DNA of 64,000 bases from Acidobacteriota bacterium (GTDB lineage Bacteria > Acidobacteriota > UBA6911 > JACQSX01). The stretch lies in the NCBI GenBank assembly GCA_016211105.1, contig JACQSX010000010.1:276913-340912 (forward strand). Direction: 5' to 3'. The translations under genes were made by a program, and so were the position numbers. The first letter of the stretch is position 1; each line of letters opens with the position of its first letter. Below are positions 1 to 64,000 of the stretch, in pieces. The notes under the pieces were generated by a model. It searched no databases. It saw only the letters and a program-made list of their open reading frames with translations, and was not told where the DNA came from.

Positions 1-2716
1 CAACATTCAACTGAGTGTGGCCGTCCAGAAGCAGGAAGTTACGGTGACGTCCGAAGCGCCGAGCTTGAGCTTGTCTCAAGAAGATAACTCCGGCGCGCTG
101 ATACTGAGGGGCGCTGACCTCGATGCACTGCCCGATGATCCCGACGATCTAGCCGACGCGTTGCAGGCGCTGGCTGGACCTTCCGCGGGACCCAATGGCG
201 GCCAATTCTATATCGACGGTTTTGAAAACAGCACACTTCCTCCCAAATCTTCCATACGGGAAATCCGAATTAACCAGAATCCTTTTTCCTCGGAATTTGA
301 TCGTCTGGGGTTCGGCCGGATAGAAATCCTTACCAAGCCGGGTACGGATAAGTTACGGGGCCAAGCCTCCGTGAATTTCAACGACGAGAGTCTGAATTCG
401 CGCAATCCGTTTGCTCCTAACCGCGCCCCGTTTCAGTCCAGGCAGGTTGGCGGAAATTTGAGCGGACCCATCCTCACCAAGAAGCTCTCTTTTTTCCTTG
501 ATTTTGAGCGCCGAGAGATCGATGAAAACGCGGTCATTAGCGCCAGAATCCTGGATAACGACCTCAACATTGTGCCTTTGAGTGAAGTCGTGATCACCCC
601 CCAGCGCCGGACCCGATTTTCTCCGCGGCTTGATTTCCAAATCAATGACAACCATACCTTGGTGACCCGCTACCATTTCCTCCAAATCGGCCAGGAGAAT
701 GAAGGAGTCGGTAATTTCTCGCTGCGTTCTCGCGCCTACGATACGTCCGTTCAGGAGCATGAGATCAACATCACGGAAACCGCCATCCTCAGCCCGCGGT
801 TGATTAACGAGACTCGCTTTGGGTATGAACGCAGAGAGAACGACCAGAACGGTGACAACGCCCTGCCTGGACTGCGCGTACTGGAAGCCTTTACGGGCGG
901 GGGTCCTCAGGTCGGCTTATCATCTAACGCCACGGCTCGCTGGGATCTCCAGAACTCCACGTCATGGAACCCGGGACGTCACTCGGTGAAAGTGGGCGGG
1001 CGTCTACGGGCAATCCGTGTTTCCAACGTGTCTCGCTCAAACTTTGGCGGGACATTCACGTTTGGTGGAGGACTGGCGCCTCAACTGGACGTCAATCACC
1101 AGGCGGTGACTGACGACGGCGGCCAGCCGGTGCTGGTGCCGATCACCAGTCTTGAGCGCTATCGCCGCACGCTCCTGTTCCAGGCATTGGGAAAAACGTC
1201 CGAAGAGATTCGGGCCTTTGGCGGCGGTGCGACGCAATTCTCCATGGCGGGCGGCGATCCGGAAGCCGATGTTACCCGAGTCGATTTCGGAGGTTTCATT
1301 CAAGATGACTGGCGTCTCCGGAATGATTTTCTGCTCTCTCTCGGTCTGCGTTACGAAGTTCAAAACAACATCAGCGATAAGCTGGACTTCGGTCCGCGTA
1401 TCGCCTTCGCCTGGTCCCCGGGGGCGGGTCCGAGGAGTCGACCCAAGACGGTGGTCCGGGGTGGCTTTGGGATCTTTTACGATCGGTTTGGCGAAAACTT
1501 CACCCTGGAGGCCGAGCGCTTCAATGGGGTTCGCCAACAGCAGTTTATTGTCAGCAACCCGGACTTTTTCCCCAGCGTACCGTCGATCGCGGACCTGGGA
1601 ACTGCTGCCGGCCCGCAAACAATCCGGCGCGTAGCGGGCGGCCTGCGATCCCCTTACTCCATGCAAACGGCGATTAGCGTGGAGCGGCAGTTGCCGCTGA
1701 ATTTTACCCTCACCGCCGCCTATATCAACATGCGCATGCAGCATGTTTTGTGGTCTCGCAATGTCAATGCTCCGCTGTCTGGAACTTTCCAGCCGAATGT
1801 TCTCGGCAGCGGAGCGCGTCCCTTCGGCAATGTGGGCAACATTTACGAATATCAGTCCAATGGTCGCATGAACCAGAACCAGTTAATTATTGGGCTCAAT
1901 AATAGGTTCAGCAGGGCCCTCACGCTCTTTGGCAACTACACCTGGAGCAAGGCGATGAGCAATTCGGATGGAGCATCCAGTTTTCCCGCTGATCCCTACA
2001 ATCTGAGCGCTGAATACGGACGCGCCAGCTTTGATGTCCGTCATCGCTTGGTCCTGGGGGGCTCAGTAGGCGCTCCGTGGGGCATCACCCTGAATCCGTT
2101 TATCATTGCGTCGTCCGGGCGACCTTTCAACATCACAATCGGGCGAGACACAAATGGCGATACCCTCTTTACGGAGCGTCCTGCTTTTACCACGGATCTT
2201 GATAAACCCGGGGTCATAGTCACGCCGTTCGGGGCGTTTGATCCAAATCCCGCGCCAGGTCAAGCCGTGATTCCGCGCAATTTCGGCGAAGGTCCCGGAT
2301 TCTTCCTCGTCACTTTGCGCATCAGTAAGACCTTTGGTTTTGGCGCTGTGCCTGAGAGAAATGCCGAGCCCACTCCTGCGTCGGGTGGGGCGCCGCCTCC
2401 GGGACGATGGGGGGGCGGAATGCCTGCCGGCGGCGCTCATGGTGGAGGCGGCGCGCGGGGTGGTTTTGGCAGATGGGGAGGACCTAGCGCCGGCGCCAAT
2501 AGCCGGTACAGCCTGACGTTCTCCATTCAAGCGCAGAACCTGTTCAATCACACGAATTTCGGACCCGTGATTGGCAACCTCAGCTCTCCCTTGTTTGGCC
2601 AGTCCAACTCGACCCTGGCAGGCTTTGGTTTTCGAGGGCATGCGGGTGGACTTGAAGGCGGGATGATGTCGGCCGGAAATCGCCGCTTCGAGTTGCAGTT
2701 GCGATTTAGCTTCTAG
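1..2716 (+). CDS. TonB-dependent receptor / Oar-like outer membrane protein, 5'-truncated by window edge
   Basis: ORF 17..2716 is open upstream to the window edge (NIQLSVAVQKQEVTVTSE...). Beta-barrel features include GFGRIEILTKPGTDKLRGQASVNF and QDDWRLRNDFLLSLGLRYE, with a C-terminal FELQLRFSF. Confidence 0.9.
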   Translation, partial: NIQLSVAVQKQEVTVTSEAPSLSLSQEDNSGALILRGADLDALPDDPDDLADALQALAGPSAGPNGGQFYIDGFENSTLPPKSSIREIRINQNPFSSEFDRLGFGRIEILTKPGTDKLRGQASVNFNDESLNSRNPFAPNRAPFQSRQVGGNLSGPILTKKLSFFLDFERREIDENAVISARILDNDLNIVPLSEVVITPQRRTRFSPRLDFQINDNHTLVTRYHFLQIGQENEGVGNFSLRSRAYDTSVQEHEINITETAILSPRLINETRFGYERRENDQNGDNALPGLRVLEAFTGGGPQVGLSSNATARWDLQNSTSWNPGRHSVKVGGRLRAIRVSNVSRSNFGGTFTFGGGLAPQLDVNHQAVTDDGGQPVLVPITSLERYRRTLLFQALGKTSEEIRAFGGGATQFSMAGGDPEADVTRVDFGGFIQDDWRLRNDFLLSLGLRYEVQNNISDKLDFGPRIAFAWSPGAGPRSRPKTVVRGGFGIFYDRFGENFTLEAERFNGVRQQQFIVSNPDFFPSVPSIADLGTAAGPQTIRRVAGGLRSPYSMQTAISVERQLPLNFTLTAAYINMRMQHVLWSRNVNAPLSGTFQPNVLGSGARPFGNVGNIYEYQSNGRMNQNQLIIGLNNRFSRALTLFGNYTWSKAMSNSDGASSFPADPYNLSAEYGRASFDVRHRLVLGGSVGAPWGITLNPFIIASSGRPFNITIGRDTNGDTLFTERPAFTTDLDKPGVIVTPFGAFDPNPAPGQAVIPRNFGEGPGFFLVTLRISKTFGFGAVPERNAEPTPASGGAPPPGRWGGGMPAGGAHGGGGARGGFGRWGGPSAGANSRYSLTFSIQAQNLFNHTNFGPVIGNLSSPLFGQSNSTLAGFGFRGHAGGLEGGMMSAGNRRFELQLRFSF

Positions 2717-2738
2717 CGAACACCCTGGATGTCGGGAA

Positions 2739-2766
2739 GTAGAGGCGCGATCTATCGCGTCTCTAC
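2739..2766. repeat. Dispersed hairpin repeat GTAGAGRCGC..GCGTCTCTAC (copy 1)
   Basis: GTAGAGGCGCGATCTATCGCGTCTCTAC, near-perfect 28-nt palindrome. Related palindromes at 22747, 23354, 39895 and 62703. Confidence 0.85.
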
Positions 2767-2790
2767 AAAGGGCAACCGAATTTTTTCACA

Positions 2791-2832
2791 CTCGCAACAA
2801 ACGTTATCGTATTTATGAATCGAGGTACTTAG
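2791..2832 (+). repeat. Solo copy of 42-nt terminal repeat
   Basis: CTCGCAACAAACGTTATCGTATTTATGAATCGAGGTACTTAG differs at only 4/42 positions from 22614..22655. Confidence 0.85.
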
Positions 2833-2852
2833 ATCCATGGTCCCGGAAGGTC

Positions 2853-3848
2853 TCATCGACGCGCTTCGTACGTCCAAATTTCCGCGTCTTGGTCTCCACG
2901 GTGTGGTACCGCCAAATACAATCGGTTCACTTCGGGAACAAAAACAGCAGTTCGTGCCCCGGGAGCGGTCTGAATTTTCGCGATCTCCTGATACTGGTCG
3001 GCCGAGTGCTGCTGAATTACATGAAGGAAACCTTCTCCGCAAGAAATATAAATGCGCCGCCGTACCGCATCGTAAAAGATGTCATCCGCGTCCCCTGCGA
3101 TGCTCACGCTGGTGATTACCTTGCCTGAGCTTGTGTCGAAGACAAACATCGTCGCGGGATGGCGGCATCCCACAAAAAGGCGGTGGTTCCCCTCATCGAA
3201 GGCCATCGAGTAGTTGCCCTGAGCGTTCACTTCCCATTTTGACATGATCGCGCTTCGCTTTCGGTCGATCACCACAACTTGTCTTTCATCCGGGATGTTG
3301 ACGAAAATCTTTGGCCCCAAGCTTTCCAATTGAAAAGACTCCGGATGACCGTTCAGCTTGATATCTCCTTTGTGTTTGCCGCTGCCCGCATCCACGATCC
3401 CCAGCGCTCCCTGACCATAACCGATGTAAATCAGTCTCCTGATGGGGTCGTAGCGAATATTATCGGAGTCCTCAGATAGCCGTATTATTTGAGTCAATTG
3501 GAAGGACTCCCCATCGAAGACCCTGCAGGTGCTGTCGCGCCCGCTCGTCACGAAGATTCTGTTGAATGTCGCGACGTAACAGACTCCGCGTGGCTCTTGC
3601 AGCCCCCCGATACTGCGGATCCATCGGCCCGTGCTGAAGTCAAGAACCTCTAAAGTGTTATTCCCCAGCGCTGCGACAAACAATCGCCTGCCCTGTGCGT
3701 CTGCGGCCAGGTGGTCGATGCGGCCCTGGACATGCGGTATGGCAATCTTATCCACCAGTTGCAGCGGGGGGCCCTCGCTGCGCTGGGCTTGGCTGACAGT
3801 CGCGATTGCGGCAACTACTGCCAAGATTAGAGTCCATACGTGCTTCAT
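2853..3848 (-). CDS. Secreted YVTN/NHL-type beta-propeller protein
   Basis: Signal peptide MKHVWTLILAVVAAIATVSQAQ after a ggaga RBS; repeated propeller strands (GRRLFVAALGNNTLEVLDFSTGR, NRIFVTSGRDSTCRVFDGES). The longer ORF to 3920 is probably over-extended. Confidence 0.8.
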   Translation of the reverse strand: MKHVWTLILAVVAAIATVSQAQRSEGPPLQLVDKIAIPHVQGRIDHLAADAQGRRLFVAALGNNTLEVLDFSTGRWIRSIGGLQEPRGVCYVATFNRIFVTSGRDSTCRVFDGESFQLTQIIRLSEDSDNIRYDPIRRLIYIGYGQGALGIVDAGSGKHKGDIKLNGHPESFQLESLGPKIFVNIPDERQVVVIDRKRSAIMSKWEVNAQGNYSMAFDEGNHRLFVGCRHPATMFVFDTSSGKVITSVSIAGDADDIFYDAVRRRIYISCGEGFLHVIQQHSADQYQEIAKIQTAPGARTAVFVPEVNRLYLAVPHRGDQDAEIWTYEARR

Positions 3849-4019
3849 GAGATCTCCTTTCCCGTAGTGCAGTGTTAAATGCTCTTCGACCTCGTCAAGC
3901 CGAGTGGTAATCTCGTGCACGTCCTCCCTCTTTAAATATATTTGTGAGCGGCGAGTGTCTTGACACCAGTCTACTCCTACGCAACGGAGCTATCATGCCC
4001 AAAATTTTCTCTGTCCTTT

Positions 4020-5759
4020 TTACGCAATTGGCAACTGAAATATAAATGTACTCCCCTCGTTCGGTCTGCTTTCGACTTCGATGGTGCCACCATGCAATTG
4101 CACCAGGTGCTTCACAATAGACAAACCTAGGCCGGTTCCGCCCATTTCGCGGCTGCGGGACTTATCCACACGGTAGAAACGCTCGAAGATTCGCGGCAGG
4201 TCTTCTGCGGGAATTCCAATGCCGGTGTCTTTGATGGCGACACGAATTTTGCCTTCGTTCTTATGGATTTTGACATCGACCGATCCGCCCTCGGGTGTGT
4301 ATTTGATTGCATTGTCCAGCAGGTTATAAAAAACCTGTTCCAGTCCTCGCCGATTTCCTTGAACCGTGACTTCAGGATCGGAAACCAAAGAGCATTTCAG
4401 CTTCTTGTCCGCCAACGAGTTGTGCATTGAAGTCAGAACTGACTGAGCCACTTCTCTAAGATCGAGCGTCTCTCGTTCAAGAGTCTCACGCCTGGATTCC
4501 AGGGAAGAGAGCTGCAAGAGATCGTTGATCAGGGCTGATAACCGCGTGGCATTCTTATAGATGATGGAGTGAAACTCGTGTCGAGTGCGCTCATCCAGAT
4601 CCGCTTCTGACAAAAGCGTCTCGGCGTATCCCCGAATGGAAGTCAGCGGAGTGCGAAGCTCATGCGACACATTGGCGACGAAGTCCTTGCGCAAATTTTC
4701 CAGTCTTCGCAGTTCTGTTACGTCCTGAAACACCACGACCACGCCACTGACGCTGCTTTCCTTTAGGATTGGGTACAGGTTCACCGATACATCCTTGCGC
4801 AATGCCTGCAGTTCAAGTTCTAATTTCTGACTTCTTTTTGCCGTCACCGCGTGATGCATCGCTTTTTCCAGTTCCAACTGACGGACAACTTCGATCATCT
4901 TGCGCCCCTGGACCTGGCCGGGCAGATCCAGCATTTGCCGGCAGGCCGGATTGATAAACTCAACGTTTCCGTGTGGATCCATCATCAATACACCCTCGCC
5001 CATACCTTCCAGGATCGTCCGAAGCCGTTGCCTTTCTGCGGCGTTGTGCTGAAGTTGGGATACAAGCCTGTCGGTCATTTGATTCAACGCCCGGCCGAGT
5101 ACTTGCAACTCTAGCGGCCCCTTCATCGTCGTTCGGGCCTGGAGGTCCCCGGAGGCGACCGTTTTGGCTGTCTTAGCCATGGCTGCGGCGGATCTGGATA
5201 TCCCATGAGAGAGCAGATAGGCGAGCACGATGGAGGCAAGAAAAGCAAGGAAGCTGAGCCAATAGATAACGTGGCGGACTTCTTCCCTGGCGTCTTGGAT
5301 CACGGAAAATTCCAACGAAAGGCGTACGATGCCGGTCCCCCCTTGGTAGGTCCGAAATGGCACCGCCACATATACCATATCCCTGCCCAACGTGTTGCTG
5401 TGGCGAACCGACTGCCCGAAACCGCTGCGGCGCGCCTGCTGAACCTCAGGCCGAGCGTTGTGATTTTCCATGCGCGTGCTATCGGCGGAATTATCTCCTA
5501 CGACTTGTCCATCGGGTGAGATGATCGTGACTCTTCTTCCGAGCAGAGACCCAATTCTGTTCGCGAACTCCCGCATCTGCAAATCAGAGCCCGATGTCTC
5601 CAGCGAATTCTTGATCAGCAATGCTTCTTGTTTCAGCTCTTTGGAAAATTGCTCCACCAGGTATGGCTGCAATCGTCCCGGCAGTAAGACGTCAAGTGAA
5701 ATCAGCAACATCGCAGAGATCGCAAGCACTACTGAAAAAACTTGAAGCCGCAGCGTCAT
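4020..5759 (-). CDS. phoR: PhoR-like membrane sensor histidine kinase (TM-HAMP-PAS-HisKA-HATPase)
   Basis: H-box FVANVSHELRTPLTSIRGYAETL, N-box NLLDNAIKYTPEGG, G-boxes DTGIGIP/GGTGLGLSIVKHLV. ATGA overlap with the upstream response regulator supports start 5759. Confidence 0.88.
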   Translation of the reverse strand: MTLRLQVFSVVLAISAMLLISLDVLLPGRLQPYLVEQFSKELKQEALLIKNSLETSGSDLQMREFANRIGSLLGRRVTIISPDGQVVGDNSADSTRMENHNARPEVQQARRSGFGQSVRHSNTLGRDMVYVAVPFRTYQGGTGIVRLSLEFSVIQDAREEVRHVIYWLSFLAFLASIVLAYLLSHGISRSAAAMAKTAKTVASGDLQARTTMKGPLELQVLGRALNQMTDRLVSQLQHNAAERQRLRTILEGMGEGVLMMDPHGNVEFINPACRQMLDLPGQVQGRKMIEVVRQLELEKAMHHAVTAKRSQKLELELQALRKDVSVNLYPILKESSVSGVVVVFQDVTELRRLENLRKDFVANVSHELRTPLTSIRGYAETLLSEADLDERTRHEFHSIIYKNATRLSALINDLLQLSSLESRRETLERETLDLREVAQSVLTSMHNSLADKKLKCSLVSDPEVTVQGNRRGLEQVFYNLLDNAIKYTPEGGSVDVKIHKNEGKIRVAIKDTGIGIPAEDLPRIFERFYRVDKSRSREMGGTGLGLSIVKHLVQLHGGTIEVESRPNEGSTFIFQLPIA

Positions 5760-6454
5760 ATGTCTTCCGATTCGGCTTCCCGAAAACGGTACCCGACGCC
5801 GCGCACCGTCTCGATCCATTCCCCTAAGGTCCCCAACTTGTTGCGCAGCCGCTGGATATGCGTGTCAACAGTGCGAGTTCCACCCTCGTATCGATATCCC
5901 CAAACCTCCGAGAGCAAATCCTCCCTTCGCGCAACCTTGCCGCGTTGTCGGCTCAAATATTCCAACAACTTGAATTCAATGAGAGTGAGATCAACGGCTT
6001 GGTTGTGCAAATAGACCCGATGGCTGTCGGAATCAATGGTCAGCGGCCCGAGGACCAGGGGAGCGCGCGAAGGTCCCCGGCCCTCCATGCGCCGCAGAAT
6101 CGCCCGCACTCGCAACACCAGCTCTCGCGGGCTGAAAGGTTTGGACACGTAGTCGTCAGCTCCCAGCTCCAGACCAAGAATGCGGTCCCTCTCGCCACTT
6201 CTGGCCGTGAGAATCAAAACGGGAAGGTCTTGGGTTGCCTCCTGGAGCTTGAGTCGCTTGCAGATCTCAATGCCATCCATGTCGGGCAGCATGAGATCGA
6301 GAATCACGAGTGAAGGTCGACTTTTGCGAATGGATTCCAGCGCGGTGAACGCCTGGTGACAGACATCGGTGTGAAAGCCGGCGCGTGAAAGATGGAAACC
6401 GATTAATTCAGCGATGTCCTTCTCGTCCTCGACAATCAGGATGCGATTTGCCAT
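5756..6454 (-). CDS. phoB: OmpR/PhoB-family response regulator
   Basis: Receiver domain ILIVEDEKDIAELI..LVILDLMLPDMDG..ADDYVSKPFSPRELVLRVRA and winged helix C-terminus RTVDTHIQRLRNKLG..IETVRGVGYRF. Confidence 0.88.
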   Translation of the reverse strand: MANRILIVEDEKDIAELIGFHLSRAGFHTDVCHQAFTALESIRKSRPSLVILDLMLPDMDGIEICKRLKLQEATQDLPVLILTARSGERDRILGLELGADDYVSKPFSPRELVLRVRAILRRMEGRGPSRAPLVLGPLTIDSDSHRVYLHNQAVDLTLIEFKLLEYLSRQRGKVARREDLLSEVWGYRYEGGTRTVDTHIQRLRNKLGTLGEWIETVRGVGYRFREAESEDI

Positions 6455-6595
6455 TGTCCCGAAAATGCAGAGCGCTGGGATCGGTTTGCCGTAATCGCAG
6501 TGTCTTCTTAACCGATCTTACCAAATTCATTCTAGCTTTATGTCAAACCTGCGCAAAAACAGTTGGCTTTCTGAAAAGAAGAAAGAGCTGATTGA

Positions 6596-6853
6596 CTACG
6601 ATCTCTTCAAGATATCGTGGGTTCCGATCCTCATAAGGACGAATGCATCATCGATGATTTGGAAGGTGAAACGGTAATTCTTGGCAACCCTGGCTTCCCA
6701 GACGTTCTGGAAACCCTCCATCTTTCTGATTCTCAAAGAGCGGTGGCGGGGATTGTCCAGAAGTAACCTGAGCTGCTTGTCGGTGCGGCGCTGGATTTCA
6801 GCAGGCAAACCTGCGTAATCGCGCAGGAACCGTGGCCCATACACGATTCTCAT
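6596..6853 (-). CDS. RelE/ParE-family toxin
   Basis: 85 aa, MRIVYGPRFLRDYAGLPAEIQRRTDKQLRLLL..RSLRIRKMEG..WEARVAKNYRFTFQI; 4-nt overlap with the upstream antitoxin gene. Confidence 0.82.
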   Translation of the reverse strand: MRIVYGPRFLRDYAGLPAEIQRRTDKQLRLLLDNPRHRSLRIRKMEGFQNVWEARVAKNYRFTFQIIDDAFVLMRIGTHDILKRS

Positions 6854-7332
6854 GCTTTTGCCCTAAGATGCTTCGCTCCCTCATGAAGGCTGGCAATAAG
6901 CTCCTCGGCGTTTGTAAAAGGCCCGACCCTTTTGCCTGCCTTCAATTCTGTTGCAGCTTCCCGTTCCCCCTTCTGCCACTCCTCGGTCCACCACCAGATC
7001 TGGTCCTTGTCGATCAGTGCGGTCTTTGCTGCGATCTTTGCTTCTTCCAGAGTTAGGCCTTCCGACCGGATGGGCTCTTTCCTGATCTTCTCAATCTTCT
7101 TTTTGGCCTTCATTAGAATGTTCTGTTCGCGAGCAGTCAGTCTTGCCGCTGGAGCCTTTTCTGTCAGGCGCTTTGGGACAAGCACGATTTTGCCCCTTTC
7201 CACTTCCGCCTCAAGCAGATCACCCACTTCCAGGTTGAGGTCGTCAAAGACTTCCTTGGGAATGGTGATCTGATGCTTGGGGCCGACTTTGGTCGTAGCC
7301 ACCAGCGTCCTCCTTGGTTGGGTGCTAGTCAC
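6850..7332 (-). CDS. AbrB/MazE (SpoVT)-type antitoxin with C-terminal extension
   Basis: N-terminal swapped-hairpin motif TKVGPKHQITIPKEVFDDLNLEVGDLLEAEVERGKIVLVPK; C-terminal IDKDQIWWWTEEWQKGEREA; overlaps the toxin gene. Confidence 0.82.
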   Translation of the reverse strand: MTSTQPRRTLVATTKVGPKHQITIPKEVFDDLNLEVGDLLEAEVERGKIVLVPKRLTEKAPAARLTAREQNILMKAKKKIEKIRKEPIRSEGLTLEEAKIAAKTALIDKDQIWWWTEEWQKGEREAATELKAGKRVGPFTNAEELIASLHEGAKHLRAKA

Positions 7333-7372
7333 TAAATCTTTGATGAGAGGTTTTTAAACACAATATTCTTAC

Positions 7373-7389
7373 TTCCTTACTGTAAGGAA
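7373..7389. promoter_or_regulatory. 17-bp perfect palindrome upstream of the TA operon, candidate operator
   Basis: TTCCTTAC-T-GTAAGGAA, about 40 bp upstream of the antitoxin start. Confidence 0.45.
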
Positions 7390-7615
7390 TACTAACCGCC
7401 AAGAGAAATGTTGTCAAGTCTAGGTCGATTGAGTGTTGCAAGCGAATAGAAATTTCCTCCTTTGATTGAGAGCAACCACAGTGGTTCTCTTTTGATCAAG
7501 GGGGAAGGATAACCGGTAATAGGGCCTGTGCGAAGGTGGGAAGCTGGCGTCGCACCTCTCAATCATTCGGGTTAAATCCGCAAGACCGCCTGACCCACCT
7601 TGTCGTTACCTGTGC

Positions 7616-8884
7616 TTATATCTCCGTTCCGTCGGGCAATACCGCGCCCTTGGGAATCACCGCGATCCCGTCACGGATGTAGTAGTTAGGACCCTCGCAG
7701 TCGGCAGAGTGCGAGTGATCGCGGATTTTCACGCCCTCTCCAATTCTGGCGTCTTTATCAATAATGGCGTTCTGAATGTTGCAATCTTTACCGATCCCCA
7801 TTCGGATCTTGGTGTGACGATCGGGTCTTTCGTAATAATCCGCTCCCATTAACAAAGTCCTTCGCAAGTTGGCGCCCTCTGCAATCACAGATCTTACTCC
7901 CAGAACGCTTTGCTCGATGGAGGAACCGCTGACGATACAACCGTCTGAAATGATGGACCGCAACACTTTACAACTGTGAATCCTGGATGGGGGCAGAAAA
8001 CGCGGATGTGTGAAAATCGGCGCCTTGGTGTCAAACAGGTCGAAGCATGGAATGTCCTCCGTCAAATCCAGATGGGCCTGAAAAAAACTCTTAATGGTAC
8101 CGATGTCTTCCCAGTATCCATCGAACGGGTAAGCAAACGCCCTAAAACTGCCGATTGCGCTCGGGATGATGTCATGACCAAAGTCCACCATTTTCGAGTC
8201 CCGCAATAACTGGTCCAAGATGCTCTGTTCAAACAGATAAATACCCATCGAGGCCAAAATGCTTTTACCAGGAGCCGTTATTCCAAAGCGCCTCATGAAG
8301 GCGGCAGGAGATTGCATCTGTTCGATATCCTTCCTGTCCTGGGGTTTCTCACGGAAGGAGACAATTTGTCCCCGCTCATCGACCTTCAAAACTCCGAAAG
8401 ATGACGCGCGCGACACAGGTATGGGGAGAACCGCCACGCTGATGTCTGCTCTGTTCGCAATATGTTGAGTATGTAAGAGTCTGTAATCCATCCGGTAGAG
8501 CTGATCTCCGGAAAGAATCAGGATGTGCTTGGGATCCTCAGAAAGAATATGTGTTAAGGTCTGACGTACGGCGTCGGCGGTTCCCTGGAACCATTCCAGG
8601 TTTTCCATTGTCTGCTCGGCCGCCAATATCTCCACGAATCCGCGAGAGAAAATACCAAGATTATAGGTTTGGGCGATGTGGCGGTTTAGAGACGCCGAGT
8701 TGAACTGGGTCAAAACAAAGATTCGGGAGACCTCCGAATGGATGCAGTTACTAATGGGAAGATCAACGATCCGATACTTTCCAGCGAAGGGAACTGCCGG
8801 TTTGGATCGCACCAGGGTCAGTGGCAATAAACGGGTTCCCCTTCCTCCACCCAGCACGACTCCAACAACATCTCGCATGGTCAC
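7616..8884 (-). CDS. glgC: Glucose-1-phosphate adenylyltransferase
   Basis: VVLGGGRGTRLLPLTLVRSKPAVPFAGKYRIVDLPISNCIHS, LSGDQLYRMDY, VDFGHDIIP, DGYWEDIGTIKSF. GTG 8884 or ATG 8878 start. Confidence 0.95.
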   Translation of the reverse strand: MTMRDVVGVVLGGGRGTRLLPLTLVRSKPAVPFAGKYRIVDLPISNCIHSEVSRIFVLTQFNSASLNRHIAQTYNLGIFSRGFVEILAAEQTMENLEWFQGTADAVRQTLTHILSEDPKHILILSGDQLYRMDYRLLHTQHIANRADISVAVLPIPVSRASSFGVLKVDERGQIVSFREKPQDRKDIEQMQSPAAFMRRFGITAPGKSILASMGIYLFEQSILDQLLRDSKMVDFGHDIIPSAIGSFRAFAYPFDGYWEDIGTIKSFFQAHLDLTEDIPCFDLFDTKAPIFTHPRFLPPSRIHSCKVLRSIISDGCIVSGSSIEQSVLGVRSVIAEGANLRRTLLMGADYYERPDRHTKIRMGIGKDCNIQNAIIDKDARIGEGVKIRDHSHSADCEGPNYYIRDGIAVIPKGAVLPDGTEI

Positions 8885-9159
8885 AGTTTTGCCGGCAGTT
8901 TCTTGACGCTCGTTTCGATCGGATTACGCGCGGCTCGAAGCTGCTCCATCGCCTTCTCCCTAGGATCCGGCATATCCCGGTTCTCACGTTGCTTGGCGCG
9001 CGCGCAATGCTCGTGATCCTGGCGCCCTATGATAATGCCAAAGTCATAACAGAAGAATCGAAACTCCACCCCCAGTCACAATGTAACCAAAGCTTAAGCT
9101 CTTGTTAAGGATTCCGTGACATGGGTCTGAACAGATCTCCTTTCGTAATCTTTGCAGAG

Positions 9160-9190
9160 TTGTGACGAGATTGTGACATAGAGTTGTTAC
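9160..9190 (+). promoter_or_regulatory. Candidate Pho-box-like direct repeats upstream of pstS
   Basis: TTGTGAC at 9160 and 9171 (11-bp spacing, like the Pho box architecture) plus TTGTTAC at 9184. Confidence 0.4.
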
Positions 9191-9308
9191 ACTACCCGAT
9201 GATGGCCTGTTTTCTGGCGGCTCAAGTCCGGTTTTCGAAGCATCTCGTATTCTTGCAGCTTTGGTACCCTGGGCGGACGACTCCCTCAACAACAGGAGGC
9301 TTTTAAGG

Positions 9309-10415
9309 ATGATCGACTGCACGCGTGGAATCATCAAGGGCGCTCGTGCGGCGCGCGTGACTGCGCTAAGGGCCATCACAATACTATCGGCGCTGATATT
9401 GATGAGCTGTGGCGGGTCCTCCAGCGAATCAGGCCGCGAGGTAAGGCTACAGGGAGCAGGCGCAACATTTCCCAATCCGCTTTATCAGAAGTGGTTCAGC
9501 GAGTACAACAAGATCACGCCTCAGGCCAGGTTTGATTACCAGTCCATCGGGTCCGGAGGTGGCATCAAGCAAATCTCTGCTCACACGGTCGACTTTGGCG
9601 GCTCGGACGCACCCATGAATGACGAACAGATGAAAGCAGCGCCGGCCGAGATTCTTCATATCCCAACCGTCCTGGGGGCCGTGGTGATCACGTATAACTT
9701 GCCCGGCGTTCAAACCGAACTTAGGCTCACACCGGAGGCGGTAGCAGGGATCTTTCTGGGGAGGGTCACGAGGTGGAACGACGCAACGATCGCTTCCCCA
9801 AATCCTGAAGTAAAGCTGCCCGGGGAGCCGATCACCGTTATTCACCGCTCCGACGGCAGTGGCACGACCTATGTTTGGACCGACTACCTTTCCAAAGTGA
9901 GTCGGGAGTGGAAAGAGAAAGTGGGCGCCGGCACATCCGTCAACTGGCCGGTCGGGATGGGCGCCAAAGGCAACGAGGGTGTGACTGGCCAGGTAAAGCA
10001 GACCCCATACTCCATCGGCTACGTTGAATTGATTTACGCCGAGCAAAACAAACTCCCATACGTCTCGCTAAGGAATTCTTCCGGCGAGTTTGTACGTCCC
10101 ACGCTCGATTCAATCACCGCCGCCGCCGCGGGCGCAGTAGCACAAATGCCGGATGACCTGAGAGTATCGATTACCAACGCCCCCGGTAAAGACGCTTATC
10201 CCATGTCATCCTTTACGTACATACTGGTCTACAAAGACCAGCAAGATCCAGCCAAGGGGAAAGCGCTGGTAAACTTTCTCTGGTGGGCCACCCACGACGG
10301 TGAACGGATGGCCAAGGAGCTGTTGTATGCGCCATTGCCTAAGGAAGTCGTGGAAAAGACGGAGCAGAAGGTCAAATCTATTACCTATCATGGCAAGCCG
10401 TTGCTGGGGGGTTAG
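9309..10415 (+). CDS. pstS: Phosphate ABC transporter substrate-binding lipoprotein
   Basis: Lipobox LMSCGG; LQGAGATFPNPLYQKWFSEY, YQSIGSGGGIKQI, VDFGGSDAPM, RSDGSGTTYVWTDYL. RBS aggagg before ATG 9309. Confidence 0.95.
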   Translation: MIDCTRGIIKGARAARVTALRAITILSALILMSCGGSSSESGREVRLQGAGATFPNPLYQKWFSEYNKITPQARFDYQSIGSGGGIKQISAHTVDFGGSDAPMNDEQMKAAPAEILHIPTVLGAVVITYNLPGVQTELRLTPEAVAGIFLGRVTRWNDATIASPNPEVKLPGEPITVIHRSDGSGTTYVWTDYLSKVSREWKEKVGAGTSVNWPVGMGAKGNEGVTGQVKQTPYSIGYVELIYAEQNKLPYVSLRNSSGEFVRPTLDSITAAAAGAVAQMPDDLRVSITNAPGKDAYPMSSFTYILVYKDQQDPAKGKALVNFLWWATHDGERMAKELLYAPLPKEVVEKTEQKVKSITYHGKPLLGG

Positions 10416-10451
10416 GGACCGTGTGGAAATTCCTCTTTCCCTGTCAAAACG

Positions 10452-11477
10452 ATGCGCACGAAGATTAGTGTGACTGGAAAGGAATCTCGTTTTGGACCTT
10501 TGCACGTTTTGAAGTCCTCGCACTCTCTCGGTGGCGGCTCCATTTCGAAGCGGGCTTCGTTCCGCGTCGGCGACTGGTTGTTCAAATCTATAACGCTTCT
10601 CTTTGCAGTATTCATCGCCGCATTGGTGGTGATGATGATCTTGGAGATGGGTTTCAACTCCAGGCTGGCCATGGAACGATTTGGCTGGAGCTTCCTCTGG
10701 CGCACCACGTGGGACCCGGTAGCCGAGGAGTTCGGCGCGCTTCCCTTCATTTACGGCACGGCTGCCTCGTCCGTGCTGGCGTTACTCCTGGCAGTGCCGG
10801 TGAGCATCGGCGTCGCAATTTTTCTTGCAGAGCAGGCGCCGCGTTTTCTGTCTGACCCAATTTCATTTGTAGTCCAGCTTCTGGCCGCGATTCCGTCGGT
10901 AGTTTATGGCCTTTGGGGCATCTTTGTGCTGGCTCCGATGCTGCGCCTTCACGTCTATCCTCATCTTCAATCGGCTCTGGGATTCTTGCCACTTTTTCGA
11001 GGCTCCCAGAACGGCCTGGGACTTCTAACTGCAGGGATCATCCTTGCGATCATGATCGTCCCCATCATTACCGCCGTCGCTACGGATGTATTGCGGGCGG
11101 TGCCCAACACGCAGCGCGAGGCGGCGCTTGCTTTAGGCGCAACCAACTGGGAGAAAACCAGGGTTGTTCTCCGATATGCCAGGTCGGGTATCGCCGGCGC
11201 AATGATCCTGGGCCTGGGTCGCGCCATCGGCGAAACGATGGCAGTCACCATGGTGATAGGGAATCGACCTGACATTTCATTATCGTTATTTGATCCTTCA
11301 TTTACGATCGCCTCAGCCATTGCCAACGAGTTCACCGAGGCCGCTTCCGAAGTGTATCTGCATGCGCTCGTCGAACTGGGACTGATTTTGTTCCTGGTGA
11401 CTTTTGTGATCAACGCGCTCGCGCGCCTCCTGGTGTGGAGCATCACGCGCGAGCATGGGAGGATAGCGCATGCATAG
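10452..11477 (+). CDS. pstC: Phosphate ABC transporter permease PstC
   Basis: Permease motif REAALALGATNWEKTRVVLRYARSGIAGAMILGLGRAIGETMAVTMVIGN; position between pstS and pstA. Confidence 0.95.
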   Translation: MRTKISVTGKESRFGPLHVLKSSHSLGGGSISKRASFRVGDWLFKSITLLFAVFIAALVVMMILEMGFNSRLAMERFGWSFLWRTTWDPVAEEFGALPFIYGTAASSVLALLLAVPVSIGVAIFLAEQAPRFLSDPISFVVQLLAAIPSVVYGLWGIFVLAPMLRLHVYPHLQSALGFLPLFRGSQNGLGLLTAGIILAIMIVPIITAVATDVLRAVPNTQREAALALGATNWEKTRVVLRYARSGIAGAMILGLGRAIGETMAVTMVIGNRPDISLSLFDPSFTIASAIANEFTEAASEVYLHALVELGLILFLVTFVINALARLLVWSITREHGRIAHA

Positions 11478-12315
11478 TACCTCCGCCCTGCAGCGCCGCA
11501 AGGTGTTGAGTTGGACCATGGATACGGTCACAGGAGCTTGCGCGGTCCTGGTGATGGGAGCTCTCTTTGTCATTCTGGGTTACATCTTGGCAGGCGGCCT
11601 GCGCGCCTTGAATCTTGACTTCCTGATCAACGAACCGAAGCCCGTGGGCGAGCCGGGCAGCGGGATCGCCAACGCGATCGTGGGTTCCCTGATCCTCGTC
11701 AGTCTGGCCTCTGCCTTCGGTCTCCCGATGGGCATTCTGGCGGGAATCTACTTATCTGAGTTTAGTAGCGGTCGCGCCGGCTCTGTGCTGCGTTTCCTGA
11801 TAGACACACTGACCGGTGTTCCATCGATCGTCGTAGGCGTATTCGTGTGGACGCTCATGGTGCGTCCCATGGGTCATTTCTCCGCCCTGGCAGGTAGCGT
11901 GGCGCTCGGGATCATGATGATGCCGATTGCGGCGCGCACCACGGAGGAGATGCTCCGCCTGGTCCCGCAGAATCTGCGTGAAGCGGCTCTGGCCCTGGGA
12001 GCGCCCCGCTGGCGAGTCAGCCTAGGAGTTGTGTTGCGTACCGCCGCCGGGGGCGTTGCGACAGGCTCCATGCTTGCCGTGGCCCGGGTAGCAGGAGAAA
12101 CAGCGCCGCTGTTGTTCACCGCGCTTGGATTGAATTATCTGAGCACCCACCTCAACTATCCAATGGCTTCGCTCACGGTTCAGATCTTTTACTACGCCGC
12201 CTCTCCCTATGATGAGTGGCACGCGATGGCGTGGGCTGCGACGTTGGTGCTGATCACAACGATCTTGGTAATCGATATCGCCGTGAGGGTTCTGACGGCC
12301 AACCGTTATCAGTGA
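11470..12315 (+). CDS. pstA: Phosphate ABC transporter permease PstA
   Basis: REAALALGAPRWRVSLGVVLRTAAGGVATGSMLAVARVAGETAPLLFTALG; overlaps the pstC end. Confidence 0.95.
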   Translation: MHSTSALQRRKVLSWTMDTVTGACAVLVMGALFVILGYILAGGLRALNLDFLINEPKPVGEPGSGIANAIVGSLILVSLASAFGLPMGILAGIYLSEFSSGRAGSVLRFLIDTLTGVPSIVVGVFVWTLMVRPMGHFSALAGSVALGIMMMPIAARTTEEMLRLVPQNLREAALALGAPRWRVSLGVVLRTAAGGVATGSMLAVARVAGETAPLLFTALGLNYLSTHLNYPMASLTVQIFYYAASPYDEWHAMAWAATLVLITTILVIDIAVRVLTANRYQ

Positions 12316-12403
12316 ACCATGGAGGATGGGCAAGGAAGAAGCGCTGGAAGGCTGCTATTGAACGATATAGTACGCACATTGGAAAGCAACTGAGGCCAGA
12401 CAG

Positions 12404-13261
12404 GTGATGCAGAAGACGGATTCAAGCTCGCTGGCAAGTCCAGCTCCATTACCGAGCGAGCAGGAATTGGCAGCATCTGGACCGCTGGAGGAGAAGCCGG
12501 TCCAGCCCGGCAAAATGGTGGTCGAGCATCTGAATTTCTACTACGGGGCCGTGCGCGCGCTGCGCGATATTTCTCTGACACTCCGATCCAATCGGGTTAC
12601 CGCACTTATTGGCCCCTCTGGATGCGGCAAGTCGACGATGCTTCGCACGCTGAACCGGATGAATGACATCATTCCCGGCGCGCGAGTGGAAGGTCGTGTT
12701 GAGTTGGATGGGGAGGATATCTATGCCGCAACGACCGACGTGGTTCTGCTCCGCCGGCGTGTCGGCATGGTGTTTCAGAAATCGAACCCGTTTCCGCGCT
12801 CGGTATTCGACAACGTTGCCTATGGGTTACGGGTCAACAAGCTTGCGAGATCGAAGACAGAGCTTGAGGAACGGGTCGAAGCCAGCTTGCGCGCGGCGGC
12901 CCTCTGGGATGAGGTGAAGGACCGGCTGAAGGAGTCGGCGTTGGGCTTATCGGGTGGACAGCAACAGCGCCTGTGCATCGCACGCGCCCTGGCGGTGGAG
13001 CCAGAAGTTCTATTGATGGACGAGCCTGCTTCGGCTCTGGATCCAATTGCAACCCAGAGAATCGAGGAACTGATCGAGGAACTGAAGGAGCGCTACACCA
13101 TCGTCATTGTAACGCATAATATGCAGCAGGCCGCCCGGGTTTCCGACTACACCGCCTTCTTCTACTTGGGGGAACTGGTGGAGTTCAATCAGACTCGCAG
13201 ATTATTTACGACTCCAGCAAAGAAACAAACGGAGGATTACGTTACAGGGAGATTCGGGTAA
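12404..13261 (+). CDS. pstB: Phosphate ABC transporter ATP-binding protein PstB
   Basis: Walker [20 protein letters not shown], signature [33 protein letters not shown]. Confidence 0.96.
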
Positions 13262-13272
13262 CTTGGTCGAAA

Positions 13273-13454
13273 GTCGCAAGTCACAGGTCACAGGTCGCAG
13301 GTCACAGGTCCCAGGGCATCGCATTGCAGTGGAAGATCATTCGTTAGTTAAAGAATTTAAACTCTACTGCGACTTGCGACCTGTGACCTGTGACTTGTGA
13401 TTTGTGACCTGTGACTTGTGACTTGTGACCTGTGACTTGTGATTTGTGACCTGC
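13273..13454. repeat. Inverted heptanucleotide tandem arrays (GTCACAR)6 ... (TGTGACY)12
   Basis: Left arm 13273..13314 = GTCGCAA GTCACAG GTCACAG GTCGCAG GTCACAG GTCCCAG. Right arm 13371..13454 = twelve 7-mers of GAYYTGY type, reverse-complementary to the left arm. Confidence 0.9.
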
Positions 13455-13461
13455 TGACCTG

Positions 13462-14175
13462 TTGACTAAGACTATGACCGACCATATCAGCAAGCATTTT
13501 GATGAACAACTCAGCCATCTAAAGCAGCAGATCCTGCGCATGGCTACCATGGTAGAGGAAGCAATTTCAAAGAGCATGCGGGCTCTTGCGCAACGTGATT
13601 CCTCTTTGGCCGAGCAGGTGATTTTCAATGATCCGCGGGTAGACAAGCTGGAAATCGAGATCGACAGCGCCAGCCTCGAATTGCTGGCGCTCCGGCAACC
13701 TGTGGCCCGCGATTTGCGCTTTATAACGACCAGTTTAAAGATCGTTAAAGATCTGGAGCGCGTGGGAGACCTGGCGGTGGACATTGCAGAACGAGCTGTC
13801 GAGATAAGCGCCAGACCGGAAATGAAACTTTTGCCGGGGTATCCGATGATTGCAGAGGCGGCCCAGAAGATGTTGAAGGATGCGGTGGATGCCTTTGTCA
13901 ACGAGGACGTGGAGTTGGCGCGGAAGGTCCTGTACGCGGATGACTATGTGGATATGCTCAATGAAAAGTTGTTTCGAGATCTGCTCTGTTATATGTCGGA
14001 AAATCCAGCCGATGTTTCCTATGCGTCGCATCTGATGTTTGTGGCCAAGTACTTGGAGCGTGTGGGCGACCATTCGTCCAATATTGCGGAGATGGTCGTT
14101 TTCATGGTGGAAGGACGTGACATTCGCCACCTGGAAAAGATCGCGCGCCTGAAAGAAGAGGGTGAAGAAAAATGA
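13462..14175 (+). CDS. phoU: Phosphate transport system regulatory protein PhoU
   Basis: Two PhoU helical repeats (RQPVARDLRFITTSLKIVKDLERVGDLAVDIAE; LMFVAKYLERVGDHSSNIAEMVVFMVEG). Likely ATG start at 13474. Confidence 0.94.
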   Translation: MTKTMTDHISKHFDEQLSHLKQQILRMATMVEEAISKSMRALAQRDSSLAEQVIFNDPRVDKLEIEIDSASLELLALRQPVARDLRFITTSLKIVKDLERVGDLAVDIAERAVEISARPEMKLLPGYPMIAEAAQKMLKDAVDAFVNEDVELARKVLYADDYVDMLNEKLFRDLLCYMSENPADVSYASHLMFVAKYLERVGDHSSNIAEMVVFMVEGRDIRHLEKIARLKEEGEEK

Positions 14176-14551
14176 GCTGCTATAAAGCATCGAGTTCAGA
14201 GCGGGAGAGTACGTCCTCGCACCTAACTCATCTATAAACTCATCCATGCACAACTTGCACTGCAGTCAGAGAGGCCGGGCGTGGGCCAATCCGAAATTCC
14301 GTTGCCTGGCGTCTCCGGCGCAGTTTTCTTGGAGCCACCTCGGCACTCGTTTGGAATCATTCTGCCCGCCTGCAAGGAAGTAAAATTTCTTGTGTCCTGA
14401 GCCCTACCGAAAACCCGTGCCTGCTTTCTCGGGGAACCCGGCTATGGGACCCGTTTTCCCTTCAAAAGCTGTTTGGAATGTGTTAGGGTTATGCCGCATA
14501 TAACGTCAGCACTAGATTGCCATCTATAATTAGGATTGTCAGGAGTAGATC

Positions 14552-15760
14552 ATGGGCGCATCTCCTCTATACCCAGCGGTGGCATTGCCACTTGCTGCGC
14601 TGTTTGTCTGTTCTTGTCTGGGACCCACGGCGGCTCGCGATAGCGTTGAGTCCGTGGCCCTTGCCACGGTTGCTGTGGCCAGGGTTGTGCCGGAAAGCCT
14701 GTCGCGGGAGCTCGTTCTGACCGGCGAATTTCGGCCGTACCAGGTCATTGAATTGCACGCTAAGGTCGCAGGCTACCTCAAAACTATCTATGTCGACATC
14801 GGCGATCACGTCACGGCCAGTCAGCTTCTCGCGACTCTTGAGATACCGGAGATGAATGATGAGCTTCTGGAGGCTGGCGCAGAGTACCGCCGGGCCACCG
14901 CAGAATTGATGCGGTTGAAAGGGGAACTGGAGCGCGCGCAGGCAAATCTCACGCTGGTGGATCTCTCCTACAATCGGCTGTCATCAGTCACTCAGGTCGA
15001 ACCGGGTCTGGTGGCGCAGCAGGAAATCGACGAGGCACTGGCACGCAAACAGGCGGCGGAGGCTCAAGTTGCTGCCGCCAAGGCTGGGCTTTCCGCGGCG
15101 GAACAACAGATCGAAGTGGCAAAGGCCAACGAACAGAAGAGCAAGACGATGATGGAATACTCCAGAATTGTCGCTCCGTTTGCGGGCATGATCACCAAAC
15201 GCTATGTGGACACAGGAGCGATGATTCAGGCGGGTACCGCTTCGCATAGCCAGGCTATGCCGGTCGTTCGCCTGGCTCAGATCGATCGGCTCCGGATGGT
15301 GCTTCCCGTGCCCGAATCGCATGTCTCTAAGATCCGAGGGGGGGCCTCGGTCACAATTCGAGTCAATTCTCTGGGAAAAACGTTCACCGGGACGGTTTCT
15401 CGCTTCACGGGAGAAGTGCAGTTGGCCACTCGAACGATGGACGTGGAAGTCGACGTTCCCAATCCTGGCGGGCTCTTGCTGCCTGGAATGTATGCAGACG
15501 CGCACTTGACGCTTGAGAGGCGCGACCAGGCTCTGACAGTGCCGATCCAATCGCTTGGCACCCGTGAAGGAAAATCCTATGTCATGGTGGTCAGCCAGCA
15601 AGGTGTCATTGAAGAACGTTTCATTCAAGTGGGTATCGAGGCTGCGGAAAAAGTAGAAGCTGTTTCCGGGCTGCAGGCGGGGGAACAGGTAATCGTCGGC
15701 AACAAAAGCGAGCTCAAATCGGGTCAGAGAGTCGAGCCGAAAGTAATGGGAGCCAGCTAG
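14552..15760 (+). CDS. RND efflux membrane fusion (periplasmic adaptor) protein
   Basis: HlyD/AcrA-type lipoyl motif IELHAKVAGYLKTIYVDIGDHVTASQLLATLEIPE, coiled coil, SRIVAPFAGMITKRYVDTGAMI; adjacent to an RND pump. Confidence 0.92.
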   Translation: MGASPLYPAVALPLAALFVCSCLGPTAARDSVESVALATVAVARVVPESLSRELVLTGEFRPYQVIELHAKVAGYLKTIYVDIGDHVTASQLLATLEIPEMNDELLEAGAEYRRATAELMRLKGELERAQANLTLVDLSYNRLSSVTQVEPGLVAQQEIDEALARKQAAEAQVAAAKAGLSAAEQQIEVAKANEQKSKTMMEYSRIVAPFAGMITKRYVDTGAMIQAGTASHSQAMPVVRLAQIDRLRMVLPVPESHVSKIRGGASVTIRVNSLGKTFTGTVSRFTGEVQLATRTMDVEVDVPNPGGLLLPGMYADAHLTLERRDQALTVPIQSLGTREGKSYVMVVSQQGVIEERFIQVGIEAAEKVEAVSGLQAGEQVIVGNKSELKSGQRVEPKVMGAS

Positions 15761-18700
15761 ATGCCCAGTTTCTCGATTCGCAATCCCTACTTCATCATTG
15801 TGTGCGCGCTGATTGTCACCGTAGTTGGCATCACAGTCCTGGTCCGCATGCCGGTGGACATGTTCCCACCCATCAACCTGACAGTCGTCGTAGTGGCGAC
15901 CTTTTATCCCGGGATGCCTCCGGAACAAGTGGAAAACGATATCACACAGCGCCAGGAAAGATTTTTCACGCTCGCTCCTGGAATCGAGCATATCGAATCG
16001 CGCGCCCTGCCGGGAGTCAGCATCATCAAGATTTTCTTTCAACCTGGAACCAACGCAGATACGGCCGTATCTGCGATGGCTAACCTGGCGGCTGCCGAAC
16101 AACGTCGGCTGCCCCCGGGGACTTTGCCGCCCATCGTGTTGCAATTCGACGCTTCGAGCGTTCCGGTCTGCTTGGTTGCCCTGAAAGGTGAGGGCATGAC
16201 GGAGGCAGCGCTCCGGGATATTGGGCACTACAAGGTGCGAACTCAGTTGGCAAAAGTTCAGGGAGCAGCGGTTCCTCCCCCTTTTGGAGGCCTCTACCGC
16301 CAGATCATGGTGTACGTCGATCCGCAGAAGCTGGAAGCGCATCAGCTCAGCCCGATGGATGTCGTGCGTGCGGTTAATGAGGCCAACTTGATTATGCCGG
16401 CAGGGGGTGTGAGGATCGGCCCGATCGACTATCCTATCTATACCAACAGCCAGTACCGGGATGTTGAAAGCATCCTGCAGCTTCCGATCAAAACCGTCGG
16501 TCAGGCATCGGTTATGGTGGGTGACATCGGCACGGTGCAGGATGCGGCCCAGATTCAGTACAACATTGTCAGAGTCGACGGACAGCCATCGGTCTACCAG
16601 CCGGTCCTGAGGCAGGGCGGCGACACGAATACCATTGCGGTAGTCAATGCGGTCAAGGGTGAGGTAGGCAATCTGCTGGATGTGCCGGACAACTTGGTCG
16701 CACGAGTTGTTTTCGACCAGTCCTTGTTCATCAAGAAATCAATCAAAGCGCTCCTGCAAGAAGGCGGCATCGGGCTATTTCTCACCTGCGTGATGATTTT
16801 ACTTTTCCTCGGGAGCATGCGAGCAACCCTGGCGGTATTTCTCTCGATTCCGCTCTCGGCGCTGGCTACTTTTATTGCGCTTTTCTTTGGCGGCTCTTCA
16901 CTGAACTCCATGACGCTGGGCGGTCTCGCTTTGGCTTTTTCCCGGTTGATCGATAACTCGGTGGTGGTGCTTGAAAATATCTTCCGGCGCATGGAACTGG
17001 GAGAATCGTCGCGGGTAGCCGCCGAGAGCGGGGCGCGGGAGGTAGCGCTGCCGGTTCTGGCATCTACGCTGACAACCGCCGTGGTATTTTTCCCCGTGAT
17101 CTTCCTTTATGGCGTAAGCAAAGATTTGTTTTCTGCGCTTGCACTAACCGTGGTGCTGGCGCTGTTTGCGTCTTACTTGATCGCGCTAACGATTGTACCT
17201 CTGTTTTGCGCCGTTTTCATTCGGGGCCACCATTCCCAGGAAGCAGGTTTGGAGCGACGAACCCAGCTATTTTCAGGTTTTAATCGTGGTTTCTTGAAAA
17301 TGTTGAGTGGGTATGATCGGCTGCTGGGTGTCCTGTTACACCGCCCGATTGCAACCGTCGTTGTGCTTCTTGTTTTCTTCGTTGCCAGCCTTGCCTTGTT
17401 TCCGAGGCTAGGCGTCTCCTTCTTTCCCAGAACAGATGCCGGCCAGTTTGTGATTAATTTGAAAGCGCCCTTGGGAACCAATCTTCAACTCACCGAGCGG
17501 GAAGTGAGCAAGGTCGAGAAACTGGTTCGCGAAGTTGTGGCTCCTGAGGACTTTGAGATGATGGTGTCTAATATCGGCGTGGTGCCTGATTATTCGGCTA
17601 TTTACACCAGTAATTCAGCTCCCCACACGGCGTTCCTTCAGGTGAGCTTGAAAGATGGCCACAAGGTCGGCAGCTATGAATACGTGGAGCGAGTTCGAAA
17701 GCGCCTCCGTGCCGAGATGCCTCACATGAGCGTCTATTTTCAGTCGGGTGGATTCGTAGACGCAGTTCTGAATTTCGGCATGCCTGCTCCCATCGATGTG
17801 CAGGTCAGCGGGCCGGACCTTGAGACGCCTTATCAGGTAGCCGCCCAAATTGCCGCCGAAGTGCGCCGGCTGCCGGGTGTGCAGGATATCCTGATACCCC
17901 AGGACCTGGATAATCCCGCAATCCGTCTGGAGATCGATCGTACCCGCGCCAGTCAACTTGGTTTGAGCCAGAAGGAGATCGTCAGCAACCTGATCACCGC
18001 GGTCACCTCCAATCAGATGATTGCCCCTACGTTTTGGACGGATCCAAAAAGTAATAACGATTACTATTTGACGGTTCAATACCCGGAAACACAGGTGAAA
18101 GATATCTCCGATCTGAAAAATATCCCTCTTCGGTCGCCGCTGCAATCCAAATCGACGCGTATGGATATGGTAGGAACAATCAAGCGGGTTCAGGGGCCCA
18201 CCGAGGTGGATCATTACGGACTGCGAAAGGTGATCGACGTCTACGTGAACATCTCCACCGAGGACATCGGCCGTGTTGCCGAGGGTATTGAGAGGATCAT
18301 CAGCAAAACAAAACTTCCCCAAGGTGTGCGCGTCGATTTGCGAGGAATCGTGAACGGGATGAGGGCCTCATTCCGCAGTTTTGGCCTTGGCCTGGTTCTA
18401 GCCGTTGTACTCCTGTATCTCATCCTCATTGCGCAGTTCCGCTCTTTTATCGATCCGCTGCTGATCCTTCTGGCGGTGCCGATGGGATTGATCGGTGTGC
18501 TGGTTACCCTGTATGGTACGGGAACCACGCTTAACGTGCAGTCTTTAATGGGTATCGTGATGATGGTGGGAATCGTGGTATCCAATAGCATCCTGCTGGT
18601 AGATTTTACCCGCCGGCTGCGGGCCGACGGCATGCCGCTTCGCGATGCCGTAGCAATGGCGGGTCGCATTCGATTGCGTCCGATTCTGATGACCTCCCTG

Positions 18701-18895
18701 GCGACAATTATCGGCCTGCTGCCCATGGCCTTCAAGTTGGGCACGGGCAGTGAAGCCTACACTCCATTGGCACGCGCCATTATCGGTGGTATGACCGTTT
18801 CCCTTATCTTCACCGTTTTCATTGTGCCGGCAGCGTATCTCGCCGTCTATCGAAATCGAGACACTCAGGGCGATCAACCTCGAGAGGTTCCATGA
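15761..18895 (+). CDS. RND-family efflux transporter permease (AcrB/CusA-type)
   Basis: 1044 aa; IVVTVVGITVLVRMPVDMFPPINLTVV, LGGLALAFSRLIDNSVVVLENIFRRME, LLLVDFTRRLRADGMPLRDAVAMAGRIRLRPILMTSLATIIGLLPMA. Confidence 0.95.
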   Translation: MPSFSIRNPYFIIVCALIVTVVGITVLVRMPVDMFPPINLTVVVVATFYPGMPPEQVENDITQRQERFFTLAPGIEHIESRALPGVSIIKIFFQPGTNADTAVSAMANLAAAEQRRLPPGTLPPIVLQFDASSVPVCLVALKGEGMTEAALRDIGHYKVRTQLAKVQGAAVPPPFGGLYRQIMVYVDPQKLEAHQLSPMDVVRAVNEANLIMPAGGVRIGPIDYPIYTNSQYRDVESILQLPIKTVGQASVMVGDIGTVQDAAQIQYNIVRVDGQPSVYQPVLRQGGDTNTIAVVNAVKGEVGNLLDVPDNLVARVVFDQSLFIKKSIKALLQEGGIGLFLTCVMILLFLGSMRATLAVFLSIPLSALATFIALFFGGSSLNSMTLGGLALAFSRLIDNSVVVLENIFRRMELGESSRVAAESGAREVALPVLASTLTTAVVFFPVIFLYGVSKDLFSALALTVVLALFASYLIALTIVPLFCAVFIRGHHSQEAGLERRTQLFSGFNRGFLKMLSGYDRLLGVLLHRPIATVVVLLVFFVASLALFPRLGVSFFPRTDAGQFVINLKAPLGTNLQLTEREVSKVEKLVREVVAPEDFEMMVSNIGVVPDYSAIYTSNSAPHTAFLQVSLKDGHKVGSYEYVERVRKRLRAEMPHMSVYFQSGGFVDAVLNFGMPAPIDVQVSGPDLETPYQVAAQIAAEVRRLPGVQDILIPQDLDNPAIRLEIDRTRASQLGLSQKEIVSNLITAVTSNQMIAPTFWTDPKSNNDYYLTVQYPETQVKDISDLKNIPLRSPLQSKSTRMDMVGTIKRVQGPTEVDHYGLRKVIDVYVNISTEDIGRVAEGIERIISKTKLPQGVRVDLRGIVNGMRASFRSFGLGLVLAVVLLYLILIAQFRSFIDPLLILLAVPMGLIGVLVTLYGTGTTLNVQSLMGIVMMVGIVVSNSILLVDFTRRLRADGMPLRDAVAMAGRIRLRPILMTSLATIIGLLPMAFKLGTGSEAYTPLARAIIGGMTVSLIFTVFIVPAAYLAVYRNRDTQGDQPREVP

Positions 18896-20178
18896 TGGCT
18901 CGAAGTTTGTTTGCAGCAATGCTGGTCTTGCAGTTTTCGACGTTCTCGGTTGCGCAGGACCACAGAACTGTGACTCTGGCGGAGGCCGAAGCAATTGCAA
19001 TCCGGAATCATCCTCGAATTGGAGCGGCAAGGTCGGGCGCTGCAGCCGCCAGCGCCATGATCCCGCAGTTGCGTTCGGCATATTTTCCGACGCTCAGTGG
19101 AAATATAACCGGCGTGGGGGCGGAAAAAGCGACCGCGGTCGCGGCTGGAAATGTAACGACCTCCAGTCTGGCAAGCCGCGTGGCTTCTGGCTTGCTGATT
19201 AACCAGATGATTACGGATTTCGGTCGGACCGCGAGTCTTACCCGCAGCGCCGAGCTGCGGGCAGAAGCGCAGAATCAAAATGTGACCTTCACACGCGCGC
19301 AGGTCCTGCTGAATGTTAGGCAGGCTTACTATCGGGCGTTGTCGGCTCAGGCTGTGCTCAAAGTTGCCGAGGAGACGGTCGCAGCTCGACGGCTGACATT
19401 GAGGCAAGTGACTGAATTGGCAAAGAGCAATCTGAAATCGAGCCTGGACGTAAGTTTCGCGGCAGTGAACTTGTCGGAAGCTGAGCTGCTTCTTTACCGC
19501 GCGGAAAATGACATTGAAGCTGCTTTCACTGAACTTTCGGCAGCGATGGGTTACGAGCAAGAACAGGACTTTCATCTTGTAGACGAACCTTTGCCTCCTC
19601 CGCTGGATCCGTCTGCAGATGCCCTAATGGATCTGGCGCGCAGAGAGCGGCCGGACCTGGCGAGTTTGCGCCTGAACCATCAGGCGGCTCTGAGTTTTGC
19701 AGAAGGCGAACGGCGCCTCCGTTTTCCGATGCTCAGTGCAATTGGAACCGCGGGCGCTCTTCCGGGACACGACGAGAAACTGCGGGGACGATATGGCGCG
19801 TTCGGACTGAATATGAACATTCCGGTTCTCAACGGGGATTTATTTTCCGCCCGGTGGGCTGAAGCGAATTTCAAGGCGCAGGCGTCCGCGCAGGAAGTCC
19901 AGGATCTGGAGCTTCGAGTCGTGCGAGACGTGAAGGTGGCTTGGCTGAACGCCAGCAACGCTTTTCGGCGTCTGGAGGTGACTGCAAGATTCCTCGAACA
20001 AGCAGCCAAGACACTTAGGCTGGCCCAAGCGCGCTACGATCTTGGACTCAGCTCGGTCGTAGAGCTCAACCAGGCGCAGTTGAGCAAGACCTCTGCTGAG
20101 ATCGCCAATGCCAGCGCCAAGTACGAATACCAAATTCTACACGCTATCCTTGCCTACCAATCGGGAGCCCTAAGATAG
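18892..20178 (+). CDS. TolC-family outer membrane efflux protein
   Basis: ATGA-coupled to the RND pump; signal peptide; OEP repeats (ALAEAEAIAIRNHPRI, AQARYDLGLSSVVELNQAQLSKTSAEI). Confidence 0.93.
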   Translation: MMARSLFAAMLVLQFSTFSVAQDHRTVTLAEAEAIAIRNHPRIGAARSGAAAASAMIPQLRSAYFPTLSGNITGVGAEKATAVAAGNVTTSSLASRVASGLLINQMITDFGRTASLTRSAELRAEAQNQNVTFTRAQVLLNVRQAYYRALSAQAVLKVAEETVAARRLTLRQVTELAKSNLKSSLDVSFAAVNLSEAELLLYRAENDIEAAFTELSAAMGYEQEQDFHLVDEPLPPPLDPSADALMDLARRERPDLASLRLNHQAALSFAEGERRLRFPMLSAIGTAGALPGHDEKLRGRYGAFGLNMNIPVLNGDLFSARWAEANFKAQASAQEVQDLELRVVRDVKVAWLNASNAFRRLEVTARFLEQAAKTLRLAQARYDLGLSSVVELNQAQLSKTSAEIANASAKYEYQILHAILAYQSGALR

Positions 20179-20201
20179 GTGTTTCGCAGCTTTGCCCACG
20201 G

Positions 20202-20945
20202 TTGAATGAGAAGAGGGACTCGGACGATGTACCTATCTGTCAGGAGAAAACTTTGAAAAAGTCACTGACTTACGAGCAACTGGAAACCCTTGGCCGCTTG
20301 GATACATGTACTGTGTCCAATGTTATTGAAACATTCGACGTTCGGCTGCGCAGTGAAGGGTTTGCTGATTCCGGCATCCGATGCATGTTCCCCAATCTAC
20401 CGCCGGTGGTTGGCTATGCAGCGACTGGAAAAATTCGCTGTTCTGGACCGCCTCCTGTTGGGCATACCTATTTCGACCGCACTGATTGGTGGAATTATTT
20501 GATTACCATCCCACCGCCTCGCATCGTGGTGGTGGAGGATGTAGACAGCAAGGTGGGTCAGGGAGCCTTTGTAGGCGAGGTCCATGTCAACATCCTGCTT
20601 GCATTGGGTTGTGTCGGGTTGGTAACTAATGGAGCTGTTCGCGATCTGGGCGCTGTGGAACGGCTTGGATTTCGTTTTTTTGCGGGTCATCTTGCGGTTT
20701 CGCACTCTTACGTCCACATGGTCGAGTTTGGGACTCCGGTGGAAATCGGCGGTTTGCAGGTCGAGCCGGGAGACCTGCTCCATGGCGATCGCCATGGTGT
20801 CCTTTCGGTGCCTCAGGAAATTGCGCCAGACATCCCTTCAAAAGCTGCAGAGATGCTGGATGATGAGCGCAGGGTTATCGAGCTCTGCCGGTCGGAGAAA
20901 TTTTCCATTGAGAAACTGCGGGAAACCGTCGAACGGATGGGGTGA
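20202..20945 (+). CDS. RraA-like family protein (RraA/HMG aldolase fold)
   Basis: LDTCTVSNVIETFDV.., GYAATGKI, VVVEDVDSKVGQGAFVGEVHVNILLALGCVGLVTNGAVRDLGAVERLGF.., GDLLHGDRHGVLSVPQEI. The true start may be a TTG near 20253. Confidence 0.85.
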   Translation: MNEKRDSDDVPICQEKTLKKSLTYEQLETLGRLDTCTVSNVIETFDVRLRSEGFADSGIRCMFPNLPPVVGYAATGKIRCSGPPPVGHTYFDRTDWWNYLITIPPPRIVVVEDVDSKVGQGAFVGEVHVNILLALGCVGLVTNGAVRDLGAVERLGFRFFAGHLAVSHSYVHMVEFGTPVEIGGLQVEPGDLLHGDRHGVLSVPQEIAPDIPSKAAEMLDDERRVIELCRSEKFSIEKLRETVERMG

Positions 20946-21217
20946 CGCCGTAGCAACCCCCCATCGTCATGCTTGCGTTCTACTCATGTCCTTGCCTAAG
21001 GTGTAAGCGGTGAACAAAGACCCCTTGGCCTCAACCCGATAGCAAAGGCAAGACGCGCGGCCTCGTATGCGCGGCTGTTAGAACCTTGCCGAACCTCGGG
21101 CACAAAGGGATTAACCGGTGCCCAGGTCTCTGGCCTATCAAATAGAACTTGTGGCGTCGGTGACTGGCGATTGGCGCCTATGATCGAATTCAACTGCAAG
21201 GAGAGTGTACGGCTTGG

Positions 21218-22378
21218 ATGGAAGAGCAGTATGAGAAGCTAGAGGAGTTGCATGCTTGGGTTCAAGCTCAGCAGTTTTGCCCTCCTCGATGGATGCGATC
21301 CGCTGATTTGCAGACGAGCTGGTATGTCATCCGAGAGGTTGCAAGCGGGCTGAGGACTGGACGCATCGGTCCAAAGCAGATTTGGCAGTACATCGAAGGT
21401 CAGCAGGAGGATCGTATTTTGTCGGCCAGCCCCGCGGACCTGGAAGAGCGTCCGCCGTCGGCCGCAGTTTCAGAAGGCAGGCGGCTGACGCCGCATCACG
21501 ACCTGCGCGCCGAGGCGGTTGAACTTCCATTCGAGAGTGGCGGCTTCTTGACCGCAGCGTTAGGTCGTGCCGGCAACAACCGCCGACTTGCGATCCTGTT
21601 TCATGGACTGGAAGGGAGCGTCGAAGCGACCTACATGCGAGGGACGGCCCGAGAGCTTCTGAAGCGCGGGATCGCCGTGCTGCGAGTCAACATGATTAAC
21701 TGCGGCGGCAGCGAAGCCTGCACCCGGCTTTTTTACCACGCGGGATTCACCCGGATGCTGGAGGTCGCAGTGCATTGGTCGTTGCGGCGTGGCTTTCAGC
21801 AGATCGTCCTGCTCGGCTTTTCCCTCGGAGGAAATCTGGTTTTGAAATACCTGGGGGGCGCGAGTATCTCGGTTGCTCGGGAAATAGCAGGCGGCATTGC
21901 AGTCAGCGCGCCCATCGATTTGGCCCAGAGCGCTGCCAGCATTGACCGGGCGCGCAACAAGTTCTATTGTTACCGTTTCCTGAAATCGATGTTCCGAACC
22001 ATGAGACGGAAGCAGGAGCTTTTTCCCGACCTTTTTCCGCATGCTTTGGAGTGGGTGGGAACCATCGCCGAGTTCGATCACCGATATACGGCTCCCGCAA
22101 ACGGTTTCTCCAGTGGCGGCGACTATTACAGGAAGGCGAGCTCGCTTCCATCTCTTTGCGCCATCCGCCGCCCTACTCTCATCTTGCAATCTCAGGATGA
22201 TATTTTTATTCCGTTTGAGATCTTGAAAGACTTCAATTGGGGCCAAAACCCATTTTTAATTCCGCTTCTGTCAAAACACGGAGGACATCTCGGTTTTCAT
22301 TTATCAGCCAAAGAAAACTGGATGGAACCCACGGTGGCAGATTTTTGTCAGAAGCTGATGGACACGGCTGGCTCTTAG
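21218..22378 (+). CDS. YheT-like alpha/beta-fold hydrolase
   Basis: RRLAILFHGLEGSVEATYMRGTARELLKRGIAVLRVNMINCGGSEACTRLFYHAGFT..VLLGFSLGGNLVLKYLGG, C-terminal SKHGGHLGFH. RBS aaggaga. Confidence 0.9.
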   Translation: MEEQYEKLEELHAWVQAQQFCPPRWMRSADLQTSWYVIREVASGLRTGRIGPKQIWQYIEGQQEDRILSASPADLEERPPSAAVSEGRRLTPHHDLRAEAVELPFESGGFLTAALGRAGNNRRLAILFHGLEGSVEATYMRGTARELLKRGIAVLRVNMINCGGSEACTRLFYHAGFTRMLEVAVHWSLRRGFQQIVLLGFSLGGNLVLKYLGGASISVAREIAGGIAVSAPIDLAQSAASIDRARNKFYCYRFLKSMFRTMRRKQELFPDLFPHALEWVGTIAEFDHRYTAPANGFSSGGDYYRKASSLPSLCAIRRPTLILQSQDDIFIPFEILKDFNWGQNPFLIPLLSKHGGHLGFHLSAKENWMEPTVADFCQKLMDTAGS

Positions 22379-22655
22379 TACCCCAATTCATAAATGCGGT
22401 AACGTTTGCGAGTGGGGCTTGCGAGGCGAGATCCAGGAGCGAGGAGGAGGCGATGTCGGTGCACGTCGTCGACGACGACCGACGCCGAGATCGCCCGCAA
22501 CCCCCGCTCGCCCGTAGGGTTGCGGCGGGACGGTGGCCGTCTCTTCGTTGCTCCTCCTCGCCGATAGATCCTGTATCGACCCGTCGTCTCGCCTTGATCT
22601 GGCCGCTGTCGGGCTCGCAACAAACGTCACCGTATTTATGAATTGGGGTACTTAG
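22374..22655. mobile_element. 282-bp MITE-like element with ~40-bp terminal inverted repeats
   Basis: Left end CTTAGTACCCCAATTCATAAATGCGGTAACGTTTGCGAG (22374..22412) is the reverse complement, with a 3-nt indel and few mismatches, of the right end CTCGCAACAAACGTCACCGTATTTATGAATTGGGGTACTTAG (22614..22655). Confidence 0.75.
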
Positions 22656-22692
22656 TTCGCATCCGCTGGGTATCACCTGCCGGCGAGGGGCT

Positions 22693-22800
22693 GAGAGCGT
22701 GTAAGAAAATTGGAACGTCACCCGTAAAGGTCAGATAGTCAACGGTGTGGAGACGCCCCGTCGGGGCGTCTCCACGAATCTAATTTTTTCACGCATTATG
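22693..22800. mobile_element. ~108-bp element: imperfect GCGTGTRARAAAATT terminal inverted repeats around a central GTGGAGACGCCCCG hairpin
   Basis: Left GAGAGCGTGTAAGAAAATTGG; right end reverse complement CATAATGCGTGAAAAAATTAG; central perfect 14-bp-arm hairpin 22747..22775. Confidence 0.65.
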
Positions 22801-23124
22801 AGGGTCGCGGTTCCAAAGCGTATTGGGCAATCCCCTTGGGTAACACGTTACTGCTTCCGTGTCGCAAAAACACTCACGAACGGTGCAGCGAACGGTTTTT
22901 CATTCCCTTCCAAGAAACTGCCTTGCCTCTCCAAAGATTTGGATAGCTAGAGCTGTAAGGCTTGCAGTCCCTGGAGCCTGATCTTTCCCTGTTGGGTGAA
23001 TCAATCCAACTTATTGCCAGCCACGTATTTGTGAAAGGGGTTGGAATTTGTAACTTCTTCGGCCCTTTTGAATCTTAACAGGTGGGTTGGTTTAGAAATT
23101 GCTTTACTTTGTCGTGAGGTGGTT

Positions 23125-23271
23125 ATGTTTTTCTACGATGTGTTTGGGATTTTGTTTTTGATCCTGATCGGAACGTTTTTTCTCTTGCTCCCACTCGCGA
23201 CCGGCGGTCTGTTGGTTTGGGTTTTTGACAAATTGAGATCGGTGGTTGGGACTTACCAGCGACCTGCTTGA
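23125..23271 (+). CDS. Putative 48-aa single/double-TM membrane protein
   Basis: MFFYDVFGILFLILIGTFFLLLPLATGGLLVWVFDKLRSVVGTYQRPA; hydrophobic, preceded by a gaggtgg RBS-like sequence. Confidence 0.35.
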   Translation: MFFYDVFGILFLILIGTFFLLLPLATGGLLVWVFDKLRSVVGTYQRPA

Positions 23272-23353
23272 TCTTCTTTCTCTTTCTCGCCTTCCGCGAG
23301 AAAGGAGAAAGAGAAAGCCTCACTCGACACTCTCATGCTCTCAAAACCCAGTC

Positions 23354-23381
23354 GTAGAGACGCGACATGTCGCGTCTCTAC
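23354..23381. repeat. Dispersed hairpin repeat, perfect palindrome
   Basis: GTAGAGACGCGACATGTCGCGTCTCTAC, perfect 28-nt palindrome. Confidence 0.88.
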
Positions 23382-23588
23382 GGTGCTACCGATTCCGGCG
23401 TGAGGAAGTTCTCAAAACTCGTTGAAATGTTTTCCTGCCCGGACTACACTGCCTGGCGCGTCCAAATCGCCAGAGAAAATAAGAATGTAAGCTGGTCCCG
23501 GAGTTCAGAGCTGTCTAGAGGGGGCGCTGGCGGCGGCTTTTGAAATTTTGGATTCGCGATTCCCCCAATTCTATTGGAGAAGGCTCGT

Positions 23589-24701
23589 TTGAGCAGCGAG
23601 AAGAACGTAGGAGACAAGCAAATCGATTCATCGATCAACCTCGCAGATGTCATGCAGGAGATCCGCAGGCGAGCGGCGGTCAGGCGTCAAGCGCACCCGG
23701 AGTTGGAACAAGAGCTGATAAGAGTGGAAGGTCTGCACCCGAATGGCGAAAGGAAATTTTTGGTTGACATGGAAGCAGCCCTGGATCACTCCAGTCTTTC
23801 TCAGGATCCAACTCGATTACCGGCGCACACTCGTTTCAAATTCCTGAAGCAAACGGTCCTGCGGCTGATCCGCGTTTATACACGTGGGCAAATCGAATAT
23901 AACTCGGCGGTTCGTTGTTGTCTGGATGCCCTTTACAGGTGGAGCCAAGAAAATTCGGGCGCGATCGAGCGGTTGAAACAAGAACAGGCCGAGATGATCG
24001 ATCTGGTGCGAACCTTCAGTGGGATCCAATTAGAAGACAAGCCGTATTTGCGGCAGGAACTGAACATGATTCGCGCTGAGCGCACAGGTTCCGGGAGCCT
24101 ATTCAATAGGTTTGCTTTCGCCGAAGAATTTTATGGTTCGGAGAGAGAAGCAAAGCAGAAGTGGCAGGCTTATGTAGAACTGTTTGAACACCACGAGCCG
24201 GTTGTGGTCTTGAGTTGCGGCCGTGGGGAGTTTCTGGAACTATTGCGCGAGGCGGGTATTTCTGCAACCGGGGTAGAGTCAGACCCTGTCCTGGCGCGCC
24301 ATGTTCGGCAGAAAGATCTGGAGGTTGAGGAGAAAGATCTCCTTGACTTTCTGCGCGAGCGCGCCGATGAATCCCTCGGAGGCGTTTTCGCAGCTCGCAT
24401 CCTGGAGCGCCTTGACTGGCCCAACCTTATTTTGCTGTTGGCGCTGATGCGCGATAAGATTTCCAGCGGCGGGATCGCCGTCCTGGTGGGTCTCAATCCG
24501 GCATGTATGAGTGTTTATGCTGAAAGTCTCTATGTCGATCCCACCCACCTTCGCCCCTACCATCCGCATGGGATCCAGTTTTTGTGTCGTAATCTGGGAT
24601 TCCTTGGTGCCGAAATCGGTTACAGCGATCCTGTCAGCGACCAAAACCGTATTGCCGGCAGTTCCCCTTATCAACACTACGCGGTCATCTGCAGGAAATA
24701 A
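23589..24701 (+). CDS. SAM-dependent methyltransferase of a polysaccharide cluster
   Basis: Motif I VVVLSCGRGEFLELLREAGISATGVESDP; GGVFAARILERLDWPNLILLLALMRDKISSGGIAVL; upstream of glycosyltransferases. Start uncertain (23574 in the ORF track). Confidence 0.75.
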   Translation: MSSEKNVGDKQIDSSINLADVMQEIRRRAAVRRQAHPELEQELIRVEGLHPNGERKFLVDMEAALDHSSLSQDPTRLPAHTRFKFLKQTVLRLIRVYTRGQIEYNSAVRCCLDALYRWSQENSGAIERLKQEQAEMIDLVRTFSGIQLEDKPYLRQELNMIRAERTGSGSLFNRFAFAEEFYGSEREAKQKWQAYVELFEHHEPVVVLSCGRGEFLELLREAGISATGVESDPVLARHVRQKDLEVEEKDLLDFLRERADESLGGVFAARILERLDWPNLILLLALMRDKISSGGIAVLVGLNPACMSVYAESLYVDPTHLRPYHPHGIQFLCRNLGFLGAEIGYSDPVSDQNRIAGSSPYQHYAVICRK

Positions 24702-24720
24702 CCTGCGGGGGGGTTCTCTT

Positions 24721-24742
24721 TAGTGTCTGCAAGCAGACACTA
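24721..24742. terminator. Perfect 10-bp-arm stem-loop between methyltransferase and GT genes
   Basis: TAGTGTCTGC-AA-GCAGACACTA; no strong U-tract, so terminator versus repeat is uncertain. Confidence 0.45.
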
Positions 24743-24777
24743 GACATTTCTCGCCGGTTTCCGGTACAGAATGGAAC

Positions 24778-26133
24778 ATGCCAGATTCCAAGCCTAAGGT
24801 CACATTTGTAGTCCACCGCTACGGACTCGATATAGGTGGAGGAGCAGAGGAATACTGCCGTCGGGTAGCCGAAAGGATGTGTTCCCACTGGGATATCGAA
24901 GTGGTCACAACCTGCGCCCGCGACTACATGACTTGGGCCAATGAGCTTTCGCCGGGAGTTGAGAGGATTCACAGAGTCACAGTCATTCGCTTTCCGGTGG
25001 AGGAAACACGAGACATGAAGTTATTTCAGGACCAGATGGACGCGGTCTTAAAGACGTCCGCCATCCAAGAGCAAGAGCAGTGGATGCGGTCCCAGGGACC
25101 TTATTCCCCATCAATGTTTGACTATCTTCAGAGGATATATCCCGAACGTGATCTCTTCATTTTTTTCAGCTATCTTTATGCGCACACCTACTTCGGATTG
25201 CCTTTGGTAGCCCCTAAATCCGCCTTGGTTCCAATGGCGCACGATGAAGCGCCCATTCATCTGGGCATTTATCGGTCCATATTTGGAAGCGCTCGCTATT
25301 TGTTATTTCTTTCGCCCGAGGAGAGGAAACTGGTGCAGTCTATATTTCAATTGAAGGAAGGAACGCATGACGTTGTCGGTATCGGGTGGGATGCCCTGGC
25401 TGTCGGGCGCGGGGTATCGGGGGCTGAGGTGCAGGCATCGGAGACTGGAAGAAAGGGGCTCGATATCAAGAATCTAGGCCCGGAGCGGAGCGCTTTCTAT
25501 TCCACTGGGCAACCCTTGGTCTCTGTCTTGCAACCCACCAGTCTGGATTCCCAATTGCTGACGCACAATGCCCGACATCGGGGTGAGCTTTTACGTCCAA
25601 ACCCTGCGCCGAAAGTCCGAAAGCCCTACGGCCTTTACATCGGTCGTATCGATTATGCCAAGGGACTAGGCGATCTGTTTCATTACTTTGTCCACAGTCC
25701 AACGTCGTTGAATCTTGTCCTGATCGGGGAGAAGCATATGGACCTTCCACAGGATCCGCGAATTCAGTACCTCGGGTTTGTCTCCGACCAAGACAAACAC
25801 GCTTTGCTGGAGGATGCCGAGCTGCTATTCCTTCCTTCCCCCTACGAGAGCCTGTCGCTGTCGCTGTTGGAAGCCTGGGCGGCTGGAATTCCGGTCGTTG
25901 CCAACGGCAAAGGTGCGGTACTCCGAGGGCAATGCGAGCGTGGCGGAGGTGGATTTCTGTATCAGACGCAGGAGGAATTTGTGTGCGCGCTCGACCGCCT
26001 CATGGAGTCCAAAGCGCGGCGGGTTAAAATGGGATTGTTGGGTCAAAGATACGTGCGCAAGACTTACCGTTGGACGGAGGTAGAACAACATTATTTCAAG
26101 GTCCTGGCGCATGTGCGTGAGTTATCGCAATGA
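24778..26133 (+). CDS. GT4-type glycosyltransferase with in-frame linker insertion
   Basis: FVVHRYGLDIGGGAEEYCRRVAERM, GLYIGRIDYAKGLGDL, LFLPSPYESLSLSLLEAWAAGIPVVANGKG. Confidence 0.88.
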   Translation: MPDSKPKVTFVVHRYGLDIGGGAEEYCRRVAERMCSHWDIEVVTTCARDYMTWANELSPGVERIHRVTVIRFPVEETRDMKLFQDQMDAVLKTSAIQEQEQWMRSQGPYSPSMFDYLQRIYPERDLFIFFSYLYAHTYFGLPLVAPKSALVPMAHDEAPIHLGIYRSIFGSARYLLFLSPEERKLVQSIFQLKEGTHDVVGIGWDALAVGRGVSGAEVQASETGRKGLDIKNLGPERSAFYSTGQPLVSVLQPTSLDSQLLTHNARHRGELLRPNPAPKVRKPYGLYIGRIDYAKGLGDLFHYFVHSPTSLNLVLIGEKHMDLPQDPRIQYLGFVSDQDKHALLEDAELLFLPSPYESLSLSLLEAWAAGIPVVANGKGAVLRGQCERGGGGFLYQTQEEFVCALDRLMESKARRVKMGLLGQRYVRKTYRWTEVEQHYFKVLAHVRELSQ

Positions 26134-26201
26134 CTGTAACATTGAAATTGATCAATCGATAGCCCAGTCATCGCAATGGATTACGTTCATAGTTTGAACA
26201 G

Positions 26202-27359
26202 ATGACGCCTAAGATCGCCTTTGTAATCCCCTGGTTTGGGTTTGATCTCGCCGGGGGCGCTGAATCCAATTGCCGCGATCTGGCGATCCAGTTGAGCCGC
26301 AGAGGCTTTTCCGTCGAGGTGCTCACTACCTGTGTCAGAGAACTTGCCAGCAACTGGAACGAGAATTATCACAAGCCGGGTGTTTTTCAGGAACAGGGAA
26401 TTACGATCCGGCGATTTCCCGCCGATCGAACCGACCATACCGTGTTTAATTCCCTCAATTCCAGGCTGCTTCGGGGCGAAGCCCTTTCGTATGCGGAAGA
26501 GATCGCTTTTCTGAAGGAAAGCGTGAACAGCGAGGCACTCACGGGATTCATTGACGAAAACCGTGCCGCCTACTTCTTCTTTTTTACACCTTATCTGTTT
26601 GGAACCACATTTTGGGGAAGCTTGGTTGCTCCCGATCGCGCCGCCCTGATTCCCTGTTTGCACGACGAGGCTTATGCCTCCATGAAAGTGATGGCGTTAA
26701 TGTTTGAAAAGGTTCGCGGCGTCATTTTTAATTCTCCCGTGGAGAAAGAGCTAAGCGAACGGCTCTTTGACTTGGGCCGGGCCAGCACCGTCATGTTGGG
26801 TGTGGGAGTGGATGATAGTATTGCGGCAAGCCCTGAATCCTGCAAGATCTCAGAACCTTTCATCCTTTACGCCGGCCGAAAGGACAAAACCAAAAACGTC
26901 GATCTGCTCCTCCGTTACTTTGGGCTGTATAAACGCCGGCATCCATCGGATTTGAAGCTTGTTTTGATAGGAAATGGCCAACTGGAGATGAATGAGGATT
27001 GCGTCGACTTGGGCTTGGTCGATGCGAGAGAAAAATCTTCCCTGTTTGCCGCCGCAAGAGTTCTCTGCCAGCCTTCGGTTCACGAAAGCTTCTCGAAGGT
27101 GATCATGGAAGCGTGGCTCTGTGAGACCCCTGTGCTGGTCAACGGCCATTGCAGCGTCACCCGTGATCACGTAGAGCGCAGCCAAGGCGGGTTGTTCTTT
27201 GAGGATTACTTTGAATTTGAATGTTGTCTTGACTGTCTGCTGGAAAATCCAAGCCGGGCGGCGGAAATGGCTCGTCACGGCAAGAGCTATGTTTTGCAGA
27301 ATTACACCTGGGACAAAGTCATGGGCCGATTCGAAGCCTGGTACCCTTCACTGTTTTGA
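26202..27359 (+). CDS. GT4-type glycosyltransferase
   Basis: FVIPWFGFDLAGGAESNCRDLAIQLSRRGFSVEVLTTC.., ILYAGRKDKTKNVDLLL, CQPSVHESFSKVIMEAWLCETPVLVNGHC. Confidence 0.88.
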   Translation: MTPKIAFVIPWFGFDLAGGAESNCRDLAIQLSRRGFSVEVLTTCVRELASNWNENYHKPGVFQEQGITIRRFPADRTDHTVFNSLNSRLLRGEALSYAEEIAFLKESVNSEALTGFIDENRAAYFFFFTPYLFGTTFWGSLVAPDRAALIPCLHDEAYASMKVMALMFEKVRGVIFNSPVEKELSERLFDLGRASTVMLGVGVDDSIAASPESCKISEPFILYAGRKDKTKNVDLLLRYFGLYKRRHPSDLKLVLIGNGQLEMNEDCVDLGLVDAREKSSLFAAARVLCQPSVHESFSKVIMEAWLCETPVLVNGHCSVTRDHVERSQGGLFFEDYFEFECCLDCLLENPSRAAEMARHGKSYVLQNYTWDKVMGRFEAWYPSLF

Positions 27360-27365
27360 CCTCTC

Positions 27366-28433
27366 ATGGCCGAAATCCATCAGTTCTTGCCCGGCCTAAC
27401 CTTTGGGGACGCAATCAGCGACGAAGCGTTCGAGATTCAAAAAACAATTCGAGCCTTGGGCCACAGATCGGAAATCTACGTTTGGCCGGAACACTTGCAC
27501 CCCGACCTGCGAAAGGTCGCCTTTCCAGTTCAGCGCTACAAGCCTTCCAAACGCCATGTGCTGATTTATCATCACTCCATTGGGACTCCCCTCTCTTATC
27601 GGATCAGGGATCTACCAGGCCGAAAAATCATGATCTACCACAACGTCACGCCTGATCACTATGTTCGTCCCTACAGTGTGAAAATAGCGGACGAACTGCG
27701 GGATGGCCGTGAAGAACTGCGAATGCTTAAGGGCGCCTTCGAGCTTGTCCTGGGGGATTCCGAACACAATCGTCTGGAGTTGCAGAGGGAGGGCTATCGA
27801 AGAACAGGCGTTCTCCCCATTTTGATGAAACTGGACAAATACAGGACGACACCTGACCAGAAAGTGCTCAGTTTATTCAATGATGACTGTCCCACGATTT
27901 TTTTTGTAGGCAGGGTCATTCCGAACAAATGCCCGCACGATCTGCTCAAGGCGTTCAATGTTTACAAGAAATTCATCAATTGCAGGGCGCGTCTTCTCAT
28001 CGTCGGCTCCTACGCTGGTCTGGATAGCTACTATCGGCAATTAACCCGGATGATCGAAGAACTGGAATTGAAAGATATCTTCATCACAGGTCACGTAAGC
28101 GACAGTGAACTGGTGGCATACTACAAAGTCGGCGATCTCTTTCTTTGCTTGAGCGAGCATGAGGGCTTTTGTGTGCCCATCGTTGAGTGTTTTCTTTTCG
28201 AGATTCCGGTCATCGCTTACCAAGCGGCCGCTGTTCCCTACACCTTGGGCGACGCAGGTATCCTGCTGCATGAAAAGAACTACGACGAGATCGTTGAGGC
28301 GATTGACTTGGTTTGGACAAATGAAGCTCTTCGAAAAGAGCTGGTCATGCGCGGGAGCCGGCGCTTTGAGGCTTTTTTTGCGCCTGAAGTTGTGCGGCAG
28401 AAATTTCTGAATTACTTGCAGGAGTTCTTGTAA
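27366..28433 (+). CDS. GT4-type glycosyltransferase
   Basis: FFVGRVIPNKCPHDLLKAFNVYKKFINCRARLLIVGSYAGLDSYY, FLCLSEHEGFCVPIVECFLFEIPVIAYQAAAVP. Confidence 0.88.
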   Translation: MAEIHQFLPGLTFGDAISDEAFEIQKTIRALGHRSEIYVWPEHLHPDLRKVAFPVQRYKPSKRHVLIYHHSIGTPLSYRIRDLPGRKIMIYHNVTPDHYVRPYSVKIADELRDGREELRMLKGAFELVLGDSEHNRLELQREGYRRTGVLPILMKLDKYRTTPDQKVLSLFNDDCPTIFFVGRVIPNKCPHDLLKAFNVYKKFINCRARLLIVGSYAGLDSYYRQLTRMIEELELKDIFITGHVSDSELVAYYKVGDLFLCLSEHEGFCVPIVECFLFEIPVIAYQAAAVPYTLGDAGILLHEKNYDEIVEAIDLVWTNEALRKELVMRGSRRFEAFFAPEVVRQKFLNYLQEFL

Positions 28434-28582
28434 TTACAACGCCGGAGCAACATGATCGCAACAGGAAGTTTCGGAAAGGAATTGGTTTCGCTCTTGCAGC
28501 GACACGTAATCGGTTATGACCGGCTCTATTCTGGAGCCTTGAAGAAATCCTGGCAGTCTGATGATATGTTGGCAACACATTT

Positions 28583-29935
28583 TTAGGGTCCACAGCCCGT
28601 GCCATTGGACACGTTAGCAGCCCACTTGTAGTTGGAACCGCTACCAAGACATGCGCGGCCATTCGGCGAGCCCTGTAACATGATGTTGCCAGTCACCGTA
28701 GAACGGGTCGTCCAATTCGTGTCAACATGGACGCACTCAGAGCCGCTGGTAGCTGGCGGACTGTACGTGTTAGCCTCGACGATATTCCCTACGAAAGTAA
28801 AATCTCTTCCTCCTCGGAATTGCGCCGCTGTGTAGTTATTACCCTGATTATAGGGCCCCTTCTTACGCACTACGGAGCCGGTCATCGTGAACGATTTTGC
28901 CTCCGTTACGTGAATAACGTAACCATCTGTGCCGTTATTGCCGCCGTCGCCAGCAAATTGTGCCCCACTTACAGCCACTCGTGAACAATTGGAACTCCCT
29001 CCGTCGCAAGTTACTGTGTTGTTGTGAACGTACAGACCATAATGAAGGGCGTTGTTAATGCCACCGTTAATCGTCACCGTATGATCACCATTAATGTCAA
29101 TGTCATGGTAGCAATAATCGCACTGAGATCCAGTCATCACAGCAACGGAGCCACCCTCAGAGTCATTCACGAATTGGAACCCAGTACCCGAGTTGAAGAC
29201 GCCTGAGTTGGTAATTTGCACCCAATCGTTCTTCTCGAACTTGAAGGCAACACGGTTCCCGCTGTACGACGCGGCCCATACTTCGACGTCATTTAGCAAA
29301 CTGAAATCGCACGTTCTTGTCACGTGAACACCAATATTGCTCTGCGCGTCAATGAAGACATTAGCGATAGTAAGTCGGCCGTTGTTGTACCCGCTGGTGC
29401 AACTGAGGCCTGAACTCCTCGTGTCGATTCCATTGTAGGCGCCCTGAATGCGGACATTTCTTATGGAAACAGCGCCGCCGTCAATCCAAACAGCGGCGTA
29501 AGCTGTAGGAGTGCCATCGAAAATAATATTCAATCCATGAAGGGATGAGCTAGGACCCATTACGATGGCGCCTGGATTCAAGTTGGCGCTAAATTTAAGC
29601 GTGGGCATCAATACCTGTGAGGCACCCCAACCGTCCTGGAGCCAACCACCGTCTAGCTGTCCGATAACATGCTGTTTAGAGCTGAGATTTAGAGTTGAGG
29701 TGAGAGTGTATGGTGTGCTCCGATAAGGCACGTAGACAGCCTTGCCGTTTGTGGCGGCTTGGCTAAGAGCCTGGGCGAAACGAGCATCGTCATTTGCACA
29801 GCTCGGAGTACAGACTACTTTAGTTACGTCATTAACCTCGAGCGGGTCATTGCCCTGTGAGAGGGCGTTACTGGAAATCAGGAAAAAGCTTGTGAGGGCT
29901 GCAATTAAGGAAGTTACCGTCGTGCGTGTTAACAT
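28583..29935 (-). CDS. Secreted parallel beta-helix (pectate-lyase-like) protein
   Basis: N-terminal signal; FAQALSQAATNGKAVYVPYRSTPYTLTSTLNL; beta-helix rungs (LHGLNIIFDG..VSIRNVRIQGAYNGIDT..). ATG 29935 with a ggaaagg RBS. Confidence 0.75.
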   Translation of the reverse strand: MLTRTTVTSLIAALTSFFLISSNALSQGNDPLEVNDVTKVVCTPSCANDDARFAQALSQAATNGKAVYVPYRSTPYTLTSTLNLSSKQHVIGQLDGGWLQDGWGASQVLMPTLKFSANLNPGAIVMGPSSSLHGLNIIFDGTPTAYAAVWIDGGAVSIRNVRIQGAYNGIDTRSSGLSCTSGYNNGRLTIANVFIDAQSNIGVHVTRTCDFSLLNDVEVWAASYSGNRVAFKFEKNDWVQITNSGVFNSGTGFQFVNDSEGGSVAVMTGSQCDYCYHDIDINGDHTVTINGGINNALHYGLYVHNNTVTCDGGSSNCSRVAVSGAQFAGDGGNNGTDGYVIHVTEAKSFTMTGSVVRKKGPYNQGNNYTAAQFRGGRDFTFVGNIVEANTYSPPATSGSECVHVDTNWTTRSTVTGNIMLQGSPNGRACLGSGSNYKWAANVSNGTGCGP

Positions 29936-30141
29936 GGGTGACACCTTTCCGCAGGTTTACAAGGGGGCGCTGGCACTGAGTGAAACTGAGTGAAACCAGT
30001 GAAGTCTCAGGACCACTTAACGCTGTGTACCTAACGTGAACTCAGAATATTTACGCGCGCAAGAATTTTAACTCCGTGAAAAATGGAACTAAGAACGGTA
30101 TAAAGGTAGAAAACGGGACATTTTGGCGCAAAGGAAACTAG

Positions 30142-30477
30142 TCAGGAAGCGCTGCAGGAATTTCGATAATCGCGCGGGTTCCTACCGGTGCGGCACTTGA
30201 TAAAACGGGAGAAGGCACGGGGAGAATTATATCCCAGAATTGCTGCGATCTGCTTTATGCTGAGGTTCGGCTCGGATTTAAGTGTCCTGAGTGCCGCAGT
30301 TAAGGTGATTTCCTGCTGATATTCGCGAAACGATTTTCGGTGTGCGGCGTATACGCTCCTCTCTAGAGTGTGCCGATCAACTTGCAGTTCTTGTGAAATT
30401 TCCTTTAGGGTCGTTCGTGGGTTTTCTGCTAGGGCTCTCTCAATACGGCCGAATATGCCCTGCAGGTCATATGTCAT
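30142..30477 (-). CDS. AraC-type HTH transcriptional regulator (stand-alone HTH domain)
   Basis: LKEISQELQVDRHTLERSVYAAHRKSFREYQQEITLTAALRTLKSEPNLSIKQIAAILGYNSPRAFSRFIKCRTGRNPRDYR. Confidence 0.78.
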   Translation of the reverse strand: MTYDLQGIFGRIERALAENPRTTLKEISQELQVDRHTLERSVYAAHRKSFREYQQEITLTAALRTLKSEPNLSIKQIAAILGYNSPRAFSRFIKCRTGRNPRDYRNSCSAS

Positions 30478-30854
30478 ATAACGCCTACTGGCAAAGCTTC
30501 GATGCTGGGAGGAAACTTTACGGCCTCGGGCTGAATTCTGGAAGTACTTTTGGTAATTCCAATGCGGCAAGCAGTTGGTATAGGATCGAGACCCGGCCTA
30601 GGAAACCAAAGTTTCGTGTTCTAAAATCGGGTCGGGTGCAATCCCAGGATCAAGAGATTTACAGGCCATTTCCATATCGGGGAAAGGCAGGCTGTTTAAC
30701 AGTTCCTCGGTCGAAGACTCGAATTTTTAGCACTCAGTTTCAGTTGGATGACGCCTCTCTTGGACATCACTCCTGTGCTCGTATCCGAAAGCGGCGACCT
30801 GTCGCCGCACTCCAAAGTCTGCCCAGACCTGCAAAGAACTAATCGGACGATGTA

Positions 30855-32360
30855 CTAGTCGGCGGGCAGGCGCGGGTGGACATCGTAGAAAACGATATAA
30901 CGGCCGATGGGTCTTTTTTCGTAGCTCCGCCCCGAGGTTTGAAGGCGTTGCTCAAAACCAACTGCTTCACTTTCCCAAGCTATATAGGCTGGATTGGGAT
31001 CGGCGTCCACGCGCGGTTTGAATTCAGGGTAGCGCTCGTATCGGACGCCAAAATAGGTAGCTCCAATTAGCTCCTCTTCAGTTTCAAACATGATGCGATA
31101 GGCAATCCAGTAGTTGGCATAAAAGTGCTTTAAATGCTTCTCGCGAAGAAAACGGATCACGGCGGCATTGGGTTCCGCAAAGATGGTGTTGAAAACGTCG
31201 GGCGGAACAGTCAGGCTGCCATACACAGATACACCGATGACTATAGCCATAGCGGTTGTCGCCAATATCTTCGAGTGTCTCCACAGGTGACATAGAAACC
31301 AAGCGAGCGCGATTGGGAGGCTGGCATAGAGGCCAATCAAGTATCGCGGCTCGTCGGCAAACCAGGCAAATCGACTGAAGGCAAAGACGAAAGGATAAAA
31401 AACCAGATGGAGCGCCAGCAGCGTTTTGACACTCCGCAGGGATCCTTTTTCTGACAGAACATGGGCGAGGAAGAGAATGATCGCTCCCAAGTACAGAAAT
31501 ATCACCAGATTCGAAAAAATAGGAACAAGATCCTGACGTTGAAAATTCTGGCGAGCACCGGTGACGATCGGGAATCCCACGGCGAAGAAGTTCTTAAAGC
31601 CAGCAAAAGGATCGAAAAACTGCAATCCTCTTCCATCGAATGGGGGCAGAACCCGGTGCGTGAGAACGAATAGCCAGTATGGGAGCGAACCAATGATTAC
31701 CCCTCCGAGCGCAGTCGCTGGTCTGATCGATGCCAGCCCTCGATTCAGGATCAGGAAGAGAACACAAGGGACAATGAAAACGATCGAGAGATAATCGTTG
31801 TACCAATTAAAACCGACCAGAGTTCCAAAACCCAGCCAGCCGCCTGCAGAAGTGTTCCATCGCTCATACAGGCGGATCGTAACGTACATCAACAACGTCC
31901 CGAAAAAAGGTGTTTCGCCATGTGCTCCCCTCTCCCGAATACCCATAATTGTTAAGAACGGGGGGGAAAGGCAGACCAGCGCCACTGCTGGGAGAGCGAT
32001 CAATTCGCTGAAGACCCGCCTGGCAAGGCAAAAGAGGCAGATAGCAAACAAAACAAAGAACAACAGGGCAGTCAGTTTGATGCCCACAAAAGGCGAACCA
32101 GTAATAAGAGTGAAGGCACTGATGACGGCCACTCCCAAAGAGCCACCGTAGGATTCACCGGGCATGAAGAGACTCATTTTTCCATCGCGGACTAGATGCA
32201 GTGCGGCCAAACCTAAATTAGCTTCGTCAGAACAGAACCACAGATCCGGATACTTGAATAGAAGCGAAACGCGAAGCGCGATGCCGGCGAGGATCAGCCC
32301 TGCCAGCGCGGACCTGACTTGCCAGTTTCTAGTTATCCAATCGCTATTCCCTCTCGGCAT
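30855..32360 (-). CDS. GT39/PMT-like polytopic membrane glycosyltransferase
   Basis: Multiple TM helices; N-terminal acidic loop FCSDEANLGLAALHLVRDG; paralog of 33020..34462. Confidence 0.8.
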   Translation of the reverse strand: MPRGNSDWITRNWQVRSALAGLILAGIALRVSLLFKYPDLWFCSDEANLGLAALHLVRDGKMSLFMPGESYGGSLGVAVISAFTLITGSPFVGIKLTALLFFVLFAICLFCLARRVFSELIALPAVALVCLSPPFLTIMGIRERGAHGETPFFGTLLMYVTIRLYERWNTSAGGWLGFGTLVGFNWYNDYLSIVFIVPCVLFLILNRGLASIRPATALGGVIIGSLPYWLFVLTHRVLPPFDGRGLQFFDPFAGFKNFFAVGFPIVTGARQNFQRQDLVPIFSNLVIFLYLGAIILFLAHVLSEKGSLRSVKTLLALHLVFYPFVFAFSRFAWFADEPRYLIGLYASLPIALAWFLCHLWRHSKILATTAMAIVIGVSVYGSLTVPPDVFNTIFAEPNAAVIRFLREKHLKHFYANYWIAYRIMFETEEELIGATYFGVRYERYPEFKPRVDADPNPAYIAWESEAVGFEQRLQTSGRSYEKRPIGRYIVFYDVHPRLPAD

Positions 32361-32510
32361 AGCAAAAGTGATTGAGTGGATCGGTCAGGCGATGGAGGCC
32401 TCTGTTGGGAAGCGACTATCAAAGATGGTGGCTGAAAAGTCAGAAGTGGAAAGCCGCTTGTCGGCTCTCCGCAGTTTTGTGGTGGCTCTGCCACTCGAAT
32501 CGGTCAGCCA

Positions 32511-32894
32511 CTAATTTTGAGCTGAGCTGTTGCCGTCATTGCCTGAAACGTGGCGCTCTACGACATCAATTAAGACGTTTAGACGGTGATCGGTTTCCCG
32601 TAATCGCTGGTCCGTCTGTTCCAAGTGCCGTCCCAATTCCTGCAAATGCTCCTGCGTGCCTTGCTGGGAGCGAATCAAGTTCTCCAGAATGCTACCCATA
32701 TCTTGGACAATGCCAACGATTTGGCCGAGTTGCCCGACGATCTGGCCAATCTGCCCTTGCTGAGTCTCGATTTGACGCTCCTGCCTTCCCACCTGTTCTG
32801 TAAGCTGGCGCAAGTCGGTGTAAAATTGCGCTTGCTGGCCGACTACAAATTCGATCTGCCTTTCAATGCGATCTAATCGCTCTTCCGGCATCAT
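32511..32894 (-). CDS. Coiled-coil protein, paralog of 34821..35183
   Basis: PEERLDRIERQIEFVVGQQAQFYTDLRQLTEQVGRQERQIETQQGQIGQIVGQLGQIV..DHRLNVLIDVVERHVSGN; strongly similar to the second copy. Confidence 0.78.
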   Translation of the reverse strand: MMPEERLDRIERQIEFVVGQQAQFYTDLRQLTEQVGRQERQIETQQGQIGQIVGQLGQIVGIVQDMGSILENLIRSQQGTQEHLQELGRHLEQTDQRLRETDHRLNVLIDVVERHVSGNDGNSSAQN

Positions 32895-32907
32895 ATACTT
32901 GAAGGCG

Positions 32908-32916
32908 ATTATAACA
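32908..32916 (-). promoter_or_regulatory. Extended -10-like element TGTTATAAT upstream of coiled-coil gene copy A
   Basis: Reverse complement of attataaca; the same 9-mer lies upstream of copy B. Confidence 0.45.
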
Positions 32917-33019
32917 CGTAGCGGCCCACCCGGTCAGATGAACCGGCGAGCTGAGGCGTAGAGATTTCTATGCTGGAGTCTTCGGAACAGCTACACAGAA
33001 AATCGCGCTTGTGAGCCCA

Positions 33020-34462
33020 TCACGGAGGTCCCGGCGTAAAGACCTCATAGTTGCCGATCTGAAAAGAAGCGAATTCCTTTGGCGGTTTAACGTCGGCATG
33101 AAGTCCGCGGTAGCGTGGTGCTACTAAACGCACGTATGCGACCTTGGCAGCGTTTCTAACCATTTCCCGATAAGGTTCATAACGGACTACATCGTCGTCG
33201 GGAGGGGTACAAATAATTTGCTCGCCGCTTTCAAACGTCAACCGGTAGGCTATCCAGTAAGGAGCATAAACTCTACGGATTTGCCGCTGCTGCAAGAACT
33301 CTATCAGCGCGCCGTTGGACTCGACATTCGTATAGCCGGTGAATTCTTCCACCTTTGTCATCAGTGTGCCTGCCAGGTTCAAAGCTACCAAGAACACGAA
33401 TACGCCGATCCGGATGCGGGTGCTCTCCTTGGACACGCCGGAAAGGATCAAGATGTAAAGAACGGAATAAAGGGGAAGCAGGTAACGAGGCTCATTGACA
33501 AACCAGGCAAAGCCGCTGGCCGAGAATAAGATAGGAAAGAATAACAGAAACAGAAGTAGCAGGGACTTGCCCTCTAGGAGTGGCGGCTTCGGTTTCCAAA
33601 ACCATCGCCAAACAAGCATCAGGGTGGATCCGACTAGAATTGCAATTGAGATGGAACCAACGAGGGGGAAAAATGTCCGACCAGCCCAATTGCGACGCGC
33701 GCCGAGAATCATGGGCATACCTGTTTTGAGGAAGTTCCCAATATCATTGAGAACTTCTGTCTGCTGCGCGCCCGTTATGCTAATCGCCTCCCAGGAATTT
33801 GCGATGTTGAAAATCCAGAATGGCACACTCCCAACGAGGAAACCGGCAACCAGCAGGCTTCCTTTCGTTGTCAAGAGTTGCCTTTCATCCCGCAGCAGCA
33901 GCATAACCAAAATCGGCACGATATAAACAAGGGAAAGAAAATGTGTCCACCACGCCAGTCCCAGCGTCAGCCCCAGTAAAGCCATATACAGACGCGAATA
34001 ACCATTGCGCAGCAAACGCGCGGCAAGCAGCAGCGCAAGAGTTCCCAACATTAATAAGGCCATATATCCACCGCGCGCCTTCAAGCTCCAAATCGTCAAA
34101 AAGGACGGCGAAACAGCTACCAGAGTAGTTGCGAGAATAGCGATCTTCCGATCGGCGATGTGGAGCGCCAGAAAGTAGTGCGTGACGACGAAGCCGAAAA
34201 AGAACAACAGAGGCGCAATTTTTAAAGCCACCGGATTGGCTCCCAGTATCCAAAACAGAAACGCCGCCCCGAAGGCCTCCAAAGAGCCCATATAGTTCTG
34301 ACCGTAGTAGAAAATTGGCGCCTCTCCGCGCAGGATGTGGCGGGCCATCAAGCCCACGATTGCCTCGTCGGATTCAATCAGCGCAGACCGAAATTTGAGA
34401 ATCAGATAGGCGCGTGGCAAGAGCGCGCCAAACGCCAAGGCGATGCACCATAATTTTTGCAC
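33020..34462 (-). CDS. GT39/PMT-like polytopic membrane glycosyltransferase
   Basis: SALIESDEAIVGLMARHILRGEAPIFYYGQNYMGSLEA; many TM segments; paralog of 30855..32360. Confidence 0.8.
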   Translation of the reverse strand: MQKLWCIALAFGALLPRAYLILKFRSALIESDEAIVGLMARHILRGEAPIFYYGQNYMGSLEAFGAAFLFWILGANPVALKIAPLLFFFGFVVTHYFLALHIADRKIAILATTLVAVSPSFLTIWSLKARGGYMALLMLGTLALLLAARLLRNGYSRLYMALLGLTLGLAWWTHFLSLVYIVPILVMLLLRDERQLLTTKGSLLVAGFLVGSVPFWIFNIANSWEAISITGAQQTEVLNDIGNFLKTGMPMILGARRNWAGRTFFPLVGSISIAILVGSTLMLVWRWFWKPKPPLLEGKSLLLLFLLFFPILFSASGFAWFVNEPRYLLPLYSVLYILILSGVSKESTRIRIGVFVFLVALNLAGTLMTKVEEFTGYTNVESNGALIEFLQQRQIRRVYAPYWIAYRLTFESGEQIICTPPDDDVVRYEPYREMVRNAAKVAYVRLVAPRYRGLHADVKPPKEFASFQIGNYEVFTPGPP

Positions 34463-34520
34463 GATGATAAATGTAGCTGATAAGGACGTGAGCCCTTGAT
34501 ATCCGCCTAATCAAAGAGCC

Positions 34521-34693
34521 GCCGACGAGCACGATCACGCGCACGGCCACGCCCACGATCACGTTTTCCGTCCACTGATTAGGCTCTTGTTTGTCCCGCA
34601 GTGGGCCGACTCCTGCCTTGTAACCTATTGTTCAATAACGGTTCTTGTGTCCCTTGCGCAGACGTGAGCGTGCGCGTGATCGTGCTCGTCGGC
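34521..34693. repeat. 25-bp perfect inverted repeat flanking a 123-bp spacer
   Basis: GCCGACGAGCACGATCACGCGCACG (34521..34545) versus its exact reverse complement (34669..34693). Confidence 0.85.
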
Positions 34694-34820
34694 GTGGATG
34701 AAAACCAGAACAAAGTTCTCGTTAGAAAGCGCATAATGGTCTAAGGTCGGGAATAAAGCGCACCAATGAGGCAGTTCTTGTGCTGGCGCCAGCATTGATC
34801 CTGGCAACAACGCGCAATGC

Positions 34821-35183
34821 TCAATTTTGAACCGGGCCTCGGTCCCCATTGCCGGAGATGTGCCGCTCGATGACATCGATTAAGACATTCAAGCGCCGGT
34901 CGGTCTCCTGCTGGCGCCGCCCGAGTTCCAGTAAATGTTCCTCAGTGCGTTGTTGGGAGCGAATGACGCCCTGTAGGATGCCACCCATGTCCTGAACAAC
35001 GTTGACGACCTGGCCGATTTGTCCCAGGATCTGGCCGATTTGTCCCTGCTGAGTCTCGATTTGCCGCTCCTGCCTTCCGACCTGTTCTGCAAGGTGGCGC
35101 AGGTCGGCGTAGAATTGAACTTGCTGGCCAACGACAAATTCGATTTGCCTTTCAATGCGCTCAAATCGCTCTTCTGGCGTCAT
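34821..35183 (-). CDS. Coiled-coil protein, paralog of 32511..32894
   Basis: MTPEERFERIERQIEFVVGQQVQFYADLRHLAEQVGRQERQIETQQGQIGQILGQIGQVV..DRRLNVLIDVIERHISGN. Start reset to 35183 by alignment with the paralog. Confidence 0.78.
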   Translation of the reverse strand: MTPEERFERIERQIEFVVGQQVQFYADLRHLAEQVGRQERQIETQQGQIGQILGQIGQVVNVVQDMGGILQGVIRSQQRTEEHLLELGRRQQETDRRLNVLIDVIERHISGNGDRGPVQN

Positions 35184-35193
35184 AACGGGTTGG

Positions 35194-35202
35194 ATTATAA
35201 CA
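35194..35202 (-). promoter_or_regulatory. Extended -10-like element TGTTATAAT upstream of coiled-coil gene copy B
   Basis: TGTTATAAT ends 10 nt before ATG 35183; shared with copy A. Confidence 0.45.
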
Positions 35203-35359
35203 CGCGCGCACGCCCGGGCAGAGGAACAGACCGGCAAGCAATGCGGCAGTGAGGATATTCCTTCATAAACACCTTGGGCGGCGTGATTCCCATAGAGGCG
35301 TGCTATATAGAAGCGCCGTCGCTGCAAACCATGACGGCTCGTAAAACTGCTTGACCGAA

Positions 35360-38300
35360 CTACTGGCGTACTCCCATGGCCTGATGCATCCCCATCCGGC
35401 CGGCAAACTTCATGGTCCTTTCTACGACAATGGGTTGATCGGAAGTGACCCGTGTGCTTACTGAGGTAGGCTCATCGATCGCTGTATTGACATAAATGGC
35501 CAGCCGCTGCTTGGCCGGCAAGGTGTAGGTGCGAACAATATTCTGGCCATTTTGTTTTAAGAAACGGGCAGTAAGATTGGCCGTTTGGCTTCCTGGATTG
35601 CTGACAATCACCCACGTTTCATAGCCAAAGGCAGTAAATCCCTCCGCCAGGTTCCACACATAGGCGGTGGTAGGAGAACCGATGGAATCGCCTACGTCGG
35701 CGCCTGAAAACATCAGGCGCTCCGCCACGACGGGAGTGTTAGAAAGCACTTCCAGGGAGAAACGCTGACCGACACCAACGTCGCTGGCTGCGTTAATAGT
35801 GCGCCTGCGCTCTGCCGCCAGGGTGTAGCTCTTAGCGATGACCGTTCCGTTTTCCAGCAGGTAGTTAACCGTCACGTTGGCAATGGCGTTTGCTGGGTTG
35901 AACAGCTCCAGCAGCGTTGTGGCGACAAAGGGCGAAGTTAAGTCTGATATATCGCCTTCTGCAAAGTACCAGGTTAGGCTTGGCGACACAGCGCCAATCC
36001 CGGCCGCTCCACCTGCGCGATTGTTGATATAAAGCGCACGCTCTGCCGCAATCGCGACCGTCGCCTGCAAACGGACGGAAACGCGCGTGCCTTGCACAAC
36101 CCCGTGCACGGGGATGGTAAATCGGCTGTTGGGGCCCACCGAGTAGGTTTGAGTTAACGGATTTTGATTTTCAAAAAAGAAGGTTGCAGTGACGGCGGCG
36201 GTAGACGAACTGGAAGGGTTTACGATCAAGATGAAGTCTTCGTCCCCTGCAAGAGAACGATTGGCGGGAAAAAACCAGCTTTGGGCGGTTGATGTCACGC
36301 CAATGCTGTCGTGCCCACCTCTGCTGCTGTTGAAGTACATCGCTCTTTCCACCAGGATCGGAAGAGTCGCGTCCACGCGTGTACTGACACTAAAAGTGCC
36401 AGGCACCTCGCGGTGAATTGGTACGGTCGTGCGTGTCAGCGCCGGGACCACTTCGCTGTAAGTTTGGGTCGTACCGTCTTGTTTAAAAAATGTCAACGTA
36501 ACTGTAACCGGTGCATTATTGGGATTGTGAACCAACGCGTAAGCTTCGAACCCTACCGTGCTCCCTTCGGCTAGCAACCAGGACTTACTGATTTCGGGAA
36601 CCGTATTATTCACTCCGAAAGAGCCGGTTGCTGTTCCGCCTGTGCCTCGCACTCGAAACGTATACATTCCGTCGTTGGCGACAGCACCGGAGGAATCAAA
36701 TCCGTTCCAGCCGACTATAGTCGTTCCCGCGTTCATACTGGAGGCAATCATGGGAGTGGCGACCACGGCGCCGTTTCTGTCGAGAATCTCGATTGTTATG
36801 GTGTCGGGAGCAGAAAGCGTAAATTGAATTGCCAGTAGGTCATTGATGTTGTCGCTATTGGGCGAGATGACAAAAGGGGAGGCGCTGACTCCAGAGAGAG
36901 TGGGGGTTCCCAAGGCAGTGCTGACGGCGCCTCGTCCCGTGGTGGCTGCAGGGAAGTAAGACGTCCAAGTAGTTCGTATGTTATCGATCTTGGCCAGATC
37001 TGCTGAAGGCGCTGTGGCGCCCGCGCCGATCAGCAGGATGAACGCTTGGTTCCAGACCGTCGTGGAGTTGACCGTGGAAAAACCGCTGCTGGGCGAGCGC
37101 GAACCTTCACAGGTAATTACATTACTCAGCGTGACATTTTTTCTCAAGCCGGATGCTGTTACTCCTAGCTGCGGAGAACTGCTCCTGGTCTTGGTTGTGC
37201 CGGTGGGACCGTCGATGAAGAAAAAAGGGGAGACTTCAGCGGCGGATCGCAGGCCCATGATGTACTGGTCCAAGGCGCTAAACCTGGTGGTAGCTTCGAT
37301 CGTGGTAAATGTACCGTTTCCGTTGTCCCGCCATTTGTTTCCTTCCATGTCGGAAGCGTCACTGTCGTGGAAAAAGCTCCAGTGGGCGAGATCCCTTCCC
37401 AAGAGGAGATCGCTGCAAACGCCCCCGTTGTCAAAATTGACAAAGGCCAACCACTGATGTCCGGACTCCTGGCCCATGATACTCAGAGTGCTGTCGGTTC
37501 CGAGGAAAACAGCGGCTGGATCTGCCGGATACCGCGAAAGCCTGTTCATGTTCAGAAAGCTCTGGAGCTTTCCGGCGCTGCCGAAGAAGGAGGAGCCATT
37601 AAAAAGAGGCAGGCCGATTCCAGATGTTGTCTGGCGGGTTGTCAACTCAAACGCGAATGCATCGCCCATCGCGTGCGTGAAGTTTGCAAACATCACAATC
37701 TGATCGAATCGATCGGGGTGGATGCCGTACAATTTCCGAGCGACAGCGTTGATGTGAACCAGAGGACTTGTGCTGCTTCCGAAAACCTGCGCCAGCGGCT
37801 CAAAATTGGGAAATGTGGAGATGGACGACGCCGGGCCCAGGCTGAAGTCAACGGTAGTGACTTGGAATTCATTCCGGCCGCCTGGGGAAATCCCTGTCAG
37901 GTAGCCGCCTGCCGGCGTAGTGGGCACGCTCGAGTAACTCATCTGAATGGCCCCCGTGCTGAACAGAACAACCTGAAAGGTCGCCGTAGTGGTTGTGCCA
38001 AACAGGGGCACGCTGTTCCAGGTAACGATCAGGCGGTCTGACAGGGAGTTGGCAAAGACTCCCCCTCCAGCGCTTGGATCCCAGTCTTGCCATAAGGGAG
38101 CAATTCTGGGGAGCTGGCTTGCGATCCGGTCCAAGATCGTGGAGACGTCAGTTCCCAGCGAAGCGGGGCTGCCGCCTGAATTGAAGTGGCTCAACGCAGA
38201 CGAACCGCCAAAGGTGACGTGTCCATTGGCGTTGACAAACACGCTTGTGCGATTCACGCCGAAGAAAGGAAAAGTAAAGTTCAGAGCCTGCAACGAGGAG

Positions 38301-38857
38301 TTGTCATCTGCCAGGTTGAGGTCCGTACCAGTGCGACTGTCGAAACTCAACGCCCCTACGCCGGTTGTATAGCCACCGCCGCTTTTGGGGGTGAACGTAA
38401 CCGTCCTGTTATTCAGGTCAAAGAGCTCTCCAGGCTGGAGAATCGTCGCGTCCGATTCAATGACGGTAACGTTTCCGACCACCGAGTCCGCAGCCAACGA
38501 AAGCAAGGCAGATCGGCCGAAGATCAACACGAGGGCTGCCAGAAGAGGGAAAGTCCGAGCAGCGGCCGTTAAAACCTGCGAAAAAATTCGGCGCCGCGGG
38601 GGTAAGAACCTGTTAAAAAATTCCGAGCCGCGCGCGTAAGCAAGCGGACTCCCGTCGGAGAATCCGCTCCCTGACAGTCGCAGCTCTGCTATTCGATTTC
38701 CGCCTGCCGCATTCTGTCCGCTCCCTAACGGTCGCGGCTCGGATATTTTCGCACCTTGTAAGGGCTCCTCCCAAAAATGGCAAGAGAATAGGCTGAGAGT
38801 TGCAGGATGAAGTCGGTAATGCAACACGTAGCCTGACGAGTTGTTTTTCGCCTTCAT
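35360..38857 (-). CDS. Giant secreted protein: nidogen-like region, metalloprotease-like region, FlgD-like Ig domain, four C-terminal WxLAEGxT repeats
   Basis: Signal-like LLAALVLIFGRSALLSLAADS; FTFPFFGVNRTSVFVNANGHVTFGG; ISPNSDNINDLLAIQFTLSAPDTITIEILDRNG; ends GMHQAMGVRQ. N-terminus uncertain because of an embedded repeat. Confidence 0.75.
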   Translation of the reverse strand: MKAKNNSSGYVLHYRLHPATLSLFSCHFWEEPLQGAKISEPRPLGSGQNAAGGNRIAELRLSGSGFSDGSPLAYARGSEFFNRFLPPRRRIFSQVLTAAARTFPLLAALVLIFGRSALLSLAADSVVGNVTVIESDATILQPGELFDLNNRTVTFTPKSGGGYTTGVGALSFDSRTGTDLNLADDNSSLQALNFTFPFFGVNRTSVFVNANGHVTFGGSSALSHFNSGGSPASLGTDVSTILDRIASQLPRIAPLWQDWDPSAGGGVFANSLSDRLIVTWNSVPLFGTTTTATFQVVLFSTGAIQMSYSSVPTTPAGGYLTGISPGGRNEFQVTTVDFSLGPASSISTFPNFEPLAQVFGSSTSPLVHINAVARKLYGIHPDRFDQIVMFANFTHAMGDAFAFELTTRQTTSGIGLPLFNGSSFFGSAGKLQSFLNMNRLSRYPADPAAVFLGTDSTLSIMGQESGHQWLAFVNFDNGGVCSDLLLGRDLAHWSFFHDSDASDMEGNKWRDNGNGTFTTIEATTRFSALDQYIMGLRSAAEVSPFFFIDGPTGTTKTRSSSPQLGVTASGLRKNVTLSNVITCEGSRSPSSGFSTVNSTTVWNQAFILLIGAGATAPSADLAKIDNIRTTWTSYFPAATTGRGAVSTALGTPTLSGVSASPFVISPNSDNINDLLAIQFTLSAPDTITIEILDRNGAVVATPMIASSMNAGTTIVGWNGFDSSGAVANDGMYTFRVRGTGGTATGSFGVNNTVPEISKSWLLAEGSTVGFEAYALVHNPNNAPVTVTLTFFKQDGTTQTYSEVVPALTRTTVPIHREVPGTFSVSTRVDATLPILVERAMYFNSSRGGHDSIGVTSTAQSWFFPANRSLAGDEDFILIVNPSSSSTAAVTATFFFENQNPLTQTYSVGPNSRFTIPVHGVVQGTRVSVRLQATVAIAAERALYINNRAGGAAGIGAVSPSLTWYFAEGDISDLTSPFVATTLLELFNPANAIANVTVNYLLENGTVIAKSYTLAAERRRTINAASDVGVGQRFSLEVLSNTPVVAERLMFSGADVGDSIGSPTTAYVWNLAEGFTAFGYETWVIVSNPGSQTANLTARFLKQNGQNIVRTYTLPAKQRLAIYVNTAIDEPTSVSTRVTSDQPIVVERTMKFAGRMGMHQAMGVRQ
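38586..38743. repeat. Palindromic repeat cluster, family TCCGAGCCGCGCGCGTAAGCAAGCGGAC
   Basis: 28-nt left arm 38622..38649 with imperfect inverted right arm 38716..38743 (GTCCGCTCCCTAACGGTCGCGGCTCGGA), a second right arm at 38663..38686 and a partial left arm near 38586. Same family at 43749..43844. Confidence 0.82.
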
Positions 38858-38922
38858 ACTTCTAAACTGCAGCCTTATCTGTTCACCTTTGCGTCGAATT
38901 TTGAAAAATCCGGACCCGGAAA

Positions 38923-40023
38923 TCAGCGAGGCCCGCCTGGCAAAGGGAGCTCCCACACGCCCTGCTGTGTCCACAGTTGCAGCGCCCGTGAAGCTTCATC
39001 CACGGTCAACTGCAGAATCGCTGTATTGTCGGGGAGTGTCGCTTCAACCGGGAGCCGTTCGCCGGAATCCGAGATGGCATAAAGGCGGTTCTTCACCAGA
39101 TGGGAGTGGATCGGCTCTGCGAATATCGCATAGAGCTGACCCGGATCGTCCGGGTTGAAAGCGAGGCGTGGCACGTAGGTCGCTTGCCACGCAGCCAGCG
39201 GGATATCTTCGCCAAATTGCCGCCAGCTCGCGCCTCCATCCGTGGTTCGATAGATTCCGTGGCGCTCATGCGCAACATAAGCTACATCGGGATTACCCGG
39301 ATGAACGATCAGGCTGCGAAACTCTTCAGGTCTTCCTCCAGCCCTCGCTTCTGGGAGGCCGTTGCTTGCACTGGACCAGGTTTGTCCTTCATCGGAGCTT
39401 CTGAATATTCCGTGGCGCGCCGTGGCCACATAAAGAATGCCCGGCGCGGTTTCAGCTACGGCTACTGCCAGAGGGATATAAGGCTCGGCCACCGGGCTGG
39501 ACACCGGGTTCCAAAGCTTCCCTCCGTTTCGGGTTTGCCACAGGCCGTCGCGCCGGCCCGCGAAAACTACATTCGGATCGATGGGATTCACTGCTAGGCC
39601 GAAGACCTCGTCATTGGCGCCCTCAATGGGCGACTGGGCCCAGGATTGGCCGCCATCGTCGCTGGCAAAAAGCCCTTCCGCCGTGGTCTCATAGACTCGC
39701 ATCGAGCCAGCATTGGCGGGCACAACAGCATGGACCCGCGATCCAGGCACTCTCTGGTCGAAAACCGCAAGTCGAGCTTTGCCTGGGAGCGTCGATTTCG
39801 CCTCTTGCGTTCCGGCGAGCGCAAACGGAGCAAGGAAGAGGCCCATTGCAAGGATTAGTGCACTGTAACAACTCGAATAGTACCGGCGGACGCCGTAGAG
39901 GCGCCCCACCGTGGCGCCTCCATAGGAAAACATGGCGCCAGTCCTGGTGTGGCAGTACACTAGGAAACTCACCAAGAGAGCGTAATTCCATGCCGCTTTG
40001 TCGGCAGTCATCATCGATGCCAT
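38923..40023 (-). CDS. Secreted BNR/Ycf48-like beta-propeller protein
   Basis: Repeated sialidase/VPS10-type motifs: LFASDDGGQSWAQSP, LWQTRNGGKLWNPVS, IFRSSDEGQTWSSAS, IYRTTDGGASWRQFG. N-terminus uncertain. Confidence 0.8.
   Translation of the reverse strand: MASMMTADKAAWNYALLVSFLVYCHTRTGAMFSYGGATVGRLYGVRRYYSSCYSALILAMGLFLAPFALAGTQEAKSTLPGKARLAVFDQRVPGSRVHAVVPANAGSMRVYETTAEGLFASDDGGQSWAQSPIEGANDEVFGLAVNPIDPNVVFAGRRDGLWQTRNGGKLWNPVSSPVAEPYIPLAVAVAETAPGILYVATARHGIFRSSDEGQTWSSASNGLPEARAGGRPEEFRSLIVHPGNPDVAYVAHERHGIYRTTDGGASWRQFGEDIPLAAWQATYVPRLAFNPDDPGQLYAIFAEPIHSHLVKNRLYAISDSGERLPVEATLPDNTAILQLTVDEASRALQLWTQQGVWELPLPGGPR
39895..39924. repeat. Variant of the GTAGAG..hairpin repeat near the 5' end of the BNR gene
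   Basis: GTAGAGGCGCCCCACCGTGGCGCCTCCATA; arms GAGGCGCC/GGCGCCTC. Confidence 0.6.
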
Positions 40024-40122
40024 TTACAGAAGGAAAGACACTTCCCTATTTTTACCCCTATGTGGGGACAGTTCATGGTACAGCGGGTTGGAGGCGAGCA
40101 CAACGGCGCGGAGTCGGATGAT

Positions 40123-43100
40123 CTACTGTCTAACCCCCATCGATTGGTGCATCCCTAGCCGATTGGCGAACTTCATGGTGCGCTCGACCACGACGGGCTG
40201 ATCCGAGGTTACTTGTGTGCTGACGGAAGTCGCTTCGTCGATGCTGGTGTTGACGTAAATGGTCAGGCGCTGTTTAGGCGGCAAGACGTAGTTTCTAATA
40301 ATGTTTTGACCGCTTTGCTTCAGGAAGCGAGCCGTGATATTGGCAGTCTGGTTGCCGGGGTTGCCGACGATCACCCAGGTCTCGTAACCAAAAGCCGTGA
40401 AACCCTCCGCCAGGTTCCAGATAGTCGCCGTGGTTGGAGATCCGACTGAGTCGCCCACATCGGTCCCTGAAAACATCAAGCGTTCCGCTACGATCGGATT
40501 GTTGGAAAGCACTTCCATGGAGAACCTCCGGCCAGTACCGATCTGACTGGAAACGTCCAGCGTCAGCCGCCGCTGGGCGGGTACGTTGTAGGCTCTTGGA
40601 AGGACCGTACCGTTTTCGAGCATAAAATTGACCGTGACGGTTGCGGGAACATTTCCCGGATTGAACATTTCCAAGAAGGTAGCCACCGGGATGCTGGTAG
40701 GGGAGGTCAAGGTAGAGGTGTCTCCCTCGGCGAAATACCAGGAGAGGCTCGGGGAGGCTGCACCGATCCCGGATGCTCCACCGCTCCGGTTTTGCGTATA
40801 GAAAGCCCGTTCCGCAGCAATGGGCAGGGTCGACTGCAATTGCACGGAAACTCGAAGATTGGGACTTATTACACCGTGGACCGGTATCGTATACCGGCTG
40901 TTGGCGCCCACGGGATAGGTCTGAATCAGCGGCGGTTGATTGTCAAAGATGAACGTGGCCGTGACGATAGTCGCCGACGTGGCGGAAGGGTTGACAATCA
41001 AAATAAAATCTTCATCACCGCTGAAAGTGCGATTTCCAGCAAAGTACCAATTTTTGCTGGTAGAGGTGACGCCAATCGTGTCATGCGCGCCCTTTCCTCC
41101 ATTAAAATACATGGCTCGTTCCACAATGATGGGAAGATCGGCGTCCACTCGGCTGCTGACACTAAAGGTGTTGGGAACATTGGCAGGATCGTGTATCGCA
41201 ACGGTATCCCGGGTACGGGCGGTAATCGACTTGCTGAGAGTCTTCGTAGTGCCGTCTTGCTTGAAAAATGTAACGTTTGCCGTGATGGGCAGGTCGTTCG
41301 GGTTTTGGATCAAAACATAGGCGTCAAAACCGACGGTACTTCCTTCTGCCAGAAACCAGGAGTTATTCACTTCGGGGACGGTATTGTTCAACCCGAAAGT
41401 GCGCTGTACCGGGGCTGCGCTATCACCCCGGACTAGAAATGTGTACGTGCCATCGTTGGCAATTAACCCGGCTGAAGTGATCCCGTTCCAAGTGACATCA
41501 AAAGTTCCCGCTCCCAGGTTGGCGCCGTCAAGGGGTGTGGCCACCAGATTGCCGGTCCGATCCAGGACGTCAACGGTGATGCGGTCAGGTGAGGAGAGGA
41601 TGAACTGAACTGTGACGATGTCTGTAATGCCGTCACCGTTGGGTGAAAAGATAAATGGTGAAACGCTGGCAGCCGTGATCAGTGGACTCCCGCCGGTAGT
41701 AGGATCACTGGTCGAACCAGTCCCGCCGTTGTTGCGGTGGAAGCGAGGCCAAGGGGCGACATTCGGAGAAATACCGGTGGGACCAAGATCGGACGAACTG
41801 CCTACGCTGCCGGTCTCACGATAGATTTTCACACCGCCTGCGTCCGGGAGACCTGTAAAATTCTTATGACCGTTTCCAATCAATAAATCAATCAAACCAT
41901 CTCCGTCTATATCTGCGAGGGTGGGAGAACTCCAGGTAAACATCGGCTGTCCCGGAAATTCCGGCGAGGAAGTATCAATGGGATAGCCGGGCTTCTTGGC
42001 GCCCGTCAGAGCATCAAAAGCCGTAACGGCGCCAGCGCCTCCGACCACTACCGCGAAACCACTGCCGTCGATGTTGCCTATTGCCGGGGAGCTGAAAAAT
42101 GCGTAACTGGCAGCATCGGAAGGGGAAGCCGCGGGGGTATTTTTCCACCGAATGGTTCCGTTGGAATTGATGCAGTACAGGTACCCGCTCTGGTCCCCGA
42201 CAAAGGTTTCCAGCTTACCGTCTCCATCCACGTCTGCTAAAGCCGGAGATGCAAAAACGCGATTATCTGTCGACAGCACGCTGTCGGAGAGACTCACTGG
42301 CCAGCCGCTGACATTGATACCGCTTATCTCGTAGGCGTTGAGATACTCACCGGGATATCGAGTCTCCGGCGCAGAGGCGCCATAGTAGAGCCCAGTGCCG
42401 ATGACAATCTCCGACTGTCCATCCCCGTCGATGTCGCCAATCGCCGGAGACGATTGGAATATTTGATCAATGTATTGGGGCCAGCCCGAAAGTTGTTCCC
42501 CATTGTAGCGAAAGACACGCAGGACCCCGCCCCGCGGTACGGTGGAGTCCCCACCGATCACAATTTCCAGCTTGCCATCTCGGTTGAGGTCGGCCACTGC
42601 CGGCGAAGACCAGACGGTGTCTCCATTGTTAAAAGGCCAGCCAGGAAAGACGGCGCCTGTCTCAGCGCTCCAGACGTAGATCAGATGCGAAAAGGCCCCG
42701 ACGATTACCTCAAAGAGCCCGTTGCCATCCATATCGGCGACAGCCGGAGAGCTAAAGACTCCATAATTCCCGTCGCCGATCGAAACGCCGGTAAATTGCG
42801 GCCAGCCCGGAAGAGGGATTCCCTGGGAGTCGAAGGCATAGACGAATCCGTCTCCGGAGCCAACGAAAATTTCCAACTTGCCATCGTTGTTGATGTCCAC
42901 TAATGCAGGAGTCGAGTTCACTACATCGTTTTGTCCCGCACGAAGGACCCCACCCTGGGAGGCAGCGGTGGTCTGATTGAGTAAGGTCTTGGGGAAGCCG
43001 GGAAGCTCCGTGCCATCCGGACGCCAAGCGTGCAGCTTTCCATTGGTGTCTCCTACTACCGTGATCATCGGCGTTCCCGACCCAGCTAGCCTGCCGCCGG

Positions 43101-43341
43101 CCACGCCGGGATGCTGCACCCAAACCCCCGCATCAAATCTGATGGAAGAAGTAACAGAGGCGTAGCTATCAAATAAAGAGATCAGCGGAACGAGTACAAC
43201 AAATGCCCGTACGGCTCTCGAGCACCGATTGTAACCGCGGTTTTCATCCAACCATCTGTTGGAAACACGCTTTGTGAGGCGGAGGATCACGCGCGGGAAA
43301 ATACCATGTACAAAAACTGCGGAAAAAACAGATAGCTTCAA
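40123..43341 (-). CDS. Giant secreted FG-GAP/VCBS-repeat protein with FlgD-like Ig domain and C-terminal WxLAEGxT repeats
   Basis: FG-GAP repeats (SSPAVADMDGNGLFEVIVGAFS, ASPALADVDGDGKLETFVGDQSG); FSPNGDGITDIVTVQF; C-terminus homologous to 35360..38857, ending GMHQSMGVRQ. Confidence 0.88.
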   Translation of the reverse strand: MKLSVFSAVFVHGIFPRVILRLTKRVSNRWLDENRGYNRCSRAVRAFVVLVPLISLFDSYASVTSSIRFDAGVWVQHPGVAGGRLAGSGTPMITVVGDTNGKLHAWRPDGTELPGFPKTLLNQTTAASQGGVLRAGQNDVVNSTPALVDINNDGKLEIFVGSGDGFVYAFDSQGIPLPGWPQFTGVSIGDGNYGVFSSPAVADMDGNGLFEVIVGAFSHLIYVWSAETGAVFPGWPFNNGDTVWSSPAVADLNRDGKLEIVIGGDSTVPRGGVLRVFRYNGEQLSGWPQYIDQIFQSSPAIGDIDGDGQSEIVIGTGLYYGASAPETRYPGEYLNAYEISGINVSGWPVSLSDSVLSTDNRVFASPALADVDGDGKLETFVGDQSGYLYCINSNGTIRWKNTPAASPSDAASYAFFSSPAIGNIDGSGFAVVVGGAGAVTAFDALTGAKKPGYPIDTSSPEFPGQPMFTWSSPTLADIDGDGLIDLLIGNGHKNFTGLPDAGGVKIYRETGSVGSSSDLGPTGISPNVAPWPRFHRNNGGTGSTSDPTTGGSPLITAASVSPFIFSPNGDGITDIVTVQFILSSPDRITVDVLDRTGNLVATPLDGANLGAGTFDVTWNGITSAGLIANDGTYTFLVRGDSAAPVQRTFGLNNTVPEVNNSWFLAEGSTVGFDAYVLIQNPNDLPITANVTFFKQDGTTKTLSKSITARTRDTVAIHDPANVPNTFSVSSRVDADLPIIVERAMYFNGGKGAHDTIGVTSTSKNWYFAGNRTFSGDEDFILIVNPSATSATIVTATFIFDNQPPLIQTYPVGANSRYTIPVHGVISPNLRVSVQLQSTLPIAAERAFYTQNRSGGASGIGAASPSLSWYFAEGDTSTLTSPTSIPVATFLEMFNPGNVPATVTVNFMLENGTVLPRAYNVPAQRRLTLDVSSQIGTGRRFSMEVLSNNPIVAERLMFSGTDVGDSVGSPTTATIWNLAEGFTAFGYETWVIVGNPGNQTANITARFLKQSGQNIIRNYVLPPKQRLTIYVNTSIDEATSVSTQVTSDQPVVVERTMKFANRLGMHQSMGVRQ

Positions 43342-43748
43342 GCCCTCTCCCTGTACTATTGGGACAACTTCATCTTAGTTAGATGCGCTTGCAGAACGAT
43401 AAGTTGCAAAACCATAACAAAACCATAAATGGACTCGTAATCTTATCTCTTCCGCTCTGATGAGAACCTAACAAATCGGCTTGATGGAGCTTGTGATCTT
43501 TCGCACGGCGCCAGAGCCGCTGTTCGCGCCCGTATCATCGTGAGGGAGTGCGTTGGGCGCAAAACGAAATGCATTCGCGTTTGCACCGCAAAGATCGGTG
43601 GATCGTGGATTACAAAACTTCGTTATTGGTAGAATCATGGTGAACGATTGTCCTGGAACCGAAATTCGTTGAACAGGTTCAGTTCATGCTTTGAAGCGCC
43701 AGCAAAACTTGCGGAGGCCGAAAGGGCCGAAAGCGAATCGTTCCGTCC

Positions 43749-43844
43749 GTGAGAAGAAAAAGTCCGAGCCGCGCGCGTAAGCAAGCGAACTCTCGTTGGA
43801 GGGTCCGCTCCCTCACGGTCGCGGCTCGGATTTTTTCTTCTCAC
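43749..43844. repeat. 96-bp giant hairpin, palindromic repeat family member
   Basis: 42-nt arms 43749..43790 and 43803..43844 pair at about 35/42 positions, 12-nt loop. Confidence 0.85.
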
Positions 43845-43890
43845 GGCGGGCCCCCGGGCCTGATTTTCTTACACATATTTCGGCATATGC

Positions 43891-44679
43891 ATGATTGATG
43901 GCAAGAGAGTGCTTGTAGTCCTGCCCGCCTATAATGCCGCCCGGACTTTGCGAGCGACGTATGCGGACATCCCGTTTTCTGTGGTTGACGAAGTGCTTTT
44001 GGTCGATGACGCCAGCGCGGACGCCACCGTCGATGTTGCCCGGCGGCTTGGGATTCCAGCCATTGTGCATGCAAAAAATCTTGGCTACGGCGGAAATCAA
44101 AAAACCTGCTACCGGGCGGCCCTACAAACAGACGCCGACATCGTGGTCATGCTGCACCCAGATTATCAATATACTCCCAGATTGGTTCCGGCGATGGCCT
44201 TAATGATTGCCAGCGATGAATATGATCTGGTGCTGGGATCGCGGATTCTTGGGGGGAAGACCCGCGCCGGCGGAATGCCGCGGTACAAGTACATATCCAA
44301 CCGCTTTCTTACCGCTTTTCAAAACCTTCTGCAGGGCGCCAAACTCTCCGAGTACCACACAGGATTTCGGGCGTTCAGCAGGAACATTCTGGAGACGTTG
44401 CCTTTGGAAGAAAATTCCAATGATTTTCTGTTTGACAACCAGGTCCTGGCGCAAGCCCTGTTCTTTGGATTTCGTATTGGGGAGATTAGTTGTCCCAGCC
44501 GCTATTTCCCGGAGGCGTCTTCCATTAACTTTTCCCGATCTGTGCGTTACGGGCTGGGAGTGATGAAAACCTCTCTTGAGGTGTTTGCCAAGCGGCTGGG
44601 ACTGGCCAATCCTCGGTATCTCTCGGCAGGTGGAAGGAAGCTGCAGGGAATGTCGAATGGCGAATGGCGAAATTCGTAG
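43891..44679 (+). CDS. Family 2 glycosyltransferase (dolichyl-phosphate-mannose synthase-like)
   Basis: VLVVLPAYNAARTLRATYADIP..EVLLVDDASADATVDVARRLGI..VMLHPDYQYTPRLVPAM..SRILGGKTRAGGMPRYKYISNRFLTAFQNLL. Confidence 0.9.
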   Translation: MIDGKRVLVVLPAYNAARTLRATYADIPFSVVDEVLLVDDASADATVDVARRLGIPAIVHAKNLGYGGNQKTCYRAALQTDADIVVMLHPDYQYTPRLVPAMALMIASDEYDLVLGSRILGGKTRAGGMPRYKYISNRFLTAFQNLLQGAKLSEYHTGFRAFSRNILETLPLEENSNDFLFDNQVLAQALFFGFRIGEISCPSRYFPEASSINFSRSVRYGLGVMKTSLEVFAKRLGLANPRYLSAGGRKLQGMSNGEWRNS

Positions 44680-44683
44680 TTGC

Positions 44684-45847
44684 TCATTCGAAATTCTTGA
44701 TTTTCGAGATTTCTTCAATGGCGGTTTGATAACAGCGAAGGACTCGATCCCAAGAATAATTTCGACCTACGTAATCCCGTCCGCGCATTCCCATTCTTGT
44801 GCCAAGCTCAAAGTCCGCGCAGAGCTGATTGACTGCCTCATGGAGCGAGACAGGGTCGTCAAAGAGCAAACCTGCTCCGCTTGAGCGTATATGTCCTTCC
44901 AGTACGGCGGAACCACGCCGCCCGATCACCGGTCTACCTTGGGCCCAAGCCTCCAGGGCCGCTAGGCTCAGACTTTCATATAAGGAGGGGACGATCAAAG
45001 CGAGGCATCGTTGCAGCAGCGAAATTTTCTCCTGCTCGCTGACCTGGGCCATCAGGCGGATCCGCGGATGTGATGGCAGACCGATGATGGGCGTGCCAGC
45101 AACCACCAGTTGCACGTCAGGCAGAGGGAGGCCAAGGAACCAGTCCGCTAGCTCGGTGATCCCTTTATGAGCATCGATGCGGCCGATGTATAAGAAGAAC
45201 CGCTCGGCCGGCGGCGACGGACGGGTAACGGGGGGAACGTCGATGCCGGTACCAACCACCTCGGATGGAACATGTTGATTGTGGAAGACTCGCTCAACCA
45301 GCGCCTTTTCTGCTTCCGTGTTGTAAAAGATTTTCTTGGGAAGATGAAAGACGGTCCGGTAAATTGCCAGTCGCAGCGGAGGCTCATCGTGAGCTGTAGG
45401 AACGAGTATGGCGCGCTCGGGAGCAATTGCGATTCCATCGACGGTGGTGGCATAAAGGTATGTGAGAAAAATGACCGAGGCGTAACCTGCGCGTTCCGCC
45501 TCCAGGTATTGATGCAGGCGGGGAGATACCGGTCCTTGCCAATTGAGCCAGGTCCGTTCTTCCTCCAGGGAGTGCGGCTGGGCATAGAGAAGCTCTCGGA
45601 GTTTTTTTAAACCCTGGTGCTTCCGGCGCCCTTCCACCGGGAAGCGGCGAACCAGGACGCCGTTGCAGGTCGTTTCCCCTTCCGGGAAATGGTTGCTCCA
45701 GTCGTAGTAGTCCAGGGCGCAGGTGGTCAAAACCTCGACCTCGTACGATTGCGTAAGGCGCTCGGCCACGGCCCGGCAGAGTGACTCGGAGCCGCCGATC
45801 ACTTCTTCACCGTAGCGTTGAATGACGAATGCGATTTTCTTTTTCAC
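44684..45847 (-). CDS. GT4-type glycosyltransferase
   Basis: VKKKIAFVIQRYGEEVIGGSESLCRAVAERL (GTG 45847), FLYIGRIDAHKGITELADW, IVPSLYESLSLAALEAWAQGRPVIGRRGS. The longer ORF to 46261 overlaps the divergent gene and is rejected. Confidence 0.88.
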   Translation of the reverse strand: MKKKIAFVIQRYGEEVIGGSESLCRAVAERLTQSYEVEVLTTCALDYYDWSNHFPEGETTCNGVLVRRFPVEGRRKHQGLKKLRELLYAQPHSLEEERTWLNWQGPVSPRLHQYLEAERAGYASVIFLTYLYATTVDGIAIAPERAILVPTAHDEPPLRLAIYRTVFHLPKKIFYNTEAEKALVERVFHNQHVPSEVVGTGIDVPPVTRPSPPAERFFLYIGRIDAHKGITELADWFLGLPLPDVQLVVAGTPIIGLPSHPRIRLMAQVSEQEKISLLQRCLALIVPSLYESLSLAALEAWAQGRPVIGRRGSAVLEGHIRSSGAGLLFDDPVSLHEAVNQLCADFELGTRMGMRGRDYVGRNYSWDRVLRCYQTAIEEISKIKNFE

Positions 45848-45877
45848 GGCTGATCTGCAGATGATAATGGAACACTC

Positions 45878-47044
45878 ATGGAAAGAAAAACTGGTGTGCT
45901 GACAGTGGGAATCGATTTTCGGCCGGTTCACAAGCCCGCCACTGCCAGGCGGGGGATCGGCAATTATACGCACAACTTGACACGCGCCCTGGCGGCATCG
46001 CCGGCTTCCAAGGAAATTTATCTCTGCGTTTCCGACTCGGCAAACAGTTGCGGCTTGGGAATTCCGGTATTGGTGAAGTGGCCTCGGAAACCTGGACGGC
46101 TCCACTGGGTCTGGGACTCTCTGTTTCTGCGCCGCAAGCTGAATCCGTTGGGTTTGAACTTTTTCCATGCCACCGATCAGGTGAGTGTTCCTAAAGGGAT
46201 GGCCGGGACCAAGATCTTGATGCACCTCCACGATGTCATCCCTTTCCTGTTTTGGGATCAATATTCAACCCATCTCCCGCTTGATTTCAGGTTCGCTTTG
46301 AAGCGGAGTCTGCGGACGGCCTCACACGTCGACGCGGTAATCACCGACTCGGAATGTTCCCGAAGAGATATTTTGAAGTGGACGCGAGCCCAGCCGGAAC
46401 GAGTCCACGTGGTCGCTTTCGGCTGCGATGACCACTTCAAACGGGTTGAAGATCCAACCGCTCAGGAGGAGTTTGTGCAGGCAAGAGGTATCCGGACGCC
46501 ATACCTTCTTTACGTGGGAGCGACCGATCATCGAAAGAATCTGCCCTTCCTGATTCGCGCCTTTGGCCGGCTGCGTGAAGCGGGTTATTCCGGTTCGCTT
46601 TATCTGCTGGGAGACGAATTCACCAGGCACGATTTGGCCCAGGTGAAAAAAATCCGGGAAGAGATCTCGCGTTCTCGACATACTGGAGTGATCCATACCC
46701 CCGGTTATGTCGATCCCAGAGACTTAAGACTGTATCTGGCCTGCGCCGATGCCTTCGTTTTTCCCTCGCTTTATGAAGGCTTCGGCCTGCCTGCCCTGGA
46801 GGCAATGAGTTGCGGCACTCCGGTGGTGGTATCCAACCGATCGTCCATTCCGGAAGTTGTCGGAGACGCCGGTCTTTATTTCGATCCCTCGCGGGAAGAT
46901 GAATGTGTTCGCCAACTGCTTCTCCTCACTCGCACTCAAGGTTTGCGAGAGGAGTTGAGCCAGCGGGGTTTGGCTCGAGCTGAGCTTTTTTCCTGGCGGA
47001 ACGCAGTCGAGCAGATCTTGCAGATTTACGTAAAGTTAGTATGA
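45878..47044 (+). CDS. GT4-type glycosyltransferase
   Basis: GIGNYTHNLTRAL, LLYVGATDHRKNLPFLIRAFGRL, FPSLYEGFGLPALEAMSCGTPVVVSNRSSIPEVVGDAGLYFDP. Confidence 0.92.
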   Translation: MERKTGVLTVGIDFRPVHKPATARRGIGNYTHNLTRALAASPASKEIYLCVSDSANSCGLGIPVLVKWPRKPGRLHWVWDSLFLRRKLNPLGLNFFHATDQVSVPKGMAGTKILMHLHDVIPFLFWDQYSTHLPLDFRFALKRSLRTASHVDAVITDSECSRRDILKWTRAQPERVHVVAFGCDDHFKRVEDPTAQEEFVQARGIRTPYLLYVGATDHRKNLPFLIRAFGRLREAGYSGSLYLLGDEFTRHDLAQVKKIREEISRSRHTGVIHTPGYVDPRDLRLYLACADAFVFPSLYEGFGLPALEAMSCGTPVVVSNRSSIPEVVGDAGLYFDPSREDECVRQLLLLTRTQGLREELSQRGLARAELFSWRNAVEQILQIYVKLV

Positions 47045-47409
47045 GAATTGTCACCGCGCTCGTCAACGCCCGCGGAGTCCTCAAGTGAATCAGGACTTTC
47101 TCCCGCTTCAAGTCGATCCACCATCTCGTCGAACTCAGGGCCCAGGTCCTCGCCCGCCTCGTGGCCAAGTTTTCTCATCATGCGCGCCATCGATTTGGGA
47201 TCATTCTCGTCCAGGTTACCCCACATTGCCGGGTCGGCAAGGTTCTCGATGCGGCTTTCCTCGGAACGCAATATTCCGACGCGTGAAATCAATTTTCTGA
47301 CATTAGCGCTGCCGCACCGGCATTTGACGTGATCGGCATCGGAGCTACGCCAAAAAAGGCGTGAAAAGCGACAATTACAATCAGAGCACCGGTATTCGTA
47401 GATTGGCAT
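47026..47409 (-). CDS. FmdB-family zinc ribbon protein
   Basis: MPIYEYRCSDCNCRFSRLFWRSSDADHVKCRCGSANVRKLISRVGIL; convergent overlap with the preceding GT gene. Confidence 0.8.
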   Translation of the reverse strand: MPIYEYRCSDCNCRFSRLFWRSSDADHVKCRCGSANVRKLISRVGILRSEESRIENLADPAMWGNLDENDPKSMARMMRKLGHEAGEDLGPEFDEMVDRLEAGESPDSLEDSAGVDERGDNSHTNFT

Positions 47410-47548
47410 TGGGTTAATATAGGTCGGTTTACAGGAGTTGGCAAGATCTGATGCGGGTGATCGGGTTTGGCAAGCCAAAGGAATTCCAAAGAAAGCGCCA
47501 AATTTCTCGTGATCCCGCCCGAGCCAATACATCGTCACGGTATCCTTC

Positions 47549-48925
47549 ATGCGCGTAGCGATTGATTGCAAACCATTGCAGGAAGGAGCGGCAGGCGTGC
47601 GCTCTTATTTGCGCAACCTGTTGCCTCAGTTGGCTTCCTTGCCCGGGATACAGCTAACCTGTTTTTTTTCCTCTGCTTTCAGAGTTCCTGACTTGCCTCC
47701 GGGAGTACAAGCTAGGTCGGTGCCAGGACCGTGGATCAACAACTGGGTATGGATGGAATGGCAGCTACCACGCGCGGTCCGAGCGTACCATGGGCGGGTA
47801 TCGGCTGCCAGGGATCCGGTGTCAGCTCGAAAGGCTCAACACACAACTGGGCGAGATCGTACCGTGGGCTGTCAAACCCCGGATGTCGATCATCTCATTC
47901 GACGTGGCGATCTCGCAGTCCTCGATTCCGGGTCCGGTGTCCCTGAACCTCTAGGCCGGGCATCCAACTCCGGGTTGCCAACGCTCAAACGTGAATCTCC
48001 GATTCCTGACTCCCCCCTCCCGAACTCCAACTCCCGATCCCCGAGCCCGATCGACGTTTTCCATTTCCCTGCTTACACTGCTTCATCAAGAGTGTCTTGC
48101 AAGAAGGTCGTCAGCGTCTACGATGTCAGTTATGCGGCCCACCCCGAATGGTATCCGTATGCGGCTGGGAAGTTTCGACAGAGATTCTACCTGCGGTCGG
48201 CCGAAGGCGCCGATGCCGTGATCACCACGTCGGATTTCTCCAAGGATGAAATCGTCCGAGTTTATTCGGTCCGACCCGAGCGCGTTTTCCGCATCCACCT
48301 TGCCTCGGGGCTGGAGGGTGTGCGCCCGGCACAACGTTGGGAGCGGGGGGGGCAGTTGCGCGCCTACCTGTTGCACGTCGGCGATCTGCATACCCGGCGA
48401 AATTTGCTCACGGCGTTGGATGCACTTCGGATGGTAGCGACGGAACTCGATCTAGAATTTGTCTTCATCGGCCGGGATCTCGGCGCGCGCGCCGAGATCC
48501 AGCGACACGCCGTGGCGTCGGGGTGCGCAGACCGCCTGCGCTTTCTGCACGACGTTCCAGTGGAGCAAATGCCCCACTGGTATCAAAATGCGATGGTCCT
48601 GGTCTATCCATCGCGTTATGAAGGATTCGGATTGCCCCTGCTCGAGGCGATGCAGTGGGGTTGCCCGGTGGTGGCGTCACGGGCAGCTTCCATTCCCGAG
48701 GTCACGGGCGACGCCGCCTGGCTGGTGGATCCGGACAGCGCGCAGCAAATGGCGACCGCCATTCGAGCGGTTCGGCAGCAACCGGAGATGCGAGCAACCC
48801 TGGTCACACGAGGTTTCGAAAGAGTGAAAAACTTTAGCTGGAGAGAAACGGCAGCACAGACACTCGGGGTTTACCAGCATGTCTTGGAGTCCAAGGACCC
48901 AAAGTCGCAAGAATGCAAGGTTTGA
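47549..48925 (+). CDS. GT4-type glycosyltransferase with in-frame low-complexity insertion
   Basis: MRVAIDCKPLQEGAAGVRSYLRNLLPQL, VVSVYDVSYAAHPEWYP, LLHVGDLHTRRNLLTALDAL, VYPSRYEGFGLPLLEAMQWGCPVVASRAASIPEVTGDAAWLVDP. Confidence 0.88.
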   Translation: MRVAIDCKPLQEGAAGVRSYLRNLLPQLASLPGIQLTCFFSSAFRVPDLPPGVQARSVPGPWINNWVWMEWQLPRAVRAYHGRVSAARDPVSARKAQHTTGRDRTVGCQTPDVDHLIRRGDLAVLDSGSGVPEPLGRASNSGLPTLKRESPIPDSPLPNSNSRSPSPIDVFHFPAYTASSRVSCKKVVSVYDVSYAAHPEWYPYAAGKFRQRFYLRSAEGADAVITTSDFSKDEIVRVYSVRPERVFRIHLASGLEGVRPAQRWERGGQLRAYLLHVGDLHTRRNLLTALDALRMVATELDLEFVFIGRDLGARAEIQRHAVASGCADRLRFLHDVPVEQMPHWYQNAMVLVYPSRYEGFGLPLLEAMQWGCPVVASRAASIPEVTGDAAWLVDPDSAQQMATAIRAVRQQPEMRATLVTRGFERVKNFSWRETAAQTLGVYQHVLESKDPKSQECKV

Positions 48926-49063
48926 ACTGGACTGCTCTCCGTGTCACAGCCCGTTCGACCGCAGTCCATTGTTCGTCACGCCTCCACTGCCATCACACCG
49001 TGATTTGCCTTTGCCGGCGGGTTTGCCTTAACGAAGTCGATTGTCAGCCGGAATTTTGCGACT

Positions 49064-51043
49064 TTGCGGCGTGGCGTCTTTGCGGTAAATTCGTATCGCA
49101 ACGACGCAAGCCGTGAGAGGGAAACATTGAGGCGGATTTTTGTGTTACTTTTTCAAAGCCGGCAGCGAAAGCTGCTTCAGACTTTGCATTTGGGCGTCCT
49201 TACGTTCTTTTTCTTCGGTTACGTCCCGGCTGTACCTGGCGGTCCCAGGTGGAACATCCTTTTGTTTACCATCGATTCCTGTAATGCCAGTCGGATGAGC
49301 CTGTATGGAAATGGAGTCGAGACCACACCCACTTTAGATCGCTGGGCCCAGCAAGCGACCGTTTTTCAGCAGGCTCACAGTGTTTCCGCCTGGACGGCTC
49401 CAGGATTGGTTTCTATTTTGTCTGGAACCTTGCCGGGCGTTCATGGTGTGGATTCCCGTGATCGCCACGCGGAAGGCACGCTTCCGACGCTCTTGAAGAT
49501 CTTCCAGCAGCAGGGATATGAAGTTCCGAATCTGAACTTCTTTACTTTTGCTCCCTACTACCAGAACCTCGGGTTGCCCTCGATTGACAGAAGCTACTTC
49601 ACGGAAAATGACGGCGACGAGCTTTTAAACTACCTCGATCGGAACGCGGAGCGGCCATTTTTCATCTGGTACCACACCACCAAGGTCCATCAGCCGTACA
49701 ATCCTCCTGAAGATGTTTTAAAAAGGATTTTGGAGATGGAAGATGAAGTCGCCAGTCATCGGTCATCGGTCATCGGTCAGAAAGAAATTGCAGGGCGGCA
49801 AAAGACAAACTGGGACGAAGCTCTTGGAACTGCAGCCATCCAAGCGGTTCGGAACGGCGCGATCGTACCGAGAGGATCCGTGAAGTTTCAACCCGGGGAT
49901 CAGCGCGCCCTCTGGGCGGTGTATGACGGAGAGCTTTACAATATGGATGCCTTTTTTGGACGTGTTCTGGAGAAACTACGCCAGAAAGGGGTGGAAGGCC
50001 GCACCTTGGTCGTGCTGACTGCCGACCATGGGGAGGAACTCCTGGAGCACGGATTTGTGGGACATGCCAGCACGTCGCTGAGTGCAAAGTTGTTTGAGGA
50101 GGTTACGCATATTCCGCTCATCTTTCGACTTCCAGGCCAGGTAAAAGGGAGAAGGATTTCAGGTTTGGTACAACAAATCGACATCGCTCCGACCATTCTC
50201 GACCTCTTAGAATTCCCCGTACCCGGAACCATGCAGGGTGCGAGCTTAAAAGGCCTTCTGGCCAATGAGTCCGAAGTTGGGGGTGGAGAAAAAGTCAAGG
50301 GAAGGGGAAACGCGATGACTGCAGTCCAAAATGCCGAGGATCTGAAGGATTCCTATGCTGCTGTGCCGCCTGGTCGCTCTCGATCCGGGAAGCGCATGGG
50401 AGGAAGAACCAAGGGAACCGCCGTGCCGTTACGGTCTCAACTTTTTCTGGAGAGCGTTATCGCGGGCAATCAAACCACGAAGGAACGAGAAAGTATGTGG
50501 GTGAAGGGGATCCGTACCGGGGCGTTGAAATACATCCAGGAGGTGAGCGGTGGACGAATTACCAATGAGTATTTGTTCAATCTGAACCAGGATCCGAGGG
50601 AACAGAAGAATCTAGCGCCGCTGAGAAAGAGAGATGTGGCGCATTTTCGAAAGCAGGTTCTCCAGACAACAGTGCAGAACCAAGGGCTGCGTGATCAATA
50701 CTCCCCTCCGCAATTTGCATCCAAGGCGGCTGATGAGCGCGTCAAGGAGTGTCCCACGCTCGAAATGCCCGAGCCTGGGCAAACGCTGGAGTATCATCTC
50801 CACACTGGCGCCATGCTGTTTCAGTGGAAAGGCGATGCGAATGTCGAATACATCATTGAATATGACATTGGCCTTGGAGATCATCAGGTGGCCGGCCAGT
50901 ATGAGGCCAAAGGCAATTATCAGGTGCTTGGGCCTTTCCCGCCCGAACTTTGGATTTCGTTAAAAGCGTGGAACCCTTTTAAAATTCGCGTCGCATATGC
51001 GGGCACGGAGTGTTGGAGCGAGTGGCGAACGTTCTATTTTTGA
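49064..51043 (+). CDS. Alkaline-phosphatase-superfamily (sulfatase/phosphotransferase-like) protein
   Basis: NILLFTIDSCNASRMSLYGNGVETTPTLDRWAQQATVFQQAHSVSAWTAPGLVSILSGTLPGVHGV, LVVLTADHGEELLEHGFVGHAST.., IAPTILDLLEFPVPGTMQGASL. Confidence 0.85.
   Translation: MRRGVFAVNSYRNDASRERETLRRIFVLLFQSRQRKLLQTLHLGVLTFFFFGYVPAVPGGPRWNILLFTIDSCNASRMSLYGNGVETTPTLDRWAQQATVFQQAHSVSAWTAPGLVSILSGTLPGVHGVDSRDRHAEGTLPTLLKIFQQQGYEVPNLNFFTFAPYYQNLGLPSIDRSYFTENDGDELLNYLDRNAERPFFIWYHTTKVHQPYNPPEDVLKRILEMEDEVASHRSSVIGQKEIAGRQKTNWDEALGTAAIQAVRNGAIVPRGSVKFQPGDQRALWAVYDGELYNMDAFFGRVLEKLRQKGVEGRTLVVLTADHGEELLEHGFVGHASTSLSAKLFEEVTHIPLIFRLPGQVKGRRISGLVQQIDIAPTILDLLEFPVPGTMQGASLKGLLANESEVGGGEKVKGRGNAMTAVQNAEDLKDSYAAVPPGRSRSGKRMGGRTKGTAVPLRSQLFLESVIAGNQTTKERESMWVKGIRTGALKYIQEVSGGRITNEYLFNLNQDPREQKNLAPLRKRDVAHFRKQVLQTTVQNQGLRDQYSPPQFASKAADERVKECPTLEMPEPGQTLEYHLHTGAMLFQWKGDANVEYIIEYDIGLGDHQVAGQYEAKGNYQVLGPFPPELWISLKAWNPFKIRVAYAGTECWSEWRTFYF
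49754..49780 (+). repeat. Heptanucleotide tandem repeat (GGTCATC)3+ inside the sulfatase-like CDS
   Basis: AGTCATC GGTCATC GGTCATC GGTCAG. Confidence 0.75.
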
Positions 51044-52474
51044 GTGAGTGTGCCGTTCGACATGATTGAGGCGGGACAGCGCAGAAAACTTCGCATTCTG
51101 GTGACCCTGCTGGGCGATTTGACGGCAGTTGCCCTGGCCTATGTGGCGGCGTTTTATCTGCGCGCCATGATTCCGCTTGCTCGGAGTTACATGCCGTTTG
51201 GACGCTTCTTCCAGGTGAAGCATTATTGGCTGCTTTTGTTTGTGTCCCAAGCGGCGGTGCTTTATTTTTTCGGTCTTTATGATCGCATCCACCAGGACCA
51301 AAAACGGCAAGCGTTGCTGCAAATCCCCGTGGCGCTGTTCATCCAGTTCCTGCTGGTCGTGGCGTTTTACTTTTTTGCCGGAGAGTTCTTGTTTCCTCGC
51401 TCTATTTTTGTTGGATTCTACATCCTCAACAACGTATTGATTCTCGCTTGGCGCGGGATGCTAATCGATGTTTACGCTCCCAAGAGCCAAAAGCGTGTGA
51501 TCTTGTTCGGCTTGGGAAAAACGGCGCGCGAATTCATACGAAATTTGGAAGAAAACCCGTATTTTGGTTTGAAGATTGTCGGATTGGTGCAAGAAAACCC
51601 GTCCAATGAATCTCAGAACGGTCCCGTGCCGCCGGCTACGCAATTTGAGGGATATCCCATTCTGGGCACGCGAGACGACCTGGTGCAGGTAGTAGAACGT
51701 CACAAGGTGGATGCCATTGTTATGATACCGGAATCTTCCTGGCAAGATCAGTTGATTGATGCAATCGGTCGCAGCGAGCAGACCAATGCAAATATTTTTG
51801 TGGTTCCCTCAATTTTCGAGATGCTGATTAGCAAAATGCAGCACTTGCAAATTCATGACATCCCGTTGGTGGAGGTGGTGAGGAACCCAACTGCCGGAGC
51901 GCGGTTTTACACCAAGCGCATGTTGGACATCTTCTTTTCCGCACTACTGCTGCTGTTGCTGCTTCCGGTGTTTGCGATCGTGGCGGCAACAATCAGAATT
52001 TCCAGCCCTGGACCTGTAGTTTACAGGCAGAAGCGAGTGGGTAAGGACGGCGCGCTTTTTGTCGTTTACAAATTTCGCACCATGGTGCTGGATGCCGAAG
52101 CAAAGACAGGCGCGGTATTGGCGAGTGAAAACGACGCGCGCGTTACCCCCCTGGGAAAATGGCTGCGACAATTGCGCCTGGACGAGTTGCCGCAACTTGT
52201 TAACATTCTTGAGGGCAACATGAGCTTTGTAGGCCCAAGGCCGGAGCGGCCCGAGTTTGTTGAAAAGTTCAGTGAAACCATCCCCGGGTATCGAGAACGT
52301 TTTAAAATGAAGCCGGGTATTACCGGCTTGGCGCAGGTGCACGGGGAGTATCACACGTCTCCTGAGATGAAGCTGCGCTACGACCTGGCCTATATCCACA
52401 ACCACAACCTTCTCCTGGACCTGATGATCGTGCTAGAAACAATCAAAATTGTGTTGACTCGCAAGGGAGTGTAA
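51044..52474 (+). CDS. Exopolysaccharide polyprenyl glycosylphosphotransferase (WbaP/WcaJ-type)
   Basis: N-terminal TM bundle, CoA-binding-like middle, C-terminal KRMLDIFFSALLLLLLLPVFAIVAATIRISSPGPVVYRQKRVGKDGALFVVYKFRTM..LDELPQLVNILEGNMSFVGPRPERPEFV. Confidence 0.93.
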   Translation: MSVPFDMIEAGQRRKLRILVTLLGDLTAVALAYVAAFYLRAMIPLARSYMPFGRFFQVKHYWLLLFVSQAAVLYFFGLYDRIHQDQKRQALLQIPVALFIQFLLVVAFYFFAGEFLFPRSIFVGFYILNNVLILAWRGMLIDVYAPKSQKRVILFGLGKTAREFIRNLEENPYFGLKIVGLVQENPSNESQNGPVPPATQFEGYPILGTRDDLVQVVERHKVDAIVMIPESSWQDQLIDAIGRSEQTNANIFVVPSIFEMLISKMQHLQIHDIPLVEVVRNPTAGARFYTKRMLDIFFSALLLLLLLPVFAIVAATIRISSPGPVVYRQKRVGKDGALFVVYKFRTMVLDAEAKTGAVLASENDARVTPLGKWLRQLRLDELPQLVNILEGNMSFVGPRPERPEFVEKFSETIPGYRERFKMKPGITGLAQVHGEYHTSPEMKLRYDLAYIHNHNLLLDLMIVLETIKIVLTRKGV

Positions 52475-52485
52475 CGCCCTCAACC

Positions 52486-53265
52486 ATGCATCCCATCTTT
52501 CTTAAAATCGGCAGTCTGACGATTTACACGCATGGAGTCCTGACTGCGCTCGCTTTTCTGGCCGGTATCTGGCTTGTGCTTCGACACGGGCGGGAAGAGA
52601 ATTTGGATGCCGATAAGTTAAATGAATTATTTATTTATATTTTAATTTCCGGCATCGTTGGCGCCCGCCTGTTTTCGGTGCTATTTGACGGAGAGTTCCG
52701 CTGGTATCTGGCTCACCCGATCGAGATTCTGAAGATTTGGCATGGAGGGCTCGTTTACTATGGTGGCTTCATCTTTGGCGTTATTACCAGTATTGTCTTT
52801 CTGAAGGCGCATCGAATGCCGGTCTGGTCCACCGGCGACGTACTGGCGCCCGGAATCTCCCTGGGCCAGATCATTGGCAGAATCGGTTGCCTGGCCGCAG
52901 CCGATTCGTGGGGAAAACCTACCCAGTTGCCGTGGGCGATTACCTATACCGATCCGGAGGCATTGGCCCCGCTGAACGTGCCGTTACATCCCACCGAGTT
53001 GTACATGGTTTTGGGCAATTTAGTGGTTCTGTGGAGTTTGCTTTGGCTGCGCAAACGAAGGAAATTCCACGGCCAGGTCTTCCTTACTTACGGGATCCTA
53101 TATCCCGCGATTCGCTTTGTGATCGAGTTTTATCGCGATGATCCACGCGGGATGTGGTTGGGTGATGCGCTTTCGACGGCTCAGATCATCAGCATCTTAT
53201 TCTTTATAACTTCGCTGATCCTGTATGTTGGCAGGCGAAAGACCGCTGCAGACACGGATCGCTGA
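52486..53265 (+). CDS. lgt: Prolipoprotein diacylglyceryl transferase
   Basis: HPIFLKIGSLTIYTHGVLTALAFLAGIWL, GGLVYYGGFIFGV, GRIGCLAAADSWGKPTQLPWAITY, HPTELYMVLG. Confidence 0.93.
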   Translation: MHPIFLKIGSLTIYTHGVLTALAFLAGIWLVLRHGREENLDADKLNELFIYILISGIVGARLFSVLFDGEFRWYLAHPIEILKIWHGGLVYYGGFIFGVITSIVFLKAHRMPVWSTGDVLAPGISLGQIIGRIGCLAAADSWGKPTQLPWAITYTDPEALAPLNVPLHPTELYMVLGNLVVLWSLLWLRKRRKFHGQVFLTYGILYPAIRFVIEFYRDDPRGMWLGDALSTAQIISILFFITSLILYVGRRKTAADTDR

Positions 53266-53369
53266 GAAGCCCGTGCGGCGCCTCGACAGCGCGGTGGGGG
53301 AGATTTTTCGCGCAGCAACGTAAACGGGTTGGCAGAAGTTTGCCATGGAACGGGAGAGATGAATATGAG

Positions 53370-54161
53370 CTATCTTCGCGTGGAGGGACGAGGAACCAGA
53401 GGCTCGTCGCAGTAGATCGCTCCGATCCACTCCCATCCACCCGTAATGGGTTGCATCAGGAAATAGATGTAATCATACGGCGTACTCCATCCATGGGTCT
53501 CAAGCACAAACCAGCCTTCACGAAATGGATAGTTCTGAACCCTCCGTGTCACCTTGATTCCACGGGCGTAATTCTCATCCAGGAACGTGGCGATTTCTTC
53601 AAGGTCTGAGTTGAGAAACTCGCTTTGGCAAGCCCCGAAAATAAAGTTCACTTTACTCACATATTTCTGCAACGATGCATAGTCCCGGCGCCGCACAGCG
53701 TTACCAAGAACGTTTACCAATTGAATTCGGCTCCTGACACGCCAGGAGCGATCGTTGGAGAGCCAGATGAGCCTTCGACGCGCAGAATCAGCATAACTGT
53801 CCCCAATCTCGTCTTTCTCGTCCGGGTAGTCGACGACGATTTTTTGGTAAAGTTGGCGGGCGCGTTCCGGGAACTTTTCCTCCAGACAACGGCCGATTTC
53901 CAGCAAGTAAGAGGCAAACTGGGTCAGGACTTTTCTATCCCGAGCCCGGTTTAACCACTGCTGTGCCTCGTCGCAATTGCCTCGCTGCAAATAACCGTCG
54001 ATCAGAGTTCGAAACGCTTGATCCTGCGCAATGGGATCCTGGTTGCCGGCGATCGTTGCTTTTAACTTTTCCTCTTCGAGAGAATCACGAACTTGTAGAG
54101 GCACGACAAGTGGAGAAAAGGGGGAGAAAAAAAGGACGGCAAACAAAACTGCCAGCATCAT
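53370..54161 (-). CDS. Secreted hypothetical protein with TPR-like N-terminal half
   Basis: Signal-like MMLAVLFAVLFFSPFSPLVVP; YLQRGNCDEAQQWLNRARD..FPERARQLYQKIVVDYPDEKDEIG. Confidence 0.6.
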   Translation of the reverse strand: MMLAVLFAVLFFSPFSPLVVPLQVRDSLEEEKLKATIAGNQDPIAQDQAFRTLIDGYLQRGNCDEAQQWLNRARDRKVLTQFASYLLEIGRCLEEKFPERARQLYQKIVVDYPDEKDEIGDSYADSARRRLIWLSNDRSWRVRSRIQLVNVLGNAVRRRDYASLQKYVSKVNFIFGACQSEFLNSDLEEIATFLDENYARGIKVTRRVQNYPFREGWFVLETHGWSTPYDYIYFLMQPITGGWEWIGAIYCDEPLVPRPSTRR

Positions 54162-54167
54162 TGAGGC

Positions 54168-54479
54168 TTAACCGGGAGCAGGCTGAGAACGGGAGGGCGC
54201 GGTCTCGTTTACCTCCTCTTCATAGCTGATCAGGTATTCTTTCCATACTCTTCCATCCAATGTGACAGCCCCCAGTTTCCTGATATTGGCGCACTGGAGG
54301 TACTGTTTGGCATCGACCCGGACGGTGACCTGCAATTCGAAGCGGTCCCAGTGCTGAGAGGATTCGGGTATCAGAAAATACAACAAGGCCCGAATCGTGT
54401 GGCTGAACGGTTCCTCGATATAGGTGGCCCAACCGACCAGTTCTTCGTCTACGTAGACTTGGCCATGCTTGATTTCCAT
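54168..54479 (-). CDS. Hypothetical protein
   Basis: 103-aa ORF immediately upstream of 53370..54161 on the same strand; no recognised family. Confidence 0.5.
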   Translation of the reverse strand: MEIKHGQVYVDEELVGWATYIEEPFSHTIRALLYFLIPESSQHWDRFELQVTVRVDAKQYLQCANIRKLGAVTLDGRVWKEYLISYEEEVNETAPSRSQPAPG

Positions 54480-54671
54480 GCGACTGTGATCGTCCTGTAC
54501 AGATTTGAAGAGGAGCGCCGCTACATCATGATGCCCGGGAAGCGGAATTCACCATTTACATGTTTACGTATTCCCTGTCGTCAGACTAAAGCTATCATAA
54601 TTCGAACCGCGGCAAAAACTTTTGTGAACCGCTTTCTTTGTTGCTTGGTCTATTTTTCCAACGGAGGTCGC

Positions 54672-55865
54672 ATGAAACTCGTCAAAGGGATCGTTTTTGT
54701 CATATGGAGCGGAATGCCTCTCATGGCCTTCCCTCAATATCTAGCGCTTTTCACAGAGGACGTGATGAGTTCTCCACAATTTAAGAATCGTTGCGCCACT
54801 TGCCACATCAATCCTGCTGGTGGTGGCCCGCGCAACGATTTCGGCCAAGCTTTCGCGGCAAACAACTTTTCGATTACTCCGGAGTTGCGCGCGCGTTTTC
54901 CCGAACGCTTCCAATACCCAAGGCAGGTGATTGATGAGCACATCGAGATTGATTACGCGGATCCTTCCAACAAGAAGGTGGTGCTGAAAAAAGATGGCGT
55001 GGTCCGGCTGATTGACCCGTCCCATCCGCCTGGATCTGGCGCGGCTGCAAATGTGGTTGGAGAAGCAATATCCGTCACAGCGGGCGGTGGAGTATCGGAA
55101 TGGGACCGTCCTCTGCAAGTTTCCAGTCGCTGGATCAATTTACCCCAGCCGGTCGCGGTACATCGTAACGACGTAAGCTTCGTAGTGCAGCATCGGTTCA
55201 GCGCGCCACTGTTTGTGGGCTCAGCGCCACAGCTCTTCGGCCTGGACAGCACGGCGAACATTTCCTTGGGGTTCAATTTCTGGATCTGGGAGCATGTGAT
55301 GGCGTCTATTTATCGAGCGCGCTTTGACCGCGTCGTGGAAATCGGTGTCGCCGGAGATCTGTGGCAGCAGCAACGCGGCAACCCGGTTTCGCTGGCGGCC
55401 CAAATCGGGGTGGATGGCCGAGACAACTTTGGAGATTTCTATTCCCCTCATCTACAGGTGACGGTAGCGCGGCAATTTGGCAGGCGCGTCGGCGTGCTGC
55501 TTGCGCCGGCAGTGATTTTTAACAGCCAGAGCAGCACGTTGTCCTTTCTGCGCGATTTCGCGACAAAACCCGACAAAGATTACACGGTTAATCTGGGCGC
55601 CGGACTCTCGGCTAAAGTCACGCCTTCGGTCTCGATTGTGGGAGAGTATATCCCTCGAGTGGCGGGTTTTCGAGGTTACTTTACCGACCGGCCGGCTCTT
55701 TCTGTTGCGCTGCAGAAGCAAACGTTTCGCCATGTGTTCAGTGTGGTGATGTCGACTTCGAGGGAAGTGAGCATTGCCGGGTATGGTCCCAATATTGGAA
55801 CGGATGCAAGTGATACCGCCAATCGCCTGAAGATTGGATTTAATATCTTTAGAAAACTGAGGTAA
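54672..55865 (+). CDS. Monoheme cytochrome-like N-terminus fused to a predicted outer-membrane beta-barrel (DUF5777-like)
   Basis: Signal peptide; [21 protein letters not shown] heme motif; C-terminal amphipathic strands ([21 protein letters not shown].., [11 protein letters not shown]). ATG 54672 with ggagg RBS. Confidence 0.72.
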
Positions 55866-55872
55866 ACAACGA

Positions 55873-57396
55873 GTGAAACTTTCAAGAGTATTGGGCGCTT
55901 TGTTGGCTTCCACGTTTCTGGTCGTTTGCTTTCTGCTGGCCGAGAGCGGCGGGGCCCCCGCGCAGGCCATAGGAAATCCCAACATGTGTGTGCAGAGCGG
56001 ATGTCACGAAAGCTTCCGGTTGAATCAAAATGCGAATCTACTGACTGTGACCGGATTTCCTGCAACGTACAATCCGGGCACAACCTATGACGTCACCGTC
56101 AGCGTCGGGAATAATCCTACCGTCAGCCCCTCGAGAGCGCTGGCAGGATTTGCGGCCTTTGTGAACAAAGATGGGACGCCTTTTACCGCATCGGTGGGCA
56201 CGTTGACCGCCGCGGATCCAGGTACACGCTTAGCGCCTTATACGGATGGCCGCGTTCAAATTACTTATGTCACGCACAACGCGCCTCGGCCCGGTTCTCC
56301 AGCCGCCAACTTTACCTTTCGTTGGACGGCGCCCTTGACCGACAGCGGGAGTGTGGTACTGGTAGTAGGTTCAAATTCAGCCAATGGAGACGGAACGCAT
56401 ACCGGGGATTTCATCAGTAAGCAGACATTCACGGCACAGGCAGGAGCAGCGTCTTGTACGTTTGCGATCAACCCTGCAAGCCAATCTTTTGCCGCCAGCG
56501 GCGGCACAGGCGACATCAACGTTGCGGCAAATGCCGACTGCAGTTGGACGGCGACCAGCAACTCTGGTTTTATTGACATCACCAACGGCGCCAGCGGCAC
56601 GGGCAACGGCGCGGTGCGGTACTCGGTAGCCGCCAACACCAGTCTGGATAGCCGTACCGGGATACTGACCGTCGCTGGTCAGACGTTTACCGTAACACAG
56701 GCGGGCGCGCAGCCTGAAAATGAGAAGCTCTTCTTTGCCCAGTTTGGAGACGGTCAACTTCAAAGCGGCCAGAAATTCGCCTCGATCCTGATTGCAATGA
56801 ATGGCTCGACTTCGCAGACGGCTTCCGGAACGGTCAAGCTGTTTGATCCCGACGGAGACCCACTTTCATTGTCCATTAACGGCACGCAAGTCAATGGCAG
56901 TTTTCGTTTCGATATTCCACCTCAGGGAATACGTTTCTTTGCCAGTGACGCCGCGGGACCGCTGGTGACGGGATCAGTCCAGGTTACCTCCACCATTCCC
57001 ATTGTCGGCACGATTCTATTTGCCAGCGGCATAGGCACTACCGGTGTGGCCGGCACCCAGCCCCTGGCCAGGTTCATGGTTCCCATCGAATCCGATGGCG
57101 CGGCGGGGGTAGATATAGGCGTAGCGGCCTCCAATCCTACATCCTCGCTGGTGGACGTGATGCTGATTTTGCGCGACAGCGATGGCAAACCCGTTGCCAA
57201 TGGAAATGCGGTTGTGTTGCTTGCCCCGAACGGCCAATTGGCTCAATTCGCGAGGGAAATCTTCAAAGATCGGGGAATTGACTTCTCGCGCTTCAGAGGA
57301 AGCCTGGAAGTGAATTCACCCGTGCCGATTAACGGCATGGCAATCCGCGTCAGTCCTGGGCAGTTCACCACGCTTCCCGTGGCGGCGATTAATTAA
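55873..57396 (+). CDS. Secreted reeler-like (choice-of-anchor-V-type) plus BACON domain protein
   Basis: Signal peptide; [74 protein letters not shown]. Confidence 0.75.
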
Positions 57397-57636
57397 TTAA
57401 GAGATTGACCGAGGGACACGAGACGTAAGGCGGCCAAGACGTTCTGCCCCGGCTCCTCCTGGAAGGCCGTTGCACCCATTTCCGGCGCCAACTCGCGCAT
57501 TTTGAATTGATTTCTAAACGAATCCTTCGGATCCATTTTTCGAGCGGCTATTCGCGACACACACATCTTAGATTTTTGCTTGACACGGCCATTCCACGGG
57601 CGTAAAAGCGAAACAAATCCTCAAAAAGGAAGGAGG

Positions 57637-60600
57637 GTGAAAGCCGTGAGCAAACGCATGAGTTTTATCTGTCTAGCGTTGGCTTTTCTTCTGAGCCGGG
57701 AAGTGATCTTTTCCCAGAGTACAAATGGAACCATTTTGGGAACCGTCAAGGATGCTACCGGAGCTGTATTGCCCGGAGTCACGATCACCGCGCGTAGTGT
57801 AGATACGGGTCAAAGTCGTGCCGTGATTTCAGATGATGTAGGTCTCTACCGGGTACGAGAGATCCCCGTTGGCAGTTACGAACTGCGGGCAGAGCTGAGC
57901 GGCTTCCAGACAGCCGTGCGCAGAGGAATTGAGCTGACAGCCGGACAAGAGGCGGTCATCGATTTTACCCTCCAGGTGGGCAATCTTGCCGAAGAAGTGG
58001 TGGTCACAGCGGAAACCCCGCTGGTGAATACTACCAGCGCCACGCTTTCAAACCTGGTCGACCAACGGCAGGTCCATGAGTTGCCTTTGAATGCCCGGGA
58101 CTTGACCCAACTCTCACTGCTTTCTCCAGGCGTGACGTATTCGCGCACAGCGTCATTTGGCACCCAGTACAGCGGGACTGCGCAATTGAAGATCTCTGTG
58201 GGTGGCGCACGAATCTGGATGACTGGGTTCTTGCTGGATGGTAACGACATTACCGACAGTTCGCGCAGCAAGAGTGTTGCCGGAGCGGCGGGCTCTCTGT
58301 TTGGCGTTGAAACGGTGCGGGAATTTCAGGTTCTCACAAATAACTATTCCGCACAACTGGGACGCTTTTCAGGGGGCGTCATCAGTTTGGTCACAAAGTC
58401 GGGCACCAATGAATTTCACGGCAGTGTTTTTGAGTTTCTCCGCAATGACAATCTGGACGCGCGCAACTTCTTCGATCCCGGAGCGCCGCCCGAGTTCAAG
58501 CGCAATCAATTTGGCTTCACTTTGGGTGGCCCGATCCAGAGAGATCAAACTTTCTTCTTTGGCAGTTACGAGGGATTCCGGGAACGCTTGGGAGTGACGT
58601 ATCGTCCACGCGTGCCTACGGTGGATGTGCGGCGCGGGATTCTGCCCGATGGAAGGAAGGTCGAGATCAATCCGAGTGTGGGACCATTCTTAGCGGTGTA
58701 TCCGCTGCCTACGCCTGGTGGCCGGGCATTCGGAGGGGGTGGAGCGGAGTACATCGTAGCAAAGACTCAACCTACCACGGATGACTTCTGGACAGGCAAG
58801 GTCGATCATGCGTTTTCCCAGTCCGATTCTTTTATGCTGCGCTACACAATCGATGTCAGCGACGTTACGCGGAACGGAAACGGACTTCCGGGAACCGGTT
58901 GGGTCTCAAATTCGGGGAATCATTATGTGACGCTTGAAGAAAAGCATATTTTCTCCTCGAATTTGATCGACACCGCTCGCTTCGGCTTCAGTCGGAACCG
59001 CTGGTCCATATTACCACCACCAGATTCTCCACCGCTGTCGATTGCGCTCATTCCCGACCAACCACTGGGGACAGTGAGCCCGGGAAGTGGGATCACCAGT
59101 CTGGGCGTCAATGTTGTGGGACAGGTCACATCGAACACATTTCAGTTCATGGATGATCTCTTCATCACCCGAGGACGGCATGATCTGAAGACGGGTTTCA
59201 GCATCACCCGGTATCAGAACAACGACTTTTTTGACTTTCAATTCCAGGGCGTTTACAACTTTAGCTCTCTGGAAGCATTCGTTACCGGGAAACCGGCAAC
59301 TTGGCTTGGTGTTTTGCCAGGCTCGGATACTCGTCGGGGCAATCGGCAAACAGTTGTCGGAATGTATGTGCAGGACGACACCAAACTGCGACCGAATGTT
59401 ACATTGAATCTTGGTTTACGATACGAATTTACTACGAGCCCCACGGAAGTAAACGGTAAAGTAGTCAACCTACGTGATCCTCTCCGCGATTCGGAAACTA
59501 CTGCTGGCGATCCTTTTTTTGAAAATCCCTCCAAGAAGAATTTTGCGCCTCGGATCGGATTTGCCTGGGATCCTTTTAAAGACGGGAAAACGTCTGTTCG
59601 TGGCGGATTTGGGATTTTTCACGACACTATGCTTTTTTACCAGTTCGCACATCCCATGCGCGATCAATTCCCTCTGCGTAAGAACATCGCTATTGACAAT
59701 CCAACTTTCCCATGTCCAGCAAGACGGTGTCCCGCCGCTTCTACCGAGGATCTGGGGAGCGCGCAGGCGCAGAATCTTCGATCGATGAGGGTAATGGAAT
59801 TTAAGCCGAACCAGCCTTACATGATGCAATGGAATTTAACGCTGCAAAGAGAAGTGGCGGGGCAAACAACCGTCACGATCGGCTACGCAGGATCGCGCGG
59901 CATCCATCTGCAGGGTTCGCATGTCGTAAACATCGCAGTTCCACAAGTCCTTCCCGATGGGCAGAAGTTTTTTGCGCCTGGCTTAGCGCGAAGGAACCCA
60001 AACTGGGATGATCTCTTCTATCTCGATTACGGCTACAGTTCTTCTTACCACGGGCTGCAATTAAGCGCAGGCAAGCGATTCGGCAGTGGACTCCAATTCC
60101 AAGGGTCGTATACAGGGTCCCGCTGTATTGACGAGGGGTCCCAGTATGGTGGGGGCGACTTCACAGGGCCGGGATACCAAGCTCAGGATCCTTTCGACGT
60201 GAAGGGGAGCAATCGAGCTTTGTGTAACCACCATGTTGGTCACAACTTTACGTTTAACTATGTCTACGCTCTGCCCATCCGGGGTCTGTCCGGGCTGGGG
60301 CAGAAGCTCCTGGAAGGATGGCAGCTCAGTGGAATCGCTAGCATATACAGTGGCCCGCCCCTTCAAATCAACTTGGGCAGTTTGGTTGACTGGAACCGGG
60401 ACCGGAATCGAGGAGATGAGAGACCAAACTTGAGGCCCGGAGCCAGCAATAGTCCGGTTCTAAGCGGCGGCAGAAGCGCCGATTTATATTTCGATCCTAA
60501 GGCGTTTGAATTGCCCCCTGCCGGCTTTTACGGCAATGTAGGGCGCAACACGCTTATTGGGCCGGGGGTCGCCACATTTGATTTCTCCATGATCAAAAGC

Positions 60601-60795
60601 ACAATGATACGGGAGAAGGCAACCCTTCAATTCCGGGCGGAATTTTTCAACCTTTTCAACCGAGCCAACTTCGGAATTCCGGCTACTTCAATTTTTGCGA
60701 ATGCGAGTGGCGCTCTGGTCAGCGGTGTTGGGAGCATTAACAGTACGACCACGACGTCGCGCCAGATCCAATTTGGGTTGAAGCTGTTGTTCTAA
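57637..60795 (+). CDS. TonB-dependent receptor with N-terminal carboxypeptidase-regulatory-like domain (Oar-like)
   Basis: GTILGTVKDATGAVLPGVTITARSVDTGQSRAVISDDVGLYRVREIPVGSYELRAELSGFQ; EEVVVTAETPLVNTTSATLSNLVDQRQVHELPLNARDLTQLSLLSPGV; C-terminal RQIQFGLKLLF. GTG 57637 after aaggaagga. Confidence 0.93.
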   Translation: MKAVSKRMSFICLALAFLLSREVIFSQSTNGTILGTVKDATGAVLPGVTITARSVDTGQSRAVISDDVGLYRVREIPVGSYELRAELSGFQTAVRRGIELTAGQEAVIDFTLQVGNLAEEVVVTAETPLVNTTSATLSNLVDQRQVHELPLNARDLTQLSLLSPGVTYSRTASFGTQYSGTAQLKISVGGARIWMTGFLLDGNDITDSSRSKSVAGAAGSLFGVETVREFQVLTNNYSAQLGRFSGGVISLVTKSGTNEFHGSVFEFLRNDNLDARNFFDPGAPPEFKRNQFGFTLGGPIQRDQTFFFGSYEGFRERLGVTYRPRVPTVDVRRGILPDGRKVEINPSVGPFLAVYPLPTPGGRAFGGGGAEYIVAKTQPTTDDFWTGKVDHAFSQSDSFMLRYTIDVSDVTRNGNGLPGTGWVSNSGNHYVTLEEKHIFSSNLIDTARFGFSRNRWSILPPPDSPPLSIALIPDQPLGTVSPGSGITSLGVNVVGQVTSNTFQFMDDLFITRGRHDLKTGFSITRYQNNDFFDFQFQGVYNFSSLEAFVTGKPATWLGVLPGSDTRRGNRQTVVGMYVQDDTKLRPNVTLNLGLRYEFTTSPTEVNGKVVNLRDPLRDSETTAGDPFFENPSKKNFAPRIGFAWDPFKDGKTSVRGGFGIFHDTMLFYQFAHPMRDQFPLRKNIAIDNPTFPCPARRCPAASTEDLGSAQAQNLRSMRVMEFKPNQPYMMQWNLTLQREVAGQTTVTIGYAGSRGIHLQGSHVVNIAVPQVLPDGQKFFAPGLARRNPNWDDLFYLDYGYSSSYHGLQLSAGKRFGSGLQFQGSYTGSRCIDEGSQYGGGDFTGPGYQAQDPFDVKGSNRALCNHHVGHNFTFNYVYALPIRGLSGLGQKLLEGWQLSGIASIYSGPPLQINLGSLVDWNRDRNRGDERPNLRPGASNSPVLSGGRSADLYFDPKAFELPPAGFYGNVGRNTLIGPGVATFDFSMIKSTMIREKATLQFRAEFFNLFNRANFGIPATSIFANASGALVSGVGSINSTTTTSRQIQFGLKLLF

Positions 60796-60924
60796 GGCAA
60801 CGGCCGTCAGAGCTACTCGAAAATGCCTCATAGAGAAAGTCTTCTTTTGATGTGTCGCCATCAGTTGATGCGTTCTACTCTTGAGGGAATTCGATGCAAA
60901 GATGGCAACAAAGGAGATCTTTCC

Positions 60925-62553
60925 ATGAAGGAAGGGAAAATTACACCATTCCGGTCGAGACCCTTAAGATCGACTGGACTTCTAGCGGTCGGCTTGCTCT
61001 CTCTGCTGGTTGTCGCCCATTGCAACAAGAAGGCCGAGGCCAAGTCTTTCCACCTTCTGGATGCGACGGTAGACGATATTCACAATGCCTACAAGTTGGG
61101 CCAACTCACGTCTCGCCAACTGGTCCAACTGTACCTTGATCGCATAGAGGCATACGACAAGAAGGGACCCAACATTAATTCGATCATAACGGTGAACCCG
61201 AAGGCCCTTGAAGACGCAGACAAACTGGATGCCGCATTGAAAACTTCTGGTCTTGTCGGTCCGCTTCACGGCATTCCGGTAATTCTTAAAGATCAGGTGG
61301 ATGCCAAGGGCATGCCGACAACCATGGGCTCGGTGTTGTTCAAGGATTACTACCCGGACAAAGACGCCTTTGTAGTGGAGAAGCTGAAAAAAGCCGGGGC
61401 CATCATTCTAGCCAAAGCCACGCTGGGTGAACTTGGAGGAGGTGACACGCACGGTTCTCTTTTTGGATCGACGCGAAACCCGTATGCATTGGATCGAACG
61501 GTAGGTGGCTCTTCGGGTGGCCCGGGAGGGAGTATTTCAGCAAACTTTGCCAGCCTAGGAATAGGGCAGGAAGGCTACGCTTCGATACGCAGGCCATCAA
61601 GCTGGAATTGTTTGGTGGGGATGAGGCCTTCAGCCGGCCTTGTAAGTCGCACCGGGGTGTTTAACGGATGGCCGACCACAACTGGTTCTCTGGGTCCGAT
61701 GACGCGCACCGTAGCAGACTTGGCCGCATTGTTGGATGTCCTGGTGGGGTATGATCCAGAAGACCCAATTACAGCGCTGGCGGTTGGCAATACTCCGCCT
61801 AGCTACAGACAATTCCTCAACAAGGATGGTCTCAAAGGCGCGCGCGTTGGGGTCTTGCGCGAGCCCATGGGTTATGAGTCGGAGCCCGGGTCAGAAGATT
61901 TCTCAAAAGTCACCGAGATATTCGACAAAGCGATTCAGGAATTGAAGGCTGCGGGGGCCAGCGTCGTTGATCCCATTGTGATTCCCAACCTAAACGAGCT
62001 GCTCGCGAAACGAGCCGGAGGCCCGGATGACGGTGAAGGGTTTAACGTGTACTTCGGCCGAAGCGCCCATGCCCCGTTCAAATCTCGTCAGGAAATGCAA
62101 CAATCACCACTGTACGCCAAGGTATTTCGATCAGCGGGAGGAAGCACGACGGGTGCCTCGGCCGCGAGATTGGCAGATCCAACGTTGCGACACTACCAAT
62201 ATCTGCTGGCGAGAGACCAGCTCATGATCCATGTGCTCAAAGTGATGGCAGATCATAAATTAGACGCCATCGTGCACAAGTCTGTGGAACACCAGCCGAC
62301 GTTGATTAGCCAAGGGGTCAATCCGCCTTACGTGAACCAGAAGGGAGCGCCGCATTTGAACACGTTCTTGATATTTGTCCCTACCATCACCGTACCGGCG
62401 GGATTTACAAGGGACAACCTTCCCGTTGGGATTAGCTTCCTTGGGAGGCCTTACAGTGAAGGAGTGGTGATAAAACTGGCCTACGCTTACGAACAGTCGA
62501 CGCACCATCGCAGACCTCCAAGCAGCACCCCGCCGCTTCAACGTGAACCCTGA
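60925..62553 (+). CDS. Amidase-signature family lipoprotein/secreted amidase
   Basis: GLLSLLVVAHCNKK lipobox-like; GPLHGIPVILKDQVDAKGMPTTMGS; GGSSGGPGGSISANFASLGIGQEGYASIRRPSSWNCLVGMRPSAGLVSRTGV. ATG 60925 with aaggaga. Confidence 0.9.
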   Translation: MKEGKITPFRSRPLRSTGLLAVGLLSLLVVAHCNKKAEAKSFHLLDATVDDIHNAYKLGQLTSRQLVQLYLDRIEAYDKKGPNINSIITVNPKALEDADKLDAALKTSGLVGPLHGIPVILKDQVDAKGMPTTMGSVLFKDYYPDKDAFVVEKLKKAGAIILAKATLGELGGGDTHGSLFGSTRNPYALDRTVGGSSGGPGGSISANFASLGIGQEGYASIRRPSSWNCLVGMRPSAGLVSRTGVFNGWPTTTGSLGPMTRTVADLAALLDVLVGYDPEDPITALAVGNTPPSYRQFLNKDGLKGARVGVLREPMGYESEPGSEDFSKVTEIFDKAIQELKAAGASVVDPIVIPNLNELLAKRAGGPDDGEGFNVYFGRSAHAPFKSRQEMQQSPLYAKVFRSAGGSTTGASAARLADPTLRHYQYLLARDQLMIHVLKVMADHKLDAIVHKSVEHQPTLISQGVNPPYVNQKGAPHLNTFLIFVPTITVPAGFTRDNLPVGISFLGRPYSEGVVIKLAYAYEQSTHHRRPPSSTPPLQREP

Positions 62554-62647
62554 GGGAATAATTCGGCGCCGCACGTGTAAAGCAAGCGGACTGTGGAATG
62601 CGGAATGGCAATTTAACTTCAAATCCGCACTCACTTGTCCGTTCCCT

Positions 62648-62770
62648 GAGAACGTGTGAAGAAATTGGCATACCATCTCTGCCGCGCCAGGCTATCGCGA
62701 CTGTAGAGACGCCCCGCCGGGGCGTCTCTACGAACCGATGGGATCGATTTCGATTTTTTCACACGTTCTG
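62648..62770. mobile_element. ~123-bp MITE-like element: AGAACGTGTGAARAAAT terminal inverted repeats plus central hairpin
   Basis: Left GAGAACGTGTGAAGAAATTGG; right end reverse complement CAGAACGTGTGAAAAAATCGA; central GTAGAGACGCCCCG-C-CGGGGCGTCTCTAC hairpin 62703..62731. Confidence 0.78.
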
Positions 62771-63145
62771 ACGATAGCGGCTCGAATTTTCCCCCACTTT
62801 CTTAGTTGTGCGGCTTGCACCGCTGTAACAAGTCCGCGGAGTGGGCATCCAGAGTTGTAGGCCCAGGTTTTTCTGGTTGACATCCTAAGGGAAATGTGGC
62901 GTATAGAGGCTCAAATGACGTCGAGAGGGCATTTTCATGACTGCAGAAGAGCGCTGCTTCTCACGGGAACAATCGTGTGCGCTAGATGTCTTGGGAACGC
63001 TGCGCACTTTTTCTCGTCCACGAAGCCTCTCTGCCTGCGGTCTCTCACGATCTGGCTTGCGTTTAGCTTTGGCGATTCTTGGCGGCGAACATCTGCCTAA
63101 TAGTGGCCTTTGCTCAAAATTTTGGAATCAGTGGACGAATATTTC

Positions 63146-64000
63146 ATGAAGCGCGCAATACGGCTAGCACGCTGTGGCCGGAAAATCAGCGGGTCCGGAG
63201 TTCTTTTGTCCCTGATGCGGTTTTCCGTACTCCTCCTGCTCGCAGGATCCACATCGCCGTTGCTTGCCGTCACTATCGCGGGGACTGTATACATCGACGT
63301 AAATGGCAACGGCATCGCGGACGGTGCTGAGTGGGATGGACCTTCTCCCTTGCCTGGATGGACTATCTTCCTGGATACCGATAACGATGGGAGACTGGAT
63401 ACCGGCGAGACTTCCGTAACCACGGATCAAAACGGGGTCTTTGAGTTTTCAGGTCTGTCGCCCGGAACCTATAGAGTCCGAGAGGTGGTGCAATCGGGAT
63501 GGGAACAAACCACAACCAACCCATCTCCTGTCATTCTCCTTCTGCCGGGCTCAGAGGCAATCGTGCACTTTGGCGTCTTCAAGCTCATCCAGATCAGCGG
63601 AGTGAAGTTTGAGGACATCGACCTTGACAATAACAGAGATTCAGGGGAGTCGGGACTGCAAGGCTGGATGATTTTCATCGATAGCGACGACGACGGAAAC
63701 AAGGACTTGGGAGAGACTTCGGATACGACGGACTCCCTGGGCGCCTACACTTTCTCGAATGTGGGCCCTGGAACCTATAAGATCCGCGAGGTGGAAAATC
63801 AGCCGGGGTGGGATAATTCAACAAGTCCATATCACACGGTCGTAGCGTCCAGCGGTACGAATGTTACCGGCAAAGACTTTGGCAACTTCCGCTATGCCGC
63901 AGTCACAGGGCAAAAGTTCGAGGACATCGATGGAGACGGTGTCAAGGATGCTGGAGAACCGGGACTGCCAGGTTGGAGAATCTTCATCGACAAGTCAGAT
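63146..64000 (+). CDS. Secreted SdrD-B-like repeat protein, 3'-truncated by window edge
   Basis: Open frame to the window end, absent from the ORF track: ..RFSVLLLLAGSTSPLLAVTIAGTVYIDVNGNGIADGAEWDGPSPLPGWTIFLDTDNDGRLDTGE..; three tandem SdrD-like repeats (GVKFEDIDLDNNRDSGESGLQGWMIFIDSDDDG). The start could also be ATG 63215. Confidence 0.85.
   Translation, partial: MKRAIRLARCGRKISGSGVLLSLMRFSVLLLLAGSTSPLLAVTIAGTVYIDVNGNGIADGAEWDGPSPLPGWTIFLDTDNDGRLDTGETSVTTDQNGVFEFSGLSPGTYRVREVVQSGWEQTTTNPSPVILLLPGSEAIVHFGVFKLIQISGVKFEDIDLDNNRDSGESGLQGWMIFIDSDDDGNKDLGETSDTTDSLGAYTFSNVGPGTYKIREVENQPGWDNSTSPYHTVVASSGTNVTGKDFGNFRYAAVTGQKFEDIDGDGVKDAGEPGLPGWRIFIDKSD

Follow-up and report, generated by a model that had tools for sequence, protein, structure and literature searches.

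Two large proteins of an Acidobacteriota bacterium share a tail of four predicted ASRAH beta-sandwich domains

The two array genes

The window, a stretch of 64,000 nucleotides from an Acidobacteriota bacterium, contains two large genes whose products, here protein 1 and protein 2, end in arrays of similar units. The reading frame of protein 1 (35360..38974, minus strand) encodes a nidogen-containing N-terminal domain with a degenerate HExxH motif, a FlgD-type Ig domain and four units that we assign to the ASRAH superfamily, while that of protein 2 (40123..43341, minus strand) encodes an FG-GAP propeller, a FlgD-type Ig domain and again four such units. A gene for a BNR/Sortilin-type propeller protein (38923..40023) lies between them on the same strand. 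Pfam recognizes NIDO, FlgD_ig and DUF5719 in protein 1 and FG-GAP, FlgD_ig and DUF5719 in protein 2, and both proteins exceed the curated cut-off for DUF5719. This architecture confirms the original prediction, in which two frames with unrelated N-termini, separated by a BNR propeller gene, shared a FlgD-like Ig domain and then four repeats. The proteins appear to be secreted or surface-exposed, with extracellular domains, and glycosyltransferases, a sugar transferase and a sulfatase are encoded in their neighbourhood within the window.

The N-terminal domain of protein 1 (36905..38527, minus strand; 541 aa) comprises NIDO and a QESGH region and is a module present in many Acidobacteriota. QESGH stands where distant relatives carry HExxH, and the domain is possibly zincin-like, with the first zinc ligand lost in the clade; its structural model (pLDDT 78.9) found no fold match in the PDB. 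An in-frame ATG is present at 38857, but where protein 1 really starts is doubtful because the 5' part of the frame crosses a repeat that occurs 30 more times in the genome. This repeat is a REP-like element (38600-38760 of the window, minus strand), the in-frame reading of which is ...RLSGSGFSDGSPLAYARGS....

The shared part of protein 1 consists of the FlgD-type Ig domain (36638..36835, E = 1.9e-10) and units 1 to 4 (36278..36580, 35972..36277, 35657..35971 and 35363..35656, respectively), and that of protein 2 of the Ig domain at 41422..41619 (E = 1.5e-8) and units at 41050..41358, 40741..41049, 40420..40740 and 40126..40419, all on the minus strand. Protein 1 ends with GMHQAMGVRQ (35363..35392) and protein 2 with GMHQSMGVRQ. 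When cut at their WxxAEG-type starts, both arrays yield exactly four units of 98-107 aa. Homology between the two proteins starts at the FlgD-like domain, and each unit of protein 1 pairs with the unit in the same position of protein 2, with 66% identity overall (67, 68, 64 and 84% for units 1-4, and 49% for the FlgD domain), unit 4 being significantly better conserved than the other three (Fisher p = 6e-4). The tails had been described as closely related to the last residue, and the four pairwise-matching units and the common GMHQ[AS]MGVRQ end bear this out. Synonymous sites are saturated (pS 0.69-0.81) while non-synonymous change is low (pN 0.10-0.30), suggesting that the duplication of the tail is old and that purifying selection has acted on it. 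From these comparisons, the tetrad was evidently duplicated jointly with the FlgD-type Ig domain and is maintained by purifying selection.

The match between the two copies within the genome (E = 1.5e-196) is far above chance, and this close form of the array is found in the genome only in the two window genes and in a decayed remnant of a third such array on contig C22. The remnant (L038 6157-6264; contig C22:90159-90257 of assembly G000) is reduced to the last 34 codons, which one stop interrupts. A pattern scan of the contigs, the result of which depends on short peptide patterns, gave only three distant loci. A second, more divergent array type with the same period is present in this genome on about ten further proteins, one of which, a BACON-domain protein in the same window, ends in a dyad (56764..57330 within frame 55861..57393, plus strand). 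With a tuned profile, complete proteins of the divergent type have four or two units, and a single protein (L036) gives three gappy hits. One divergent four-unit array lies in the N-terminal half of a 1031-aa protein (L030 4934-8026, plus strand), the exception in this genome to C-terminal placement. In five relatives of the N-terminal domain of protein 1, a divergent four-unit array comes after that domain and replaces the ASRAH-like tetrad. Thus, the C-terminal tetrad behaves like an interchangeable part.

Assignment of the units to the ASRAH superfamily

The ASRAH domain was named by De Souza, Iyer and Aravind in 2009, with a tryptophan in the first strand and an asparagine in strand 2 as its signatures (PMC2739507). 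A PDB search with a profile built from the eight window units matched TM1070 (1nc7, E = 7e-4), and one with a profile of 16 fourth units matched both TM1070 (E = 6.6e-7) and ASRT (2ii7, E = 4.4e-4). For the array of protein 1, AlphaFold gave a model (pLDDT 89.8, pTM 0.90) with one strand pattern repeated four times. In Foldseek, a single unit aligned with 1nc7_B (probability 1.00, TMt 0.80, rmsd 2.0) and with 2ii8_F (probability 1.00, TMt 0.79, rmsd 1.5); the remaining top matches are bead-on-string alignments with about 17-42 A rmsd. AlphaFold and Foldseek together indicate the eight-stranded beta-sandwich fold of the ASRAH superfamily. Both signature residues are invariant across the eight window units, and over a larger collection of 504 units the strand-2 asparagine is conserved in 483 and the tryptophan in the first position in 417. 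Based on sequence profiles and predicted structure, we conclude that the units are members of the ASRAH superfamily (Anabaena sensory rhodopsin transducer, ASRT/TM1070; Pfam DUF5719 and ASRT).

Matches to the ASRT family model, PF07100, in array proteins of two sets (3/39 and 3/33) agree with this assignment. The histidine and cysteine that line the TM1070 pocket are kept only in the ASRT-like family (PMC2739507). In the 504 units, the SHExxCxxN ligand residues are not retained, with mostly D/E/Q and L in their place, which puts the units outside the ASRT-like subfamily. The repeat had been expected to resemble DUF5719, and it does, since both proteins match this family. The Pfam DUF5719 model (PF18986), which is without assigned function, has 319 positions and covers roughly three units; a literature search found no paper with DUF5719 as its subject.

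Number, order and placement of the units

The surveyed genomes were chosen by their array or unit matches, so that the counts describe units per protein and not the frequency of the module. Of the 123 full-length array proteins, which come from Acidobacteriota, Chloroflexota and bacterium RI_26, 120 contain exactly four units (39/39 in Chloroflexota, 74/77 in the Vicinamibacteria-type set, 3/3 in RI_26, plus single loci). A strong four-unit match was obtained in 7 of 396 Acidobacteriota genomes, among them Luteitalea sp. TBR-22, with 6 to 142 detected units each, the genome of the window excepted; three genomes of the Vicinamibacteria set have more than 100 detected units each. Matches were also obtained in 31 of 151 genomes of Chloroflexota, to which the Chloroheliaceae locus belongs, and most of these genomes have exactly four hits. 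The array had no match in a plasmid collection and no significant match in PHROGs.

TM1070 is tetrameric, with a pocket formed in part by the dimer interface (PMC2739507). ASRT and TM1070 bring four domains together as tetramers of single-domain chains; here four are joined within one chain, most likely as one compact pseudo-tetramer. We consider it probable that the four units close in this way because their number is fixed, the single-domain relatives are tetrameric and the divergent type has two units or four. The alternative that the array is a structural stalk, in which stacked Ig-like domains keep the N-terminal domain off the surface, draws on the frequent use of tandem beta-sandwich repeats as spacers. 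The pTM of 0.90 points to a fixed arrangement of the units in the model and is compatible with a closed ring or, equally, with a rigid rod. However, spacer repeats vary in number, whereas four is nearly constant here, position-specific sequence identity is kept within a lineage, and the single-domain relatives are tetramers (PMC2739507), all of which makes a stalk rather unlikely.

The identity of unit positions is kept in 77/77 arrays of the Vicinamibacteria set at every position and in 35-37 of 42 in Chloroflexota. One ancestral tetrad of fixed order across phyla is unsupported, since the order is not shared between Vicinamibacteria and Chloroflexota, nor with the window. In a tree of 84 units the deep forks are unresolved, and window units 1 and 4 join Chloroflexota units with modest support. 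Either the number four was reached more than once or the units were homogenised, and the tree does not decide between the two. Returning to the pseudo-tetramer, we tentatively suggest a scenario in which ring closure fixes a single-chain tetramer at four, separate amplifications occur in different lineages, the closed module plugs in at either end of a protein, dozens of times per genome, and dyads pair into the same ring.

Four-unit arrays are C-terminal in 101 of 120 cases. At least 16 of the 19 others begin within about 135 residues of the N-terminus, many of them directly after the signal peptide. Clusters of adjacent genes in Vicinamibacteria (L067, L109 and L110, in genomes G151 and G326) encode proteins in which an N-terminal tetrad precedes a further 200-360 residues or so, and some of these proteins have GDSL-lipase-like ends. 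Carriers of the arrays include Amidase_2, subtilases, kumamolisin-type prodomains, GH18, GH5 and GDSL lipases, as well as TIG, BACON, DUF11 and several propellers; among 33 Chloroflexota carriers, seven have Amidase_2, six are subtilases, two GH18 and one GH5. The modularity that had been proposed for the repeat is therefore well founded, given the many unrelated partner domains and the prevalence of C-terminal arrays, and its occurrence is far from restricted to the two window proteins, with other placements in the minority among relatives. Tetrads on Chloroflexi amidases were already known; the number four in nearly all array proteins and the placement at both C- and N-termini are new here.

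The most specific part of the original prediction, that GMHQ[AS]MGVRQ is a recognition signal, did not hold. The decapeptide aligns with the inter-unit joints (GGHDSIGVTS, GAHDTIGVTS and equivalents), and in the AlphaFold model it forms a strand (residues 408-412) with counterparts at 98-103, 200-205 and 305-310 in the earlier units. A simple form of the motif ends units 1-4 in 85, 107, 74 and 90 of 126 arrays, compared with 17-30 in shuffles, and it is kept in 21/21 arrays that are followed by another domain. Since it closes all four units and persists in the domain-followed arrays, the motif is the last strand of the fold, and a role of the terminal decapeptide as a sorting signal is rejected. 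Similar ends in Chloroflexota (GGTNSMGIPR, GAHNTIGIRQE) are explained by chains stopping just past the last strand.

A broader version of this idea, in which the array, or its GMHQxMGVRQ-like strand, is the target of a machine for export or attachment in the manner of type IX C-terminal domains, seems to us slightly less likely still than the stalk. The predominance of C-terminal arrays, with only 1-17 residues beyond the last unit in Chloroflexota, and the very large numbers of units in the three Vicinamibacteria-set genomes are what it would lead one to expect, and CHU_C matches the FlgD-like Ig domains of the window proteins about at its cut-off (27.0 and 28.1 against 27). Nevertheless, this match overlaps the better FlgD_ig match, the motif recurs at every unit end and before following domains, and the 19 arrays away from the C-terminus, many right behind a signal peptide, speak against such a machine. 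A search of this genome for SprA gave no match, with the control likewise silent. Overall, a general secretion signal is disfavoured.

A putative glycan-binding module and its known relatives

Building on the homology, the fold, the number four, the modularity and the nature of the terminal motif as a last strand, our preferred explanation is that the shared tail is an ASRAH beta-sandwich tetrad, probably a single-chain pseudo-tetramer, that serves as a portable glycan-binding module holding secreted proteins. Under this explanation, the tetrad would hold propellers, proteases, amidases and glycosidases on a cell-surface or environmental polysaccharide. Sugar binding was predicted for ASRAH (PMC2739507), and our literature search found no later test of this ligand prediction. 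The amidase and glycosidase carriers and the glycosyltransferase-rich surroundings of the two genes in the window are the grounds on which we predict glycan binding here. By contrast, the histidine and cysteine of the TM1070 pocket are not retained in the units, nothing in many of the carriers (propellers, TIG, DUF11) points to glycans, and sugar binding is unproven even for ASRT, which has been studied as a DNA-bending protein (PMC8660804). On balance, by analogy with the relatives, a glycan ligand and an anchoring role of the predicted module seem somewhat favoured. Of the display, anchoring or secretion tail first envisaged, anchoring by glycan binding is thus the best version, and secretion is weakened by the non-C-terminal arrays. 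Direct binding of protein or nucleic acid, as proposed for ASRT with rhodopsin or DNA and in line with the DNA-bending studies (PMC8660804), is very improbable for array proteins that appear to be secreted or surface-exposed and have extracellular domains.

With this assignment, DUF5719, an unnamed Pfam family on large surface proteins, becomes a module that can be tested and whose relatives have solved structures, and the rule of exactly four or two units predicts quaternary structure. A search for the ASRAH ligand could profitably start from the arrays that free-living bacteria carry on their amidases, chitinases and proteases. Moreover, the terminal motif calls for caution, as conserved C-terminal residues are not necessarily sorting signals when the same residues end every domain.

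Secreted ASRAH versions have been described as dyads or tetrads, the latter on Chloroflexi amidases (PMC2739507). Those tetrads belong to the same superfamily as the window arrays and are likewise secreted with four tandem domains, and Amidase_2 carriers were recovered in our survey. They differ in that the window carriers, from an acidobacterium, are an FG-GAP propeller protein and a nidogen-type protein with a FlgD_ig spacer; an amidase domain is found by Pfam in neither of them, compared with 7 of 33 Chloroflexota relatives, and the order of the window units does not clearly correspond to that in the Chloroflexota set taken together. ASRT and TM1070 (PF07100, DUF1362; 2ii7 and 1nc7) share with the window units the fold (TMt about 0.8, rmsd 1.5-2.0), the first-strand tryptophan and the strand-2 asparagine. 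They are single-domain, intracellular and carry SHExxCxxN, whereas the window proteins have four domains in one secreted chain, lacking the histidine and cysteine. The type IX C-terminal domains (CHU_C, TIGR04131 and TIGR04183) resemble the array as beta-rich C-terminal modules on many secreted proteins per genome. However, TIGR04131 and TIGR04183 score far below their cut-offs on the window proteins, and type IX domains are strictly C-terminal, whereas ASRAH arrays can also be N-terminal.
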